Assembly (NCBI GenBank): GCA_023382975.1
Contig: JAHDXO010000058.1
Location: 1 to 64,000, forward strand
Direction of reading: 5' to 3'
Source: Pirellulaceae bacterium
GTDB lineage: Bacteria > Planctomycetota > Planctomycetia > Pirellulales > Pirellulaceae
Length of the DNA stretch: 64,000 bases
Of the stretch, positions 1 through 64,000 are shown one piece after another. Position numbers and translations under genes: made by a program. The notes under the pieces are model-generated. The model was not told where the DNA came from and ran no database searches. It saw only the letters and a program-made list of their open reading frames with translations. How positions within the stretch are numbered: position 1 is the first letter of the stretch; every line of letters starts with the position of its first letter.

Positions 1-162
1 GCCCAGCGCCGTGGCATGGGCAGCCGCCTGCAACAGGTTGGCGATGATGGTAACGTTTCGCACGTTCTTGAGCGAAACGTAAGCGCCCGTGATTCCGCCG
101 TTCGTCGTCGCGATTGGCGAACCGCAAACGATCTTGTGGGTTTCCGTAAGTAGATGGCTCAT
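1..162 (-). CDS. Probable phage structural protein, N-terminal 54 residues only
   Basis: The gene runs off the left edge of the window. It begins at an ATG at 160-162, preceded by an AGGAG ribosome binding site that overlaps the stop codon of the capsid gene upstream, so the two are probably co-translated. The visible start is MSHLLTETHKIVCGSPIATT, followed by an alanine-rich helix-like stretch. I do not recognise the family. Position directly after the major capsid gene suggests a head-tail connector, decoration or other virion protein, but this rests only on context. Confidence 0.6.
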   Translation of the reverse strand, partial: MSHLLTETHKIVCGSPIATTNGGITGAYVSLKNVRNVTIIANLLQAAAHATALG

Positions 163-179
163 AGCGTGAATTGCTCCTA

Positions 180-1547
180 TTAGCGGGTTTGCAGGGCCAC
201 GGCCCACGACATCGTGGAACCAGTGCGCGGGGTGTAGACGCTGGAATACTTGGGCAAGCCGTCGACTCGGAGAATCGAACGCCACCCAACTTCGTCCGAC
301 TTGAACGCGACATGGCGGGAACTCTCGATGGTGACCACCTGGCGCATACCGAGCAGGTATTGGTTCAAATCGGCCAGTATAACGTCGCCGGTGGTGCCGA
401 CCGCGGAACAATGCTCGGAAACGACAACCGGCCTGCCCATGATGCTGTACTCGCCCGAGGCGGACAGACGAACCAGCCCAGCCCAGGGACCGCCCCCCGT
501 GCCTGCGGAAATCGTGAGTTGCTCCAACCACGGAATGACGCTCGGCGACACCATCCAAGTGGAACCGCGGTAGAACATCGGATGCAGTCTGCTGAACATT
601 TTGGCCAGATTGGCGACAACGAGCGAACCGGCCGCCTGCGCGTTTTCTTTGTCTTGCGTGATCGTTGACGGACTGTTCAGCAGCCCCAGGGGAGCGGTAG
701 CCCCATCGCCACGCAAAACAGCCCGGTCCAACTCGAAACTTTGAACCGTTTGCAGGGCGTCGATCAGCATGGACGGCCAGATTGCGCGGGAAGCGTCCGC
801 TTCCAACTCGTTGGACGTTTCCACATAGGTGGCAAACTTCTTCGCTTGCAATTTCACCGCGCGCATCTTGGCCGAGGATTCGTTGATCGTCGCCCCCTCA
901 GCGGTGATGCTGGACACCAGCCCGCCGAACATGCTACCGGCCGCGGACGTCGAATCGTCCCAGGCAGGAATGACAGTCGTTTCGGCGGACATCTCGATGG
1001 GGTAGCATAGAGGCCAAATGACGCCCCGTTCGTACAAGGAACCCCAGTATTCCGCGCGGAACTCCGAGGGAACCGCAAAGCCGCCGCTGGCGCCGCTGGC
1101 TTCCCCCATGCTGTTGGTCATCACCTGCGCCATGGCTTCCGAGTGGACACCTGCGCGGTACTGCCGGACAAGATCATGCAGATCGCTGAAGTCGCTCGAC
1201 ACCTGCGGGCGAATCCCGAACAGCTTGGCTGCCCATGCCTCGCCTTTGCCCATGCCGCTGGTATCGACCGGGCGGGGCGGGCAGTGGCGATTGCCGGGCA
1301 AGTCGCGCTCTTCGCTCCAGATCGGCGGCTGGCCTGCCTCGTGTTCCAAGCGTTGCCGATACAGACGCACGTCGGATTCGCACGCTTCCTTCAGGTCGAC
1401 CCAGCCGGCGAGTTGCTGTTGCTCCGCATCCGTCAATGCGCGATGCTGGGCCGCGGCGACTTTGTGGATGGTTTCGATGGACTCATCGGCGTCGCGAACG
1501 CGCCGTTCGAGTTGCTTCAGTCTGCGGTCAGTCAGTACTGCGGGCAT
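180..1547 (-). CDS. HK97-type phage major capsid protein
   Basis: The 455-residue product resembles HK97-fold major capsid proteins, which form the icosahedral head shell. Residues 1 to about 90 are charged and helical (LTDRRLKQLERRVRDADESI), like the delta/scaffold region that a prohead protease normally removes. The fold proper follows, with recognisable blocks such as GGFAVPSEF, the FATYVETSNELEADA helix, LDRAVLRGDG and the C-terminal VGWRSILRVDGLPKYSSVYT. The start at 1547 was chosen over longer in-frame extensions because it has a GGAG site eight bases upstream and lies three bases after the stop of the preceding gene. No protease or portal gene is next to it in the visible part, which is unusual for a complete prophage head module. 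Confidence 0.87.
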   Translation of the reverse strand: MPAVLTDRRLKQLERRVRDADESIETIHKVAAAQHRALTDAEQQQLAGWVDLKEACESDVRLYRQRLEHEAGQPPIWSEERDLPGNRHCPPRPVDTSGMGKGEAWAAKLFGIRPQVSSDFSDLHDLVRQYRAGVHSEAMAQVMTNSMGEASGASGGFAVPSEFRAEYWGSLYERGVIWPLCYPIEMSAETTVIPAWDDSTSAAGSMFGGLVSSITAEGATINESSAKMRAVKLQAKKFATYVETSNELEADASRAIWPSMLIDALQTVQSFELDRAVLRGDGATAPLGLLNSPSTITQDKENAQAAGSLVVANLAKMFSRLHPMFYRGSTWMVSPSVIPWLEQLTISAGTGGGPWAGLVRLSASGEYSIMGRPVVVSEHCSAVGTTGDVILADLNQYLLGMRQVVTIESSRHVAFKSDEVGWRSILRVDGLPKYSSVYTPRTGSTMSWAVALQTR

Positions 1548-1549
1548 GT

Positions 1550-2164
1550 TCAGTTCTCCAGTTCCAGGTTGTCGAAAATTTCCGCGGCCCGTTGTTCGCC
1601 GATCTTGTCGATCAGCGCGTCGCATCGGGCCAAACATTCGTCCGCGATAGCCGACCGAACCGCCAACGCTTGCCGGTGGGACAGCGCCGCGCCGGCCGGA
1701 CAGCCATCGGCCCACCAACGCGATAAGTCATCCGCGGCCCATCGCACCCGCTCGTCAGCAACGAGAATAGGCGCTGGCAGCTTACCCTCCAGCGCCCAGC
1801 GTAGAATCGTGTTCTCGTCCGCTTGGAACTTGCGGGCGATGTCGGCCAGTGTCAGTGAGTCAAGCATATCTCGGTTCCCCGTTGTTGCGTTACGTGAATT
1901 GTGACAAGGAACCTCCGGATCGTGAACAGCAACCAGATCGGAACCGGGGGACGGAACCGCAATTTTTGCGCCCTTTGTACCAGGCTTGGTAACGCCCCCC
2001 GTCTTTCGTCGCTCAGTCGGGGCGGGGATCGTCTCAGAACCTCGGGCGCTACACTGGGAACATGCCAAATATCTTCTGGCCAGCTTCCCCCCCGGCAAGC
2101 GCCTTGTCTTGTAAATCCGCATGTAGCCGGTGGCACATTTACAGCAGGGATCGCCTGAACGCAT
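1550..2164 (-). CDS. Zinc-ribbon and helix-turn-helix protein of the element
   Basis: A 204-residue protein with two parts. Residues 7-38 carry a CCxC and a CSQC pair separated by a basic stretch, consistent with a small zinc ribbon. Residues about 103-150 form a MerR/excisionase-like helix-turn-helix (LTLADIARKFQADENTILRW) followed by a wing-like segment ending in DDLSRWW. It is likely DNA-binding, perhaps controlling the late structural genes, because it sits directly before the capsid gene. Its start overlaps the stop of the preceding gene by one base (TAATG). A shorter start at 1867 is possible and would leave only the HTH part, so two functions in one reading frame are probable but not proven. 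Confidence 0.55.
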   Translation of the reverse strand: MRSGDPCCKCATGYMRIYKTRRLPGGKLARRYLACSQCSARGSETIPAPTERRKTGGVTKPGTKGAKIAVPSPGSDLVAVHDPEVPCHNSRNATTGNRDMLDSLTLADIARKFQADENTILRWALEGKLPAPILVADERVRWAADDLSRWWADGCPAGAALSHRQALAVRSAIADECLARCDALIDKIGEQRAAEIFDNLELEN

Positions 2165-2391
2165 TAGACGTCTACCTCCAGTTCAATGGCACGAACCACG
2201 CCGGGCAACGTGAACGCCAGCGAATCGGCCAACGCCCGGGCGAACGTCGTACCGCTGCCCAGCAACCCACCCCCGCGCCAGATCTCGACGCGCCCAGGGT
2301 GCCCAGGTGCAGGACCAGTTTCGACCAGTTGGGCAGCACCCCCGAACGCCTGTTGGACGATGCGCCGCTCAGTTCGTTCAGTTTCGATCAT
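2164..2391 (-). CDS. Small hypothetical protein of the element
   Basis: A 75-residue protein starting MIETERTERRIVQQAFGG, with a good AGGAG site about ten bases before the ATG at 2391; a longer in-frame start at 2457 reads into the repeat region and is less likely. I recognise no family. The short product has a glycine-rich middle and ends in ELEVDV. It is the first gene after the repeat cluster and its stop overlaps the start of the zinc-ribbon gene, so it belongs to the same transcription unit as the capsid gene. Confidence 0.5.
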   Translation of the reverse strand: MIETERTERRIVQQAFGGAAQLVETGPAPGHPGRVEIWRGGGLLGSGTTFARALADSLAFTLPGVVRAIELEVDV

Positions 2392-2423
2392 TTGCGGATA
2401 CTCCTGTCTTCTGAGAGTCAACA

Positions 2424-2633
2424 TTGCCAAGGCTGCCACTTTTTCTATACGTGGCAATGTGGCAATCTTGGCAACCTTGCCACTTGTCTTCTACGTGGCA
2501 ACCTTGCCACAACAACAACATAGCCATCAACTTGAAATATAAGGGAATTCTCACAAACGCCCCCCCTTCGGTGTCCTTGTATGCCAACATTGCCACTTGG
2601 CAAAGTAGAGAGTGGCAATGTTGAAAGTGGCAA
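2424..2633. repeat. Iteron-like cluster of GTGGCAA/TTGCCAC elements
   Basis: About eleven copies of the core GGCAA or its complement TTGCC occur in about 210 bases, in both orientations. They include TTGCCA at 2424, GTGGCAA at 2451, 2459, 2612 and 2627, TTGGCAA at 2468 and 2597, TTGCCAC at 2590, and a 16-base inverted pair GTGGCAACCTTGCCAC at 2495-2510. The middle (about 2511-2580) is AT-richer and free of copies. It lies just after the stop of the RepA-like helicase and before the structural genes. Repeat-bound initiation of element replication, or an operator for the late genes, are both plausible. Confidence 0.65.
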
Positions 2634-2642
2634 CCTTGAAAG

Positions 2643-4148
2643 TCATGCGGAATACTCCCCGAAGTCGTAAACGGTGCTTTCGGGTGCCTCGTCAGCGTCG
2701 GGCAGCATCCAGTACCACACCTGCCCGTCACGCTGCGAAATGATCCCCAACGCCTTCTTGGCCCGTTGAAGTGTCCGCTCCGAGATACCGACTCGCTTGG
2801 CCTCGGTGGAAAGCTTGCTGCTTTGAAGGCGTCCTTCCTGGAGTGCTTCCCGAAGCCAGTCTTCCGCTTCGTCTCGGGGAGTGGTATGTCCACCATCGCC
2901 CAGGTCGTCTGCTGTCATCGTGACGGCGCCGGCTTCCCACTCCAGGGCACCGTTGACGATGCGATAGGCGAGTCCCTGCGCGACTCCCAAGTTGTTCTTG
3001 ATCGGCAGCATCAACCGGCGTCCCTCCTGATCGGGACACCAGTCGACGAGCCAGCAAGCGCGTGCAGCCCCGACGAACGCGATAGAGCCGATAACGCGGT
3101 TGATCGCTTTGGCCTGTCCCTTGCTCAAATGCGTGATCCCGACGACCGCCACGTCCAAGGTTTCGGCCAGCTTGCACAACGGCCCCAACGCCGAACGCAC
3201 CTCAGCGTTCTTGTGACTGTCAATCTTGTCGCCCAGGAACGCGGTGATCGGATCGAGAATCACCAGCTTGGCGTCACGGTGGGCCTGTAGCCAATCGTTC
3301 AGGACGTCCAGGTACATCGTCAGTGTAAAGTGGTCCTGCCGCTTCCCCGTGGCCACGCAATCGACGTGATGAATTCGGCTACAGTCCGCATTGTGTCGTA
3401 CCAATCGCGGCTTGATCGTGTCTTCCGGCCCGTCCTCAGCGGTCATAATCAGCACTTGGGCCTGCGGACAATTAGCGCCGTCGGGGAACTTGGCACCTCG
3501 GGAAATCCGCGCCGCAATGTCGCATAGCAGGAACGTCTTGCCGACACCCGGGACACCAGCAACGAGCGATAGTTTTCCCAGGGCAATCCGGTCTTGCCAC
3601 AGCCAACTTACCGATTCCATCTGAATGTCTCCGTAGTTCCGTGTCTGGAGTGCCGACTTCTTGGGTTTGGCCTTGTCATCGCGGGCTGTGCGAGAATCTG
3701 ACTTCGCAATTTCCGAAGTCGCCGCGGGTATGGTGCCAAACGCTTTTGGATCGAAGTCGAAAGCGCCGTCCGGGATCTCGCTCGCGTCCGGTTCCCAGGA
3801 ATCGCCGCGCCAGTCGCCCGCCTCTTTGTCGGGTGGGGTGGTGTGCTTGCCGTTCATGGCCTTCCGCGCCAACTCCGATTCGAGCCATGCCAGCGCGGCC
3901 GGTTCAATGCCCAGCTTCCGGGCGAAACTTGCGACGTATCCGGCCCTTGCATCTGGATTGCCAAGATGTAGTGTCGCCCGGTGGGTCTTGCCGGAAAATG
4001 CGACGTCGACGCAATGTTCGCCGGTGTCCAGTTTGGTTGCGTCGATCCACGCGCCGGTGGGTTTGCCGTTGATTCTGCCCGATGTCTGCTGTACCATTGC
4101 TTGTGCTTCCGTATGCTTTTGCCCCGTCTCGCCAACGGGGCGTTTCAT
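2643..4148 (-). CDS. RepA/RecA-fold replicative helicase (AAA ATPase)
   Basis: A 501-residue ATPase like the RepA/Gp4-type hexameric helicases found in phages, plasmids and phage satellites. Walker A (GVPGVGKT) is at residues 198-205 and Walker B (KLVILDP, Asp299) follows, with a probable sensor segment VVGITHLSKG. The first 170 residues are a variable N-terminal domain; the last 85 look like a winged helix (SKLSTEAKRVGISERTLQRA). Likely role: opening DNA at the element's origin and driving replication. The start at 4148 was chosen because it follows the upstream stop codon by five bases with a TAGGG-type site; an ATG at 4097 with GGAAG is the alternative. The iteron cluster lies immediately downstream. 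Confidence 0.8.
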   Translation of the reverse strand: MKRPVGETGQKHTEAQAMVQQTSGRINGKPTGAWIDATKLDTGEHCVDVAFSGKTHRATLHLGNPDARAGYVASFARKLGIEPAALAWLESELARKAMNGKHTTPPDKEAGDWRGDSWEPDASEIPDGAFDFDPKAFGTIPAATSEIAKSDSRTARDDKAKPKKSALQTRNYGDIQMESVSWLWQDRIALGKLSLVAGVPGVGKTFLLCDIAARISRGAKFPDGANCPQAQVLIMTAEDGPEDTIKPRLVRHNADCSRIHHVDCVATGKRQDHFTLTMYLDVLNDWLQAHRDAKLVILDPITAFLGDKIDSHKNAEVRSALGPLCKLAETLDVAVVGITHLSKGQAKAINRVIGSIAFVGAARACWLVDWCPDQEGRRLMLPIKNNLGVAQGLAYRIVNGALEWEAGAVTMTADDLGDGGHTTPRDEAEDWLREALQEGRLQSSKLSTEAKRVGISERTLQRAKKALGIISQRDGQVWYWMLPDADEAPESTVYDFGEYSA

Positions 4149-4153
4149 GCGCC

Positions 4154-4447
4154 CTACCGAATAAATTCGATCCAACCGGCCCGCTGCTCTGGTTTGCGAC
4201 GTCGCCGGGGTGGGGTAGGTGTCGCCGGGCGGGGTTGTCGCGACTCCAGAAACGCTCGCAAGTCGTCTCTGCTGATGCGCCAACGGGCCTTGCCACGGCC
4301 GGGGCGCTCGGAAAGATCAGCGCCGCGCAACTGGCCACTCCGCAGCCACGACAAGACTTTTGCGTCGCGAACCCGCAGCAACCGGGCAACCTGGCCAGCC
4401 GTCAGAAACGCGGGGATCTCGGCTTGGGGGGTGGTGTTAGTTGGCAT
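4154..4447 (-). CDS. Excisionase-family helix-turn-helix DNA-binding protein
   Basis: A 97-residue protein with a MerR-like/excisionase HTH at residues 13-67: the pattern AFLTAGQVARLLRVRDAKVL followed by SWLRSGQLRG and a RWRISRDDLRAFLE segment is typical of the HTH_17 family. The C terminus is proline- and arginine-rich. Such proteins act as recombination directionality factors or transcription regulators in integrative elements. Its start overlaps the DUF1580 gene by eleven bases and its stop is five bases from the helicase start, so the three genes are translationally coupled. Confidence 0.8.
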   Translation of the reverse strand: MPTNTTPQAEIPAFLTAGQVARLLRVRDAKVLSWLRSGQLRGADLSERPGRGKARWRISRDDLRAFLESRQPRPATPTPPRRRRKPEQRAGWIEFIR

Positions 4448-4667
4448 CGGTGGCCCCCTCCGTCTCGCTTGTGGTGCTTGCGATGAACCGCTGGATGGCT
4501 TCCTTGGACGTGTAGCGACGTCCGCCGATCAGAACGCTCTCCAGCTTGACGCCACGGCAGCCGGCGTGCAGCCAACGCCAGACAGTAGCGATATGTCGCC
4601 GTTCAGGGAGCGATTTTGCAGCCGCCGATACAGTCAGCAGCCGTTCCCGATTGACGTTGATGGGCAT
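4437..4667 (-). CDS. DUF1580 family small protein
   Basis: A 76-residue protein with the pattern of DUF1580, a family I know mainly from planctomycetes: an N-terminal HTH-like region (LLTVSAAAKSLPERRHIATV), then VWRWLHAGCRGVKLESVLIG and GGRRYTSKEAIQRFI. This is a compact winged-HTH-like layout and probably binds DNA. It is the first gene of a coupled trio with the excisionase-like and helicase genes. Its GGAG ribosome binding site lies inside a long hairpin (4670-4724), so its translation may be controlled by RNA folding. Confidence 0.7.
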   Translation of the reverse strand: MPINVNRERLLTVSAAAKSLPERRHIATVWRWLHAGCRGVKLESVLIGGRRYTSKEAIQRFIASTTSETEGATDAN

Positions 4668-4669
4668 GG

Positions 4670-4724
4670 TTCGTTTCTCCGTCGCGTGCTCGGTAGTGAG
4701 TCACAACGCGACGGAGTAAACGAA
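4670..4724 (-). promoter_or_regulatory. Hairpin sequestering the DUF1580 ribosome binding site
   Basis: On the minus strand an arm at 4724-4706 (TTCGTTTACTCCGTCGCGT) is complementary to the arm at 4687-4670, with one bulged A and an 18-base loop, giving about 18 base pairs. The second arm contains CGGAG, the Shine-Dalgarno sequence of the ATG at 4667, which pairs with CTCCG in the first arm. No U-tract follows, so it does not look like an intrinsic terminator. It may repress translation until the RNA is opened by an upstream ribosome, a protein or a second RNA. The downstream genes overlap or nearly abut, so all three could be affected. Confidence 0.7.
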
Positions 4725-4757
4725 AAATCGGGGGGGCGCGTCAAATGAGGTGTCCGG

Positions 4758-5402
4758 TTAGCGTCCGGTGTGTCCAGTTTTCCAAAGGTGCTTGTAGCGG
4801 TTCGCTTGACGCAAGAGGCTCTCGGCCTTTTTATCGTCGCCGTCCACAAAATCGCGGGCAACGTCGATAAGCCGAACGCCGGGCACAACGTCACGTTGTA
4901 GCTTTTTGATAAGCGCCAGCAACCGGGGACTTTTCGGGCAAGAAATTTTCTGAGTGTCCGGTTTTGTGTCCGGTGTCCGGTTGGAATTGGCAGTCGGCGG
5001 GGCGGGCGACTTGGCAGCCGGTGGCCCCGCGATCCGCTCGAGCGCCTTTCGAACCGCTGCCAATCTGGACGGATCATAGGCTAGTTCGTGCGGATCGTGT
5101 ACCGGGAAGCTCGGGAACTTCGTTTGCTGCTGTCGCACTTGCTGGACAAGCAGAACCCGGCCGTTCCAGTCCTCGGGAAACACGGCGTCTTCAAACGCTC
5201 GAAACGCGGCTTCGGTGTCATCGGGCAGCCGGTGGCCAGCTTCGACGGTGGCCACGAACCACGCTTGCCAAACCCCGTTCGCCAGTTCCCGGAAACGGTG
5301 CAAGTCGGTTCTCGGCAGAACCGCGCCCGCAGTCGCCGGAACTTGTGTTGCGTCCAGCCACGACAAGAACTTGCGGGCTTGTTCGATGATGGGTTCGTGC
5401 AT
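4758..5402 (-). CDS. Hypothetical protein of the element
   Basis: A 214-residue protein of unknown family. Residues 1-120 are mixed alpha/beta with tryptophans (GVWQAWFVATVEAGHRLPDD); about 125-150 are a proline/threonine-rich linker encoded by short repeats of TGTCCGGT; the last 60 residues (SPRLLALIKKLQRDVVPGVR, then a DVARDFVDGDDKKAESLLRQ segment) look helical and could be an HTH-like domain. It lies between the integrase and the replication trio on the same strand. Its stop is about 35 bases before the regulatory hairpin, so its translation could influence folding of that structure. Confidence 0.6.
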   Translation of the reverse strand: MHEPIIEQARKFLSWLDATQVPATAGAVLPRTDLHRFRELANGVWQAWFVATVEAGHRLPDDTEAAFRAFEDAVFPEDWNGRVLLVQQVRQQQTKFPSFPVHDPHELAYDPSRLAAVRKALERIAGPPAAKSPAPPTANSNRTPDTKPDTQKISCPKSPRLLALIKKLQRDVVPGVRLIDVARDFVDGDDKKAESLLRQANRYKHLWKTGHTGR

Positions 5403-5517
5403 GTTTCGCCCTCCTGATTGGCGAATTCCTGAATTGAAGAAATCGACGGGCGGGGCGGTTCAGGATGTCCGCTTTTCAGGTGGCCTACCCTAGCCCGTCG
5501 AATCTGCATTGTACTCG

Positions 5518-6723
5518 TCAGCCAGCGGACGGAAAGCGCAAAGTCGCCGGTTGCTCGGTGGTATCGTCGGCAGCCGGTGGGAACAGCCACCCCCGGATTT
5601 GCTCGGCAATGGCTTCCAGACGCGAATCGGCAACAGATTCGCGATAGATCCCGCTCATCGTCTCGTCAACGTGCCCCATCAGCAGATTCAGCGCAACCTG
5701 ATCTTTCGCCCCGCCCCCGATCGTCTCGGCAACGTGCCTCAGCGCGTAGAACCCGCGGCCCTCCTTGTGCAACCCGGTTGCGTCCAGGATCTTTTTGAAC
5801 TCGGCAGACACGGGAACGTTCTTGCCAACGCCCCACGGCTTGCCGTACTTCGTCACGAAAACCAGGTTCTCGGCTTCCGGTACTTTGGCAGCCGGGCGGG
5901 CGTCGATAGCAGCCTGCAGCGCCTGAACGGTTTCGGGCCACAACTTGCAACGTCTGGCAACGCCCGTTTTTGGCCGCGCCCAGTCCAACCAGCCGGTTCG
6001 GATTGCCTCTTGTGCGACGTCCAACGGCAGCCCCGCGCAGTCGTGATTGCCGTATCCGGCATTGCAGCCCAGTAGGATCATGCAACGCATCTGGACGGAT
6101 GCCGCGCCCATGATGGTTTTGATCTCGTCAGCTTCGAACATCCGCGCCGGCCGTTTGGCCCGTTCCACCCGCAAGACGCGCCGGCTCGGCTTCTTGAAGT
6201 TCGGGCCAAATCGGACGGGCTTGTCCAAGATGCCCGCTTCCCAGCCATAGCCGAACACGGAACGAACGCGCTGAACTTCGTTGCCCAGCCGAACCGGCCC
6301 CCACTTGCTCGCGATGTCTGCCCGCAGTCGCTCGAAGTCTTCGGCCGTCAAATCTTCCACGGCTCGGCCAGAACCGAAGACACGCGCCAACCGCTCGCAA
6401 GTCGCGATGTTTTCGTCCAAGGTTCTCCGGCCGATTTCTCCGGCTTCAAACGCCAACTGCTTGGCGTTCAAAAACGCATTGGCCAGCGACTTGATAGCAA
6501 CCCGGGTGTCGTCTTTTGGGCGCGGCTTCCGTCCGGCAAGCAGATCATCCTTGACTCTCAGCCATTCCTCGAGCGCGGCTTGTCCATCTTCATCGCCTTG
6601 AACACGCCCGAAGTAATGCAGTTTGCCCCCGACCTTTTTGCACCACTGGCCCCGCGGGTGGCGAGTTAGCGGGAAGTCGGATTTCGGCTTGCGGGCGGGG
6701 CGGGTTCGAGTAGACTTCTTCAT
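5518..6723 (-). CDS. Tyrosine recombinase (integrase), divergent active site
   Basis: A 401-residue site-specific recombinase that would integrate and excise the element. A core-binding SAM-like domain spans about residues 75-180. In the catalytic half I see the beta-hairpin lysine (RPKTG, Lys252), ALRH (Arg329, His330), MGH (His351) and the tyrosine in SGIYRE (Tyr360). The first catalytic arginine, usually in a TGLRxxE-like motif, is not present; the matching stretch reads GCNAGYGNHDCAG. HxxR also starts with Tyr. I have the impression that similar motifs occur in other planctomycete integrases. The start at 6723 has a GAGGTG site seven bases upstream; an extension to 6843 would run through the GGTTGTACA repeats. 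Confidence 0.85.
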   Translation of the reverse strand: MKKSTRTRPARKPKSDFPLTRHPRGQWCKKVGGKLHYFGRVQGDEDGQAALEEWLRVKDDLLAGRKPRPKDDTRVAIKSLANAFLNAKQLAFEAGEIGRRTLDENIATCERLARVFGSGRAVEDLTAEDFERLRADIASKWGPVRLGNEVQRVRSVFGYGWEAGILDKPVRFGPNFKKPSRRVLRVERAKRPARMFEADEIKTIMGAASVQMRCMILLGCNAGYGNHDCAGLPLDVAQEAIRTGWLDWARPKTGVARRCKLWPETVQALQAAIDARPAAKVPEAENLVFVTKYGKPWGVGKNVPVSAEFKKILDATGLHKEGRGFYALRHVAETIGGGAKDQVALNLLMGHVDETMSGIYRESVADSRLEAIAEQIRGWLFPPAADDTTEQPATLRFPSAG

Positions 6724-6792
6724 GGGTTCACCTCTGCTTAACGGTTTCAGGTGGATCTTGCCCCGCTCGGATGTCAGCCGGGCGGGGCGTTT

Positions 6793-6854
6793 GGTTGTAC
6801 AGACGGTTGTACAACCACCAAAAACAGTATATCGGTTGTACAAATGGTTGTACA
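6793..6854. promoter_or_regulatory. Two spaced pairs of GGTTGTACA repeats (arm sites or operators)
   Basis: GGTTGTACA occurs at 6793, 6805, 6834 and 6846, all in the same orientation. Within each pair the start-to-start distance is 12 bases, and the two pairs are 41 bases apart, close to four helical turns. The second copy is part of a 12-base palindrome, GGTTGTACAACC. The block lies between the integrase start (6723) and the tRNA (6910), where arm-type integrase or excisionase sites of an attachment region are expected. An operator for the integrase promoter is the alternative. Confidence 0.65.
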
Positions 6855-6909
6855 GAGGGAAAACGAGAAAATGAGAAACACCAAGAAAACCCGGTAAAAA
6901 TCAGCATTT

Positions 6910-6982
<73 letters not shown>

Positions 6983-7256
6983 CTCTTCTTCTTTCGCGAA
7001 CTCAGCGCGACACGGAGGTTCGCTCTCCGGCCGTAAATGGGGCATGCGGGAGGCTCGGAGGCTGGGAATCACGATCCGTCACAAGACCAGATCTTAGCAG
7101 GCCTGCGCAATTGTCATATTTTTCTGCGCAATCACGATATGGCAGGCTCAAAGTAAGGCGGGTATTCTTGTCGTTTGGCTCGGCGGCAACCTCCCGATTG
7201 GACCGCCGTCGGGTCTGCCCCGCCTCACTCCCCAAGACACAGGAGAATTCGACGCC
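6983..7256. promoter_or_regulatory. Leader of the GH127 gene with AraC-type direct repeat
   Basis: CTGCGCAAT occurs at 7103-7111 and again at 7124-7132, exactly 21 bases apart, and each copy is followed by a further match (NNN then C/G then ATAT), giving two similar 17-base half-sites. Direct repeats with a 21-base period are the classical layout of AraC-family operators. They lie about 125 bases before the GH127 start. I saw no coding sequence in this stretch and no candidate regulator gene next to it. The GH127 start itself has an AGGAG-like site (acaggagaattc). Confidence 0.4.
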
Positions 7257-9779
7257 ATGAAATCGTTCCTCTTCCTCTCGCTGGCCTACCTGCTCTGTTG
7301 TCTGGGAGCCACTCGTGCAGCGGACTTTGAAGCATCCGCTTCGCAAGAGTGTCTCGAACCGGTTCGTCTGGAATCGATTGAGATCGGCGGCTTCTGGAAG
7401 CAGCAGGCCAAACGGTTGACGGAGCAGTGGTTGCCGCACTGCATCCGCCAGATGGAAAAGGGTGGCCGCGGCCAGGAGTTTCTCAATCTCGTGGCCTTGG
7501 CCCGAACGCAACGCGGCGAGGCTGCCGACTGGAAATACAGCGGCGCGCCGTGGAGCGACGCCTACGTGTACAACACGGTGGAGGCAATTTGCCTGGCGCT
7601 CGCGGTCAAGCCCGACGGGGACGCTGAACTCGCCCGCGCCCAGGCCGAGTTGCGCGCGAAGCTCGAGGAGTGGATTCCAGTCATCCTCGCCGCGCAGGCG
7701 CCCGATGGTTACATCCACTCGTTCCATGTCCTCAACAATCACCCACGCTACAGCAATGTCGGCTGGCACGAATTCTACGTGATGGGCTACTTTCTGGAGA
7801 TGGGTGTGGCGCATTACCGGATGACCGGCGGCAAGGACCGGCGGCTCTACGATGCGGCGGTGCGGTGCGGCGACCACCTGTGCGCCACGTTCGGTCCGCC
7901 ACCCCAGCGGACTTGGCGCAATGGACATCCGGGACTGGAATACGCGCTGTGCCGTCTGGGGCGGCTGGTCAACGAGGTCGAAGGCGCGGGCCAGGGCGAC
8001 AGGTACATCCGCCTGGCTCGGCATTTTCTCGATCACCAGCACGAGGGCGGAAACCCGAGCGAATACAACCAGTCTGACAAGCCGGCGGTCGAGTTGAGCG
8101 AGGCGAAGGGCCATGCGGTGCGCGCCACCTATTTTTACACCGCCATGACCGACATCGTCCTGCATCAAGGCGGCGATGCAGCTTACCGGCAGGCGGTCTC
8201 CCGCATCTGGTCAAACGCGATTGATAAGAAACACTACCTGACCGGTGGTGTCGGCGCATCTCACCACGGCGAGGCGTTTGGCGGCGACTACGAACTGCCC
8301 AACGATGCTTACTGCGAGTCGTGCGCCGGTTGCGGCCTGACCTTCTGGGCCGACCGGATGCACCGGCTGCACGCAGATGGCCGTTACCGCGACGTTCAGG
8401 AGCGGACGCTTTACAACAACATCCTTGGCGCCATCGAATTGACCGGCACGAATTTCTATTACCAGAATCCGCTGGATGCCAGCAACGCCAGGTATCCGTG
8501 GCACGGATGCCCCTGTTGCGTCGGCAACATTCCCCGCTCGCTGCTGGCGATCAAGGACGGGATCTACTCCGTCAACCCGGCGCGAACCGAACTCTACCTC
8601 AGTCACTATGTGGACAGCGACGCCTCGATCCCCGATGTCGGCGGTGGCGCGCTGCGAATCCGGCAGGCCACGCGTTACCCGTGGGACGGCGACGTGAGCG
8701 TGACGTTGCACCCGGCAGGCGAGGCCAATTTCATGCTCAAGCTGCGCATCCCGGATCGGACCGAGAGCGAACTGTATTCCGCCACCCCCGACCTCGGCGA
8801 TCGGTTCACCGTCCGCGTGAACGGCCAGCCGCAATCGCCCCAGATCGAGCGGGGCTACATCGCCTTGCGCGGCCCATGGAAGGATGGCGACCGGATCGAG
8901 CTGTCGTTGCCGATGGAAGTCCAGCGCGTCCAGGCCGATCCGCGCGTCGCCGCCAACGCCGGACGCGTGGCGCTGCAGTACGGACCGCTGGTCTATAACG
9001 TCGAGTCCGTGGACCTGCCATCCGGCAAGAGCCTCGACACGCTCGCCCTCGCCGCCGATTTGCCCCTGCGCGCCGAGTGGGACGACGGACTGCTGGGCGG
9101 CGTGCTGGCCATCCGCGGCGAGTTTGCCGATGGCACGCCGCTGCAGGCGATCCCGAACTTCGCCCGACTGAACCGCTTTCAGCGCAAGCCGCGATGGGTT
9201 CACTTGGCCAACACCTACGACGGCGTCACGCAGCGCGTCTATGTGAACGGCCGGCTGGCCAAGTCGCGCCAGCCCGGGCCGCTCAAAGTCGCCGACACGC
9301 CGCTGACCATCGGCAGCGACCCGTTCGGCCAGAAGCGGCATTTCCAAGGCGCACTCGCCAAGCCGGCCATCTTCAACGCCGCGCTCGACGAGAAGAGCAT
9401 TGCCCAACTGGCCGCCGCCACGCCCAACACGGCAGTCCTGGGGGTGGAAACGAAGCCGGTGTTCCTCGGCAAAGACTTCACGCTCGATGGCACTGGCCCC
9501 GTTGTGATACCAGAGAACGTCGGCATCTCCGGCAACTCGCCCTGGACGATGAGCGTCTGGGTCAAGGGCGCCGCCGACAACTGGTCGCCCGACCATTTCG
9601 GCATGGGCATCTTGGGCTGGGGCAAGTCAGGCCGCGATGCGGGGAACTTCCTCTACTACCGGCCCGAGGGCGAGGTCGTGTTCGGTTTCTACAGCAACGA
9701 CGACCGAGCGCCCACGGGCGAGTCCGCCCTCGGCCGTTCGATCGTCTGGCTGCGGGAGCAAAAGGTGAGCGGGAATTAG
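7257..9779 (+). CDS. Secreted GH127 beta-L-arabinofuranosidase with broken LamG-like tail
   Basis: An 840-residue protein with a signal peptide (MKSFLFLSLAYLLCCLGATR) and a GH127 (DUF1680) catalytic part over about residues 30-636. Family zinc-site and catalytic residues are visible: GEAF (Glu339, acid/base), CESC (Glu354, Cys356) and CPCC (Cys420 nucleophile, Cys421). It would remove terminal beta-L-arabinofuranose. The tail is odd: after AIPNFARLNR, where GH127 proteins would continue, the sequence jumps into the middle of a LamG-like domain (WVHLANTYDGVTQRVYVNGR), then starts a second one that stops abruptly at 9779. The gene looks like a recombination product. It heads the carbohydrate cluster. 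Confidence 0.85.
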   Translation: MKSFLFLSLAYLLCCLGATRAADFEASASQECLEPVRLESIEIGGFWKQQAKRLTEQWLPHCIRQMEKGGRGQEFLNLVALARTQRGEAADWKYSGAPWSDAYVYNTVEAICLALAVKPDGDAELARAQAELRAKLEEWIPVILAAQAPDGYIHSFHVLNNHPRYSNVGWHEFYVMGYFLEMGVAHYRMTGGKDRRLYDAAVRCGDHLCATFGPPPQRTWRNGHPGLEYALCRLGRLVNEVEGAGQGDRYIRLARHFLDHQHEGGNPSEYNQSDKPAVELSEAKGHAVRATYFYTAMTDIVLHQGGDAAYRQAVSRIWSNAIDKKHYLTGGVGASHHGEAFGGDYELPNDAYCESCAGCGLTFWADRMHRLHADGRYRDVQERTLYNNILGAIELTGTNFYYQNPLDASNARYPWHGCPCCVGNIPRSLLAIKDGIYSVNPARTELYLSHYVDSDASIPDVGGGALRIRQATRYPWDGDVSVTLHPAGEANFMLKLRIPDRTESELYSATPDLGDRFTVRVNGQPQSPQIERGYIALRGPWKDGDRIELSLPMEVQRVQADPRVAANAGRVALQYGPLVYNVESVDLPSGKSLDTLALAADLPLRAEWDDGLLGGVLAIRGEFADGTPLQAIPNFARLNRFQRKPRWVHLANTYDGVTQRVYVNGRLAKSRQPGPLKVADTPLTIGSDPFGQKRHFQGALAKPAIFNAALDEKSIAQLAAATPNTAVLGVETKPVFLGKDFTLDGTGPVVIPENVGISGNSPWTMSVWVKGAADNWSPDHFGMGILGWGKSGRDAGNFLYYRPEGEVVFGFYSNDDRAPTGESALGRSIVWLREQKVSGN

Positions 9780-10168
9780 GTGCAGACGACCAGCCGCAAC
9801 CAACCAAGCGAGGACCGCACAAACTGCTTGGGAATCGTGTGACCAGGCTGGCCCTGGACCCATCCCCGAGTTCCTAAGAAATCCTCGTGCCCGTTCGATC
9901 CGTCGCGCTGACCTTGGCCGATCCTGACCCGACGAACGAGAACACGGTAGACGCTCCCAAGAAGACCGTGCCCAACGAATCGACGGTGGCTGTTTCGGTG
10001 CCCGAATTGGAGAAACCCCTTTGAACGGACGCTGCCTTCAAATTCGAAGCGGGTCAACCGACAAACTGGCTTTCCACGTCTTGACCCGCTGCATGAAATA
10101 CCGCTGGCGCCTTGACGCCTTCGACGACAGCGGCCTGACCGCCGGTGCGAACCTTCAGGAGAAATGCC
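9780..10168. other. Gene-poor gap before the sulfatase
   Basis: No intact gene is visible. The middle part (9880-10115) holds frameshifted coding remnants described separately, and the final bases supply the AGGAG site for the sulfatase start at 10169. Confidence 0.7.
9880..10115 (+). pseudogene. Remnant of a GH51-like arabinofuranosidase C terminus
   Basis: Reading from 9887 gives SVALTLADPDPTNENTVDAP followed by KKTVPNESTVAVSVPELEKP and a stop. Skipping one C at 10019 continues as FERTLPSNSKRV and on to a stop at 10113. The combined pattern (hydrophobic strand, ADPDPTNENT, a P-K-K-TVP step, final LPSNS) resembles the C-terminal beta-sandwich end of GH51 alpha-L-arabinofuranosidases. Another shift near 9880 joins it to NPRARS. 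With at least two frameshifts and no catalytic domain it is a dead fragment. The family assignment is from memory of the pattern and is tentative. Confidence 0.45.
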
Positions 10169-11758
10169 ATGAAGCACCACCACTTATTCTTCGCCGCCCT
10201 GCTGCTGGCTCCGCTTCCTGCGCTGCATGCTGGCGACGGCAAACTGCAGCGACCCAACATCGTCGTTATTCTGGCCGATGATCTCGGATTCTCGGAACTC
10301 GGCTGCTACGGTTCGGACATCGCGACGCCGAACCTCGACCGGCTCGCGGCCAACGGGTTGCGTTTCACCCAGTTCTACAACACCGCGCGCTGCTGGCCGA
10401 CGCGCGGCTCGCTGATGACCGGCTACTACGCGCAGCAGATCCGGATGGATCCGCCGCAACGACGCTTCCCGGCGTGGACTCGCACGTTGCCGCAATGGCT
10501 CAAGACGGCAGGATATCGTTGTTACCATTCTGGCAAGTGGCACGTCTTCGGCGCGTCCGATCCGCGGAGCGATGCTGGATTCGATCATTCCTATCAAATC
10601 GAAGGCGGCCAGAACAACTACTTCAAAGCATCGGATGTTACCGAAGACGGCAGGCAGTTATCCGACCAGCCGGGATTCTATATGACGACTGGCACGGCGG
10701 ACCATGCGATCCGCTGCCTGAAGGAACACGCGGAAAGATATTCCGGCCAACCGTTCTTCGAGTATCTGGCGTTTATTGCGCCGCATTTCCCCTTGCATGC
10801 GTTGCCGGAGGACATCGCCCGGTACCAGGACCGGTATCGGAAAGGCTGGGATCAGGTCCGCGAGGAACGCTGGCAGAACCTGCGCCGGATGGGCATCGTC
10901 CATTGCGAGCTGTCCCCGCTAGAGACAGCCTTCGCGCCGCGGTATTTCAAGCCGGAGTACCTACAAACTCTCGGCCCCGGCGAGATTCAACATCCGGTGC
11001 CGTGGTCCCAATTGACCGCCGAACAGAAACAGTTCCAGGCCACGAAGATGGCGATCCACGCGGCGATGATTGACCGGATGGATCGGGAGATCGGGCGCGT
11101 GCTGGATCAAATCCACGCCATGGGCGAGTGGAACAACACGATCATCTTCTTCCTGTCGGACAACGGCACGGACGCCACGATCATGGTGCGCGGCGGGGGA
11201 CATGACCCGGCTGCCACGCCCGGTTCCGAGAGATCCTACCTGTGTCTCGGTCCGGGCTGGTCGAGTGCTGGCAACGCGCCGTTCCGGCGTCACAAAGTCT
11301 GGACGCACGAAGGCGGGATTTCCACGCCATTGATTGTGCATTGGCCCAAGGGCATCGCCGCTCGTGGCGAACTGCGCCACGACGTGGGCCATGTCGTTGA
11401 TTTGGTCCCGACGCTGCTGGACTTGGCCGGCATCCAACCGGATTTGGCGGCCGGTGCGCCGTCGTTGCCCGGACGCAGCTTGGTACCGGCCTTCGCCAAA
11501 GACGGCAGTGTGACCCGCGACTATGTTTTCTTTCACCACGAAGGCAACCGTGCGTTGCGGGTGGGCCACTACAAGCTCGTTTCCGCCAAGGAGGACAAGA
11601 ACGCTTGGGAGTTGTTCGACCTTGCGACGGACCGTTGCGAGCAACACAACCTGGCCGCCGAACAACCGGAACGCGTTCGTGCGATGTCCGCGCGTTGGCA
11701 GGAGTTGCAGGAACAGTTCACCCGCGACGCGGGTCTCGCCTCACCGGCCGCGCAATAA
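10169..11758 (+). CDS. Secreted formylglycine-dependent sulfatase
   Basis: A 529-residue type I sulfatase with a signal peptide (MKHHHLFFAALLLAPLPALH). The metal-binding start RPNIVVILADDLGF is followed by the C-x-P-x-R motif CWPTRGS, whose Cys75 is oxidised to formylglycine by a separate maturase. Further hallmarks are SGKWH and LSDNGTD. It would remove sulfate esters from a polysaccharide, probably outside the cytoplasm. The start at 10169 is preceded by AGGAG; an upstream in-frame start at 10145 would lack a clear site. It lies between two GH127-type genes, which suggests a sulfated arabinose-containing substrate, but substrate cannot be read from the sequence. Confidence 0.9.
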   Translation: MKHHHLFFAALLLAPLPALHAGDGKLQRPNIVVILADDLGFSELGCYGSDIATPNLDRLAANGLRFTQFYNTARCWPTRGSLMTGYYAQQIRMDPPQRRFPAWTRTLPQWLKTAGYRCYHSGKWHVFGASDPRSDAGFDHSYQIEGGQNNYFKASDVTEDGRQLSDQPGFYMTTGTADHAIRCLKEHAERYSGQPFFEYLAFIAPHFPLHALPEDIARYQDRYRKGWDQVREERWQNLRRMGIVHCELSPLETAFAPRYFKPEYLQTLGPGEIQHPVPWSQLTAEQKQFQATKMAIHAAMIDRMDREIGRVLDQIHAMGEWNNTIIFFLSDNGTDATIMVRGGGHDPAATPGSERSYLCLGPGWSSAGNAPFRRHKVWTHEGGISTPLIVHWPKGIAARGELRHDVGHVVDLVPTLLDLAGIQPDLAAGAPSLPGRSLVPAFAKDGSVTRDYVFFHHEGNRALRVGHYKLVSAKEDKNAWELFDLATDRCEQHNLAAEQPERVRAMSARWQELQEQFTRDAGLASPAAQ

Positions 11759-11905
11759 CCGCCTGCCTAGCCAAGCAGATAACGACCGTGAAACGAACCC
11801 TGATCACGATCGCGAACAACCCGCTCGTCGACGTGAATCCCCAGTCGCGCGGTGCAGCAAGCGACCATCGCATGTGACCAGAAACTCCCGCAAGGAACTT
11901 GACCG

Positions 11906-14401
11906 ATGACTCACTCCGTCCCTTGTCGTTTCGCCCTCGTGGTATTGCTCGGTGGTCCGCTGATCGCGACCGCCGAGGCCCAGGACCGGGTCGTCGTGGT
12001 CGCTCGTCCGGACACCGCAGCGGCCAACGAGCACTACGCCGGCAATCGGCCGCCGCTGCTGCCCAGCCCGCTGATCAAGCTGCCGACCGGATCGATCACG
12101 CCCCGCGGTTGGCTCCGCAAGCAGCTTGAACTGGAGGCCGAGGGATTCACGGGCCATCTGACCGAGATCAGCAGCTTCTGCCGCAAGAAAGGCAACGCTT
12201 GGCTGAACCCCGAGGGTGAGGGTGGCGCCACGTGGGAGGAAGTCCCTTACTGGTTCCGCGGGTTCATCGCGTTAGGATACGCGCTGGACGATCAGCGAAT
12301 CATCAAGGAATCGCAGCCGTGGATCGAGAACCTGTTCGCCACGCAACAGGCGGACGGCTATTTTGGGCCGCCGAAGAACCGGGGTGACGAAGCACGCGGT
12401 CCCGATCTGATGCCGAACATGAATATGCTCTTCGCGCTGCGGTCCTACTACGAATTCACGGGCGACCGGCGAGTGTTGGACGTGATGACGAAGTACTTTC
12501 GTTGGCAACTCACGATCCCGGACAAACGATTCTTCTCCGGCGGCTGGCAGGTTCCGCGCAACGGCGACAATTTGGACAGCGTCTATTGGCTGTACAACCG
12601 CACCGGGGAACCGTTCTTGCTGGAACTGGCCGCCAAGCTTCAACGGTGCGGCGCGTCGTGGATGAACGTCGTCACAGGCGGGCACAACGTCGATTTCTCG
12701 CAAGGCTTCCGCAAGCCGGCCCTGTTCTATCAACAGAACCACGATCCTAAATTCCTGGAAGCGACCGAGAAGAACTGGGAGAGCATCATGGGCCTCTACG
12801 GCCAGGTGCCCGGCGGGATGTTCGGGGGCGACGAGTTCGCGCGGCCCGGCTACACCGATCCACGGCAGGCCATCGAAACGTGCGGCGCCGTCGAGATGAT
12901 GATCTCCGAGCAGATGCTGCTGCGGATCACCGGCGATCCGAAGTGGGCGGATCGCTGCGAGGACGTGGCTTTCAACACGCTGCCGGCCACGATGACCGCC
13001 GACATGAAAGCCTTGCGCTATCTCACTTCGCCCAATCAGGTCAACTCGGACGCACGCAGCAAGGCGCCGGAATTGGCCAACGCCGGACCGATGCAGGTGA
13101 TGAACCCGCACGATCATCGCTGCTGCCAGCACAATGCCGGAGTCGGTTGGCCCTGCTTTGCCGACAGCCTGTGGTGCGCGACTCCCGGCAACGGCCTGGC
13201 CGCTGTCTTCTACGCGGCTTCGACCGTCCAAGCCAAAGTCGGAAACGGCGCCAAGGTCACGATCGAACAGCAGACGCAGTACCCGTTTGACGGCACCGTG
13301 AAATTCACGCTCAACGCGGACGACGCGGTCGCGTTTCCTCTGTACCTGCGCGTGCCCGGCTGGTGTGCCGACGCCGCCGTCGAACTCAACGGCCGGACCA
13401 TGCCGGTGTCGAGCCGTGCCGGTGCGTTCCTCTGCGTCGAACGGACTTGGCAGCCGGGTGATACGCTGACGCTCAGCCTGCCGCTCGACATCCGCCTGAC
13501 CAAGTGGGAGAGAAACCAGAATGCGGTCTCGGTTCATCGTGGCCCGCTGACGTTCTCGATCAAGATCGGCGAGCGGTACGTGCGGTACGAACCGCAGCGG
13601 TTCGCCGACCCGTGGCCCGCTTGGGAGATCCTCGCCACGACGCCCTGGAACTACGCGATCGGAGCCGACACCGTCGACCCGGCGGCTTCGTTCCAGGTCG
13701 TCACGAAAGCATGGCCGGCCAACGACATGCCCTTCACGCACGAAGGCACGCCGATCGAACTCCGGGCGCAGGCGCGCAAGCTGCCGAACTGGAAGGAAGA
13801 CCATGTAGGGTTGGTCGACAAGCTCCAGCCCAGTCCCGTCCAGTCGTCGGAGCCGTTGGAATCGGTGACGCTGATCCCGATGGGCGCCGCGCGACTGCGT
13901 CTGGCGGCGATCCCCGTGCTCGGCGACGGTCCCGATGCGCGCCAGTGGCAACTGCCGGCCGAGCCGCTGACCTCCTACAGCCGTGGCATCGGCATCGATC
14001 CTTATGAAGCCATGTTCGACGGCAAGCTGCCGAAGAACTCGAACGATCGCGGTTGCCCGCGATTCACCACCTACTGCTTCGGCGGAGCCGAGCACGGCAA
14101 GCGGCATTGGGTGCAGAAGAACTTCGACCAGGAAACCACGGTCTCTGCGTGCGAGGTCTATTGGTACGACGAATCGCAACCGCTGGGCGACGTCCGGTTG
14201 CCCAAGTGGTGGCGCGTGCTCTACAGGAGCGGCACGGAGTGGAAGGAAGTGGAGAACCCCAGCGATTATGGGATCGAACTTGACCGATTCAACGTCGTGA
14301 CGTTCAAGCCCGTCCGGACCACGGCCGTGCGGCTGGACGTGCAATGCCAAGACGAACGCGGCCGATGGGCGATGGGCATTCTCGAGTGGCGGATCAAGTG
14401 A
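11906..14401 (+). CDS. Secreted GH127/DUF1680-like glycoside hydrolase with discoidin-like tail
   Basis: An 831-residue protein with a signal peptide ending near TAEAQ. Residues about 50-620 follow the DUF1680 pattern: an alpha/alpha-barrel with ETCGAVEMM (Glu324, Cys326) and DHRCCQHN (Cys406, Cys407), matching the zinc/nucleophile residues of GH127. It is distant from the first GH127 in this window and may belong to a related family such as GH146. Residues about 670-831 look like an F5/8-type (discoidin) sugar-binding module, with VQKNFDQETTVSACEVYWYD and a closing RLDVQCQDERGRWAMGILEW segment. It is downstream of, and co-oriented with, the sulfatase, 147 bases away. Confidence 0.82.
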   Translation: MTHSVPCRFALVVLLGGPLIATAEAQDRVVVVARPDTAAANEHYAGNRPPLLPSPLIKLPTGSITPRGWLRKQLELEAEGFTGHLTEISSFCRKKGNAWLNPEGEGGATWEEVPYWFRGFIALGYALDDQRIIKESQPWIENLFATQQADGYFGPPKNRGDEARGPDLMPNMNMLFALRSYYEFTGDRRVLDVMTKYFRWQLTIPDKRFFSGGWQVPRNGDNLDSVYWLYNRTGEPFLLELAAKLQRCGASWMNVVTGGHNVDFSQGFRKPALFYQQNHDPKFLEATEKNWESIMGLYGQVPGGMFGGDEFARPGYTDPRQAIETCGAVEMMISEQMLLRITGDPKWADRCEDVAFNTLPATMTADMKALRYLTSPNQVNSDARSKAPELANAGPMQVMNPHDHRCCQHNAGVGWPCFADSLWCATPGNGLAAVFYAASTVQAKVGNGAKVTIEQQTQYPFDGTVKFTLNADDAVAFPLYLRVPGWCADAAVELNGRTMPVSSRAGAFLCVERTWQPGDTLTLSLPLDIRLTKWERNQNAVSVHRGPLTFSIKIGERYVRYEPQRFADPWPAWEILATTPWNYAIGADTVDPAASFQVVTKAWPANDMPFTHEGTPIELRAQARKLPNWKEDHVGLVDKLQPSPVQSSEPLESVTLIPMGAARLRLAAIPVLGDGPDARQWQLPAEPLTSYSRGIGIDPYEAMFDGKLPKNSNDRGCPRFTTYCFGGAEHGKRHWVQKNFDQETTVSACEVYWYDESQPLGDVRLPKWWRVLYRSGTEWKEVENPSDYGIELDRFNVVTFKPVRTTAVRLDVQCQDERGRWAMGILEWRIK

Positions 14402-14660
14402 CGGGGATCAGGCTTGGACTGCTTGTCAGCCACGGCTTCAACGGCGGGATCTACGTCGAACGGATGAGGATCGGGCCTGGCTCGTGCGGCTGCAGAGGCA
14501 TCTGCAGCCGTTTGTCCGCAACGCGACAATGGCGGTCTGGAACGATGCGCAGATCCGGACGAGATAGCCGTTGAGCGATCTTTTTGCTACAAACCGTGGT
14601 GTCCCCGCAAACGAATTGCGCGCAACTCGACCCAACCAACAAGACCACGAAGGTGGACCC
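14402..14660. other. Intergenic gap with no recognised gene
   Basis: The gap between the DUF1680-like gene and the esterase fusion contains no convincing coding sequence, repeat or terminator. The last bases supply the AAGGTGG site of the esterase start. Confidence 0.5.
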
Positions 14661-16916
14661 ATGAAGACACGTTGGATTGTCGCCGCCCTGCTGTTTTCGC
14701 CGCTGTCGCTGCGTGCTGCGGAATTGGCTTTGAACTCGCCGCGCGATTTCCAAGTCGTGCAGCGGGCGACTCCCGGGAAGGGGCTGTTGCGGATCGTTGG
14801 TGAACTGGCCGAAGACGTTCCGGCGGTGGATGCTGCCATCGAGGCGAGGTTGCTGGGCGAGAAGATGGAGACGCCGTGGCTGAGAGTCGGCGGCTCGGTT
14901 TCTGGTCGAAAACTCGCCGGCACCGTCGAGGTGCCGGCGGGCGGCTGGTGGAGGCTGGAAGTGCGAGTGTCTCGTGCAGGCAAGGAAGTCGCCCGCGGCA
15001 GTGTCCCGCATGTTGGTATCGGCGAGGTGTTCGTCGTCGCGGGGCAGTCCAATTCCGCGAATCATGGCGAGGAAAGACAGAGTCCGAAGACGGATCGCGT
15101 CGTTGCCTTCGACGGCAAGGCTTGGCGCGTCGCGGCCGATCCCCAACCCGGCTCGAGCGGAAGCGGCGGCAGTTTCATTCCGCCATTCGCGGATGCGGTG
15201 GCGGCGAAAGAAGACGTGCCTGTGGGTATCATCGCCTGCGGCATCGGTGCGACGAGCGTGCGCGAGTGGCTTCCCCAAGGCGCCACGTTTCCGAACCCGC
15301 CGACGATCGAAGGGCGTGTGCAGAAGCTCCCCAACGGTCTGTGGGCAAGCAAGGGCGACGCCTACGCCATGTTCGTTGCCCGGATGAAGTCGGCGGGACC
15401 ACACGGTTTCCGCGCTGTCCTTTGGCATCAAGGCGAGAGCGATGCGAATCAGAAGGATCCGACACGCACGCTGCCGGGGGAGCTTTACTGCGAGTATCTG
15501 GCGAAGCTCATCCGTGACTCGCGGCGCGACATCGGCTGGGAGGCGCCGTGGTTCGTCGCTCAGGCAAGCTACCACGTGCCCGGCGACGAAGGCAGCGAGG
15601 AGATCCGCGCCGCCCAGGCCTCGCTCTGGCGCAGCGGCGTCGCCCTCGAAGGCCCCGACTCCGACGCGCTGAAAGGCAAACTGCGCGAGCGCGACGGCGA
15701 AGGCGTCCACTTCAGCGGCGAAGGGCTGCGCGAGCACGGCGCCAAGTGGGCGGAGAAGGTTCTGCCTTGGCTCGACCGCCAATGGACCGAACCGAGAAAA
15801 GCGGACGGCGGCACGGAATGGACCGACTTTGCGCAGCTTCCCGCGTGCCACAGCCTTGGCTGGGTGAGCACGAACGTGCAGTCAAAGGACACCGGAAGCT
15901 GGGACGGCGTGCTCGACGAGGCGAAATGGGGCACGCCCTCGCCGCAACAAGTCGTGGCCCGAAACTGGGATTGGAAGATCTCCGATGACCAATGGCGCGA
16001 GACCGTGAAGCAGAAGGGCGAAGGTCAGCGCGAAGAGGTGAAGTTCGATCTCTGGCTACCGGACGGTCTGCCGGTCGTGAAGGGCATCGTCGTCATGTCC
16101 GGTCACGGCAGCGGCGAGAGTCTGTTTCGTCGCGCCGACATGCGTACACTCGCGAAGGATCTGAACCTCGCGTTGTTCAAGTTCATCGGCAATCCGATGC
16201 AGCGCGGCTTCTGGCCGAGAAGCCTGCTCTTGGAGCGAATGAAGGCTTTCGACGAGAAATGCGGCCATCCCGAGCTGGAACACGCGCCGCTGTTCCTCTA
16301 CGGCCACTCGAACGGCACCGGCTTTGCGGCCGTGTTTCCCGCGTATGAGCCGCAACGAGTATGGGGCTGGGTGTCGATGCGGCCCGGCATCACGTTTCAG
16401 GTGTATCAGCCCGGAGCCGCTCAGGTACCCGGGCTCGTGATCTTCGGCGAAGACGACCACTTCCTCGCCCGGCCTTCGCGGGAAGAAAACCTCGCCGTGG
16501 TACCCACGCTGCGGAAGAAGCACGGCGCGCTCTGGAACATCGCCGTCGAACCCAAGACCGGTCACGGTCCCGGCGAAAAAACCTGGCCGCTTGTGTTCTC
16601 CTTCCTTCGCCATACCTTCGCAGCCCGCGTGCCCGCCGATGCCGATCCACGCAAGGGGCCGGTGAAGCTCCATGGGCTGTCACTTGAAAGCGGCTATCTT
16701 GGTCAGAACTGGGATGATGCCAAAGGCGGTTATCAAGACTTGTCCATCGCGCCCTACGCTGATTTCGTCGGCGACAAGCTCACCGCTTCCTGGCTCGTCA
16801 ATTCCGCCTATGCCGCCGATTGGCGGGCTTTCCAGCGTGACGGTCAGGTGGCTGAGCGTGAGCACGATGCGGCTGAGGCAGAACAGGCAGTTCAAGCGAC
16901 AGACGCCAGTCAATGA
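14661..16916 (+). CDS. Dual-domain esterase: SGNH (sialate O-acetylesterase-like) plus alpha/beta hydrolase
   Basis: A 751-residue secreted protein (signal MKTRWIVAALLFSPLSLRAA) joining two serine-esterase folds. Residues about 110-380 look like the SASA/carbohydrate esterase 6 group: FVVAGQSNS (Ser130), LWHQGESD and a C-terminal GVHFSGEG block with the histidine. Residues about 470-690 look like an alpha/beta hydrolase with LYGHSNGTG (Ser550), FGEDDH (acid) and TGHGPG (possible His). It may remove two kinds of acyl group from the same glycan, for example acetyl and feruloyl or 4-O-methylglucuronoyl, but substrates are not determined. The start at 14661 has AAGGTGG upstream; the in-frame extension to 14571 lacks a signal peptide. 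Confidence 0.75.
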   Translation: MKTRWIVAALLFSPLSLRAAELALNSPRDFQVVQRATPGKGLLRIVGELAEDVPAVDAAIEARLLGEKMETPWLRVGGSVSGRKLAGTVEVPAGGWWRLEVRVSRAGKEVARGSVPHVGIGEVFVVAGQSNSANHGEERQSPKTDRVVAFDGKAWRVAADPQPGSSGSGGSFIPPFADAVAAKEDVPVGIIACGIGATSVREWLPQGATFPNPPTIEGRVQKLPNGLWASKGDAYAMFVARMKSAGPHGFRAVLWHQGESDANQKDPTRTLPGELYCEYLAKLIRDSRRDIGWEAPWFVAQASYHVPGDEGSEEIRAAQASLWRSGVALEGPDSDALKGKLRERDGEGVHFSGEGLREHGAKWAEKVLPWLDRQWTEPRKADGGTEWTDFAQLPACHSLGWVSTNVQSKDTGSWDGVLDEAKWGTPSPQQVVARNWDWKISDDQWRETVKQKGEGQREEVKFDLWLPDGLPVVKGIVVMSGHGSGESLFRRADMRTLAKDLNLALFKFIGNPMQRGFWPRSLLLERMKAFDEKCGHPELEHAPLFLYGHSNGTGFAAVFPAYEPQRVWGWVSMRPGITFQVYQPGAAQVPGLVIFGEDDHFLARPSREENLAVVPTLRKKHGALWNIAVEPKTGHGPGEKTWPLVFSFLRHTFAARVPADADPRKGPVKLHGLSLESGYLGQNWDDAKGGYQDLSIAPYADFVGDKLTASWLVNSAYAADWRAFQRDGQVAEREHDAAEAEQAVQATDASQ

Positions 16917-17037
16917 CTCCGACAAGATCTCCAAATCAACCTCGCGTGGCCCTCCGAGCCGTGCCGTACGGCCCCGCACGGCTCCGAAAGCCATCCGACT
17001 TTGGCTACGGCCTTGGGCCGCGTGAAGAGGAATTCCC

Positions 17038-20000
17038 ATGAAGCGACCGACCGGTGTACTGAAGCGCGTCGTTCTTGTGTTTTTTTGCAGCGCGATTGTC
17101 GCGGGCCAATCCGCGGACCGACCTGCCGGTGAAGGCGGCGGATCGGCTCGCGATGCGCGCCCGGGCAGACCCGCTGGTGAACCGGCGGGATTCGGAGGCG
17201 GGCTGATCTGGCTGTTGGACGCGGAGGCCCTCCATCAGGATCTGAAATTGACGGAAGATCAGGCGGCTCAATTCAGAAGGATCGCGGAACGGTTCCGCCA
17301 GCAGTCGCGCGTTCAGGCTCCGGAGGCGCCGGGAGCCAATCGCGACCGGATCGAAAGTCCTCGCGGGCAGGCGATCCAGCGAGCGCAAGAGATCGAGCAG
17401 CAAGTTGCTTCCGTTCTGCAACCGGATCAACTCCGGCGTCTGAAGCAAATCGAATTGCAGCAGCAGGCGAAGTTCTCCGGACCGACGGTTCTGTTGCAGC
17501 CTAACGTGGCCGATGCCCTCCAGCTCACGCCCGAACAGCGACGGGAACTGGGCGATCTGGCAAACGCGTTGCAAACGAAACGCAACGCCCTGTTCCAAGA
17601 GCTTCGCGGCCTGAGTCCCGAGGAGCGTGGCCGGAGAATGGCGGATCGCCGCGGCGACATGAACCAACTGGCCGACGAAGCGTTCCGGAAGGCCGCCGCG
17701 CTGCTCACGCCCGACCAGCGGGACAAACTGCATCAGGTGATGGGCGAGCCGTTCGAACGCGAGCGTCCGGCGCGAGTACGGGAGGTGCCACCGGCAGCGG
17801 CGCCACCGGCGGCCGCGCCAGCACCGCCGCCGCGCGACGCCCGAACTCGACCGCTCGGCGTGGGATTCCTGATCGGCAAAGGAACCGAAGAGCTGATTCC
17901 GCTGCTCTCGCGCGAGCGGGATTTCTTGGAATTGATGCTGGGGCCCGAGAAGCTCCGCTACATCCGCGAGCTGACGCCGCCGGCCAGGGCGATGTGTATC
18001 TCCGAGAACCTGGAAGGCGTGGCCCGAGCGGTCAAGATTCTACGGGAGGCGAACATCGAACCTGAGCGGGTTTACATCGCCTACAACCCGGAGCCTCGGC
18101 CGCCCGGAGCGAGGCAGTGTACGCCCCGCGAGGAACTGGACGACTATCTGGGCAGCGTCAAGAAGGCCCGCGAGTTGGTCAAGGACTACGGTGCGCCCTT
18201 GATCATGGGCCCCGGATTGATCGAAATGGCCAAGCGCGAGCACTTGTATCCCGAGATGGCCAAGCACTGCGACATCTGGATGATCCAGAGCCAGCGGCTT
18301 CAGCTCGATCCCGAAACCCAGGAGCCCACCTCCAACGAGCGATATCGCGAGGAGATCGAGCGGATCGTTCGCCTCTTGCGGCAAGGCAATCCCGATATCC
18401 AGGTATTCGTGCAGATCATCCCCTTACAGGCGACTCCCGAACGGAAAGCGGCATTCACGGCCGAGCGACTAGCCTCATATCTGCTGGCGGTCGAAGACCT
18501 TGTCGATGCGGCAAAGATCTACGGCGGCGACACGGAACTGATCGCGGAAGTGATCCAGCGGCTGCGGACGTCGCGTCCTCAGTCGCCGGTCGGTCCCCGC
18601 AACTCGGCCGAAGCGACTTCGAAACAGACCCTGATGATCGAGATGCGTGACGGCGCCCCCCTGGCGACCGACCTCTATCTGCCTGTCGCTGCCGCACACG
18701 CTCAGGAGCAAGGCGGCATCCCGGTCGTGTTGGTCCGCACTCCCTATAACAAGAACCAGCAGCAGCGGGGCGTCGTGCATTGGCGAGACGTTCTGCTCGA
18801 CAACGGATACGCGTTTGCCATTCAGGACATGCGAGGGTTCTACGCGTCAGCAACCGGTGACCGGAGAGGCCCCGGCCAATTCGACGGGTACGACACGATC
18901 CAATGGCTGGCCCAACAGCCGTGGTGCAACGGCAAGGTCGGCATGATGGGCTACTCGCATCTTGGCGCCGCGCAGTATGAAGCGGCTGTCACGCAGCCTC
19001 CGCACCTGGCCTGCGCCATTCCCGCCCAGGCTCCGGGCAACTACTACACCGATTCCCTCTACCCGCCCAAATTCCGCAAGGCCGATTGGGAAACGATCCT
19101 GCGCGGCCCGCTCAGCTCGAGGACAAGCGTCCTGTTGAACACTCGCATCCGCAGGCAGGGAGAGTCAAAGATCGACCAGTTCAACGTGCCCATGATCCAT
19201 AGCGCCGGTTGGTACGATTTCTTCAAGGAAGGCGCGATCGAGATGTTCCAGGCCCTGCAGCACCAGGCTGGGCCGGCAGCGCGCGGCACGCAGAAGCTCT
19301 TGATCGGCCCCTGGGGCCACGGGGTGATTCAGGAAGAGAATCTCGGCCAACCGCTTGAGCTTCCCGGCGGGTTGGCCTATCCGGCCAATGCGAGGCTCGA
19401 CTGGGAGAAGGAAGTCTGGCTGCCGTGGTTTGACCATTGGCTGAAGGGCGAACCGACCGGCGTGATGGAACGCCCAGCGGTCAGATACTACCTGATGGGC
19501 GACGTCGACGATCCCGATGCACCTGGTAACCGGTGGGTCGAGGCCGATCATTTCCCTCCGAAATCGACGCCCACTCGCTACTACGTCCACTCCGACCGTA
19601 CGCTCCGCACCGAGGCACCCACTGCGGAGCGCGACTCGCTGCAATATGAATACGATCCCAGCAATCCCGTGCCGACCGTCGGCCGCGTTCACGCTCGCTT
19701 GCCCGTCAACGGGCCGTATGACCAGAGACCGGTCGAGTCGCGCGCGGACGTCCTGAACTTCACCACGCCCCGGCTCACTGAACCACTCGAGATCGTCGGG
19801 CAAGTTCAGGCAAAACTGTGGGCCGCTTCGAACTGCAAAGACACGGATTTCACGGTCAAGCTGACCGACGTCTACCCCGACGGCCGCTCGATGATTTTCC
19901 TGGACGGCATCGTCAAAGGGCGCTATCGCAACGACTGCTCGGAAGAGGAGCTGCTGGAACCCGGGGAGGTGGTCGAACTGGAGATCGACCTGGGCTACAT

Positions 20001-20277
20001 CGCGATCGTGCTGGCGCCGGGGCACCGTCTGCGGGTTGCCATCTCCAGCAGCAATTTCGATCGCTGGGACGTCAACCCCAACACGGGCGAACCGTACGGC
20101 GAGCACGCTCTGACGCAATCGCTGCTGGCCGAGCGGCTCCGCGTCGAGTCCTTTCCGGAGAAGCCTCGGTACACAGCCAGCCAAGTCGCGACCAACACCG
20201 TGTTCATGGATGCCAACCGGCCGAGCCACATCCTCCTGCCCTTGCCAGCAGAAAAAGGGGATAAGTCCCATTATTGA
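17038..20277 (+). CDS. Three-domain S15/CocE-type hydrolase with Spy-like N terminus
   Basis: A 1,079-residue secreted protein. After a signal peptide, residues about 60-235 form a helical, Q/R-rich region with repeats LTEDQAAQFRRI, LTPEQRRELGDL and LTPDQRDKLHQV, like Spy/LTXXQ chaperone-type proteins. A proline/alanine linker leads to residues about 275-515, an alpha/beta region I do not recognise (RPLGVGFLIGKGTEELIPLL). Residues about 525-1,070 are a CocE/NonD S15 hydrolase: GYSHLG (Ser640), the GPWGHG histidine region and a C-terminal jelly-roll. The last residues EKGDKSHY are encoded by the inverted repeat of the downstream transposase unit, so the native C terminus has been replaced. Substrate unknown; an acyl or peptide bond is likely. 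Confidence 0.8.
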   Translation: MKRPTGVLKRVVLVFFCSAIVAGQSADRPAGEGGGSARDARPGRPAGEPAGFGGGLIWLLDAEALHQDLKLTEDQAAQFRRIAERFRQQSRVQAPEAPGANRDRIESPRGQAIQRAQEIEQQVASVLQPDQLRRLKQIELQQQAKFSGPTVLLQPNVADALQLTPEQRRELGDLANALQTKRNALFQELRGLSPEERGRRMADRRGDMNQLADEAFRKAAALLTPDQRDKLHQVMGEPFERERPARVREVPPAAAPPAAAPAPPPRDARTRPLGVGFLIGKGTEELIPLLSRERDFLELMLGPEKLRYIRELTPPARAMCISENLEGVARAVKILREANIEPERVYIAYNPEPRPPGARQCTPREELDDYLGSVKKARELVKDYGAPLIMGPGLIEMAKREHLYPEMAKHCDIWMIQSQRLQLDPETQEPTSNERYREEIERIVRLLRQGNPDIQVFVQIIPLQATPERKAAFTAERLASYLLAVEDLVDAAKIYGGDTELIAEVIQRLRTSRPQSPVGPRNSAEATSKQTLMIEMRDGAPLATDLYLPVAAAHAQEQGGIPVVLVRTPYNKNQQQRGVVHWRDVLLDNGYAFAIQDMRGFYASATGDRRGPGQFDGYDTIQWLAQQPWCNGKVGMMGYSHLGAAQYEAAVTQPPHLACAIPAQAPGNYYTDSLYPPKFRKADWETILRGPLSSRTSVLLNTRIRRQGESKIDQFNVPMIHSAGWYDFFKEGAIEMFQALQHQAGPAARGTQKLLIGPWGHGVIQEENLGQPLELPGGLAYPANARLDWEKEVWLPWFDHWLKGEPTGVMERPAVRYYLMGDVDDPDAPGNRWVEADHFPPKSTPTRYYVHSDRTLRTEAPTAERDSLQYEYDPSNPVPTVGRVHARLPVNGPYDQRPVESRADVLNFTTPRLTEPLEIVGQVQAKLWAASNCKDTDFTVKLTDVYPDGRSMIFLDGIVKGRYRNDCSEEELLEPGEVVELEIDLGYIAIVLAPGHRLRVAISSSNFDRWDVNPNTGEPYGEHALTQSLLAERLRVESFPEKPRYTASQVATNTVFMDANRPSHILLPLPAEKGDKSHY
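20252..20272 (+). repeat. Left 21-base inverted repeat of the RAYT unit
   Basis: A 21-base sequence (AAAAAGGGGATAAGTCCCAT plus one base) is exactly repeated in inverted orientation at 21008-21028. It overlaps the last codons of the S15 hydrolase gene, whose stop follows three bases later. Confidence 0.95.
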
Positions 20278-20302
20278 CTTGGGCGGATGCTTGTGGTAAT
20301 CT
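20274..20302 (+). promoter_or_regulatory. Sigma-70-type promoter of the RAYT gene, likely leaderless
   Basis: TTGACT at 20274-20279, a 17-base spacer and TAATCT at 20297-20302 match a -35/-10 pair well. Transcription would begin about seven bases later, at or next to the ATG at 20310, so the mRNA would have almost no leader. The -35 box overlaps the S15 gene stop codon. Confidence 0.55.
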
Positions 20303-20309
20303 GCTTGGC

Positions 20310-20987
20310 ATGCCCAGAGCAGCACGAGTCGCGCCGGGAGGGATGATCTTCCACGTTTTGAATCGTGGCAACGACCAGCGCACCATTTTCGGGAACGAAG
20401 ACGATTACGCCGCCTTCCTACGGTTGTTCGGCCAGACTCAGGAGTCTGCGCCGATGCGGGTGTTGGCCTATTGTTTGATGCCCAACCATTGGCACCTCGT
20501 ACTATGGCCCGAGCAGGATGGGCAACTGGCGGCCTTCATGCAGCGACTGACGACGACTCACGTTCGCCGCTGGCATCTGCACCGGCAGAGCGTGGGCCGC
20601 GGGCACCTGTACCAGGGCACGTACAAGTCGTTCCCGGTTCAGGACGACGAGCATCTCTACGTCGTCTGCCGCTATGCGGAGCGGAATGCGCTGCGTGCAA
20701 ACATGGTTGAGCGGGCCGAAGAGTGGCGGTGGTGCAGCCTAGCGCAGCGGGTAGGGCGGCAGCGTCTGGAGGAGACCGTGTGCTTGTGCGACTGGCCGAT
20801 ACCGCGTCCGAGGAACTGGGTTAGTCTGGTGAACGCAGTGCAGACGGAAGGCGAGTTGGACGCCTTGCGCAGGTCGGCTCGACGCGGCTGCCCGTTCGGA
20901 GCCGAGGTCTGGCAACAGAGCACCGCCAAGCAACTCGGCTTGGAGTTCACGCTGCGCCCCCGAGGGCGACCGCGAAAGAAACAGTGA
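20310..20987 (+). CDS. REP-associated tyrosine transposase (RAYT)
   Basis: A 225-residue single-strand transposase of the Y1/HUH type. It has the N-terminal RNRGNDQ-like start (HVLNRGNDQRTIF), the metal-binding HUH motif in MPNHWHLVLWP, and the helix with the catalytic tyrosine, VCRYAERNALRA. Length and motifs fit intact RAYT proteins, so it is probably active or recently active. The C terminus is basic (RPRGRPRKKQ) as expected for DNA contacts. It lies between 21-base inverted repeats that may be its substrates. Confidence 0.9.
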   Translation: MPRAARVAPGGMIFHVLNRGNDQRTIFGNEDDYAAFLRLFGQTQESAPMRVLAYCLMPNHWHLVLWPEQDGQLAAFMQRLTTTHVRRWHLHRQSVGRGHLYQGTYKSFPVQDDEHLYVVCRYAERNALRANMVERAEEWRWCSLAQRVGRQRLEETVCLCDWPIPRPRNWVSLVNAVQTEGELDALRRSARRGCPFGAEVWQQSTAKQLGLEFTLRPRGRPRKKQ

Positions 20988-21007
20988 GCGTCCCAGGGAA
21001 CTAACGA

Positions 21008-21028
21008 AATGGGACTTATCCCCTTTTT
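21008..21028 (-). repeat. Right 21-base inverted repeat of the RAYT unit
   Basis: Exact reverse complement of 20252-20272. It lies 20 bases after the transposase stop and about 100 bases before the GH32 start. Confidence 0.95.
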
Positions 21029-21125
21029 CAATGCCTGGCAGATGAAGAGCATCTACGTGCCCGAATAGAGACAATCCCATCGACGGCAACCTGTTCCCAT
21101 TCTCTACGACGGAGGGAAAGAGAAA

Positions 21126-23327
21126 ATGCGACGTTTTGTTTTGACACTTACCGTGGTCTTCGCCGCGCTGCTGTCCCACAGGGTTTCGGCAGCCGAACAG
21201 CCCGACATCCTGATCGCCGACTTCGAGGCGGCGGACTACGGCGACTGGAAGGTCGAAGGCGAGGCGTTCGGCACGGCCCCGGCCAAGGGCACGCTGCCAG
21301 GCCAGATGCACGTCAGCGGATTCGAAGGCGAGCGATTGGTGAACTCGTTCCTCGGCGGCGACAAGCCGACGGGCAAGTTGACGTCGCCCGAATTCACGAT
21401 CCAGCGGGACTATCTCAAGTTCCTGATCGGCGGCGGTGGACATCAGGGAAAGACCTGCATGAACCTGATCGTTGATGGTGAGTTCCCAATTGTCCTCACC
21501 GCCACAGGCCCCAACACACAGCCTGGTGGCAGTGAGTTCCTGAACTGGGAAAACTGGGACGTCAAGCCGTACAAGGGCAAGAAAGCCGTGATCCGAATCA
21601 TCGACGAGGCGTCGGGCGGCTGGGGTCACATCAACGTCGACCAAATCGTTCAAAGCAACACGAAGGCCGAGAAGAAACCAGCCCCTGCCGCGCCCGGACG
21701 GCCCAACGCCAATCCTCATCCAGAATCTACCTTCGAAGTTGAGATTACCGGCAAGTACATCCTGTTCCCCGTCTCGAACGCCGGACAGCGAGGTCGGACG
21801 ACGATCTACGTCGGCGATCAACTGGTCCACAACCTGGACTGCGATTTCCCGGCGGACAAGGATTCCATCGACTGGTGGACCTACTTGGACATGGAAGAAT
21901 ACGTAGGCCAGACGGCCACCATCACCGCCCGAGCGGCGCCCGAGATCTGCAAGCTGTTCGAGTCCAGCGACGAGATCCGCCATCTGCAGCCGCTGTACGA
22001 CGAGGCGTTGCGTCCCCAGTTCCATATAAGTCAGATGCGCGGCTGGAACAATGATCCCAACGGGATGTTCTACTACGACGGCCAGTATCATTTCTTCTGG
22101 CAATGCAATCCGGCTGGACGAAACTGGGCCAATATGTACTGGGGCCACGCCACCAGCCCGGACATGGTCCATTGGACCGAACAGAAACGGGCCCTGCGTT
22201 CTTTCGGCGGCGATGTCCAAAACCGTCATCCCAAAATGGCCGTGAGCAACTGCTTCTCTGGCAGCGGCAACGTCGATCAGAACAATACCGCCGGCTGGCA
22301 AACCGGCTCGGAGAAGACGCTGGTCTTGGCCTTTACCGACACCGGTTGCGGGGAAGCGTTGGCCTATTCGAACGATCGCGGTAAGTCGTGGAAGTACTAC
22401 GAAGGCAACCCGGTGATCATGCATCGTGGCCGCGACCCGAAGCTGATGTGGTACGAACCCGGCCAGCACTGGGTGATCGCCGTGTACGACGAGGACCCGG
22501 AAGTCGGTCGGAACATTGCCATCCACACCAGCAGCAATCTCAAGGAGTGGCAGTTGCAGAGCAAGATCCCCGGCTATTTCGAGTGCGCGGAGATCTTCGA
22601 GTTGCCGGTCGATGGCGATGCGGCGAAGACCAAGTGGGTGATCTTCGCCGCGGATGCCCAGTACGCGCTCGGCCATTTCGACGGCAAGCGGTTCACGCCC
22701 GAGCACGAGGGCAAACACCGTGTCCACTGGGGCGCTTACTACGCTTCCCAGTGCTTCAGCAACCCGCCGGACGGTCGCGTGGTCCAGATCGGTTGGGCTC
22801 GGATCGACACGCCAGGCATGCCGTTCAACCAGGCGTTCACCGTGCCGACGAATCTGACGCTGCACACGACGGAAGACGGGATCCGGATGTTTGCCACGCC
22901 GATCGAGGAATTGGAGAAGCTCCGCAAGCCCAATCCGCCGACCATCGAGGCCAAGACGCTGACCAGCGAAGCGCCGGCGGTCGCGCTGGAGGTTGTGGAT
23001 CAGTTGTTCGATATCCTGGTGACGCTGCAACAGGGAACGGCGGCCAAGGCGGTGCTGCGCTTCGGCGAGAATGTGGCGACGTACGACTTCGCCACCCAGA
23101 TGCTGGACGAGATGCCGCTGAAGATGAAGGACGGCAAAGTCGCCTTCCGCGTTCTGGTCGACCGCCCGATGTACGAGCTGATCGGCGGGGGCGGCGCGTG
23201 TTACAAGACCAGCGCCCGGCGCGATATGGGCCGGCCACTGGGCGCGATTTCGGTGGCCGCCGAAGGCGGTTCCCTGACCGTCGAATCCCTGAAGGCTTAC
23301 GAAATGACATCGATCTGGAATAAGTAG
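21126..23327 (+). CDS. Secreted GH32 beta-fructosidase (levanase/inulinase-like)
   Basis: A 733-residue glycoside hydrolase for fructans or sucrose-type sugars. Signal peptide at residues 1-23; an N-terminal beta-sandwich with DYGDWKVEGEAFGTAPAKG, common in planctomycete and Bacteroidetes GH32 proteins, to about residue 180; an insert to about 290; then the five-bladed propeller. Catalytic residues: WNNDPNG (Asp310 nucleophile), GRDP (Asp437) and YFECAE (Glu486 acid/base). A C-terminal jelly-roll completes the fold. The ATG has a strong GGAGG site. Levan versus inulin cannot be decided from sequence. Confidence 0.9.
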   Translation: MRRFVLTLTVVFAALLSHRVSAAEQPDILIADFEAADYGDWKVEGEAFGTAPAKGTLPGQMHVSGFEGERLVNSFLGGDKPTGKLTSPEFTIQRDYLKFLIGGGGHQGKTCMNLIVDGEFPIVLTATGPNTQPGGSEFLNWENWDVKPYKGKKAVIRIIDEASGGWGHINVDQIVQSNTKAEKKPAPAAPGRPNANPHPESTFEVEITGKYILFPVSNAGQRGRTTIYVGDQLVHNLDCDFPADKDSIDWWTYLDMEEYVGQTATITARAAPEICKLFESSDEIRHLQPLYDEALRPQFHISQMRGWNNDPNGMFYYDGQYHFFWQCNPAGRNWANMYWGHATSPDMVHWTEQKRALRSFGGDVQNRHPKMAVSNCFSGSGNVDQNNTAGWQTGSEKTLVLAFTDTGCGEALAYSNDRGKSWKYYEGNPVIMHRGRDPKLMWYEPGQHWVIAVYDEDPEVGRNIAIHTSSNLKEWQLQSKIPGYFECAEIFELPVDGDAAKTKWVIFAADAQYALGHFDGKRFTPEHEGKHRVHWGAYYASQCFSNPPDGRVVQIGWARIDTPGMPFNQAFTVPTNLTLHTTEDGIRMFATPIEELEKLRKPNPPTIEAKTLTSEAPAVALEVVDQLFDILVTLQQGTAAKAVLRFGENVATYDFATQMLDEMPLKMKDGKVAFRVLVDRPMYELIGGGGACYKTSARRDMGRPLGAISVAAEGGSLTVESLKAYEMTSIWNK

Positions 23328-23469
23328 CCCTTTGCTCGTTGGCAAGGGTACTCGATGCCACGGTCGGCGTTCCGGGGGGGCCAGAATGCTCGCTCAATGG
23401 CCGGACCGCCAGGCTGATTTCCGGCTGACCTGACGGCGTTGTTCGGTAGCCCAGAGGGTCGCCGTGATT

Positions 23470-24414
23470 TCAGTACACCGCTTCGCCTGAATCCGGACGT
23501 CCGTCCGTCGGGGCTCGGTCCTCCTGCCGGAGTTCCAGGCCGTGCAGCCGTTCGCTGATCTCGCGCAGTTGATTACCGATCTGCGACAACTCCTCACGCA
23601 GAGTGGGAACGCCGGTTTCCGTGAGGCGTTTCTTGCTGACCTCTTCGACAAGTTCGGCCTGAGCGTCCTCCAAGCTGCTGATGATCACGCCGGTGAACAG
23701 GTTCAGCATGATCATCGTCCCGAACAGGATGAAGCTCACAAAGTAGGCGGAAGCGATCAGCGGCTGGGCCTGGGATTTCCGCACTCCCTGGCTCATCTCT
23801 TTCCAACTGTCGGGGTACTCGCCGTCCGAGCCGTGGAACTCGGTCGCCAGCACGTCATTCCAGCCTTCCAGCGTGAGCACCTGGAACAGGGTCAACGTCG
23901 ACTTGTGCAGGGAGCCGAAGCGGACAGGATCGTTGTCGCGGAACATGAACGTCCCCACGACGGCATAGACGTAGAAGTGCAGCCCCAGCAACAGGCCGAC
24001 GTAGACCAGCGAGGGGATCGATCGCAGCAGGGCTCCTACCAGTACCTGCAACCGCGGCAGGATCGAGATCATCCGCAGCGTGCGGAGGATGCGGGCCAAG
24101 CGGAATACGGCCGCATACTGGGCGCCCAGCGGGAGCACGCAGATGGCAATGATCACGAAGTCGAACACGTTCCACGGTTGGTAGAAGTACTCCCAGGGCC
24201 GTTTGCCGCAGGCCAGGATCTTCAAGACCATCTCCAGCACAAACAGGCCGAGGATCACATCCTGGACGAAGCCCACGACTCGCCCGACGGCCGTTGTCGG
24301 GCCGAACTCGGGATACGTCTCCAGACCCACCAGCACGCCGGTCAGTAAAATCAGCGTGACGATCGTCCGCCCGAAAACGGCGGACGTAGTAAATCTCTTC
24401 AGTTGCTCGGCCAT
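23470..24414 (-). CDS. Single-domain voltage-gated cation channel
   Basis: A 314-residue membrane protein of the bacterial NaChBac-like ion channel family; four copies would form one channel. Six segments are visible: S1 about 15-31, S2 about 46-68, S3 about 83-98, S4 about 101-124 with arginines in FRLARILRTLRM, S5 about 136-158, pore, and S6 about 225-250 (FILFGTMIMLNLFTGVIISS). The selectivity filter reads TLEGWND (181-187), with one glutamate per subunit, so Na+ or Ca2+ is likely. The C terminus is a charged coiled coil typical of the family. The start at 24414 was chosen because an extension to 24630 has no hydrophobic or known sequence. Confidence 0.88.
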   Translation of the reverse strand: MAEQLKRFTTSAVFGRTIVTLILLTGVLVGLETYPEFGPTTAVGRVVGFVQDVILGLFVLEMVLKILACGKRPWEYFYQPWNVFDFVIIAICVLPLGAQYAAVFRLARILRTLRMISILPRLQVLVGALLRSIPSLVYVGLLLGLHFYVYAVVGTFMFRDNDPVRFGSLHKSTLTLFQVLTLEGWNDVLATEFHGSDGEYPDSWKEMSQGVRKSQAQPLIASAYFVSFILFGTMIMLNLFTGVIISSLEDAQAELVEEVSKKRLTETGVPTLREELSQIGNQLREISERLHGLELRQEDRAPTDGRPDSGEAVY

Positions 24415-24783
24415 AAGGATTCCCCAGCAGGAATCGGTCCGATGGCAGGGCCTGGCCCCAGCGCCAGGCAGAAATCCCTGCTCCGGCTGATTCAGGTTCT
24501 CGTTTCCGTCGCCAATGCGCAGATTCTCACAAATGCAAAGTGTCCGCGGAAGGGGGCCAGTCGGCCCTCTGTCAGACTGGCCCGCGCTCGCTCGGCCACC
24601 GTCTTGACTCACTCCGGAGAAAAGCTTCAAGTACTTCCGGGCGTTCGGTTTGAGAAGATCGCGTCACCATGGCGGAGATCGACGAGGAATTGCGTGCGGG
24701 ACTGCTTGCGGCGGTGCGCCACGAGCAGAATGTCCGAATGCCGATGGCGAAACCGCGGACGCCATGAGAGAAAGGAATCCTGG
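24415..24783. other. Divergent intergenic region with a hairpin
   Basis: This 369-base gap separates the channel (leftward) and the peptidase-like gene (rightward) and should hold both promoters. GGGCCAGTC at 24554-24562 and GACTGGCCC at 24575-24583 form a nine-pair stem with a 12-base loop; no T-run follows, so it is probably not a terminator. A 32-codon open frame at 24669-24767 starts MAEIDEELRAGLLAAVRHEQ, but has no firm support as a gene. Confidence 0.5.
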
Positions 24784-26184
24784 ATGAACGTTCTTCGCGC
24801 CCTGTTCCTGGTCTTGGCCTGTGCTTCCTTCGCCCGAGCCGATGAGCCGGTTCGGCCCGCCGCGCGCCAAAACGCCCCCTCGGAACCTTGCTACCTCGTG
24901 CTCGTGGACAAGCATACGTATGCGGACACGATCCTGCGCGAAAAGCTCGATCTGTACGCCCAGAACGTGCATCGGCTCTTTGGACTTTCGGCGACGGTGG
25001 TCGAGGTGGCCCCCTTGGACCCCGCTGCTCCCGGGAAAGACATCGTCACGATCCGCCGTGTCATCAAAGTCCGCCAGCAACAGGAGCATGTCGCCGGGGT
25101 GATCCTGCTGGGACGGATTCCCTACATGATCTGGCGTCAAGCCGCGGGGGGCAACTGGGTCAATTTCGGACCGGAAGATTTCTACTACGCGGACCTGGAC
25201 GGCGAGTTTCAGGACCGCGAAACCCGCTACGGCAGCGGCAATAGCGAGATCCGGCACCTGACGAGCGGCCCCAGTAGCGCTCTGGATAACCAGCTCGTTC
25301 CCGGCCTCGAGCGTTCTCCCGACGGCCAGTACGATACGTATCTGAGGGCGGCGCGCGAAGCTCCGACCCTGTGGGTCGCCAGGATCTTCGCCCCGACGAA
25401 GCAGCAGTACTATGATTTCTTTGACAAGGTGAACGCCTACTACAGCACCATCGCGGAGCAACTGGCGGCGAACCGATCGGCCGTTGTTGTCCCTTACAAA
25501 GACATCCTGTACACCGGTCATCCCGATTTTCGTCCCAGCGTCTCTTCGGACAAGTACCGATTCTTCGAGACGTTTGCTCAATCCTCGGCCGGATCGCGGT
25601 TCTTCGTGTTCGGCGAAAACGGGGGCGGCACCGTGGCCGAACTGTTCTGCCAGTACGACGCTCGTGCCTACCTGTTTGCGCAAGTTGATGGTCACGCCCA
25701 TCCGTACAGTCACGAGTTGAAGGACGGGGCGTACTCGGTCGCGGACGTCGGTCGGCGCCTCGCGCCCGGCCGGGGGGCGTTGATCCAGGCGCTGTGGGGA
25801 TGTCACAGCGGCGATTTCACGGGCATCAAGGACGATCGGGTGAACTTGACCTTGGCGTATATCCTGAGTCCAGGTGTTACTCAGGCGGCGTACGGCTGTA
25901 GCTGGACCAGCGGGACGGAGGAAGCGGAACAGGAAATCCTCAAGCACATGAACCAGGGTGACTATCTGGGGCTCGCCTTCCAGAAGATGCAGCGGCGACT
26001 GTATTCCCAAGCCTATATGGAGAAGTTCTTCGCCAACGAAGCCCGGCACGTCCCGAACTACTTTCTGCCTGCCGAGGGGACGTTTGAGGAGAGGATGGAA
26101 GTGCTCATGACGAAGTTGTTGCGAGGATATAACCTGGTGGGCAACCCTTTTCTGAAGATCGCGTATTCGAATCGTCCGCAGTGA
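24784..26184 (+). CDS. Secreted clan CD (C25/caspase-like) peptidase candidate
   Basis: A 466-residue protein with a signal peptide (MNVLRALFLVLACASFARAD). The pattern VAGVILLGRIPYMIWR, then a His in QVDGHAHPYSH (His304) and a Cys in QALWGCHSGDF (Cys340), recalls gingipain-like C25 peptidases and caspases, in which His and Cys each end a beta-strand about 33-36 residues apart. If real, it would be a surface or periplasmic cysteine peptidase. The similarity is at motif level only, so a non-peptidase paralogue is possible. The start at 24784 has AAAGGA upstream. The following sulfatase starts 163 bases later on the same strand. Confidence 0.5.
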   Translation: MNVLRALFLVLACASFARADEPVRPAARQNAPSEPCYLVLVDKHTYADTILREKLDLYAQNVHRLFGLSATVVEVAPLDPAAPGKDIVTIRRVIKVRQQQEHVAGVILLGRIPYMIWRQAAGGNWVNFGPEDFYYADLDGEFQDRETRYGSGNSEIRHLTSGPSSALDNQLVPGLERSPDGQYDTYLRAAREAPTLWVARIFAPTKQQYYDFFDKVNAYYSTIAEQLAANRSAVVVPYKDILYTGHPDFRPSVSSDKYRFFETFAQSSAGSRFFVFGENGGGTVAELFCQYDARAYLFAQVDGHAHPYSHELKDGAYSVADVGRRLAPGRGALIQALWGCHSGDFTGIKDDRVNLTLAYILSPGVTQAAYGCSWTSGTEEAEQEILKHMNQGDYLGLAFQKMQRRLYSQAYMEKFFANEARHVPNYFLPAEGTFEERMEVLMTKLLRGYNLVGNPFLKIAYSNRPQ

Positions 26185-26347
26185 CCTTCCTCGCGGCGCC
26201 GTGGGACTGCGGGCTCACGGCTCGGCCGCGTCGTTCGACAATGGGATCGTACTTTCCCCGGACACCGCGCAAGAACGGCCGGTTCGTGGTACGATAGCAG
26301 CCGTTCAGACCCCTGTAGTGCTCACGTTGAAAAGAAGGAGCATGAGA

Positions 26348-27895
26348 ATGCGCAGACGAGCTTCTTGCCTGGTGGCGAATGTGGCGATCGCGGTTTCTGC
26401 GGCCTTGTTGTCGACGGCACAAGCGGCGTCGGAGAGACCTAACATCCTGATTCTCTATGCCGACGACCTCGGCTTCGGCGATCTCGGCTGTTACAACCCC
26501 GCCTCGAAAATCCCTACGCCCCATCTCGATCGGCTCGCCTCGCAGGGCATGCGTTTCACCGACGGGCACAGCTCGTCCGGCATCTGTACGCCCAGTCGCT
26601 ACGCAATGCTGACCGGTCGGCACCACTGGCGCGACTTCCACGGCATCGTCAATGCCCTGGGCGCTTCCGTTTTCAAACCAGAACGTCTCACGCTTCCCGA
26701 GATGCTCCGGGCGAAAGGCTACGCCACCGCCGCCATCGGCAAATGGCACCTCGGCTGGAACTGGGACGCCATCAAAAGGCCCGGGGCCAAACCGCGCGGC
26801 GAAGGCAGGCAACAAGTCTGGGGACCGGAAGCCTTCGACTGGTCCAAGCCCATCCCGGACGGCCCGCTCGCCCACGGCTTCGATTACTATTTCGGCGACA
26901 CGGTCATCAATTTTCCGCCCTACTGCTGGATCGAAAACGACAAGGTGGTCGCGGCGCCCGACACGCTGATGGACACCTCGAAGTGGAAACCGATCAAAGA
27001 AGGCAACTGGGAATGCCGCCCCGGACCCATGATCACCGGCTGGGATCCCTACGAGAACATCCCGGAAACCACTCGGCGCGGCGTCCAGTACATCCACTCG
27101 CGCAAGGACAGCCAGCAACCGTTCTTCCTCTACTTCGCCTACCCCTCGCCGCACGCGCCCATCATCCCGAATGACCGGTTCGACGGCAAGTCCGAGGCCG
27201 GTCCCTACGGCGATTTCGTCTGTGAGACCGACGATTCCATCGGCCAGCTTCTGCGCGCGCTGGACGATTCCGGGCAGGCGGAGAGGACTCTCGTCATCTT
27301 TTCTGCCGACAACGGCCCGGAGCATTACGCCTACGCCCGTGACGAAAGGTTCGGCCACTGGTCCTCCCATCCCCTGCGCGGTTTGAAGCGCGACTTCTAC
27401 GAGGGCGGCCACCGAGTTCCTTTTCTGATCAAATGGCCGGGCGTCACCCAGCCGGGCGGCGTTTCCGACGCGATTGTTTCCCAGATCGACCTGATGGCCA
27501 CGCTTGCGGCCGCTCTCGGTTACGAGTTGCCCGCGGACGCCGCCGAGGATTCCCACGATCTGCTGCCGCTGCTCAAAGGCGAAGTCGAGTCCGTCCGCGG
27601 CACCCACATCCACAACACCAGCTCCGGACGTTATGCCATCCGCCACGGGGACTGGCTGCTGGTGGACAGCAAGGACGGCTACGTCTCCCGCCGCGACGCC
27701 GCGTGGGAAGCCCGGCACGGCTATCCGCCCGACGACGGTGGCCCGGTGGAACTGTACAATCTGAAGATCGACCTCCCGCAAAGGCAGAACATCGCTGCCG
27801 CCCATCCGGAAAAGGTCGCCGAGCTGCAAACCTTGCTCAAACGAATCCGTGAGCAAGGCCACTCTGCTCCGCGGTTGCAGGGAGCCGGTCCGTGA
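26348..27895 (+). CDS. Secreted formylglycine-dependent sulfatase (second)
   Basis: A 515-residue type I sulfatase with signal peptide (MRRRASCLVANVAIAVSAAL). Hallmarks are RPNILILYADDLGFGDLG, the CTPSRYAMLTG motif (Cys80, formylglycine site), IGKWHLGW and FSADNGPE. Its closest relatives by pattern are arylsulfatases, and it differs markedly from the other sulfatase in the window (CTPSR versus CWPTR), implying a different sulfate position or sugar. The second ATG at 26348 was chosen because it lies seven bases after AAGGAG, while the ATG at 26342 is too close. Confidence 0.9.
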   Translation: MRRRASCLVANVAIAVSAALLSTAQAASERPNILILYADDLGFGDLGCYNPASKIPTPHLDRLASQGMRFTDGHSSSGICTPSRYAMLTGRHHWRDFHGIVNALGASVFKPERLTLPEMLRAKGYATAAIGKWHLGWNWDAIKRPGAKPRGEGRQQVWGPEAFDWSKPIPDGPLAHGFDYYFGDTVINFPPYCWIENDKVVAAPDTLMDTSKWKPIKEGNWECRPGPMITGWDPYENIPETTRRGVQYIHSRKDSQQPFFLYFAYPSPHAPIIPNDRFDGKSEAGPYGDFVCETDDSIGQLLRALDDSGQAERTLVIFSADNGPEHYAYARDERFGHWSSHPLRGLKRDFYEGGHRVPFLIKWPGVTQPGGVSDAIVSQIDLMATLAAALGYELPADAAEDSHDLLPLLKGEVESVRGTHIHNTSSGRYAIRHGDWLLVDSKDGYVSRRDAAWEARHGYPPDDGGPVELYNLKIDLPQRQNIAAAHPEKVAELQTLLKRIREQGHSAPRLQGAGP

Positions 27896-27916
27896 GGGAT
27901 TCTGGACACGGCAATC

Positions 27917-28037
27917 CTAACCCGGATCATTTACGGGGGCGAGTTGTAGCACAGGCAGCTTGTCTGTGTTCCCCAAATGCAGGCTGGCAGCCTGTACTAC
28001 GGCCCCGCGGAGCACTTCCTGAATCATCCGGGCTAAC
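27917..28037. repeat. Palindromic intergenic repeat unit (REP/MITE-like)
   Basis: A 121-base unit between converging genes. Its ends, TAACCCGGATCATT (27918-27931) and the complement of AATCATCCGGGCTA (28022-28035), form an imperfect inverted repeat with two mismatches in fourteen. Inside are nested short hairpins, including CAGGCTGGCAGCCTG. It has no coding potential. It probably belongs to a dispersed family, which needs genome data. Confidence 0.55.
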
Positions 28038-28042
28038 GGTTC

Positions 28043-29191
28043 TTAGCGTGCGCCCCAGGCATGAGGATGCTTCGTCAGCAGCTCCCAAATGGTTTCGTGC
28101 AGGACTCTTGCCCGCTCGGGCGTGATGGGAATCAATTCGCCTCGATCGTGATGCATGTCAGGGCCGTACTTTTCCGGATCGTCATAGATCGTGAAATCCA
28201 GCGAATCGGGCTTCTGTGCGAAGATTGCCGCATAGAACAATGCGGCGATGGAATAGGCGGGCAGGCCCGCGCGAATGTGCTGCACGTCGGTGTAGAAATC
28301 TTTGATCGTGCGAATGCCGGGCATCTCGCCAGCCCGCATCTTCTTGTCGAGTTCGAAGAACAGCTCGCCGCCGGGAATGCGAACCAGCCGGCCTTGCTCC
28401 CAAAGCTCCGGGAAGTTTTCTTTGACGCCTTCGAACACCTGGTTGGTGTAATCGCGGGTCCGGCAGATGTTGCCGATCCAGGGCTTGTCGAAGTCACCTT
28501 GGTACGGTTTCTCCCACTGCGCCGCATAGTCGAATCCGTCGCGGTCGGGGAACTCGGCATCGCGGATTCGGCCGGATCGCTTCTTCATCTCGACGGCCCA
28601 TGCGGGCAGTTGGTCATCCGGCGGGACGATGCCGCCTTGCATGTTGGGCCAGACGGTATAAATGAAGACCTTGCCCTTGGGGTTCTTCTTCAGGAAGATC
28701 CGGATGATGTCGCTGGCGGCCGCGACATCGCCTACGTTGACCGGGCCATCGAACTGGGTGCCCCATAGCCCGTCGGTGACGTGATACAGCCGTGAGCCGA
28801 AGATCTGGATCACGATGGCGTCCCATTGGCCGGCGAAGAACGCTCTTGGTTTGAAGGCCGCCGACCGGGCCAGGTTTTCGTCCAGCGTCAGATCACCGCG
28901 GCTGGAAGCGGTTTGCGTTGCCGCATCCACCGGCCGACCCATCGCCCGCCACAGTTCGTTGCGGTGCTGCCAGGACTGCCAGCCGGCTCCGAGGAATGCG
29001 TCGCAATTCCACTGCTTTCCGGCGCTCTTGCCCAACTCCTCGTGGAAATCCGGCATCGCACTGCCCGTCAGGCTGTTGCCGAAATAGAACACGCGGACGG
29101 TGTTCGGCTTCGGTTCGGATTGCGAGTCGCCTGCGGCTGTTATCGAAGCTAGAATCGTCGCCGCGAAGATCGTGTTGGCTCTGATGTTCAT
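28043..29191 (-). CDS. Secreted SGNH-type esterase paralogue 1
   Basis: A 382-residue secreted protein with the SGNH hydrolase layout: block I VFYFGNSLTG (Ser40) and block V DVQHIRAGLP (Asp302, His305). The segments between are longer than in small GDSL esterases, and the family is common in planctomycetes without a known substrate. It is a clear paralogue of the gene at 35742-36932 (shared GNS block, ELWEQGRL and KLWEQGRL, HIRAGLPAY and HVRAGLPRY). Start supported by an AAAGG site and a signal peptide. It converges with the sulfatase gene. Confidence 0.7.
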   Translation of the reverse strand: MNIRANTIFAATILASITAAGDSQSEPKPNTVRVFYFGNSLTGSAMPDFHEELGKSAGKQWNCDAFLGAGWQSWQHRNELWRAMGRPVDAATQTASSRGDLTLDENLARSAAFKPRAFFAGQWDAIVIQIFGSRLYHVTDGLWGTQFDGPVNVGDVAAASDIIRIFLKKNPKGKVFIYTVWPNMQGGIVPPDDQLPAWAVEMKKRSGRIRDAEFPDRDGFDYAAQWEKPYQGDFDKPWIGNICRTRDYTNQVFEGVKENFPELWEQGRLVRIPGGELFFELDKKMRAGEMPGIRTIKDFYTDVQHIRAGLPAYSIAALFYAAIFAQKPDSLDFTIYDDPEKYGPDMHHDRGELIPITPERARVLHETIWELLTKHPHAWGAR

Positions 29192-29332
29192 TGGTCTTGC
29201 CTTTTGAGGATAGAGTCGCGCCGCTGCATGAAGTCGTCTCCCTGTTCGTGTCTGTCTTCCTCCTCGACGACCGCGTCAGAACCGCCCATGCGCAGAAGCG
29301 GAAATGGTTGGTGCGTGACTGCGAGTGAAACG

Positions 29333-30505
29333 TCAGCGGCCCGGCGGTTGGACCGTGACGTAGCCGAAGACCAGGTCGCGCAGGCCTTGGGCGCCGTGGA
29401 CGTGCTCGGTTTCCGGTCGGAAGGTGTGGACTTCTGCCCACGTTTCGCCGCGGTCGGCGCTGCGCAGGATGTTGAAGCGTTGCCGGTCGATGCTGATCAG
29501 CGTACCGCGATCGGAGGCAGCGAACTTTCCGCCGGGGACGGCCGCTGGCAGGTCGCGCCAGACTTTCCCGTCAGCGCTGGCTCGGGACTTCGCTCCGGCC
29601 AACCAGAACTCGCCCTGCACCACGCTGAGCATCACGCGGCTGGTGCCGGTCGGGAAAGGCCCCTCCCAGGAGTCACCGGCATCGCGCGAACGAAACACGT
29701 TCTGGCCGGCCGCGTCGGCGATCAACACGAGCTGGCCGTTGGATGCGATCCCGCTGTAGCCCTGGCAATGCTGGTTCAACGTCTGCGGTTCCAGCCAGGT
29801 CCAGGTCTTGCCCAGGTCGTCCGACGCGAACAGGTTGCCGAAGACCGGGTTCTCCGTCGAGCGATCGTTGCCCAGCGCGAGAAACCGCCCGCTGGCGTCG
29901 CCGCAGTAGACCGGCCCCACATGATGAGTCACCAGCTTGCGGGGTCGCGGATCGTTCTTGAACTGGTACAGTGAGAACGTGCTGATCGTCTTCCCGAGGT
30001 CCGGTGTCGCGGCCATGGTCATGTAGCCGCCGGTCACGAACACGCCTTTGCCGCCCGCGATGCCCCACGTTCCCGGCATGACCGTCGAGTCGCCGTTCGC
30101 TTCCTTGACCCCGAGCAGCTTCGTCTGCCCGTTGGTGAGATGCCGCCAGTTCTCGCCGTCTTCCGAAGCCAGCCATGCGGTCGGAGCTCCCCAGCCAATT
30201 GGCACGACGAATACGCCGCTGGAGTACGCAATCGCCTTCGTGGCCCACAGACCATGATCGGAGCCCGCGTGGCCCCAGAATACCTGGGTCCATGACTGAC
30301 CGTCGTCGCGGGACAGCAAGATCCGTCCGCCGTGTCCGACGGCGACGAACACGGGCGATTTCGGATCGGGCTTGAAATCACCGCCCGAGGGAATCTCCGT
30401 GCGCCGCCGGGCGCTGGCTTCGAGAAACTCAACGGACTCCTCCGCCGCACGCACGCTGATCGCCAGCGACGACACGGATAACACAATGATCGCGAGAAAC
30501 TTCAT
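29333..30505 (-). CDS. Secreted BNR/sialidase-like beta-propeller protein
   Basis: A 390-residue secreted protein (signal MKFLAIIVLSVSSLAISVRA) with repeated Asp-box/BNR motifs: LLSRDDGQSW, LASEDGENW, FASDDLGKTW, FRSRDAGDSW and LRSADRGETW. Five or more such repeats suggest a six-bladed propeller like sialidases or photosystem II assembly factors. No sialidase arginine triad is evident, so it may be a binding or other hydrolytic propeller. It is followed by the SGNH paralogue and preceded by the GH43 gene on the same strand, with 45 bases between stop and start, so these three may be one operon. Confidence 0.7.
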   Translation of the reverse strand: MKFLAIIVLSVSSLAISVRAAEESVEFLEASARRRTEIPSGGDFKPDPKSPVFVAVGHGGRILLSRDDGQSWTQVFWGHAGSDHGLWATKAIAYSSGVFVVPIGWGAPTAWLASEDGENWRHLTNGQTKLLGVKEANGDSTVMPGTWGIAGGKGVFVTGGYMTMAATPDLGKTISTFSLYQFKNDPRPRKLVTHHVGPVYCGDASGRFLALGNDRSTENPVFGNLFASDDLGKTWTWLEPQTLNQHCQGYSGIASNGQLVLIADAAGQNVFRSRDAGDSWEGPFPTGTSRVMLSVVQGEFWLAGAKSRASADGKVWRDLPAAVPGGKFAASDRGTLISIDRQRFNILRSADRGETWAEVHTFRPETEHVHGAQGLRDLVFGYVTVQPPGR

Positions 30506-30550
30506 GATTCTATCCAGTGCCAAATTTGCGATTCTCTTGCCGACAACGGT

Positions 30551-32044
30551 TCACTCATCCAACGGTTGGTAACGGAAGTAGTGGAACCGGGCTCTTGCCG
30601 CTCCCGTCGCAAACAGCGCCGGGCGCAGCGCGTGCCAGCCAACCGTAGTCATGCTGGAAACGTCCATCCCCGGTTGAAGGATGATCCACTGGCCATCGGG
30701 CGACTTGCAGTAGAAGCGAACATCCTGCTTGTCATTGACAATGCGAAGCGTCACGTTCGACCGGCCGATCTCCGGCTCGTCGGTTCGACCGTATCGTCGA
30801 AAGCCCTCTTGGACTCGCAGAAGTTTTTCTTCCGGCGAGATGGCCAGACCGATGTAGACATCGGGCGCGCCGAACAACATCAACCCCGCTAGGCCGTCCC
30901 CGGTGAGTTCCACTTCGGTTTCGATCTCGTAGGCCCGGTGCATGGCCATCATGGATAGAGGCTGCGACAGGCCCGGCTTGTCGCCGAACCCGTTCAGCAC
31001 GAGCGAGTCTGATTCCAGTTCGTACCGCGCGTCGTCGAATTGCCGATGAAACTGCCACTGCAGGCCCAGGCGACCGCCGTCAAATTCATCGCCCAGAGGC
31101 ATGACGGCTTCGCCTCTGAAGTCCTCCGCCTCGTCCGGCCATCGGTCCACCGCCCGGAACCAACCGTCTGCGGTCCACCGGATCGGTTCGATGAGCGTAC
31201 AGCGGCCGAGCGTACGATAGCCGTTCAGGTAGCCGTGCAGCACGCAATACCAGTCGTTCCCGGGGCCCTCGACCAACGTGCCGTGTCCCTTGGACCACCA
31301 CGCTTCGTCCCGATCCCAGGTGCGGATGATGGGGTTATGCGGCGAGTTTTCCCACGGGCCGAGCGGGCCATTCGAACGGGCCGATACGACCATGTGACTG
31401 GTCGCCGGCCCCGACGTTCCGCCTTGCGCACTGGTCAAGTAGTACCACTCGCCCCGTTTGGTCAACTTGGGCGACTCCAAACAGAAACACTCGATGGTCC
31501 AGTCGCGGGGAATCGGCCAGCCTTCGTACACCTGCGTCGCAGGCGTGATCGCCTTCCGTCCGTCCGCGGAGACCTCGACGGCGTAGCCGCCGGAAAGATG
31601 GACATACCGCCGACCTTCGTCATCGACCACGTGGCCGGGGTCGATTCGGCCCGCGCCAATCGAGACCGGTTTCGACCAGGGGCCGGTGATCCTGTCCGCG
31701 GTGACCACCCAATTCGTTCCCGCCGCCGGATAGTAGATGTAGAAGCGTCCGTCGTGCTTGACCAGGTCCGGCGCCCAGATGGAGCCATCCTGATTGACGA
31801 CGGCGTGGGCTACCGGCCGCCACGACCGCAGATCGTTGGACTGCCAGATCAACAGTCCCGGCTGAAACTCGAAGCTGGAATGCGTCATGTAGTAGTTATC
31901 GCCGTCCTTCAACACCGTTGGATCGGCCCAATTCCCGATCAGCAGCGGTCGGGCTTCCGTGGGACGCGGCGTCATCTTCGGCTCCGCGGCGAGCAGCAAC
32001 GAGGTGATCAGAAGTGCCGAAAGGGAAAGTGGTATTTGGCGCAT
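30551..32044 (-). CDS. Secreted GH43 beta-xylosidase/arabinofuranosidase
   Basis: A 497-residue GH43 enzyme. After the signal peptide the five-bladed propeller shows the three catalytic acids: NWADPTV (Asp41, base), RIDPGH (Asp135, pKa modulator) and CLESPK (Glu190, acid). WAPDLVKHDG is typical too. Residues about 320-497 form a jelly-roll like the C-terminal domain of GH43 beta-xylosidases (LGDEFDGGRLGLQWQFHRQF). It probably releases xylose or arabinose from side chains or oligosaccharides. The start at 32044 has AAAGAGA and a signal peptide; the upstream frame to 32359 looks non-coding. Confidence 0.88.
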   Translation of the reverse strand: MRQIPLSLSALLITSLLLAAEPKMTPRPTEARPLLIGNWADPTVLKDGDNYYMTHSSFEFQPGLLIWQSNDLRSWRPVAHAVVNQDGSIWAPDLVKHDGRFYIYYPAAGTNWVVTADRITGPWSKPVSIGAGRIDPGHVVDDEGRRYVHLSGGYAVEVSADGRKAITPATQVYEGWPIPRDWTIECFCLESPKLTKRGEWYYLTSAQGGTSGPATSHMVVSARSNGPLGPWENSPHNPIIRTWDRDEAWWSKGHGTLVEGPGNDWYCVLHGYLNGYRTLGRCTLIEPIRWTADGWFRAVDRWPDEAEDFRGEAVMPLGDEFDGGRLGLQWQFHRQFDDARYELESDSLVLNGFGDKPGLSQPLSMMAMHRAYEIETEVELTGDGLAGLMLFGAPDVYIGLAISPEEKLLRVQEGFRRYGRTDEPEIGRSNVTLRIVNDKQDVRFYCKSPDGQWIILQPGMDVSSMTTVGWHALRPALFATGAARARFHYFRYQPLDE

Positions 32045-32424
32045 CGCTATCTCTTTCTGTGACGAATCCGCTCGGCGCACGACGCGTTGCGGAAGAATTC
32101 GATCATTGGCGGCTTCCACGTTCTTTGCTCTGAAGGATGATTGCGCGCGTGCCGGTTGATCGTATCCGCCTCTCGTATCCCTAATGTCCCGATGTTGTCC
32201 GGCTTGGACAAGGCGGCCGCCACACGGCACTAAACCTAGCGGTGTGGGATGATGTCGCACCAGCGAGCACCTGCGCCGGCGTTCACAAATCGTTGCCGGA
32301 CAAGGCGTTCTGTTCGAAACGTGGAGAATGGTGGTCCAAACCGGCCTGTTTTGGGACATTTGCTGTCAGCACAATCTCTGCAAAATGCCGTGAGCGACCA
32401 GCTTGGTCGCCTAAGGGAAGAACC
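32045..32424. other. Divergent intergenic region
   Basis: A 380-base gap between the GH43 and PQQ-propeller starts. TTGTCC-ggctt-GGACAA lies near 32190-32210 and a seven-pair hairpin GCGACCA-GCT-TGGTCGC at 32394-32410 just before the AAGGGAAG ribosome site of the rightward gene. I see no gene. Both promoters should be here, but no box is convincing. Confidence 0.5.
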
Positions 32425-35400
32425 ATGAAGGCACTTGCAAGTCTCGCCGTGATATTCGTCGGATTGGCGTCCGTAGCAGTGGCCGCGACGCCGCCCTTTC
32501 CGCTGGCGCCGGCGTGGGTGTCGCGGGAGATGCAGCCGCCGATTCCGGCGTTCCGTGGTAGCGTGCTCCGCAAGGACGAGAGCAGGGTTCCCGCCTATGC
32601 CGACCGGATACGGCTTTCCATTTACCACCGGCAGGGGTTGGCGGACCCGGCCAGTTATGACTTTGCGCCACAACCGGTCGTGGCCAACGGTCGGGTGTAC
32701 GTCGGCTCGTCCAGCGACGAGGCGTTGTTCTGCCTCGACGCGGCCACCGGCAAACGGTTGTGGACGCTGCGCGTCGAAGGTCCGATCCGCTTCGCCCCGA
32801 TCGTGGACGCGGGAGCGGTTTATGTCTGTTCGGACGATGGTTCGGTGTATTGCGCGGACGCGGCGACGGGCGCGCAACGCTGGCAACAACGGATCGCGCC
32901 GCGCACGGGCTTTGCCCTGAACAATACCCGGTTGATGTCGGCGTGGCCGGTCCGCGGCGGGCTGACGCTGGCTGGCGGCAGGCTCTATTGTGCGGCCGGC
33001 GTGTTCCCCGAGCAGGGCGTGTTTCTGGCTGCGCTGGACCCGATCACGGGCGCACCGGCCTGGGTACGCGAGATCCCGAATGTCGTCAATGGCAGCCTGT
33101 TCGTGGACGGTGACACGCTCTGGACGCCGACGCATCGCACGACGCCGTGCCAGTTCGACCTCTCGACCGGCAAGCCGCGTTTGGATCCGTTGCCGATCCT
33201 GCTTGGTCGCGGCGCGGCGCAGATCTGGAGGCTCGACCGTCTCGTGGCTTGGGGGCCGGACGAGGGCGAGATCATCTACCTGCAATTGTCGCCCGACTCG
33301 AAGAGTCTCGGTGCAAGGACTAAACGCAGCGGCAGCCTGCCGCTGGGCGTGGTGTCTCCCTTGCACGGATGGTGTGCCGTCGCCGGGCCGACGCATTTCG
33401 TCCTGGTCCAGGACGACCGGGTGTTGGCGGTGGAGATTCCCAAGTTTCGCCAAGCGGTGGCGGACCGGTTGGCCGCCGCGAATGCTGGTGCCGAGCCGCC
33501 GGCGGAACTGGCGTCGTACGGCAAGCTGATGGGCAGCATCGCCGCCTCGGACAAACATCTTGGCGACCGGCTGGAGAAGCACGCGGCTTGGATTGCGCCG
33601 ATTCGCGGCGAGGAATCCTACCGCGCGGCGATTCTGGCGGGCGATTCGCTGATTCTGGGCGGCTTAAGAACGGTGCGGGTTCTCGATCTGCGGACGGGTG
33701 AACCCCGCTGGGGCGGCGCGGTGGACAGCCAAGTCTGGACGCTGGCGGCGGCGGATGACTCGCTGTATGCCGGCACGGATTCGGGGGCCGTGTATTGTTT
33801 CCGCAGCGGGGCCGGCCAACCGCAGGAAATCGCAACGCCGCACGTTCCGGCGGATCCAGCATTTGACGAGGTGGCCGCGCTCGCGGTCGCGCGGGCTGGG
33901 CGAGACAAAGGCATTTGTGTCGTGGCTGGCGGCGGCACCGGCAAATTGGCGGCCGCCATCGCGCAACGGTCGCAGTTCCACGTCGTCGTGCTCGAACCGG
34001 ACGCGGCGCGCGCCGGCGCACAGCGCCGCTATCTCGACGCGACCGGCCTGTATGGCCACCGGGTGGTGGTCCGGCAGGAGTCGGGCAACAATTTGACCGG
34101 CTATCCGTTTGGCTTGGCGAACCTGATGATCTCCGAGGACGCGGCGGTGCCGTATCCGCCCGGAACGTTGTTGCCACTGCTGCAGCCGTACGGTGGCGTG
34201 ATCGTCCTGCAAACGCCGGACGAACCAGCGTGGCGCGGGGCGGAGTTGTCGCCTTGGGAACCGGTCACGGGCGAGTGGCTCGCGGCCGCGCGCGGCGCGC
34301 TGCCGGGGGGCGGTCAGTGGCCGACGGCCAACGGTTCGCCCGGCAATTCGATGAACACCGGGGAAGGCCGGGTGCCCGCGGCCGGTGGGGCGCTGCGGCT
34401 GCAGTGGTTTGGCGAGCCGTACGCCACCGATTCGATCGATCGCCACGCCGTTCCCATGACCCCGCTGTTCGAGAACGGCATCGCCGTCATGCTGCGCCGC
34501 GGGGACATGGTCCTGACGCAGGACGCGTACAACGGCACGATCCTCTGGCGGCGTGAAGTGCCAGGCATCGAACGGGTGCTGGCCAGTCACAATTCCAGTC
34601 CGCTCACCTTCTCGGCAGATGGGAACTGGGTATTCGCCCTTGCCGGGGCCGAGTGCCTGCAGCTCGATGCGTTGACCGGCGAACACAAAGCCACGCTGAC
34701 CAGCGTCGCGGCCGGGACGGATTGGGGCTACATCGGGCCACATGACGGGATGCTGATCGGGACGAGCCAGGGCACCCCGGACTTCACTTCCACGGGCGGC
34801 CGGCAGGTCAGCGCGCTGAAAGACTGGTCCGCCAGCGCGCCGGCGGTAAGCCGAGACCTGTTCGCCATCGAGATTGCGACCGGAAAGAAACGGTGGACGT
34901 TCTCCGAGGGACGGATTCTCAACCCCACGATCGCCGTCGGCCGCGATCGGATCTTCCTTGCCCACAGCCGGAATGCCGCGGCCCTTGCGAATCCGGCGGG
35001 CAGCATGAAAATGGGCGACTGGATTGCCCAAGATGCCGCGGGCGGCGCTGAGATCGTTGCACTGGACGCCACCTCGGGCCGGCCGCTGTGGCGCCATCCG
35101 ATCACGCGCAATCTGGACGCCGAGAGCCATTGGATCATGTATTTGACTGCCACGGATGACTTCCTGCTGGCGACCCACACGTTCTTCAAACCGGACGGCC
35201 AGACGTCCCGGCGCGGCTATGACTTCGAGCTGTTCGATGCCGCGACAGGCGAGAGCCGGTGGACTCAGTGGCTGCCGGCCGAAAGCACTGGCCGGCACGC
35301 CGGCCTGAGTTACGGCAAGAACTCGCTGTCGTCGCGGCCGATCATCCTCGGCAACCGGTTCTATCTGCGTTCCAATCTTGGCAATCAGGCCACGCATGGC

Positions 35401-35745
35401 CTGGTGTACGGGTTTGATCTGCACAGCGGCCAGCCGTTGGGCAAAGGCGTGGAGACCGGAACGCACGATGCGGGGTGTTCGGTGGCGCTCGGCTCGCTGA
35501 ACGCGTTGTACTACCGAGACTATCAGCACGCCGTGTATGACATAACGACCGGGGCGCGATACCGGCTGAGCGGCGCGACGCGGCCCGCGTGCTGGCCGAG
35601 CACGATGCCGGTGGGCGGGATCGTTTTTGCGCCCGAAGGCGGCGCGGGCTGTTCGTGCGGGTTGTCGTATCAGGTCTCGTTCGCGCTAGCGCCCGATCCG
35701 GCCGCGGCGCCGGCGCCATCACAATCGCGGAAAGGAACCAGATGA
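32425..35745 (+). CDS. Secreted PQQ-like beta-propeller protein with Rossmann/methyltransferase-like insertion
   Basis: A 1,106-residue secreted protein. Quinoprotein-type blades are clear (VYVGSSSDEALFCLDAATGK, VYVCSDDGSVYCADAATGAQ, LDLRTGEPRWGG, ELFDAATGESRW). Between about residues 480 and 610 the propeller is interrupted by a segment with a glycine-rich loop, GICVVAGGGTGKLAAAIAQ, and an acidic strand end, HVVVLEPDAARAGAQRR, like the SAM-binding fold of methyltransferases. Blades resume after residue 640. Function is unknown; a PQQ dehydrogenase is not implied because the usual catalytic Asp/Ca site was not identified. Its stop overlaps the start of the SGNH gene (ATGA), so the two are co-translated. 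Confidence 0.75.
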   Translation: MKALASLAVIFVGLASVAVAATPPFPLAPAWVSREMQPPIPAFRGSVLRKDESRVPAYADRIRLSIYHRQGLADPASYDFAPQPVVANGRVYVGSSSDEALFCLDAATGKRLWTLRVEGPIRFAPIVDAGAVYVCSDDGSVYCADAATGAQRWQQRIAPRTGFALNNTRLMSAWPVRGGLTLAGGRLYCAAGVFPEQGVFLAALDPITGAPAWVREIPNVVNGSLFVDGDTLWTPTHRTTPCQFDLSTGKPRLDPLPILLGRGAAQIWRLDRLVAWGPDEGEIIYLQLSPDSKSLGARTKRSGSLPLGVVSPLHGWCAVAGPTHFVLVQDDRVLAVEIPKFRQAVADRLAAANAGAEPPAELASYGKLMGSIAASDKHLGDRLEKHAAWIAPIRGEESYRAAILAGDSLILGGLRTVRVLDLRTGEPRWGGAVDSQVWTLAAADDSLYAGTDSGAVYCFRSGAGQPQEIATPHVPADPAFDEVAALAVARAGRDKGICVVAGGGTGKLAAAIAQRSQFHVVVLEPDAARAGAQRRYLDATGLYGHRVVVRQESGNNLTGYPFGLANLMISEDAAVPYPPGTLLPLLQPYGGVIVLQTPDEPAWRGAELSPWEPVTGEWLAAARGALPGGGQWPTANGSPGNSMNTGEGRVPAAGGALRLQWFGEPYATDSIDRHAVPMTPLFENGIAVMLRRGDMVLTQDAYNGTILWRREVPGIERVLASHNSSPLTFSADGNWVFALAGAECLQLDALTGEHKATLTSVAAGTDWGYIGPHDGMLIGTSQGTPDFTSTGGRQVSALKDWSASAPAVSRDLFAIEIATGKKRWTFSEGRILNPTIAVGRDRIFLAHSRNAAALANPAGSMKMGDWIAQDAAGGAEIVALDATSGRPLWRHPITRNLDAESHWIMYLTATDDFLLATHTFFKPDGQTSRRGYDFELFDAATGESRWTQWLPAESTGRHAGLSYGKNSLSSRPIILGNRFYLRSNLGNQATHGLVYGFDLHSGQPLGKGVETGTHDAGCSVALGSLNALYYRDYQHAVYDITTGARYRLSGATRPACWPSTMPVGGIVFAPEGGAGCSCGLSYQVSFALAPDPAAAPAPSQSRKGTR

Positions 35746-36932
35746 ACATGAATCGGATTCGATCAAGTCTAGGCGCGGCGTTGGTGTTGGTGCTACTGGG
35801 CCGTTGGGCTCCGGCGGCGGACGAGGTACCGGAGAAGGACGCGTTCAAGGTGTTCTACTTCGGCAACAGCTTCTGTGAGAACTCGATCCCGTGGATGCAT
35901 CCGACGCTGGCCAAGTCGGCCGGCTTGGAAATGCAGGTCGACACGCAGTTCGGTGCGGGTTGGCAGATCTGGATGCACGTGAACACGTTCTACACCAAGC
36001 CGGACGGAGCGAAGAAGACGATCCAGGAAGGCGATTGGGACGCCGTGGTGATCCACGCCTTCGGCGCCCATCCCGGATTGGAGGAGAACATGCAGACCAA
36101 GGTCTTTCAGAACGACGATCCGCCCTTTCCTGAACCGCGCGATGTGAGCGATCCCGGCTCGGCCTGTGCGATCATGGATGTGTTTCTCACGAACCATCCC
36201 GACAAGGGGCGCGTGTTCATCTACAGCTCCTGGCCGGGCATGCCGGAAGCCAGGGATTTTGCCAGCCGAGTGCGGGATGAAGTGGCGCAATCGATGCTCA
36301 GCGACGGCGTTCCGCGGGAGGAGGTGCTCAAGAAGGTGAAGGAACGTAAGCTCACGCTCGAGGAACTTACGCCCGTGTTTCGGCGGTTCGACTATCGCGA
36401 GGCTTGGTTGGCCCCGTACGAGCCCAACCGCGAGACGCTCTTCATGAGCAAGAACTTTCACACCCGGGACTACTACCGCCGGATGATGGAGATCCTGAAG
36501 GAGCGCTACCCGAAGCTCTGGGAACAAGGACGCTTGGCCCTGATCCCCGGCGGCGAGGTGTTCTATGCGCTGGACGAGAAGTTCCGCGCGGGCGTCTGTC
36601 CAGGCATCGAGAGCGTGAGTTTCTTCTCGCGCGACGGCGGCCATGTACGTGCCGGCTTGCCGCGCTACACCCTCGGGGCCACCTGTGTCGCGGTGATGTT
36701 CGGAATTCACCCCTCCAAGTTCGATGCCTCGATCTACAACGACTTGGCGAACTACGATAACGCGCGGCTCTCGAAACAACACGGCGTGCTGGGCCGGGCG
36801 TATACGCATCCGCCCGATCTCGGACAGCTTCTGGAGATCACCCCCGAGCGCAAGAGAGTCGTGGACGAAACGATCTGGGAGGTCGTAAGCAACCATCCTT
36901 TCACGCACATCGAGTCACCCAAATCCGAGTAG
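35742..36932 (+). CDS. Secreted SGNH-type esterase paralogue 2
   Basis: A 396-residue secreted SGNH-like protein: KVFYFGNSFC (Ser43) and a C-terminal DGGHVRAGLPRY block supplying Asp and His. It is a paralogue of the protein at 28043-29191, with an extra helical insert (MLSDGVPREEVLKKVKERKL). The ATG overlaps the stop of the propeller gene by four bases and has AAAGGA upstream. Co-translation with a propeller protein suggests they act on the same ligand. Esterase activity is inferred from the fold only. Confidence 0.72.
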   Translation: MNMNRIRSSLGAALVLVLLGRWAPAADEVPEKDAFKVFYFGNSFCENSIPWMHPTLAKSAGLEMQVDTQFGAGWQIWMHVNTFYTKPDGAKKTIQEGDWDAVVIHAFGAHPGLEENMQTKVFQNDDPPFPEPRDVSDPGSACAIMDVFLTNHPDKGRVFIYSSWPGMPEARDFASRVRDEVAQSMLSDGVPREEVLKKVKERKLTLEELTPVFRRFDYREAWLAPYEPNRETLFMSKNFHTRDYYRRMMEILKERYPKLWEQGRLALIPGGEVFYALDEKFRAGVCPGIESVSFFSRDGGHVRAGLPRYTLGATCVAVMFGIHPSKFDASIYNDLANYDNARLSKQHGVLGRAYTHPPDLGQLLEITPERKRVVDETIWEVVSNHPFTHIESPKSE

Positions 36933-37048
36933 CACTGCAGGAACGCCAGCCAAAAATGTGCTGCGCGCCGTCCAACTGCACCGGACCAGCGAACGGCTAC
37001 GCAAAGGCGAACATGATCTGCCTTGCGGTCGGCGCGGTCCGTATCGGA

Positions 37049-39013
37049 TCAATCGAACTTGGGGATCGCCTCGTACACGCCGAATTCGAATACCGTGTAG
37101 GCTTGCCACGTGACAGCCGGGTTCCGGCAATTCAGGCGGACGTAACGGGCTCGTACCGGTTCAAAGCGAAACACGTCCATATCGCCGTGGTAGTTGCGGC
37201 GGTTTTCGGCCTTGGCCACTTCCTGCCAGGTATCGCCGTCGACGGACGTTTCGACCGCGTAGTCTTTGGGATATGCCTTCCACCATGTCGCCGACGCGCC
37301 GCCGACAGACCTTTCGTCGCCCAGGTCGACGCACAGCCACTGCGGATCGGGCTGATCCTTGTCGCTCCACCACATCGTGTTCGGATCACCGTCGACCGCC
37401 GCCTCGGGCGGATCGCCGTGTGGACTGGTCGAGGAGGCAGTCGCCTTGGAACCGCGGGCCAGGTTCTTCAGGCCAACCATGACGCGGACGACGTTCGAAC
37501 AAGCTACCAAGCCATCGGTGTCCCGCGCGAGGGCAACGACGTTATAGATCCCTGCCGGTGCGTTCTGCCACGTGAAGGTCCAGCGTCCGTCCGGTGCCGG
37601 TCGGACTTCGCCGAGCGAAGTCGAATCGGGAAACGCGGCGATCACATCCGCGTCGCCCCGCAGAAACCAATTTCGCCAGGCAGCGGGCAGGGCGTGAATG
37701 GTCACCTTCTGCAGGTTCGTATTGCGGTCAGCAGCAAATCCGGAAAGTAGGAGTCCGGTACCGGTCTCGCGCTTGGCGTGAGTCTCCGACCCCGCCGCGC
37801 CCTCGACCGTCAGGTCTCCAGCATTTCGGGAGACCTGCGGTCCGGCCCCGTGGGTCGGTCGGAGACCGGCCACAGCGCTGCGCAACTCGGCGCCGTCGGC
37901 CGGCTCAGTGATCCGGGCGTTCGGCATGACATTCCCTTCGACCAACAGCGGCAGCTCGTCGAGAGTCAACATGTGCTCGTGGTTAAACGTTTCGCGCATC
38001 CATTGGACCGGGTTACTTTTCCCGCCGGTCCACCAAGCCAGGCAGTACAGCCACGCGGAGCCGTCTTTCTGGGCGATGTCTGGATTGAGCAACGCCGAGT
38101 CCTCGGCAATCACCAGCATTTTGCTGGGCGCGACCCGCTGCATCATTTCGTAGGCCGGTCGTCGGGCGTCTTCCCAGGCCGCACCCCAGCCGAGCTTCGG
38201 ATTGGCATAGGTGTCGATGCTGGCGATGTCGACGTAATTCGCGCCGGGATAGAACCGCTTGCGATGAGCGATCTCCTCGTCCAACGTGCCATCGCTCCGC
38301 TTCCAGCCGTGGGTCACATGGGCGGCGTTGTAGACCCAGATCAGGTTGTGCAACTCGCGCTCGTGGACGAAATAGTCGAACATCAGCCGCCACAGGGCCG
38401 CCGTGTTCTCGGGCGTTTCGGCGTCGGTCCACCAGAACCAGCTTCCGTCGATCTCGTGCAGCGGACGCCAGAGAACAGGCACACGAGCGTCAGCCAGTTG
38501 CTTCAAGTAGTCGGCCGTGACCTTCAGATCCTCCATGACGGCGCGGTGCTCCTCCGTGCCCGGAGTGATGGCCTTGGCGATATCCAGTTTGCCCGTTCCG
38601 CGTCCGCCGCTGACCCAGGCCGATCCCTCGGGATTGCCGGGCTTCATCCAGTGGTAGTGCAGCGTGACGATCCCGCCCTTCACGTGCCACCAGTGTTTCG
38701 CCTTGTCGATCGTCCCTTGAAGGACTTTGCGATATGTCTCGTCCCACTTGCGATGAAAGCCAGAAACGTCATCGCCCGAGATGGTCGGCTCGCGGCCGGT
38801 GGTATGCAGCACCGCTCGCGGCTGAGAATCCAGACAGCCAGAAATGCCGGTCAAGATCTTCTTACGTTGCACCGATTCCAGGTACTCCAGAAGCTTGCGG
38901 GCCTCGGGAATCAGCTCCGGGTCAACCGGCTCGGCGGCTGCCGCCGTTGGGGCGAGCGCCATTGCTCCGAAGAAAATGACCGCGATCCGTCCCACTTGCA
39001 ATGCTGGATGCAT
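37049..39013 (-). CDS. Secreted GH26 beta-mannanase with discoidin-like domain
   Basis: A 654-residue protein with a signal peptide, a GH26 (beta/alpha)8 barrel over about residues 30-370 and a C-terminal F5/8-type module (LARGSKATASSTSPHGDPPE) over about 510-650, probably carbohydrate-binding (CBM32-like). The acid/base is Glu187 in LWRPLHEIDG and the nucleophile Glu304 in MLVIAEDSA. The likely substrate is beta-1,4-mannan or a related glucan/xylan. An Ig-like segment links the two. AGAGGAG precedes the start at 39013. It converges with the SGNH gene. Confidence 0.88.
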   Translation of the reverse strand: MHPALQVGRIAVIFFGAMALAPTAAAAEPVDPELIPEARKLLEYLESVQRKKILTGISGCLDSQPRAVLHTTGREPTISGDDVSGFHRKWDETYRKVLQGTIDKAKHWWHVKGGIVTLHYHWMKPGNPEGSAWVSGGRGTGKLDIAKAITPGTEEHRAVMEDLKVTADYLKQLADARVPVLWRPLHEIDGSWFWWTDAETPENTAALWRLMFDYFVHERELHNLIWVYNAAHVTHGWKRSDGTLDEEIAHRKRFYPGANYVDIASIDTYANPKLGWGAAWEDARRPAYEMMQRVAPSKMLVIAEDSALLNPDIAQKDGSAWLYCLAWWTGGKSNPVQWMRETFNHEHMLTLDELPLLVEGNVMPNARITEPADGAELRSAVAGLRPTHGAGPQVSRNAGDLTVEGAAGSETHAKRETGTGLLLSGFAADRNTNLQKVTIHALPAAWRNWFLRGDADVIAAFPDSTSLGEVRPAPDGRWTFTWQNAPAGIYNVVALARDTDGLVACSNVVRVMVGLKNLARGSKATASSTSPHGDPPEAAVDGDPNTMWWSDKDQPDPQWLCVDLGDERSVGGASATWWKAYPKDYAVETSVDGDTWQEVAKAENRRNYHGDMDVFRFEPVRARYVRLNCRNPAVTWQAYTVFEFGVYEAIPKFD

Positions 39014-39280
39014 GGTGAATCTCCTCTCTCGTTGTCTTCCGGGAGTCATGAACTCCGGAGGGCTCCGCTCAGAATCGCACACGTTTCTGAAAGAGGAATG
39101 TCATGCTTGGCTCCGGTTTGGACAGCCGATGCGAGAAATGGCCGAAGAGCTTGGACGGAAACAGTTGCGTTTTCGCTGCTGCTTGCAACACAATCCACAA
39201 CGTACGGCCTTGTCCCGATCCGCCAGCGTTGCGACATTAAGTTACCAGACGCTGACAAAACGGAATCGAGCGATCCCCCG
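39014..39280. other. Divergent intergenic region before the ECF sigma gene
   Basis: This 267-base gap lies between the mannanase and the sigma factor starts and should hold both promoters. I see no further gene; the long open frame that crosses it is an extension of the sigma-factor frame with no start signal or domain match. Confidence 0.5.
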
Positions 39281-39847
39281 ATGAGTAGCACGCATCGCAA
39301 CAACAGGTCTTGCAGAACGGGCGACGAAACGGATCGGCACGGCGAGTTCCTGCGGCTGTACACCAAATACCAACACCGGATCTTGGCGTACATCTTTGTG
39401 CTCGTCCCGAATCGAACGGACACCGAGGACATCTTGCAGGAGACGGCCGTATTGTTGTGGGAGAAGTTCGACCAATTCCAAGCCGGTACGGACTTTGCCG
39501 CCTGGGCCTGCCGCGTCGCCTTCTTGATCGTCTCGAACCACCGAAAGCGGTTCACTCGGTCGAAGCTGATTTTCAGCGACGACCTGTTAGCGGCCGTGGC
39601 AGACCGGGCCCTGGAGATGACGCCGCATTTGGACGACCGTCGTGAAGCCCTTCAGGAGTGCCTGAAGCGGTTGGATGATCGCGATCGCCGAATGGTCACA
39701 GCCCGATACGAACCGCGCGGAGATGCCAGGCGAGCCGCGGAGGCGTCAGGGCGGACGCTGCAAGCGACCTACAAAGCACTGTATCGTATCCGGAAGGCGC
39801 TGTTCGACTGCGTGACTCTGCGCGTGGCGGAGGGAAAGGACCGATGA
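39281..39847 (+). CDS. ECF-type RNA polymerase sigma factor
   Basis: A 188-residue group 4 sigma factor. Region 2 is clear (LYTKYQHRILAYIFVLVPNR, then DTEDILQETAVLLWEKFDQF) and region 4 HTH is at the C terminus (RTLQATYKALYRIRKALFDC). Planctomycete ECF factors of this kind (TIGR02989-like) often sit next to FecR-like partners. The gene overlaps the FecR-like gene by four bases (ATGA), so they form an operon. The start at 39281 has only a weak GAG site, but it opens the family's usual N terminus. It could control the neighbouring polysaccharide genes. Confidence 0.9.
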   Translation: MSSTHRNNRSCRTGDETDRHGEFLRLYTKYQHRILAYIFVLVPNRTDTEDILQETAVLLWEKFDQFQAGTDFAAWACRVAFLIVSNHRKRFTRSKLIFSDDLLAAVADRALEMTPHLDDRREALQECLKRLDDRDRRMVTARYEPRGDARRAAEASGRTLQATYKALYRIRKALFDCVTLRVAEGKDR

Positions 39848-41286
39848 CACTTACCTCGCAGCAGCTTGCTGAGCTGGACTCGTTGTTGTGCGAACTGGCC
39901 GACGACCGCCTCGATGCCCAGGGGCGTCTCGCGCTCGAAGCATTGGTCAAGTCGCAACCGGAGGCGCAGGATCACTATATTCGCTTCATGGCATTTTGCA
40001 GCGATCTGCATGACGCTAGCGCTGTGGCTCTGAGTCTTGGCGAGGAAAACGACGACGAGTCTAACTCGGCGGAATGGTCCGAAGAGGGCTTCGCACAAGA
40101 TAGACCGGGCCTCTGTTTCCCGAGTCTTCGATGGCCAGTCCGGGCGGCGATGGGCGCGATGGCGATCGCGGTGGCGATGGTTGCTCTCATGGTGTGGTGG
40201 CCTGACCCTCAAGCGACGGTTCCGGCTCCGGAAGGTCGTTTTCTCATGGGTCGGGTGGAAGAAGTCACTGGTACCGTGCAGATTCGGGAAGGGGGGCTGT
40301 CGCACGTTCAGGCCGCGGTCGGCGATCCGATTCGGCCCGGTCAATATGTGGTCACGAGACTCCCCGACGCCCTCGTAGCGATCCGGTTACTGGATGGCAC
40401 GATGCTGATGCTGTCCGGAGATACGGTGCTGGCCTTTTCGCATGACGATCCCAGCCAAATCACCGTCGAACGCGGCAACCTGATTGCGGACGTTCAACCT
40501 CGGCCAGCCGGCCGGCCGCTGGTGATCTGCACGGCCGAGGCGAACGTGGAGGTACTGGGCACGCGGTTGTCGGTTTCGCGTGAGGCTGAGAGAACTCGCG
40601 TCGCGGTGCTGAACGGTGCGATCCGCATCACGCGGCTTTCCGATCAGCGCGAGGTAGACCTTCAACGGGGGCAAGCCGCCGAAGTGTCGGCGGAGACCGA
40701 TCTGCAAGCGATGCCGATTCAAACGGTACCGGCCCACTGGACGCTCGACTTCAGCGATGGTTTGCCGAACGGCTGGCAGACCGGACAGCTTGTGTTTGAC
40801 GCACTGCCGGACGGCTCGAAGGCCGCCGTGCGGACGAGCGGTGTCATGGAAAACGGCCGTCGGCGATACCAGATCCGCAGTCACAATGCCTGGTCCGACG
40901 GGCTGTTTTCCCTGCACGACGACAGTTGGCTTCACATTCGCTATCGCGTGGAAAAGGCTGGTACGTTCCTGATCTACATCGTCTGCCGCCAGCGCGACTT
41001 CGGCCAACCGGTGGCTACCGTGCTGACGCCCGGCAATCTCAGGCAGACCGTCTCGGATCAATGGCACACGGTGACGCTGCCCCTCAATCAGCTACACCGT
41101 GCCAGGGCAGAAGACCACGTGCTGCTTGATGGTCAGTTGGTTGCCTTCCTTCTGGTCTTCGACTCGCCGGAGCACAATCCAGGATTCACCATCGACCGGA
41201 TCTGGGTCACCCGAGGCGAAGCCGCCGAGCCTCGAACGCCCATCGAGTTGGATGAAGCCTGTCCTCCAGGCGGTCACGCCGATTGA
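39844..41286 (+). CDS. FecR-like membrane protein, anti-sigma partner with extra C-terminal domain
   Basis: A 480-residue protein. A cytoplasmic helical N terminus (residues 1-90) starting LTSQQLAELDSLLCELADDR resembles the anti-sigma region seen in planctomycetes; one transmembrane helix follows at about 97-119 (AAMGAMAIAVAMVALMVWW); then a FecR domain (VTGTVQIREG, PLVICTAEANVEVLGTRLSV) to about 290. The last 180 residues form an extra beta-sandwich-like domain with Trp and Tyr residues (DDSWLHIRYRVEKAGTFLIY), which could sense a ligand outside the membrane. It is co-translated with the ECF sigma factor. The stop overlaps that of the converging sigma-like gene by 13 bases. Confidence 0.8.
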   Translation: MTLTSQQLAELDSLLCELADDRLDAQGRLALEALVKSQPEAQDHYIRFMAFCSDLHDASAVALSLGEENDDESNSAEWSEEGFAQDRPGLCFPSLRWPVRAAMGAMAIAVAMVALMVWWPDPQATVPAPEGRFLMGRVEEVTGTVQIREGGLSHVQAAVGDPIRPGQYVVTRLPDALVAIRLLDGTMLMLSGDTVLAFSHDDPSQITVERGNLIADVQPRPAGRPLVICTAEANVEVLGTRLSVSREAERTRVAVLNGAIRITRLSDQREVDLQRGQAAEVSAETDLQAMPIQTVPAHWTLDFSDGLPNGWQTGQLVFDALPDGSKAAVRTSGVMENGRRRYQIRSHNAWSDGLFSLHDDSWLHIRYRVEKAGTFLIYIVCRQRDFGQPVATVLTPGNLRQTVSDQWHTVTLPLNQLHRARAEDHVLLDGQLVAFLLVFDSPEHNPGFTIDRIWVTRGEAAEPRTPIELDEACPPGGHAD

Positions 41287-41873
41287 ACTTCCGCCTGCAA
41301 ACGTTGGCGAAGCTTGCGGATGGCTTTGTACTTCTCGTCGCTGGCTCGGGCGGGCGAGAGGGCCAGTTGGTCGGCGATTTCCCGGATGGTCCAACCGTCG
41401 CTCCAGAGTTGTAGAATCTGCTGCTGGCGGCCGGTCAGACAGTCGTCGGCGGCGGCGCGAGCGGCTTCGAGATCGTCGTTCCGGTCGGGAACAGAACCGC
41501 TGGCCGGGTGCTCGAACCGTGGCGATTGGTCCAGGGAAACGTACCGGGGCACCCTTCGCCAACGCTGGGCCGTGCGCCAAATCGCGCGATTCAATTCGCG
41601 GCGTTCCGGGGACTGGTCGTTCAGCAGGGTTTGATGCAACTGGTGGCGGGGAACGCGTTCCAACAGGAAAGTCATCGCTTGCTGAGTGCAGTCATCCCAG
41701 TCCTGCTGGTCGATACCCGCGTTGCGCCAACTGGCCGTGCAGTACTTCTGGACGTTCTCCAGCGTTGCCGATTCGTCCTCGATTCGCGCTGCGCCGCTGA
41801 CGGTAGCAGCGACAGCAACCGCACAGGCCGCCAAAGACAGTTTCCGGACTGTCGGGTGTCTGTCTCGAATCAT
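41274..41873 (-). CDS. Sigma-70-like protein with N-terminal hydrophobic segment
   Basis: A 199-residue protein with an unusual combination: MIRDRHPTVRKL then a hydrophobic stretch of about 20 residues (SLAACAVAVAATVSGAARI), followed by a region-2-like part (QQDWDDCTQQAMTFLLERV) and a clear region-4 HTH (LTGRQQQILQLWSDGWTIRE, then IADQLALSPARASDEKYKAI). It may be a membrane-tethered sigma factor or regulator. Topology is puzzling because a basic N terminus before the hydrophobic part would predict the HTH outside. A start at 41942 is possible but adds only a short tail; the start at 41873 has a GAGAG site. It is divergent from the mutagenesis cassette. Confidence 0.65.
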   Translation of the reverse strand: MIRDRHPTVRKLSLAACAVAVAATVSGAARIEDESATLENVQKYCTASWRNAGIDQQDWDDCTQQAMTFLLERVPRHQLHQTLLNDQSPERRELNRAIWRTAQRWRRVPRYVSLDQSPRFEHPASGSVPDRNDDLEAARAAADDCLTGRQQQILQLWSDGWTIREIADQLALSPARASDEKYKAIRKLRQRLQAEVQSA

Positions 41874-42005
41874 CTGAATTCTCTCATTTCGGGTTAGCGC
41901 CTTCGGGCAAACAAGTATTCGAGAGTCGTTATCTGTCGTCAAGGGACGTCAAGACAAATGTTTCTCGCCGGAAATTTCGGAAAAATTTTCAAGTTTTCGC
42001 TCGAC

Positions 42006-42053
42006 TTGCCTCGAAGTCTATACACCAGTATACTTAACTGATATTGCGTACAG
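42006..42053 (+). promoter_or_regulatory. Sigma-70 promoter with LexA/SOS-type operator for imuA-imuB-dnaE2
   Basis: TTGCCT at 42006-42011, a 17-base spacer and TATACT at 42029-42034 form a good -35/-10 pair with a start expected near 42041. CTG-N10-CAG (CTGATATTGCGTACAG, 42038-42053) overlaps that start point and matches the gammaproteobacterial LexA operator layout, extended by AA and TA on its flanks. It ends 11 bases before the imuA ATG. Repression by LexA is inferred. Confidence 0.65.
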
Positions 42054-42064
42054 TAAGTAAAGCC

Positions 42065-42832
42065 ATGACTGCGATCCCTGAAATCATCGCCCGGTTGCGC
42101 GGCGAAATCCGCTGTCTGGAACATCACCGTCCGGTTGCGGGAGAAGACGTGATCGGCAGCGGTTGTGAGCCGCTGGATCGTCTGTTGCCCGACGGAGGGG
42201 TGCGGCGAGGTTCGTTGATCGAGTGGTTGCAGGGCGGAGCGGGCAGTGGAACTGGCACGTTGGCATTGCATTATGCCCGTCGGGCTTGCTGTCAGGGTGG
42301 TGCTCTGGTGGTCGTCGATCGTTTGCGGCAGGTTTATCCGCCCGCATTGGCGGGCTGGGGCATCAATCTTTCGCAGGTGATTTTGGTCCATCCCCGCGAT
42401 GCGAGAGAGGAGATCTGGATTTGGGACCAAGCGTTGCGGTGTACGGCAGTCGCTGCCGTTTGGGGTGCGATCGAGCGGATTGACGGGCGTTCGTTCCGGC
42501 GGCTGCAACTGGCGGTCGAGGGCAGTTGCGGCGTGGGGTTGCTGCTGCGGCCATTGCGGGCGCGGCAGGAGCCGACCTGGGCGGACGCGCGGTTGCTGGT
42601 GGAACCGCGGTGCGGCGACCAGGGCCGTCAGTTGTGTGTCCGGTTGCTGCATTGCCGCGGTGCGGCGGCTCGCGGCGCCGTGTTGCTGGAACTGGATGAA
42701 TGGAGCGGGCGACTGCAAAAAGCGAGGGGAACCCATGAGACGCGCATTGGCGGTTTGGTTGCCGAATTGGCCCGTGCAACGGCTGCTCGTCGCCCAACCG
42801 GAACTTGCGGGCCGGCCCCTCGTACTGCATGA
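42065..42832 (+). CDS. imuA: ImuA-like RecA-fold protein of the mutasome
   Basis: A 255-residue protein related to ImuA/SulA-like RecA-fold proteins, which help the error-prone polymerases during damage-induced mutagenesis. The conserved opening VIGSGCEPLDRLLPDGGVRR (preceded by the ALL-like helix IARLRGEIRCLE) is typical. A degenerate P-loop (GGAGSGTGTLALH) is visible. It leads the operon with imuB and dnaE2, and ends 98 bases after imuB has already started in another frame. The start at 42065 follows the SOS-type operator closely. Confidence 0.85.
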   Translation: MTAIPEIIARLRGEIRCLEHHRPVAGEDVIGSGCEPLDRLLPDGGVRRGSLIEWLQGGAGSGTGTLALHYARRACCQGGALVVVDRLRQVYPPALAGWGINLSQVILVHPRDAREEIWIWDQALRCTAVAAVWGAIERIDGRSFRRLQLAVEGSCGVGLLLRPLRARQEPTWADARLLVEPRCGDQGRQLCVRLLHCRGAAARGAVLLELDEWSGRLQKARGTHETRIGGLVAELARATAARRPTGTCGPAPRTA

Positions 42833-44441
42833 ACGGGACGTCCGTCGAGGCGAACTGATCCGGGCTTGCTGTTCGCACGCCGCGGCGCGGGGAATCCGGC
42901 GGGGGATGCCGCTGGCCGAAGCGACAGCCTTGCTGCATGGCGAAAAAAAGGAAGTCTCTTTTTTCTTCGCGTGTCACGAAGCGGATCGGGACCGGGAAGC
43001 GTTGCTGCAATTGGCGATCGAGTGCGAGCAGTTCAGTCCCCTGGTCGGCATGGACGAAGGTGACGAGCCCGACGGATTGCGGATGGACATCCGCGGTCTG
43101 GCAAAGCTGTTCGGCGGCGAGCCGTCTTTGGCCGGACGGGTAGGGGAATTCTTTCAGCAGCGCGGCTACCAAGTGCGGATTTCGGTCGCGGATACTCCCA
43201 GTGCCGCCGCCGCGCTGGCTCGCTGGAGCGATTGCGAGGGGGGGTACGCGATCGCGCCGCCGGGAGATCGGGCCGCCCTGGCGGATCTGCCGGTGGCGGC
43301 GTTGATGTTGCCGGAGGTCGGCGAAACCGGGAAAGGAATGGGACAGGCACCCCTGTTGCAGCATTTGGGCATCTGTCGACTGGGGCAGTTGCAAGATCTG
43401 CCGCGCGACAGTCTGGCGGCGCGGTTCGACCCGCAATTGTTGCAGCGGCTGGACCGGATCACTGGCGCGGCGGACGAAGTGATCGTGGCTTGCCGCGAGC
43501 CGCCGGACCTGACCGTCCAGTGGGCTTTCGAGCATCCGGTCACTCGGCTCGACGCGATCGAGTGGACCGTCCAGCAGTTGTTGTCGCAGTTGGCTCCGCG
43601 ACTGATCGCGCGAGGCCTGGGGGTTCTGCAGTTAGAGTGCCGCTTGGTATGCCAGAATCGCCAGACTCGCGAAATCCGGATCGGGTTGTTCCAGCCGACG
43701 GTCGATCCGGAGCATCTGTTGGCCTTGGTCCGCATGCAGTTGGAGCGTCTGGAGTTTCGCTCGGATGCCGCCTCGTTGCTTCCTGCCCCCGGGGCGATTC
43801 AGGAGATCCGGATCGCCGCGGTTTCGACGGCGGTGCGCGAGCAGCGGCAGAGCGAATTGTTTGCGGACGCGGCGCCGCGCGATCCGACGAAATTGGCGTT
43901 GTTGATCGAGCGGTTGAGCAATCGCTTGGGACGCGAGCGGGTATTGCAGCCCCGATTGCGGGCGGACGCTCAAATCGAACGGGCCTTTGAGTGCGAGCCG
44001 TTGACGGGCGCGAGTCCGGCGCTCGACGCCCCGGCGTCCGCCGCGGGTTCGCGCCGGGGCGGTAGACGAACGGGACGGGCTCCGCATCCAAGCCGCACGC
44101 CCCAAGGTCGAATGGCTGTCGGCGAGGCAGCCGGCACGAATGCTTCTCCACACCTTTCCGTACCGGGGCCGATGTTCCGGCCGTTGCGGTTGTTCGATCC
44201 TCCGCGGCCGATCGACGTGGTGGGGATCGCTTTGGACGGGCCGCCGGCGAAGTTTTTTGACCGAAGCCAAGTGTATTGCGTGGCCCGCTATTTCGGTCCG
44301 GAACGGATCGAGACCGGTTGGTGGCGCGGCCCGTCGGTGCGGCGCGACTACTACCGCGTGGAGACCACAGCCGGCAACCGGCTCTGGCTGTTTCGCCAGT
44401 TGCAGGACCAGCAGTGGTTCCTGCACGGCGAATTCGATTGA
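42735..44441 (+). CDS. imuB: ImuB-like Y-family polymerase protein of the mutasome
   Basis: A 568-residue Y-family polymerase-like protein with the characteristic ImuB N terminus (RALAVWLPNWPVQR) instead of the catalytic aspartate motif of DinB, so it is probably non-catalytic and acts as the hub linking ImuA and DnaE2 to the clamp. A beta-clamp-binding motif QSELF is at residues 372-376. The C-terminal 60 residues (RIETGWWRGPSVRRDYYRVE) match the conserved tail. The start at 42735 has GAGGGGA and overlaps imuA by 98 bases, which keeps expression coupled. A proline/glycine-rich low-complexity linker separates the two halves. Confidence 0.88.
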   Translation: MRRALAVWLPNWPVQRLLVAQPELAGRPLVLHERDVRRGELIRACCSHAAARGIRRGMPLAEATALLHGEKKEVSFFFACHEADRDREALLQLAIECEQFSPLVGMDEGDEPDGLRMDIRGLAKLFGGEPSLAGRVGEFFQQRGYQVRISVADTPSAAAALARWSDCEGGYAIAPPGDRAALADLPVAALMLPEVGETGKGMGQAPLLQHLGICRLGQLQDLPRDSLAARFDPQLLQRLDRITGAADEVIVACREPPDLTVQWAFEHPVTRLDAIEWTVQQLLSQLAPRLIARGLGVLQLECRLVCQNRQTREIRIGLFQPTVDPEHLLALVRMQLERLEFRSDAASLLPAPGAIQEIRIAAVSTAVREQRQSELFADAAPRDPTKLALLIERLSNRLGRERVLQPRLRADAQIERAFECEPLTGASPALDAPASAAGSRRGGRRTGRAPHPSRTPQGRMAVGEAAGTNASPHLSVPGPMFRPLRLFDPPRPIDVVGIALDGPPAKFFDRSQVYCVARYFGPERIETGWWRGPSVRRDYYRVETTAGNRLWLFRQLQDQQWFLHGEFD

Positions 44442-44454
44442 CTGCGCCCCGAGC

Positions 44455-44477
44455 GCTGGAGTTCACGCTTCAGCGTG
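44455..44477 (+). repeat. Dispersed palindromic 23-base repeat, copy 1
   Basis: A 23-base element with the internal hairpin CACGCT-TC-AGCGTG just before dnaE2. It matches the complement of 58672-58694 at 21 of 23 positions. It is probably a REP-like dispersed repeat and may affect coupling between imuB and dnaE2 because it lies between the imuB stop and the dnaE2 ribosome site. Confidence 0.6.
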
Positions 44478-44496
44478 CGGGCGGGAGGAGATGAAC

Positions 44497-47400
44497 ATGC
44501 GGAAGCATGAACTTCAACAGTCGCGCTACGCCGAACTGCACTGCAAGACGAATTTCTCGTTCTTGCAGGGCGCCTCGCATCCCGAGGAGTTGGTCGAGCG
44601 CGCGGCCGAAGCCGGATATGCTGCGCTGGCGATCACCGACATGGCCAGCCTGGCGGGCGTGGTGCGGGCGCACGCGGCGGCCAAGCAGGCCGGCTTGCGT
44701 TTGGTGATCGGAGCGGAGATCGAACCTTGCGACGCGCCGCCGGTCGTGCTCTGGGCTACCGATCGAGCGGCCTACGGGCGGTTGTGCCGTCTGATCACGC
44801 TCGGCCGCCGCCGCGCGCCGAAAGGCCAATGCGAGCTGTCTTGGCAGGATGTGGCCGGACATGCCGAAGGGTTGCTGGCCGGCGTGCTGATCCGCGATCC
44901 GGCGCGGGAGGACGGCGACCGTCTGCGCGGCTACCGGGAGTGTTTCGGCGAGCGGGGTTCCTTGCTGGTGGAACTGCAACGCGGTCCCGAAGATACGCAC
45001 CGGTTGGAGCAGTTCCAGCGATTGGCCCGGTCGAGCGGTCTGCCGCTGTTGGCCGCGGGCGACGTGTACTATCACACACCGGCGCGCCAGCCGCTGCAGC
45101 ACGTGCTGACGGCGATCCGGCACGGCGTCACCGTCGACCAGGCCGGTCATCTGCTGTTTCCCAACGCACAGCGTCATCTAAAGTCGCTCGAAGAGATCCA
45201 AGGCATGTTCCACATGGTTCCCGAAGCGATCGAACGGTCGGTCGAGATCGCGGAACGCTGCACGTTTTCCCTGGACGAATTGCGCTACGAGTACCCGTTG
45301 GAACTGGCGCCGCCGGGGCTGACGCCCATCGGGTATTTGAAGCGGCTGACGTGGCAGGGCGCCAAGCGGCGGTATCCGGAAGGCGTGCCGGAAAAGGTGA
45401 TCGGCTTGTTGCGGCACGAGCTGCAACTGATCGAGGAACTGCATTACGAAGCCTATTTCCTGACGGTGTGGGATCTGGTCGTGTTCGCCCGTTCGCGTGG
45501 CATTTTGTGCCAGGGCCGCGGTTCGGCCGCGAACTCGGCGGTTTGTTACTGTCTGGAGATCACCGCGGTGGACCCTGGGCGGATGGACTTGCTGTTCGAG
45601 CGGTTCATCAGCCGGGAACGCAACGAGGCGCCGGACATCGACGTGGATTTCGAACACCAGCGGCGCGAGGAAGTGCTGCAGTATCTGTACGCGAAGTACG
45701 GACGGGAGCGGGCTGGCATGGCGGCGGCCGTGATCACCTACCGCACGCGGTCGGCGATCCGCGAGGTCGGCAAGGCGCTGGGGCTGAGCCTGGACCGCAT
45801 CGATCGGTTGTCCAAGAATATGGACGGATACCCGCAGCAGGCGATCGAACTGGAACAACGCTGCCAGGAGATGGGCATCGACACCGCTTCGGAGACCGGC
45901 CGGCGACTGGTGCATTTGACTCGCGAGTTGATCGGCTTTCCGCGCCATCTGTCGCAGCACACCGGCGGCATGGTGATGACGCGCGGGCCGCTGTGCGAAC
46001 TGGTGCCCATCGAGAACGCCGCCATGGCCGACCGCACGGTGGTCCAGTGGGACAAAGACGATCTGGAGGAGCTGGGCATTCTGAAAGTCGACTGCTTGGC
46101 CTTGGGCATGCTGACGGCGATCCGCAAATGCTTTCAGATGGTTCAGCAGACCAGCGGACGGTGCTTGACGTTGGCCAACGTTCCGGCCGGCGACCGGTCG
46201 GTCTACGACATGATCTGCCGTGCGGACACCACCGGCGTGTTTCAGATCGAAAGCCGGGCGCAGATGTCCATGCTGCCGCGGTTGCGGCCGCGCTGTTACT
46301 ACGATCTGGTGATCGAAGTCGCCATCGTGCGACCGGGTCCGATTCAGGGCCAGATGGTCCATCCCTATCTGCGGCGGCGCGCCGGCGAGGAGCCGGTGAC
46401 GTATCCGAACGACGAAATCCGCCGCGTGCTGGAGAAGACGCTGGGCGTGCCGATCTTTCAGGAGCAGGTCATGAAGTTGGCGGTCGTCGCGGCCGGTTTT
46501 ACGCCGGGCGAGGCGGATCAACTGCGGCGGGCGATGGCGGCTTGGCGAAAGAACGGCCATATCGAGAAATTCCGGCAGAAGCTGCTGGACGGCATGCGCG
46601 AGCGCGGCTTGTCCGAGGAGTTTGCCCAACGCGTGTTTCAGCAGATCCGCGGGTTCGGCGAGTACGGTTTTCCCGAATCCCACGCGGCCAGTTTCGCCCT
46701 GCTGGTTTATGTCTCGGCCTATCTGAAACACTACTATCCGGCTGCGTTCGCCGCCGCCTTGATCAACAGCCAGCCGATGGGTTTTTACGCGCCGGCCCAA
46801 CTGATTCGCGACGCGCGCCAGCACGGGGTCACCGTCCAACCGGCGGACATCAATCACAGCGATTGGGACTGTACGCTGGAGGACCAGCGCACGCTGCGCC
46901 TGGGACTGCGGCTGATCCGCGGCTTATCGCAGCAGGATGCCGAGGCCATCCAGCGAGCCCGCCGCGACGGCCCGTTCCGTTCGGTCGACGAGTTGGCTCG
47001 CCGCACCGGCCTGCTGCGCGGAACGGTCGGTCGTCTGGCTGCCGCGGATGCCTTTGGATCGCTGGACTGCAACCGGCGGCAAGCCGTTTGGAACGCCTTG
47101 TCCCAGCCGAATCATCATCGGCCCGCGCCGCTGACCGACGGTTTGGACGAACCGCCGGAACGTCCGGCCGGACTGGTAGCAGCTTCGGTTCAGGAAGAAG
47201 TGATCGCCGACTATCAAACCACGGGTTTGACGCTGCGCCCGCATCCGGTGTCCTTCCACCGCCAGTCGCTCGAACGTTTGGGAGTCGCGCCGGCGGAACG
47301 TTTGGCGCAGATCCCGAACAACCGCCAAGTGAAAGTTGCCGGGGTGGTCATCATGCGACAGCGTCCCGCCACGGGCAAAGGCATCACGTTTGTGACCTTG

Positions 47401-47601
47401 GAGGACGAAACGGGCATCGTCAACCTGGTCGTTTACAAGGACATCTGGGAGCAGTTTCACCGCATCGCCCGCCACAGCAACGCTTGGCTGGTTCGCGGCC
47501 GGCTGGAACGTCGCCACCGCGTGATTCACGTGATCGTCCAGCACCTGCAAGACTTGCACGAGCAGCTAAGCAAGGTCGTCTCCTCGCGCGACTTTCGCTG
47601 A
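44497..47601 (+). CDS. dnaE2: Error-prone DNA polymerase III alpha subunit DnaE2
   Basis: A 1,034-residue C-family polymerase of the DnaE2/ImuC type, the catalytic part of the mutasome. The PHP domain opens with ELHCKTNFSFLQGASHPEEL; the polymerase active-site acids are in PDIDVDFEH (Asp380, Asp382, Asp384); helix-hairpin-helix and a C-terminal OB domain (VVIMRQRPATGKGITFVTLE) follow. Its length of just over 1,000 residues suits DnaE2 rather than replicative DnaE1. The start at 44497 lies six bases from GGGAGGAG; the ATG at 44491 is too close. It is the last gene of the cassette and converges with the Uma2 gene. Confidence 0.93.
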   Translation: MRKHELQQSRYAELHCKTNFSFLQGASHPEELVERAAEAGYAALAITDMASLAGVVRAHAAAKQAGLRLVIGAEIEPCDAPPVVLWATDRAAYGRLCRLITLGRRRAPKGQCELSWQDVAGHAEGLLAGVLIRDPAREDGDRLRGYRECFGERGSLLVELQRGPEDTHRLEQFQRLARSSGLPLLAAGDVYYHTPARQPLQHVLTAIRHGVTVDQAGHLLFPNAQRHLKSLEEIQGMFHMVPEAIERSVEIAERCTFSLDELRYEYPLELAPPGLTPIGYLKRLTWQGAKRRYPEGVPEKVIGLLRHELQLIEELHYEAYFLTVWDLVVFARSRGILCQGRGSAANSAVCYCLEITAVDPGRMDLLFERFISRERNEAPDIDVDFEHQRREEVLQYLYAKYGRERAGMAAAVITYRTRSAIREVGKALGLSLDRIDRLSKNMDGYPQQAIELEQRCQEMGIDTASETGRRLVHLTRELIGFPRHLSQHTGGMVMTRGPLCELVPIENAAMADRTVVQWDKDDLEELGILKVDCLALGMLTAIRKCFQMVQQTSGRCLTLANVPAGDRSVYDMICRADTTGVFQIESRAQMSMLPRLRPRCYYDLVIEVAIVRPGPIQGQMVHPYLRRRAGEEPVTYPNDEIRRVLEKTLGVPIFQEQVMKLAVVAAGFTPGEADQLRRAMAAWRKNGHIEKFRQKLLDGMRERGLSEEFAQRVFQQIRGFGEYGFPESHAASFALLVYVSAYLKHYYPAAFAAALINSQPMGFYAPAQLIRDARQHGVTVQPADINHSDWDCTLEDQRTLRLGLRLIRGLSQQDAEAIQRARRDGPFRSVDELARRTGLLRGTVGRLAAADAFGSLDCNRRQAVWNALSQPNHHRPAPLTDGLDEPPERPAGLVAASVQEEVIADYQTTGLTLRPHPVSFHRQSLERLGVAPAERLAQIPNNRQVKVAGVVIMRQRPATGKGITFVTLEDETGIVNLVVYKDIWEQFHRIARHSNAWLVRGRLERRHRVIHVIVQHLQDLHEQLSKVVSSRDFR

Positions 47602-47639
47602 ACACGACGGCATCTCGCGATGTCGCGAAGCACCTTGCC

Positions 47640-48323
47640 CTATTTCTGTTGTCGCAAAGCGGCCAGCTCCTGTCGCAACCGTTCGACCTCTGCTTCGGCC
47701 TGCCGCAGGGCGGCAAGGGTCTCCAACCTCGCTTCCTGCTGCGTCGGCAGCCAGCGGCGCCGGGCCGGGTCGTAGAACCGCAACTGGTCTCCGTCGGCCT
47801 CCAGATGCAGCCCCAGTTCCTTGCTCGGCAGTCGTCCATCGACCGGTGCGATCGGTACGTAGCGACCGCGACTCAGACGATGGCCCTGCAGACGCGGATT
47901 CAGGTACTCCGCGCGGGGATCGAACAGGAAGTACTCTGCCACCTTGATCTCGTCCCGGTAGATCTCCAGCTTGTCCTCCAAGTCCTCGTCCCGCGTCGAT
48001 TGGCTGGTCACTTCGATCACCATGTTCGGCGCGCGGCCTTCTTCCCACAGCAAGTAGTTCTCTCGATCCCGCGGTTCCAGATCCCGGACCACCAGCACGT
48101 CGGGCGAAACGTGGCGGCGTTTGTTCCCCGGTCGGTAGAACAGCAGGATGTTGCCCGACACGTACACCTGCTGGCCGGCGTAGTGCATTTTCAGCGTCTC
48201 GATGGCAGAAAACATGACGCCGCGGTGCAGATCGGTTTCGCCCATGGGTCTTCCGTCCGAGGTGGGATAGTCGATAGCCGGTTTCTCTGCTTTCGCCGTC
48301 AAGGTAGCAGCGGTCGCGGGCAT
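47640..48323 (-). CDS. Uma2 family protein (PD-(D/E)XK nuclease fold)
   Basis: A 227-residue Uma2/DUF820 protein. Recognisable are HRGVMFSAIETLKMHY, VSPDVLVV (Asp), PNMVIEVTSQST (Glu/Thr) and EYFLFDP. The fold is that of restriction-endonuclease-like nucleases and the acidic residues of the active site appear present. The C terminus is a glutamine-rich coiled coil (ALRQAEAEVERLRQELAALR). Such genes are very numerous in planctomycetes and cyanobacteria, with unknown function. No partner gene is linked. Confidence 0.88.
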   Translation of the reverse strand: MPATAATLTAKAEKPAIDYPTSDGRPMGETDLHRGVMFSAIETLKMHYAGQQVYVSGNILLFYRPGNKRRHVSPDVLVVRDLEPRDRENYLLWEEGRAPNMVIEVTSQSTRDEDLEDKLEIYRDEIKVAEYFLFDPRAEYLNPRLQGHRLSRGRYVPIAPVDGRLPSKELGLHLEADGDQLRFYDPARRRWLPTQQEARLETLAALRQAEAEVERLRQELAALRQQK

Positions 48324-48470
48324 AGGCAGTTCTCCCCAAGGTATTTCCCAGCGTCAGCCGGTCGTGCGTGAACGGTCCGACGCCTACTCACCGAACCGTC
48401 GGAACGCGAACCGCCTTCATTATAGACCGATCGTCGCTACACGACGACCGAATCCGACCCCGGCGCGCAG

Positions 48471-48505
48471 AAAAAGGCCTCGCGCCGCCGATGCAGCGCG
48501 AGGCC
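48471..48505 (-). terminator. Rho-independent terminator of the DUF1571 gene
   Basis: GGCCTCGCGC at 48476-48485 and GCGCGAGGCC at 48496-48505 form a perfect ten-pair stem with a ten-base loop, followed on the minus strand by TTTTT (48475-48471). It lies 34 bases after the stop codon of the leftward gene. Confidence 0.88.
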
Positions 48506-48538
48506 AGGAGGGACACCCGTCACGGAAGTATCGATCGT

Positions 48539-49423
48539 TCAACGGAAGTTGTATTCCGAGTTGGTATCGTCGAAATCCTTGTCGGACAGACCAACGTTCA
48601 GTTTCAGATTCAGGTACGTGTACTCTTCCAACACCGGCGGATCTTCGCCAGCCCTGGTCGGAAACCCGTACGCTGCATAGCGGACAGGAACCTGCAATTC
48701 GTCGTCGATGAAGATGTGCGCGACGTGGAATTCCAGCTCCGGGTTGGGATCGGGATATTTGATCTGCAGCATGGTGCAGACGCGGCCGTTGATCTTGGCG
48801 TTCTGGTGGAACGTCACTTCGCAGTTCTTATTATTGGCCTTCTTCTCCCGCTCGCCCCGCTCGATCAGTTTCAGCACCAGGTTTTCCAGCCCAACATCCG
48901 TGATCGGATACAGTTGGCCTCGCATGGCGATGATCCCGTTGGGCCGCAACCAGACCGTCGGCAGGTACTTGCCGGCCGTACCACCTTCGCGGGCAATCAG
49001 TTTGTCGTCGTTCTTCCCCTCGACGTACATGACTTCGCGTCCCTTGACCGTCGTCGGCTTCAGGAAGTACATGTACACGCTGAACGGGGTCACCACCTTC
49101 TCGTCCACCACTTGGCGATTGCGGATCTTGGTGAACATGTACTCGAAATCGCTCAACTGGCCGTTGATCCGCTCGCGTTTGACCAGCGTGCAGGTATAGT
49201 CCCTGATGTCGCTGCGGATCGTCACCAGGCCGTTGCGGGCCAAGTCCAAGGCGGGATCAAGCGGGTGGGAAGGTGGAACCGGAGCCGTCGCCTTGGCAAC
49301 CCGCAGGACGGGTTCGGAGAGATCCTCGCGACTTCGAGGGGCGTCTTGCGCCACAATCGACGAACAACAATACGCCATCAGCGTACCAAGCACCGCGTGA
49401 ACGATCACTGAATTCCATTTCAT
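48539..49423 (-). CDS. DUF1571 family secreted protein
   Basis: A 294-residue protein with a signal peptide and the DUF1571 pattern known from planctomycetes: IRDYTCTLVKRERINGQLSD, then EYMFTKIRNRQVVDEKVVTP and YMYFLKPTTVKGREVMYVEG. The fold resembles LolA/LolB-type half-barrels, so lipid or lipoprotein binding in the periplasm is a possibility, but no function is established. The start at 49423 has GGAG about nine bases upstream. It ends at a strong terminator. Confidence 0.85.
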   Translation of the reverse strand: MKWNSVIVHAVLGTLMAYCCSSIVAQDAPRSREDLSEPVLRVAKATAPVPPSHPLDPALDLARNGLVTIRSDIRDYTCTLVKRERINGQLSDFEYMFTKIRNRQVVDEKVVTPFSVYMYFLKPTTVKGREVMYVEGKNDDKLIAREGGTAGKYLPTVWLRPNGIIAMRGQLYPITDVGLENLVLKLIERGEREKKANNKNCEVTFHQNAKINGRVCTMLQIKYPDPNPELEFHVAHIFIDDELQVPVRYAAYGFPTRAGEDPPVLEEYTYLNLKLNVGLSDKDFDDTNSEYNFR

Positions 49424-49676
49424 CAATTCAATCTCCTCGACCCTGGAGAGAGGCTCCATCCTGCACGAACGCCAGTGCTGGACGCCGTCTCGACTCGTTC
49501 TTGAACTACCGGCATGAAGACGATCCGAGTGGTTGTATCGCCCCGCAAGCTAGCAGATAATAAATTTTCGCGGAGGTCGTGCCAGTTCTTGCCCAGGTGG
49601 TCTATCCGGTTAACTGGCCATTCGGTACGACCGTCGCCATTTTACAGCGAACGGTCCGTTGAAGGGAGACGATTTC

Positions 49677-50330
49677 GTGGAGGCCGCGAAAATCTTGCTG
49701 GATGTCGTCGTGTCGCAGATGTTCGGCGAAAATGCGTTTATTGCACGTCTGGAGGGGCGAGGGGACTGTCTGGTTGTGGACCCCGGCTTCGACGCCGATC
49801 GGATCATTCAGCAGATCGAGGATCTGCAATTGACGCCCGCGGCCATCTTGAACACCCACGGTCACGCCGACCATATCGCCGGGAACGGAATGCTGAAACA
49901 GCGTTGGCCGCAGTGTCCGCTGGTGATCGGCGCCGACGAGGCTGCGAAACTGACCGACCCGGCCGGCAATCTCTCGGGTTCGTACGGAATCGGTCTCGTC
50001 AGCCCTCCGGCAGACCGACTTGTCCGCGACGGCGAGACGTTCGAGGCCGCCGGGATCGAACTCGAAGTCCTCGCGACTCCGGGGCACAGTTGCGGGCATG
50101 TGGTCTTCTTGTACAAGGGAAACTCGCCCTGGATCGTTTTCGGGGGAGACGTATTGTTCCAAGGAAGCGTGGGGCGAGCCGACTTTCCAGACAGCGACCC
50201 GCGGGTGCTAGCAGATTCGATCCGCGGCAAACTTTACAGTCTTCCGGAGGACACCATCGTACTGCCGGGCCACGGCGACCCGACCACGATCGGCCGGGAG
50301 CGACACTCCAACCCGTTCGTGCGCGGCTGA
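49677..50330 (+). CDS. Metallo-beta-lactamase-fold hydrolase (glyoxalase II-like)
   Basis: A 217-residue hydrolase with the metal site THGHADHIAG, followed by ATPGHSCGHVVF, FGGDVLFQGSVGRAD and LPGHGDPTTIG. This is the short glyoxalase II-like/YcbL-type group that hydrolyses thioesters such as S-lactoylglutathione or similar. It is predicted to be cytosolic. The start is most likely the GTG at 49677, preceded by GAAGGGAG; a TTG at 49659 is also open. Its stop is 28 bases from that of the converging peptidase gene. Confidence 0.88.
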   Translation: MEAAKILLDVVVSQMFGENAFIARLEGRGDCLVVDPGFDADRIIQQIEDLQLTPAAILNTHGHADHIAGNGMLKQRWPQCPLVIGADEAAKLTDPAGNLSGSYGIGLVSPPADRLVRDGETFEAAGIELEVLATPGHSCGHVVFLYKGNSPWIVFGGDVLFQGSVGRADFPDSDPRVLADSIRGKLYSLPEDTIVLPGHGDPTTIGRERHSNPFVRG

Positions 50331-50358
50331 ACGCTTCGCCACCGCAAAACGCTTCGGG

Positions 50359-51465
50359 CTAGGTGGCCTCGACCGCAGGTTCTTGGGATGCAGCCAATGC
50401 TGGCATCATCAGGGCGTGAAGCTGCTCTTGAAGACCGTTCACGTCGGCGAGCAGTTCGGATGCCGGTCGACTTTCCCCCGTCGGTACGTCCGGAAACGAC
50501 CGCAACAGCAGCAGTCGGCGACGCATCGATGGCCGTCCGTCTTGGGAATCGTCCTCGGCTTCGTCCAGGAAGCGATCTTCCAAATACGTCTGGCTCTCTG
50601 GACTGAACTCGCGCGACCGGTCCACGAAAAAGCGATAGACATTGCCCCGAACCGAGATCTTGTGGTCCGTCAACCGGCTCCGAAAGTCCTCGACAGCCGA
50701 GTCGAATTCGTGAGCCAGCAACCAGTCTTTCAGCAGCGTGCGAACCGCCAGGTCGCCTCCGTAGGCGCCGGCACTCACGGCATCGGCATGCAATTCATGG
50801 TGTCGCTGAATCGGTTGGCATAGCCACGAAACAAGCCGGTGAAAGCACCAAAAGAACCAAAAAATGGGATCCGCACGATGCCACCGCCGCTTTGCCAGCG
50901 GCTCCCAAGCGCGCCGCAGGGACTCCAAAAAGCGAAACAGAAACACCACGGCCGTGGTGTGGTGATTTCGAAAATGCACCAGTTCGTGCGCCACGATGAC
51001 CCGCAACTCGGCCACCGTCAGCATCAGCAACTCGGGCAGTCCCAGCACGAGAGTCAACTGGCGGTTCGTTCGGATCGAGAACCGGCGCTGCTCCAGAACG
51101 TAGCATTCCGCCACGCTGGCGATTCGAATCTCGTCCGGTTGAGGCGCAGCGACTTGGCGGCATACATCGATCACCACGTCATGCAACACGGAATTCGCCT
51201 CGCGATCCAGGGGCAAAGTCGCTTGGCTGTCAGGCCGCTCGTCATATTTCGGGGTAAGGACCCCAATCATCAGAATCGCAATTCGCCAAGCGATTCGGAC
51301 CACCAGCCACCCGATGACGGCGCTGGCCAACAACAGTGCGGCGTCGCCGAACCCGGGTTCCCACGAGCGATTTAACAAAAAGTCCAGAAACCGAAACAGT
51401 TCGAAAAACGCACCAATCAACAGCCCGAAGAACAGGACGATGACCGCGCAAACTACAAGATTCAT
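50359..51465 (-). CDS. M48-type membrane metallopeptidase
   Basis: A 368-residue integral-membrane zinc peptidase. Two hydrophobic segments lie at about 3-30 and 42-70 (VVCAVIVLFFGLLIGAF). The zinc motif HELVH is at residues 160-164 (VIVAHELVHFRNHH), and the ELHADAVSAG segment supplies the third ligand region. It resembles HtpX/Ste24-type peptidases, which degrade membrane or unfolded proteins. The C-terminal region has acidic and arginine stretches. The start at 51465 lacks a strong ribosome site; a longer start at 51588 is possible. Confidence 0.75.
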   Translation of the reverse strand: MNLVVCAVIVLFFGLLIGAFFELFRFLDFLLNRSWEPGFGDAALLLASAVIGWLVVRIAWRIAILMIGVLTPKYDERPDSQATLPLDREANSVLHDVVIDVCRQVAAPQPDEIRIASVAECYVLEQRRFSIRTNRQLTLVLGLPELLMLTVAELRVIVAHELVHFRNHHTTAVVFLFRFLESLRRAWEPLAKRRWHRADPIFWFFWCFHRLVSWLCQPIQRHHELHADAVSAGAYGGDLAVRTLLKDWLLAHEFDSAVEDFRSRLTDHKISVRGNVYRFFVDRSREFSPESQTYLEDRFLDEAEDDSQDGRPSMRRRLLLLRSFPDVPTGESRPASELLADVNGLQEQLHALMMPALAASQEPAVEAT

Positions 51466-51848
51466 CCCATTGGCGTACAAAACGCGACGGGCAGAACGGT
51501 AACCTCCCGCGTCTTTTCGGCTTCTCGGCTGATTTGTCGACGAAATACTAGAATTCACTTTCCAATCCTTAGGACGGAGTCTGGTCATTCCGGCCGGGTT
51601 GCTTCTGGGCCGGAAAACCCCGCATAATCCAAAGCTTATCACAGATAGGCAGTCATACCTACGTCTTTTGTTGGATCGCCTCCGACCCCGCTGCGGACCG
51701 AGTGGTAAGATTTCGGGAATTGTGATGCGATTCTGGCACAGATTTGTTGACGTTAGCGATTGACCCGGTAAACTAGGTAACTTAACGTGCCGTTTCGGTC
51801 CTTACCGTTCGCGTAGCTGTATTGGCGACGTTTTTTCGCGGGCAGATT
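51466..51848. promoter_or_regulatory. Divergent intergenic region with promoter for the activator gene
   Basis: TTGACG at 51747-51752, a 16-base spacer and TAAACT at 51769-51774 form a reasonable sigma-70 promoter 74 bases before the ATG at 51849. The remaining sequence of this 383-base gap shows no gene. The M48 peptidase could start up to about 120 bases further upstream, inside this gap. Confidence 0.45.
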
Positions 51849-53264
51849 ATGGGACATACCACCGCCTGGATCGTCACCGAAGATAGCACACTCACCAACC
51901 ATGTGAGCGAACAGTTGCGGCAGTTGCGTGACTGCGACGTTGTCGCGGTCGCACCGGCCCGCTGGCTCTCCGGCGATTTCGACGCCGTCCGCCCCCGTTG
52001 GCTGTTGCTCGATTTGCGGTCTTCGGTGGGTTCGGCGAGCGAATTGTGGAACGATCTGCCAGCGGTGCGCGAGCGAACACGGCAGCTTCCCGGTTCGCCG
52101 CTGGACTGCCTTGCCATTCTTGACGACGGGTATCCCATCGAGTTCGCCAAGCGGGCCGACCAACACTTGGCCGGCCACGTGTTCTGGCCCGTCGGGACCG
52201 CTGCGATGCAGGCGGCTTTGGCAGCGGCCGAAAGCGGCTCGACCTTGCGACGCAGCGGGGCCGAACCGGAGTGCAGGATTGTCAGCAGCGAGCGTTACGC
52301 TTTTCGCACGTACACACCCGCCTTGTTCCCGTTACTGGACAATTTGCAGCGAGCGGCCCAGCACGACTTCACAATCCTCGTGGTGGGCGAGACAGGGACC
52401 GGCAAGACGACACTGGCCGGAATCATCCACGAACTGTCACCGCGGCGCGAGCATCGTTTCTTGAACGTCGCTTGCGGCGCCCTACCGGGCGATCTGATCG
52501 ACAGCGAATTGTTCGGGCATGTGCGTGGTGCATTTACCGGCGCCGACCGCGAGAAGAGCGGCAAGTTCGAAGCCGCAGGCGAGGGCACCATCCTGCTGGA
52601 CGAGATCGACGTGCTGGGGATGCTGCAGCAGGCCAAGTTGCTACGAGTCTTGGAGACCGGCGAATTCGAACCGATCGGTTCGAACGAGACGCGAACGACG
52701 CGCTGCCGGACGATCGTCGCGTCGAACGTCAGCCTGGAAGACCTGATGGGCGAGCAGCGGTTCCGGTCCGATTTGTACTACCGTCTGAACCAAGTCAAGT
52801 TCGAGATCCCGCCACTGCGCGAACGGCCATCCGACATCGTGCCGCTGGCGGTCGATTTCATCGACCAGTGCCGGCGTGAGCACGGTCTGCCCATCACCCG
52901 GATTCACCCGGATCTGCTGACGATTCTGAAGGCGTACCGTTGGCCGGGGAACATCCGCGAACTTCGCAACGAAGTACGGCGCTGTGCGCTGTTCCACCAA
53001 GACGGCCTAGTGGCTTCCGGAAGCCTGTCGCTGGCGATTCTGCGAGGTGCCGAATCGGGGCGACCGTCGGGCCGCATGGAGACCGAGCGATCGGCGCTGG
53101 CGAACGACGTGGCCATGACCGAGCGCGACTGCATCGAGCAGATGCTTCGCGAGCAGAACTTCAATCGAGCCGCGACAGCCCGGGCTTTGGGAATCAGTCG
53201 CGTGACGCTCTACAACAAGATTCGCAAGTATCGCATCCCGCTCGACGGCCACGAAGACGCCTGA
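51849..53264 (+). CDS. Sigma-54-type AAA+ transcription activator with degenerate receiver
   Basis: A 471-residue enhancer-binding protein. The N-terminal 130 residues resemble a response-regulator receiver (WLLLDLR, Asp55 possible) but lack the normal acidic pocket and T/K pattern, so it may be a pseudo-receiver. The AAA+ module has GETGTGKT (180-187), GAFTGA (227-232, the sigma-54 contact loop) and FRSDLYYRLNQVKFEIPPLR. A Fis-type HTH closes the protein (NRAATARALGISRVTLYNKI). It would activate sigma-54 promoters from remote sites; no sensor kinase is adjacent. The ATG at 51849 has only a weak site. Confidence 0.9.
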   Translation: MGHTTAWIVTEDSTLTNHVSEQLRQLRDCDVVAVAPARWLSGDFDAVRPRWLLLDLRSSVGSASELWNDLPAVRERTRQLPGSPLDCLAILDDGYPIEFAKRADQHLAGHVFWPVGTAAMQAALAAAESGSTLRRSGAEPECRIVSSERYAFRTYTPALFPLLDNLQRAAQHDFTILVVGETGTGKTTLAGIIHELSPRREHRFLNVACGALPGDLIDSELFGHVRGAFTGADREKSGKFEAAGEGTILLDEIDVLGMLQQAKLLRVLETGEFEPIGSNETRTTRCRTIVASNVSLEDLMGEQRFRSDLYYRLNQVKFEIPPLRERPSDIVPLAVDFIDQCRREHGLPITRIHPDLLTILKAYRWPGNIRELRNEVRRCALFHQDGLVASGSLSLAILRGAESGRPSGRMETERSALANDVAMTERDCIEQMLREQNFNRAATARALGISRVTLYNKIRKYRIPLDGHEDA

Positions 53265-53414
53265 ACGACCGTGCTTCCGAATTCTATCCGTCGCCATCGC
53301 ATCGAACATCGACGACGCGTTTTCGACGCTTGCGATCGAACTGGACATCCGACAAGCGGACGCATGATCTGCAAGTGACGGAGTTGGCCTCACCCGATCG
53401 CCGCCGATCTTTTC

Positions 53415-54968
53415 TCAGGGGATTCTCGTTTTGGTGCCGCTTGCGGCGAGATTCAGTGCGATCAGGCCGGGAAGACAGACAAGGCTGGTCAGCAGCGCCG
53501 CCGCGCTGCTCAGCAACACCGCGGCGGCCACGTCGCGGTCGGACCATCTAGCCAGCGCGTACAATAGGGTGGCGCACAGAAACAGGCATCCGAAGACCAG
53601 CGCTACCAGCACGGTCGTGATGCCAAGTTTCCGCCAGAAACGCGCGGGCTCAAGCGGCGTCTTCTTCGGGCATGTCCAATGGCAGATCACCGCATTGCCG
53701 ACGACGGTCAAGACGGACACGATGGCCGCCGCTAGCACGCCGGAGTGCGACACCACAACACGCAACAGCAGGATCGCGGTCAGCGTGAGCAAGATCTGCA
53801 GTAGGCTTGCCAGGCAGCCGCCGAAACCGCAAACGCCGTACCGCATCAACATGGCAGCCCAGGCGATGAATACGATTGCAGCCGAAATCCACAGGACCGC
53901 AGCCGCTCGGCTCGCGGCTCGCACATCGGGAGCGACGACTGTCTCGGATACAGGAATGCTCTGCAACGGCACCGGAAGCGAACCGGCTTGCAGGATGCCG
54001 ACGAGGAACTCCACCTCCTGCTCGGTGAAGCTGCCCGTGATTCGGCCGCGGTCCGAGATGGAGCTCATGACTCGCGGTGCGCTCAGCAAGGTGCCGTCCA
54101 GCATGATCCCCAGACGACGGTAGTACTGGCGATCGTGATCGGGCAGGTTCGTGCTGGTCAGCCCCGCCATGAGTTGCGTGCCCAGCGAAGTCATGCTGAA
54201 ATTCACGCAGGGATGGCCCGATTCATCCCAAGCCATGGCAACTCGAGCGAGGTGGTTTCCGGTGACGTCGAAACCATCATCCAGCGCCATCAGCACCTCC
54301 ACTTCTTCGATGTCCCTTCCCGCCAGATACTGTGCCAGTTGTCGTTCGTCGAACGAGGCGAATTCCAGCGGAACCTCGACCAACTGACCCGTGCTGGCGT
54401 CGCGAATCACATCACCGACGACATGGACGGACAGCGGACGAATCCCGTCGGGGCTCGGAACGTTCTGCCGGCCGACCCGCGCCCAGTAGCCAACGGCACG
54501 GTCTCCGTCCAACACGTACCTCGACTGGCACCGGTCGGCATCCGCGGCTTGGTCTCGAGCTCGGTCGATGATGCTCTGGTGATCGAGGGCGTTGGCTACG
54601 ACGCGGAACTCCAGCACGCCGGCCGCCGCGATGCGGTTCTGAATTCGCGCCGCCTCTTCGGCCTCACGCACGGCCGCGATGATCTCGACCTGCCAATCCG
54701 CCAGGCGGCGCACGATGCAGCCTTGCGTCACAACGGGATCCACTCGCCGCTTCAACGCTGGCAGCAGCGAGTTCCAGTCGACTGTGTCGGGCGAGACGGT
54801 CTCGGAACTGGTCGCCTGCATCGCTTCCCCATCGATTTCGTACACCCAGCGCACTCCGCCGGCCAGTTCCACATCCGTTTGCGGCGGCCAGTACATAATG
54901 CTCAGCAACGTCAGGAATACGACACTGGCCGATATGCCGAGATAGCATACGATTTGAACGATGCGCAT
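53415..54968 (-). CDS. SecD-like membrane protein, orphan
   Basis: A 517-residue membrane protein resembling SecD: one N-terminal transmembrane helix, a periplasmic part with ALKRRVDPVVTQGCIVRRLA and AGVLEFRVVANAL, the strand LGIMLDGTLLSAPRVMSSIS, then the characteristic QAGSLPVPLQSIPV before about five further helices. In SecDF this part uses proton-motive force to pull proteins outward. No secF follows and the C-terminal half is shortened and diverged, so a specialised function or a degenerating paralogue is possible. It starts 25 bases after the PVC-type gene stop on the same strand... in transcription order it follows that gene's stop at 54994, so the two may be co-transcribed. Confidence 0.7.
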   Translation of the reverse strand: MRIVQIVCYLGISASVVFLTLLSIMYWPPQTDVELAGGVRWVYEIDGEAMQATSSETVSPDTVDWNSLLPALKRRVDPVVTQGCIVRRLADWQVEIIAAVREAEEAARIQNRIAAAGVLEFRVVANALDHQSIIDRARDQAADADRCQSRYVLDGDRAVGYWARVGRQNVPSPDGIRPLSVHVVGDVIRDASTGQLVEVPLEFASFDERQLAQYLAGRDIEEVEVLMALDDGFDVTGNHLARVAMAWDESGHPCVNFSMTSLGTQLMAGLTSTNLPDHDRQYYRRLGIMLDGTLLSAPRVMSSISDRGRITGSFTEQEVEFLVGILQAGSLPVPLQSIPVSETVVAPDVRAASRAAAVLWISAAIVFIAWAAMLMRYGVCGFGGCLASLLQILLTLTAILLLRVVVSHSGVLAAAIVSVLTVVGNAVICHWTCPKKTPLEPARFWRKLGITTVLVALVFGCLFLCATLLYALARWSDRDVAAAVLLSSAAALLTSLVCLPGLIALNLAASGTKTRIP

Positions 54969-54993
54969 GGTGTTCCCTCGCCTTCGCTACGGG

Positions 54994-57900
54994 CTACTGC
55001 GGAACCAGCCGCACGTAGTCCAGTCCGAACATGTAGCCCGGTTGGGCCTTCGGATGGGCGCCGACGATCTCGACGGTCAGCCGATGATTGCCGGCTCGGA
55101 GTTCCAGCGGATCGGACGTCAAGACGCCGGTCGTAATGACGTCCGGCGAGTTGTACAGATCGACGTCCGGGCCGAGCGACTGTTCGCCAAGCGACAGGCG
55201 GACGATGCCGTAGTCGTGGGCTTTGGTCAGCACCATTTCGACTCCGTACCGTCCATCCTTCTCGACCGGCACCTCCAATTCCAGCTTGTCACCCGGCTTC
55301 GCGCCGGTCCACCAGAGATGATCGGCATTGCTCCAACGGTCCTTGCCGAATCCCTTCATGTTCTGATTGCGGACGTTGCCGGCGGTCTTGCCGATCACGT
55401 TCATCGACTCGCCTTCGATCGCGCCGGAAACCCCGCCGGTCTGCGGATCGATCGGTGCGGGAGGGCCTTTCACGGCCACTTGCGCAGGGCTGCCGAGATA
55501 GGCGATCAAGTCGCGGACTTCGTCGAACGTCAACGGATCGAGTTGCCCATCGGGCATCAGCGACAGGGGCGAGAGTTGCTGCTCTTCGATTTCCTGGCGG
55601 GCCAGCACGACCGTGTCGTTCAGGGTGCGGACCGTCAACGCGCTGTCGGTCTCCTTCTGGATCAAGCCGGAGATCACGCGTCCGTCCTCCAGTTGAAACA
55701 CGGACATGCGATAGTCCTTTCCCAGCACGGCGCTGGGGTCGAGGAGGTTTTCCAACAGATAATCGAGATCGGCGCGGTTCGAGCCGGTGATGTCGGGACC
55801 GACTTGCCCTCCCGTGCCGAACAGCACGTGGCACGCCGAACAGGTCTTGTCATAGATCCGCCGCCCGTTGCCCGTGTCGGCGGCGGCCAGCACTGCGGGC
55901 GTCAACCGCTGTTTCCACTGGTCGATCTTGGCTTGTCGATCCGCGGACGATCCCCGGATCTCGCCCCAGACGTCGCGCAAGCGTTCTTCGATCGCCGGGC
56001 GGCGGAATTCGAGCACCTGCCGCACGTGGTACGCATGCAGATCGGTTCGCGGAACGTCGCCGCGTTCCATCGCGTCGAGCAAGGCCGAAACCGAATCGGG
56101 CCGCGCGATCAGCGTGCCGATGGCGTCGCCCCGTTCTTCGGCCGTCAGATTCGGATACCGCTGCAACAGCACGCCAGCGGTCCGGGGGTCGTCGTAGGCA
56201 GCCAGCGCCCGGATCGCTGCGCCGCGCAAACGAGGCTCGTCCAGCACCGTCTGAAGCGAGGTCGCCGCGTCCGGATCGCGCCCGCGTACCAAGATGGCCA
56301 ACGCTTGTGATCGCCGCTCGACGGGCGCCGCCGCGTCGGTCAGCAACTCGCGCATGCGAGGAAAGATGCGGGCGTCGCCCAGCAGCACGGCCACCTGATC
56401 CGCCCGGTCGCGGACGCCGGCATGGGAACTGACCATCAGCCGCTGGTACGCGGGCGTCCAAGACGGCGGCATGGGGATGCCGACGCGGCCTTCGAACGCG
56501 CGCAGCATCTCGTCCAGGATCGACTGCTGAGTTGCGGCGTCGCCCGCTCGCGCAAGCACGGCGACCGCGTGTTCCAGCGTCTCCGGCGCCGACGCCGCCC
56601 GGCGGATGAGGAACTGGCGAATTCGCGGAATGCGCGAGGCTTCGGCCAACTGCATCGCGCAGGCCGGGTCGGCCGCTACCAACGGTTCGACCGCATACCA
56701 GATCATCAACGGCAGATTGTGATCGCTGTCATCGTCGCCGTGCTGGACCAGGTGGAACGCGGCATCCCACCGATCCGCCAGCGGCATGCGCTGCAACGCC
56801 GAGGCGATGTACAGCCGCACAACGGGCGACTGATCATCGCGGGCCATGTTCGCCAACTTGGCGGAGAACCAGTCCGGCACGATGCCGTCCTCCAACTCCA
56901 GTTGAATCGCCCACGCCCGCACGTATTCGTGCTGGTCGTCCAGCCATTGCGGATCGACGTGGGTGCCGTCGCCCAGCACGTGCTCCAACCACAGTCGACG
57001 CAGGCGACCAGCGGCCGTATCCTGCGCCATTCGCGCCAGACTGGCGGCGGGCAGATCACGTCGCTCTTGCAGCAGTCGGCGCGCCGTGCGGACGTACCAT
57101 TCGTTCTTGTGGCTCTGCAGGTCGAGCAATTCCTCGCTCGACAACCGAGCGAGATCGACTTGAACCGGCTTCACCTCGCCATAGGTAATTCTGAAGACCC
57201 GGCCGTTCGAACGGTCCCAGATCTCCGGGTTCGTGCGGTGGCAAGCGTTCTTGTCGTACCAGTCGATCAGGTACACGCCGCCGTCCGGGCCGCATCGCAG
57301 ATTGATGCCGCGGAACCAGTGGTCGTTGGCCAGCACCACGTCGGGACGGTGGCGTCCGACGAAACCGCTTCCGCGGCGCTCCGGCCGGTCGTGGTTGACG
57401 CGGTTGCCGTGGATGTTGTTCATGAAAATCCCGCCGCGGAACTCGTCCGGCCAGTTGTCGCCCAGATAGACCATCGCGCCGCAGTGCGCGTGTCCGCCGC
57501 CGGCGGCCAGCGTGCTGGCCGGCGCATGCGATTCGTGCCCCCACCAGGCATGATCCTGGATCCGGCCGACGTAATGCAGGTGGTCGGCGATAGTCTTGAT
57601 GTCGTCGTAGGTGTATGGGTTGAAATGCTGGCCGGCCTGCCGTTGATACCTACCGCCCTGGATGACGTGGTACAGATGCGGGATCACGCAAGCCGTGATG
57701 AACGCCTGGCCGTGTTCGTCGAAATCCACGCCCCAAGGGTTGCTGGTGCCGTGAGCAAACACTTCGAACACATGCCGCTGGGGATGGTAGCGCCAGACCG
57801 CGGCGTTCATCGGCGTCCGCTCGTCGTCCGGCGTACCCGGCTTGCCGACTCGCGAATGCGTAAACACGCCGTGGCAGCCGTACAGCCAGCCGTCCGGTCC

Positions 57901-58479
57901 CCAAATAAAAGTGTTCAGCGTCTCGTGGGTGTCCTGGTAGCCGAAGCCGTCCAACAGAACTTCGGGCGGGCCGTCCGGGCGGTCGTCGCCGTCCCGGTCG
58001 GGCAGGAACAGCAGATACGGCGCCGCGCCGACCCAGACGCCGCCGAAGCCGACTTCCAGGCCACTGACCAGATTCAGTCCTTCGGCGAATACGGTGCGTC
58101 GATCGAGCGTCCCATCGCCGTCGGTGTCCTCCAGGATAATGATCTTGTCGAGTCCCTTGCCCTCGGGCGCGCGCTGCGGATAGGTGTAAGCCTCGGCGAT
58201 CCACACTCGCCCGCGATGGTCGATGGCCATCGCGACGGGCTGATGTACCTGAGGTTCGCCGGCGGCCAACTGGACGTGAAACCCTGCGGGTGCCGTCATC
58301 CGCGCCGCGGCTTCCTCGGGCGTCAGTCCCGCGGCAAGCTCTGTCGCGGGTGCCGGCGACACATCCCCGCCCGGCGTTTCCGCCGCCCGAACCGCCGCAG
58401 TCCCCAACACGGGTAACCACGCAGCGAATCCCCACAGAAACCAACCCGCCGCCGACCGCCTTGTTCGCCTTCCGCTCAT
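54994..58479 (-). CDS. PVC-type haem-binding, HEAT-repeat dehydrogenase-like protein
   Basis: A 1,161-residue secreted protein of the planctomycete PVC membrane-bound dehydrogenase/haem-binding class. Order: signal peptide (1-32); a six-bladed propeller-like domain, about 60-420 (QPVAMAIDHRGRVWIAEAYT, RTNPEIWDRSNGRVFRI); helical HEAT repeats, about 430-840; a cytochrome c domain with KTCSACHVLFG near 874-880 (CxxCH haem site); and a C-terminal sugar-binding-like beta-sandwich, about 1,010-1,161. It is expected to oxidise a sugar or alcohol and pass electrons to its own haem. The start at 58479 begins with a long basic region before the hydrophobic core, so the exact start is less certain. Confidence 0.9.
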   Translation of the reverse strand: MSGRRTRRSAAGWFLWGFAAWLPVLGTAAVRAAETPGGDVSPAPATELAAGLTPEEAAARMTAPAGFHVQLAAGEPQVHQPVAMAIDHRGRVWIAEAYTYPQRAPEGKGLDKIIILEDTDGDGTLDRRTVFAEGLNLVSGLEVGFGGVWVGAAPYLLFLPDRDGDDRPDGPPEVLLDGFGYQDTHETLNTFIWGPDGWLYGCHGVFTHSRVGKPGTPDDERTPMNAAVWRYHPQRHVFEVFAHGTSNPWGVDFDEHGQAFITACVIPHLYHVIQGGRYQRQAGQHFNPYTYDDIKTIADHLHYVGRIQDHAWWGHESHAPASTLAAGGGHAHCGAMVYLGDNWPDEFRGGIFMNNIHGNRVNHDRPERRGSGFVGRHRPDVVLANDHWFRGINLRCGPDGGVYLIDWYDKNACHRTNPEIWDRSNGRVFRITYGEVKPVQVDLARLSSEELLDLQSHKNEWYVRTARRLLQERRDLPAASLARMAQDTAAGRLRRLWLEHVLGDGTHVDPQWLDDQHEYVRAWAIQLELEDGIVPDWFSAKLANMARDDQSPVVRLYIASALQRMPLADRWDAAFHLVQHGDDDSDHNLPLMIWYAVEPLVAADPACAMQLAEASRIPRIRQFLIRRAASAPETLEHAVAVLARAGDAATQQSILDEMLRAFEGRVGIPMPPSWTPAYQRLMVSSHAGVRDRADQVAVLLGDARIFPRMRELLTDAAAPVERRSQALAILVRGRDPDAATSLQTVLDEPRLRGAAIRALAAYDDPRTAGVLLQRYPNLTAEERGDAIGTLIARPDSVSALLDAMERGDVPRTDLHAYHVRQVLEFRRPAIEERLRDVWGEIRGSSADRQAKIDQWKQRLTPAVLAAADTGNGRRIYDKTCSACHVLFGTGGQVGPDITGSNRADLDYLLENLLDPSAVLGKDYRMSVFQLEDGRVISGLIQKETDSALTVRTLNDTVVLARQEIEEQQLSPLSLMPDGQLDPLTFDEVRDLIAYLGSPAQVAVKGPPAPIDPQTGGVSGAIEGESMNVIGKTAGNVRNQNMKGFGKDRWSNADHLWWTGAKPGDKLELEVPVEKDGRYGVEMVLTKAHDYGIVRLSLGEQSLGPDVDLYNSPDVITTGVLTSDPLELRAGNHRLTVEIVGAHPKAQPGYMFGLDYVRLVPQ

Positions 58480-58623
58480 GTTGAACCCTTGATCGAGATG
58501 TCTTGGCCAAATCGCGACTTCCCACTCATCGACGAACTGTTATGGCACAAGCTCCGCCTGAAGTAAACTGCCCGCGAGCACCTCACCACGTCGCCGAATT
58601 CGTGAGAATTCGGAATCCAACGT

Positions 58624-58694
58624 GGGAGTGTACGCTTCTCGGCGTGTTGTGAAAAACGAGCGAGGAAGAGACACGCTGAAGCGCGCACTCCAGC
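58624..58694. repeat. Inverted pair of the dispersed 23-base repeat
   Basis: A copy at 58672-58694 is 21 of 23 identical to the complement of 44455-44477. A more diverged copy lies at 58624-58646 in the opposite orientation. The two arms flank 25 bases, so transcripts could fold into a large cruciform-like structure. It sits in the divergent gap before the phosphodiesterase gene. Confidence 0.5.
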
Positions 58695-58773
58695 AAAACG
58701 ATCCTCGCCCATGTTCCCTTGAGTCATCCGCCGCGCTATCATGCATCCCAGGTACCCGGAGGAGCCCAATCGC

Positions 58774-59688
58774 ATGAAACGATTACGCATTCTAATGCGA
58801 CGAATCGTGGTCGTCGCTTGTTTCACCTTGTCCGTCGAATTTTTGCTCGCTGGTGAAGAACCCGCCGCGCCCCCAACCGGACCGGACGGTCAGCCGTCTG
58901 AATTGGCCGTCCCCGAGGGCATTCAGTTGCCGCGACGCGGGCTCAGCGCCCATCGCGGCGCCAATCGTACGCATCCGGAAAACACGCTGGTCGCGTTTCG
59001 CGAGGCGATCCGCCTGGGGGCTCACCAAATCGAACTGGACGTCTATCTCACCGACCACGGGGATCTGGTCGTGATCCACGATCCCCAGGTCGACCGCACG
59101 ACCGACGGCACGGGGGACATCCGGCGGATGACGTTGGCCGAGATCCAACAACTGGACGCCGGCGGCTGGAAGGATCCGAAGTTCGCGGGCGAGCGGATCC
59201 CGACGCTCGACGAGGCGCTGCGGATCATGCCGCACAACATCTGGCTGAACCTGCATCTGAAGGGCGACCGCGCGCTGGGGGCGGCGGTGGCCAGCAAGGT
59301 GCTGGAACACGGCCGCGTCTACCAGTCGTTTCTGGCCGCCGGTGCGGAAGCGGCGGCGGGCGCCCGCCAGGTGTTCCCCGGAATCCTGATCTGCAACATG
59401 GACCGCCAAAACGAATTGGACGCCTATGTGGACCAGACGATTCAGCGCGGCGATGCGTTCATCCAATTGCTGCGTCAGCCGGGGACGCCCGAACAGATGC
59501 AGCGTTTGAAGAAGGCCGGCGTGGTCATCAATCTGTGCTGCGTGAACGAACCCGAGTCGCTGGCCGGTCTGTTCCAGGCCGGGGTGGATTTTCCGTTGGT
59601 CGACGATCTGCACGCGATGATGAAGCAAGCCCAGCAACTGGGCATCGAACCCGTCCAGCCGGTCTACCTGAACCGGAAAACCAACTGA
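58774..59688 (+). CDS. Secreted glycerophosphodiester phosphodiesterase-family protein
   Basis: A 304-residue GDPD-fold protein with an N-terminal hydrophobic/signal region. The conserved residues are LSAHRGANRTHPENTL, IELDVYLTDHGDLVVIHDP and NLHLKGD, which together form the metal and phosphate site of glycerophosphodiesterases. It may act on phospholipid head groups or teichoic-like polymers outside the cytoplasm. The start at 58774 has CGGAGGAG ten bases upstream; a start at 58741 is also open. It is divergent from the PVC-type gene across a 294-base gap. Confidence 0.85.
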   Translation: MKRLRILMRRIVVVACFTLSVEFLLAGEEPAAPPTGPDGQPSELAVPEGIQLPRRGLSAHRGANRTHPENTLVAFREAIRLGAHQIELDVYLTDHGDLVVIHDPQVDRTTDGTGDIRRMTLAEIQQLDAGGWKDPKFAGERIPTLDEALRIMPHNIWLNLHLKGDRALGAAVASKVLEHGRVYQSFLAAGAEAAAGARQVFPGILICNMDRQNELDAYVDQTIQRGDAFIQLLRQPGTPEQMQRLKKAGVVINLCCVNEPESLAGLFQAGVDFPLVDDLHAMMKQAQQLGIEPVQPVYLNRKTN

Positions 59689-59830
59689 TCGCCACGTATG
59701 CAGGGGCGTTTCTGCTCAACCAACGATTCGTTGCATTCAGCCTGTCCGCATCCAGACGTTGATCGCGGCGGAAAGGCAATCTAGAATTCTACATAGAGGG
59801 TTGGATTTGGGCATGGAATCGAGGTGGATC

Positions 59831-60100
59831 ATGACCGTCGGTTTGACGCAGATCTCAGCGAACATTTCGGTGGAGACCAAGCAGCGCATGGAACAGTATG
59901 TGCGTGCGCACGGCATGAAGGAGTCCCATTTGATCGAGACGGCCCTCTTGCATCATCTTCGCGCGCTCGACGAGCTTCCCGAAGATATCGTGATTCCGCC
60001 TGTTCTGAAGGTGACCCATGAGTCGGGCGAACGTCTGCTGCAACGCCTGGAAACTCCTTCGGCCCCCTCCGCGGCGATGAAAGCCTTGTTCGATGATTGA
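59831..60100 (+). CDS. Ribbon-helix-helix antitoxin-like protein
   Basis: An 89-residue protein. An N-terminal ribbon-helix-helix DNA-binding region is visible in VGLTQISANISVETKQRMEQ and the helix that follows (YVRAHGMKESHLIETALLHH). The C-terminal 35 residues (LLQRLETPSAPSAAMKALFD) would wrap the partner. It overlaps the downstream GNAT gene by eight bases, and the order antitoxin-toxin with overlap is typical of type II pairs such as TacAT. The start at 59831 has GAGGTGG five bases upstream; a longer frame to 59759 looks non-coding. Confidence 0.75.
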   Translation: MTVGLTQISANISVETKQRMEQYVRAHGMKESHLIETALLHHLRALDELPEDIVIPPVLKVTHESGERLLQRLETPSAPSAAMKALFDD

Positions 60101-60614
60101 AATTCGTCCGCTACGCCCGGAGGATGACCGTGAATCATTCGTGTCCGGCGATCGGGATCTCGATCGTTTTTTCCGGGAATTCGCGGGTCAGAACCAATTT
60201 CGCTTGCACATTGGAGCAACGTATGTGGCGGTTGCTGATCAGGTGATTCTCGGTTTCGTCACAGTCGCGGCGACTTCGATTACCATCGAGAATCTACCAG
60301 TTCGCACGCGCAAACGGCTGCCCAGATATCCGCTGCCGGCACTGCGCATGGCCCGTCTGGCTGTAGCACAGTCGAGCCGAGGCCAGGGAATCGGAAAACG
60401 CCTGTTGCGTTTTGCCTTCGGTTTGGCTCACGAAATGGCCGAGCGCATCGGATGTGTGGGCGTGGTCGTCGATGCGAAGGCTTCGGCGGTGAAGTTCTAC
60501 GAAGACTACGGATTTGAACGACTGGATGTAGTCGCGGGGACCCTGAGCGATTGTCCGGTTCCAATCCCCATGTTCTTACCGCTCGACTCGATTCCGAAGG
60601 AAAGATATCCCTGA
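60093..60614 (+). CDS. GNAT acetyltransferase toxin candidate (TacT-like)
   Basis: A 173-residue GNAT-fold N-acetyltransferase with the acetyl-CoA loop RLAVAQSSRGQGIGKRLLRF and the FYEDYGFERL motif. Toxins of the TacT/AtaT group, which acetylate aminoacyl-tRNA, have this size and an upstream RHH antitoxin in the same arrangement. The pairing is therefore read as a probable toxin-antitoxin module. A non-toxin GNAT is the alternative. Confidence 0.78.
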   Translation: MIEIRPLRPEDDRESFVSGDRDLDRFFREFAGQNQFRLHIGATYVAVADQVILGFVTVAATSITIENLPVRTRKRLPRYPLPALRMARLAVAQSSRGQGIGKRLLRFAFGLAHEMAERIGCVGVVVDAKASAVKFYEDYGFERLDVVAGTLSDCPVPIPMFLPLDSIPKERYP

Positions 60615-60698
60615 TTGCCGGATACTCGCGATGGAGCAGATTGGACGCTTGAAGCCCCAGGAGCACGCAGTTGCTCCTGCACTGCCGGAGTCCCTTTG

Positions 60699-62732
60699 AT
60701 GGTCGCTTCGCCCACCTGCTCCGAGGCTGTTCCACGCCCGTCGCGGCGATGGCCGGCGCGATTATCGGTTCCGGTAGCGGCGATCCTGCTGGTCGATCTC
60801 GCGTTGATCGCCTACTACGGCAGCTTTCGCGGCGTGTTCCTGCTGGACGATATCCCGCACATCATCGAGAATCCGACGATCCGCAGATTTCCCGCTACGT
60901 TGGCTCAAATGGGCACCGGGGGGCGCCCGCTGTTGTTTTTGTCGTTGGCGTTCAACTACGCGGTCGGCGGACTTCAGCCGCTGGGCTATCACGTGTTCAA
61001 CTTCATTGTCCACGCACTGGCCGGGTTGACGCTGTTCGGCATCGCCCGCCGCACACTGCTGAGGTGGAACCCGGCGGGCGGCGACAGAGCGGTCAACGGT
61101 CCCGCGCTGGCGATCGCTCTGCTGTGGATGGTCCACCCGCTGCAAACGCAGAGCGTGACGTACATCGTGCAGCGCTGCGAGTCGATGATGGGCGCGTGCT
61201 TTCTGCTGCTGTTGTACGGCGTGATCCGCAGCGTCAATGCCAGGCGTCCGTGGCTCTGGCTCGCCGCGGCCGGCCTGGCCGGCTTGATCGGTTTCGGCTG
61301 CAAGGAGGTGATGGTAAGCGCGCCGCTGGTGGTGGTGCTGTACGACCGCGTGTTTCTGGCAAGTTCGTGGCGGGAATTGCTGTGGCGGCGCGGTTGGCTG
61401 TACGTTGGCCTCGGGTCGGTGGCGGTGATGATGATCGGCCGAGCGGTGTTGGCGCCCGCGGAAGGGAGCGATGTATCGGCCGGTTTCGGACTTCAGCAGA
61501 TCACGCCGGTCGAGTATCTCTGGACGCAAGCCTCGGTGATCTTGCACTACCTGCGGCTGACCTTCTGGCCCAGTCCGCTGTGCCTGGATCCGTTGTGGCC
61601 CGTCACACGCTCGATCGGACCGGCCGTCGTGCCGGGTTTGATCGTGCTCGGTCTGCTGGCCGTCAGCGTGGGCGGCTTGGTCCGCCGGGCTTGGTGGGGC
61701 TGGCTGGGCGTATCGTTCTTTCTGATTCTTGCGCCGACCTCGAGCGTGCTGCCGATCGCCGACACGGCGATGGAACACCGCATGTACTTGCCGCTGGCCG
61801 CGGTGATCGCGCTCGTGGTGCTGACGGTAAATCATGCGATTCAGATGGTGGTGCGCTCCGTCGGACTGAGATGTTCGATTCGGATCGGCTTGCTGTCGCT
61901 GGCGACCGGTCTGCTGATGTGGCTGACGTGGAATCGCAACCAGGACTACCAGGACGCGGTACGGATGTGGTCCAGCGTCGTGCGCGTCGCTCCGCACAAT
62001 CCCCGTGCCCAAGTGAATCTGGGCATCGAACTGGGCCTGCGCGGCGACCGCCAGGGGGAACGCCGCCAGTACGAACTCGCGTTGCAAGCCCACCCCCGTT
62101 ACCCCAAGGCCCATCTCAATCTGGGCATCTGGCACGCCGAACATGGCGACCAAGCGCGGGCCGTCGAGTACTACCGCGAAGCGATCCGTTTGCGTCCGCG
62201 GTACGCCAAAGCCTACGCAGCTTACGCCAATCTGCTCGCACGGCAGGACGAATTGGAGAATGCGTTGGAGTACTATCGCCGCAGTCTGGAGATCGAACCC
62301 GATCTGGCGCCGGCGCACTTGTACGCCGGCCAGGTCGCCTATCGGCTCGGCCAGTCGCGACTGGCCGTCGAACACCTCCGCCGCGCAGTGCAACTGACGC
62401 CCGAGATCCGCGCCGCTCGCCGTCAACTGGCTTGGATTCTGGCAACGACCGGCGACGACTCGTTGCGAAACGGTCGCGAAGCGCTGCAATGGGCCACGCA
62501 ACTCTGCCGCACCACGGGTCCGGCGCGCAGCGAAGAACTCGATACCCTGGCCGCGGCGCTCGCGGCTTGCGGCCGGTTCGACGAAGCGGTAACAGCAGCG
62601 ATCGACGCCCAGGACCACGCCCGCCGCGCGGAATTGGACGAATTAGCCGAGCAGATCGATACGCGGCTGGAATCCTACCGCCAGCGCCGGCCCTGGATCG
62701 AAGCCACGCCGCCCGCGAAGGAAAGTCCGTAA
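60699..62732 (+). CDS. TMTC-like membrane protein with TPR domain
   Basis: A 677-residue protein. About nine to ten transmembrane helices occupy residues 20-430, including the family pattern FLLDDIPHIIENPTI after the first helix (paired Asp residues, as in GT-C O-mannosyltransferases). Residues about 440-600 carry three to four TPR units (AQVNLGIELGLRGDRQGERR, AHLNLGIWHAEHGDQARAVE, AYANLLARQDELENALEYYR, AHLYAGQVAYRLGQSRLAVE). This is the layout of TMTC proteins, so a glycosyl transfer to secreted proteins is possible but unproven. The start at 60699 has CGGAG nine bases upstream; frames further upstream are weak. Confidence 0.82.
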   Translation: MVASPTCSEAVPRPSRRWPARLSVPVAAILLVDLALIAYYGSFRGVFLLDDIPHIIENPTIRRFPATLAQMGTGGRPLLFLSLAFNYAVGGLQPLGYHVFNFIVHALAGLTLFGIARRTLLRWNPAGGDRAVNGPALAIALLWMVHPLQTQSVTYIVQRCESMMGACFLLLLYGVIRSVNARRPWLWLAAAGLAGLIGFGCKEVMVSAPLVVVLYDRVFLASSWRELLWRRGWLYVGLGSVAVMMIGRAVLAPAEGSDVSAGFGLQQITPVEYLWTQASVILHYLRLTFWPSPLCLDPLWPVTRSIGPAVVPGLIVLGLLAVSVGGLVRRAWWGWLGVSFFLILAPTSSVLPIADTAMEHRMYLPLAAVIALVVLTVNHAIQMVVRSVGLRCSIRIGLLSLATGLLMWLTWNRNQDYQDAVRMWSSVVRVAPHNPRAQVNLGIELGLRGDRQGERRQYELALQAHPRYPKAHLNLGIWHAEHGDQARAVEYYREAIRLRPRYAKAYAAYANLLARQDELENALEYYRRSLEIEPDLAPAHLYAGQVAYRLGQSRLAVEHLRRAVQLTPEIRAARRQLAWILATTGDDSLRNGREALQWATQLCRTTGPARSEELDTLAAALAACGRFDEAVTAAIDAQDHARRAELDELAEQIDTRLESYRQRRPWIEATPPAKESP

Positions 62733-62987
62733 CCACCGAGAACAATCTCGCAGCAGTCTCGAAGATCCCGGCCCACGTGCCGGCGTCCTCGGCGAGCGGT
62801 GTGGCGTAAGCCCACCTGTTCGAAGATCACGATCCCGGTGGTCCGTCAGGCTGGAAAGCCTGACGGACTGGCGGCGCGAATACGGGTCTGGTACGCTGGT
62901 CGGCTGTTTGATACCTGCCCGTTGCCCCGCGAGATCCTGTCTACGAGGCACTTTCCCAAGAGAAATCCCTTCCGCACGAGGTGATTG
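62733..62987. repeat. Intergenic hairpin repeat, 12-pair stem at 62841-62868
   Basis: GTCCGTCAGGCT (62841-62852) and AGCCTGACGGAC (62857-62868) form a perfect 12-pair stem with loop GGAA. There is no T-run on either strand, so it is more like a REP-type repeat than a terminator. The gap has no visible gene; its end supplies GAGGTGAT for the DUF1080 start. Confidence 0.6.
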
Positions 62988-63722
62988 ATGAACGTTTTCA
63001 AATGGACATGGGTATTGTTGTGCATCTACTTCCCGGCAACCGCATGGGCGGGAGACGAGGCGCCGGCGCACGGCTGGATCGTGCTGTCCGACGGTCTGGA
63101 TGCTTGGCGCGATCCGAGTCCCGACTGGTCGTTCGTCGGCGACGTGCGGCTCGATCCCGACAATCCGCGGCGACTGGTCGGCGATCCGGGCGAAGGCGTT
63201 CTGCGCAACGGTCCGGACGGCCGGACGGCGGATCTGGTCACGCGGGAACAGTGGGGCGACGTGCATGTTCGGCTGGAGTTCATGATCTCCGAGCGGTCGA
63301 ACTCCGGCGTCAAACTGCAAGGGGTGTACGAAGTGCAACTTTACGACTCGTGGAAAGTCGAAAAGCCTACGGCCAGCCACTGCGGCGGGATCTATCCGCG
63401 CGCCGAGTTGCGTCCGCAGTACCGTTTGATCGACGAAGGATTCCCGCCGCGGACCAATGCGGCCCGCGCGCCGGGCCAATGGCAGACGCTGGAGATTCTG
63501 TTCCGTGCGCCTCGGTTCGATGCCGAGGGCACCAAGACAGAGAACGCCCGGTTCGAACGGGTTGTGCTGAACGATCAGGTGATCCATGAGGACGTCGAAG
63601 TCGCTTCGCCGACGGGCCATGCCTGGCGGAACAAGGAAACTCCACTCGGGCCGCTGTTGTTGCAGGGCGATCACGGGCCGGTCGCCTTTCGCCGCATTCA
63701 ACTGAAAGCCTTGGGAGAATGA
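62988..63722 (+). CDS. Secreted DUF1080 (3-keto-disaccharide hydrolase-like) protein
   Basis: A 244-residue protein with a signal peptide (MNVFKWTWVLLCIYFPATAW) and the DUF1080 concanavalin-like fold: WIVLSDGLDAWRDPS, VHVRLEFMISERSNSGVKLQ, YEVQLYDSW and GPLLLQGDHGPVAFRRIQL. Such proteins are abundant in planctomycetes and some were shown to act on 3-keto-glycosides. Start at 62988 has GAGGTGATTG right before it. The next gene starts two bases after its stop, so they form an operon. Confidence 0.85.
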   Translation: MNVFKWTWVLLCIYFPATAWAGDEAPAHGWIVLSDGLDAWRDPSPDWSFVGDVRLDPDNPRRLVGDPGEGVLRNGPDGRTADLVTREQWGDVHVRLEFMISERSNSGVKLQGVYEVQLYDSWKVEKPTASHCGGIYPRAELRPQYRLIDEGFPPRTNAARAPGQWQTLEILFRAPRFDAEGTKTENARFERVVLNDQVIHEDVEVASPTGHAWRNKETPLGPLLLQGDHGPVAFRRIQLKALGE

Positions 63723-63723
63723 C

Positions 63724-64000
63724 ATGAAGGGCACGCCGTTCGATTTGACAGGCCGGATCGCCTTGATCACGGGCGGCAGCAAAGGCATCGGGTACGCGAT
63801 CGCGCGCGGATTCGCCCGCGCCGGCGCCGATCTCTTTCTTTGCAGCCGCGACGAAGCAACGCTGCAAGCGGCGGCCGAAAGACTGCGGGCCGAAACCGGC
63901 GCCCGCGTGGAGTGCGTCAGCGCCGACATGGCGGTTCGGCAGGACGTCCAGCGAGTTGCGGACGAAGCCCTCGCGCGCCTGGGCCGCGTCGACATCCTGG
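63724..64000 (+). CDS. Short-chain dehydrogenase/reductase, N-terminal part
   Basis: The gene continues beyond the right edge; 92 residues are visible. The NAD(P)-binding start is clear: FDLTGRIALITGGSKGIGYA, followed by the SRDE acidic segment that chooses the cofactor (Arg after the strand suggests NADP) and SADMAVRQDV. It is typical of FabG-like SDRs. The catalytic Ser-Tyr-Lys lies outside the window. It starts two bases after the DUF1080 gene, which fits a joint role in keto-sugar or polyketide-type oxidation steps, an inference from location only. Confidence 0.9.
   Translation, partial: MKGTPFDLTGRIALITGGSKGIGYAIARGFARAGADLFLCSRDEATLQAAAERLRAETGARVECVSADMAVRQDVQRVADEALARLGRVDIL

Follow-up and report, generated by a model that had tools for sequence, protein, structure and literature searches.

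The leftmost part of the window (the whole 64,000-nt stretch of DNA analysed here) carries an integrated element that we interpret, with a probability of about 80%, as a helper-dependent phage satellite encoding its own capsid protein and its own TerS. The original prediction, an integrative element or phage satellite that encodes a capsid, is supported by a complete sister element on another contig of the same assembly (C43) and by precisely bounded relatives in other genomes. Bounds, gene content, missing modules, recurrence with precise ends and a separate capsid clade were all established directly. Satellites influence the ecology of phages and the flow of genes. In a literature search, no publication describing phage satellites in Planctomycetota came up, and a PICI survey does not mention this phylum (PMC6092414). 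The element family recurs across Planctomycetota genomes.

Integration, regulation and replication genes

The element lies on the 5′ side of its integration target, a tRNA-Arg (CCT) gene identified by ARAGORN on the plus strand (6910..6983), and its genes in the window are on the minus strand of positions 1-6909. Closest to the tRNA gene is a tyrosine integrase of 401 aa (5518..6723; PHROG 1, E = 5.8e-22; PF00589, E = 1.4e-4, which is below Pfam's own cut-off), 43% identical to the integrase of the C43 element. Between the integrase gene and the attachment site, five GTTGTAC motifs are found in 60 bp (6794..6854). The C43 element also carries five (77923-77977 of the contig), and each distal end has one palindromic pair, while the 57 kb of the window outside the element contain six copies. 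The cluster is a candidate for integrase arm sites or an operator.

The integrase gene is followed by genes for a conserved 214-aa protein (MHEPIIEQARKF...) that has no assigned function (4758..5402; 95% identical to its C43 copy over 124 aa), a small, DNA-binding-like DUF1580 protein of 76 aa (4437..4667; PF07618, 1.9e-14), an AlpA/excisionase-like HTH_17 protein of 97 aa (4154..4447; PF12728, 8.4e-12; PHROG 66, 9e-9; 66% identical to its C43 copy) and a RepA-like AAA_25 replicative helicase (2643..4148; PF13481, 2e-30; PHROG primase/helicase families). Just 3′ of the helicase gene, the iteron TGGCAANNTTG has nine matches, all within 220 bp (2419..2638), against a chance expectation of 0.32 per 64 kb; this array is the probable replication origin. 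Next come a 75-aa ORF (2164..2391), whose DNA is 99% identical to the C43 element over 219 bp, and, directly upstream of the capsid gene, a gene for a zinc-ribbon and HTH_17 protein (1550..2164; HTH_17, 3.9e-4, below the cut-off; PHROG 66, 1.4e-6). Homologues of the latter occupy the same position in three relatives (L025, L026 and L031) and, in C43, as a gene split in two. Pfam and PHROGs searches and the motif count thus located the integrase, HTH protein, DUF1580 protein, helicase, iterons and HK97 capsid where they had been predicted.

A separate lineage of capsid proteins

The HK97-fold major capsid protein (180..1547, minus strand; 455 aa; PF05065, 4.9e-37) is full length, with a helical, delta-like N-terminal region. 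Its AlphaFold model, built from a shallow alignment, has a helix at residues 2-71 and is poor in the remainder. Among solved structures, phage, RcGTA and HK97 capsids match the family profile. The protein is 44% identical to the C43 capsid, and both belong to a group of six satellite capsids forming a clade of their own (support 100/98) with no complete phage inside. After the capsid gene comes the 5′ part (54 codons) of a gene cut by the contig end (1..162, minus strand), whose partial product is 92.6% identical to a C43 protein. In satellites and in complete phages alike, homologues of this gene come right after that for the capsid, and its product is probably a head-decoration protein; the structural model is a beta-sandwich of low confidence with no convincing match among solved structures.

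The main competing explanation is that the element builds no head of its own and that its capsid homologue co-assembles with the helper capsid protein, shrinking the helper head. This has been proposed for Ccm of SaPIbov5, and the capsid homologue of PmCI172 makes small heads (PMC6092414); the lack of an encoded protease and portal and the fit of a small head to 9.4-9.6 kb agree with it as well. We nonetheless regard it as unlikely, given that the full-length capsid protein comes with a delta-like region of its own, that five elements of the six in the clade have a cognate decoration-like gene after it, and that the capsids of the satellites make up an old clade apart, when a co-assembling subunit would be expected to track the capsid of its helper. 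The four capsid-clade elements with both bounds are 9.43-9.61 kb long despite differing gene content, which would be expected if their length is limited by a fixed capsid volume.

Relatives in other Planctomycetota

Conserved boundaries in related genomes, on which the original prediction depended, were found as exact att repeats in L025 (tRNA-Glu), L027, L098 (tRNA-Leu) and L108 (tRNA-Arg). These four repeat the combination of integrase, replication gene and capsid without TerL or portal, and the precisely bounded relatives occupy different tRNA or tRNA-like sites across Planctomycetota genomes. TerS is present in L025, L026, L027 and L033. No TerS was found in L098 and L108; this was counted against the satellite reading, as were the roughly 1.9 kb of the window element deduced from C43, the contamination flag of the assembly, the coverage of one portal and one TerL family by the genome-wide search, and the lack of a same-site empty locus in sister species. 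Complete phages with related capsids show the order TerL-portal-(protease)-capsid-decoration, so that the satellites lack a specific subset of this module.

Such an incomplete set could also be what is left of prophages decaying after the loss of tail, portal and terminase. Capsid, TerS and decoration genes are of kinds known from complete phages, and the capsid reading frame of L031 is broken. Of ten elements examined, however, nine have an intact capsid frame, and decay accounts poorly for several independent elements that lack the same genes, end in exact att copies and are nearly equal in length, or for a six-member capsid clade without any complete phage. Between the window and C43, dN/dS was 0.19-0.24 for two shared genes (0.24 for that of the 214-aa protein) and 0.54 for a third, compared over 54 codons. 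We therefore consider decay improbable.

Peptide patterns from an alignment of two capsids retrieved no close relatives from genome and viral contigs. Those from a second capsid pair led to the Pirellulales contig L046 (the same as L025), and the IMG/VR capsids that they retrieved were all distant, those with enough context belonging to ordinary phage head modules. In sister species, the tRNA-Arg genes of G882 and G884 and the tRNA-Ser genes of G882 are intact; no empty locus at the same site was found in these two genomes, where the flanking regions, those of tRNA-Arg included, lack synteny or lie on short contigs.

Bounds of the window element and its complete sister

The predicted truncation of the left end corresponds to a contig end, as the window begins at base 1 of contig C58. 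The att copy beside the integrase gene (6875..6947, plus strand) comprises about 35 bp upstream of tRNA-Arg and the 5′ half of the tRNA, to TTTCCTAA. The second attachment site that the prediction called for is on contig C13 of the same assembly (C13:1371-1443; 73 bp, 97% identity), which has only half of the tRNA; joining the C13 flank in silico to the 3′ half of the tRNA in the window restored a tRNA-Arg recognised by ARAGORN. C13:1-1443 holds this att copy and the far end of the element. The stretch between C58:1 and C13:1 is about 1.9 kb, a size obtained by alignment to the C43 sister, the sole other copy of this stretch within the assembly, and gives an estimated element length of about 10.2 kb. 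An Rfam search of the C13 end gave no match, and the phage matches to a repeat array on C13 were weak and at chance level.

The sister element is complete, with tRNA-Ser at one end and a 70-bp att copy at the other, and is 9.46 kb long; a tRNA-half duplication marks each end of both elements. Its capsid gene is followed by genes for a probable decoration protein and TerS (PF05119, 4.3e-8; P27/Terminase_4 family), three small genes and the att site. Pfam and PHROGs searches detected no gene for TerL, portal, protease, tail or lysis in it, and no portal, head protease, connector, TerL or HNH match in either element. One family each was searched for portal (PF04860) and TerL (PF03354), and both were absent from the whole assembly (10.46 Mb, estimated 97% complete). 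The assembly is flagged as 5.97% contaminated, so C43 and C58/C13 possibly come from different cells.

The predicted absence of tail, lysis and repressor genes is true of the visible part of the element, and the tail and lysis module whose presence to the left would have marked an ordinary prophage did not appear, the C43 sister being bounded within 9.46 kb. Such a module could lie in the unsequenced gap, the length of which, about 1.9 kb, is given by homology rather than by measurement. We consider this very improbable: the gap flanks match neighbouring points of the C43 element, where the corresponding 1.93 kb contains small genes and TerS only; the ends of C58 and C13 both fall in C43-identical stretches, as expected of a collapsed repeat; and the far att copy sits on C13. 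Least probable of all is a gene transfer agent or a domesticated shell of the encapsulin kind. The HK97 fold, the RcGTA match of the family profile and the lack of portal and tail would suit it, but the integrase, the att duplications, TerS and the replication genes with their iteron origin are marks of a mobile element that packages itself, no cargo gene is present and insertion sites vary between genomes. Encapsulin, gene transfer agent, decayed prophage and hidden tail module were all rejected on this evidence.

Comparison with known satellites

The predicted resemblance to capsid-forming PICIs (cfPICIs) holds in kind and fails in membership. The cfPICI definition includes portal, head protease, connectors, TerL, TerS and HNH (PMC10690885). 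An integrase, an own capsid and, as predicted here, the use of helper tails are shared, but capsid, decoration-like protein and TerS are all that the planctomycete elements retain; without portal, TerL, protease and connectors, the window element is no cfPICI. Mycobacterial candidate PICIs, including phiRv1 and phiRv2, are small, carry integrase and major capsid genes, often reside in tRNA genes and in some cases have helicase, terminase and scaffold genes (PMC10654092). As small integrase-plus-capsid elements they are closer than cfPICIs, but belong to another phylum and, presumably, another capsid lineage. Genes for a head protease and TerS are present in the phiRv elements; the window and C43 elements have no protease.

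SaPIbov5 (with Ccm), PmCI172 and EcCICFT073 are PICIs with capsid homologues (PMC6092414) that share integrase, AlpA/regulator, replication gene and sometimes TerS with our elements and, like the mycobacterial candidates, are closer to them than cfPICIs; in EcCICFT073 a gene for head decoration is present too. Islands with a capsid homologue were accepted later as PICIs; in the planctomycete family the capsid is the feature that members have in common. The PICI features of specific att sites bounding a small island, integrase, AlpA/regulator and a replication gene followed by an origin (PMC6092414) are all present, together with major capsid and decoration-like genes; no lytic gene was found and no Stl/Rpr repressor or interference gene was recognised in the planctomycete elements. 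Their size of about 9.5-10 kb (the window element is estimated at about 10.2 kb) differs from the approximately 15 kb of PICIs. The TerL, portal, tail and lysis genes of a complete temperate phage are all missing from the complete C43 element. The Streptomyces satellites MulchRoom and MiniFlayer have TerL, portal, scaffold and direct terminal repeats and no replicase (PMC10690885); the planctomycete elements resemble them in having their own capsid and TerS and a predicted helper tail, and differ in having a replication module and lacking TerL and portal.

Proposed life cycle

From gene content and architecture we infer helper dependence, small-head assembly and packaging. In the satellite reading, the integrase would recombine at the 5′ half of tRNA-Arg; upon helper infection or induction, the AlpA-like and HTH proteins, judging from their families, would switch on excision, and RepA would replicate the element from the iteron origin. 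The element's own HK97 capsid and decoration proteins would build a small head, and its TerS, as read in the C43 sister, would direct the helper large terminase to satellite DNA. The helper would provide TerL, portal, connectors, tail and lysis functions and also, for this subtype, a head protease.

The family offers complete bounded elements with a minimal set of integrase, replication gene, capsid and usually TerS, and with a separate capsid clade. It makes testable whether a private capsid is paired with the helper's portal and motor, and whether an element length near 9.5 kb is fixed by capsid volume. A more far-reaching and less probable reading is that of an old Planctomycetota satellite family with a dedicated small-head capsid lineage and TerS that uses the helper's portal and motor, some members setting tail length with a tape-measure protein on the helper tail tube. 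If so, a satellite in control of the size of the head as well as the length of the tail would represent a new mode of phage parasitism. G157, G329 and possibly G638 also encode a short tape-measure protein, with which they would set their own tail length.

Gene content and boundaries of the element

The assembly comprises 10.46 Mb in 139 contigs and is estimated to be 97.4% complete and 5.97% contaminated. The window begins at base 1 of its contig, C58, and the truncated left end noticed in the original prediction is therefore a contig end. A series of minus-strand genes begins at tRNA-Arg(CCT) (6910-6983) and encodes a tyrosine integrase (5518-6723), a 214-aa protein without assigned function (4758-5402), a DUF1580 protein (4437-4667), an AlpA/excisionase-like HTH_17 protein (4154-4447), an AAA_25 RepA-like helicase (2643-4148), a 75-aa ORF (2164-2391), a zinc-ribbon and HTH protein (1550-2164), an HK97 capsid protein (180-1547) and, after the capsid, a gene of which only the first 54 codons are present (162 down to 1). 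The iterons proposed from inspection of the sequence were recovered between the helicase and the 75-aa ORF, where all nine copies of TGGCAANNTTG lie within 2419-2638, against 0.32 expected in 64 kb.

The second attachment site was found. When the whole assembly was searched with the 5′ half of tRNA-Arg, a single further site came up, on the minus strand of contig C13 (1374-1401), and alignment delimited a 73-bp duplication, 97% identical, between window positions 6875-6947 and C13:1371-1443. C13 carries half a tRNA only; this half site was not recognised by ARAGORN by itself, whereas the C13 flank, once fused with the 3′ half of the tRNA from the window, was called as tRNA-Arg by the same program. 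The half-tRNA duplication and the restored tRNA thus place C13:1 inside the element. Window base 1 is homologous to position 84417, and C13:1 to about position 86346, of a third contig, C43, which carries a complete sister element; the gap between C58 and C13 would thus measure about 1.9 kb and the whole element about 10.2 kb. Since the gap sequence is present once in the assembly, on C43, and the ends of C58 and C13 both lie within stretches identical to C43, the content of the gap is only inferred. Such contig ends are as expected for a collapsed repeat; with about 6% contamination, C43 and C58/C13 could derive from related strains.

The sister element extends over 9.46 kb from tRNA-Ser(TGA) (C43:77779-77866) to a 70-bp copy of the tRNA-Ser 5′ half and its upstream sequence (about 87191-87260). 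Its capsid is 44% identical to that of the window and is followed by a 158-aa protein, an 85-aa ORF, TerS (PF05119, 4.3e-8; PHROG 83, 1.8e-13), a 118-aa ORF, a 161-aa ORF, non-coding sequence and the attachment copy. TerL, portal, protease, connector, tail and lysis genes are absent from this complete element. The two elements, otherwise diverged, share DNA blocks 99% (2174-2392) and 92% (5015-5589) identical, candidates either for recent exchange between satellites or for a conserved cis site adjoining the iterons.

Relatives in other genomes

About 400 genomes from the order and about 390 from the phylum were searched for related capsids, as was every one of the 241 genomes in the family. 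These searches returned a modest number of relatives, whose surroundings were fetched and read with genes called by a simple codon-usage script, by which small genes may be missed. Many were complete tailed phages (loci L028, L114, L115 and others) with TerL and portal, a capsid and decoration-like gene, connectors and tail, and often also a protease. Ten elements lacked TerL and portal: those of the window and C43, L025 (the same contig as L046, from a Pirellulales bacterium), L026, L027, L031, L033, L034, L098 and L108; in L026, L031 and L033 the two ends were not both defined. TerS was recognised in C43, L025, L026, L027 and L033; L098 and L108 had no recognisable copy. The window, C43, L025 and L031 have in common the integrase, the AlpA-like gene, the zinc-ribbon/HTH gene and the capsid, directly followed in all four by a decoration-like gene.

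Element boundaries, whose absence from related genomes would have spoken against the original prediction, are conserved as exact attachment repeats in L025 (43 bp, tRNA-Glu), L027 (45 bp, tRNA-like), L098 (tRNA-Leu), L108 (48 bp, tRNA-Arg) and L034 (33 bp). The corresponding spans are 9553, 9434, 9611, 7858 and 15360 bp, and 9463 bp in C43. An empty site at the same locus was not found in sister genomes because these are not syntenic there.

In a maximum-likelihood tree of 30 capsid sequences, those of the window, C43, L025, L026, L027 and L098 formed one clade (support 100/98) without any complete phage. The L033/L034 and L108 capsids fell elsewhere, indicating that capsid-bearing satellites arose more than once; a single clade for all satellite capsids was rejected (p-AU 2.6e-6). 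Three radiations have likewise been described for cfPICI capsids (PMC11389934).

Short tape-measure genes were also seen in capsid-bearing elements without a nearby portal or TerL: L033 (12312-14695) and L034 (12106-14419; genome G157), L031 (5354-6118; G329) and L098 (G638). They match PF20155 (4.6e-24) and PF06791 (8e-10), with a weak PHROG match only for L098; the G157 elements also carry an S49 head protease.

Comparison with known satellites and proposed mechanism

The element resembles a PICI in its attachment sites, integrase, regulator, rep gene and origin, but departs from the descriptions 'no structural genes' and 'about 15 kb'; PICIs with a capsid homologue are already known (PMC6092414). 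It is not a cfPICI as defined (PMC10690885), since it lacks portal, protease, TerL and connectors. It does carry the integrase and capsid by which mycobacterial candidate PICIs, phiRv1 and phiRv2 among them, are defined (PMC10654092). A literature search of partial coverage found no publication dealing with phage satellites of Planctomycetota.

The element is inserted at a tRNA half site and has a replication module, including an origin made up of iterons, and its own capsid and decoration-like genes; TerS is present in the sister, and motor, portal and tail are absent. Judging from the gene families, arrival of a helper phage would lead to excision and autonomous replication, TerS would recruit the TerL of the helper, and the private capsid would build a small head completed by the helper's portal and tail. 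The main rival, by analogy with Ccm of SaPIbov5, is that the satellite capsid may co-assemble with that of the helper (PMC6092414). The near-constant length of 9.43-9.61 kb in four elements unlike in genes and site suggests that a small head limits what can be packaged; roughly scaled from a T=7 HK97-type head of about 40 kb, a T=3 head would hold about 11 kb. A Pfam search for portal PF04860 and TerL PF03354 gave zero matches assembly-wide and succeeded in control genomes and in planctomycetes with complete phages. If the element moves, no resident helper belongs to these families.

Short motifs and neighbouring features

GTTGTAC clusters lie between integrase and attachment site in both elements (window 6794-6854; C43 77923-77977), and each distal end has one GTTGTACGTACAAC palindrome (C13:1234; C43:87057); both are candidate arm-type sites of the integrase. 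The motif TTTTTACCG(T/G)GTTTT is found ahead of both tRNA half sites and recurs within the element end (window 6892; C13 1315 and 1418; C43 77876, 87138 and 87240), and a similar motif precedes tRNA-Arg in the sister genome G884. At the far end of the window element (C13, locus L011, 515-773), a 36-39 nt repeat occurs four times at a spacing of 71-76 bp, with unique 35-40 nt spacers, two of them palindromic; further copies were not found in the genome, and the C43 element lacks it. This is a candidate CRISPR-like or hairpin array. To the right of the tRNA, the host region 7257-14401 encodes, as read from translations alone, a beta-L-arabinofuranosidase-like protein, a sulfatase and a further glycoside hydrolase.
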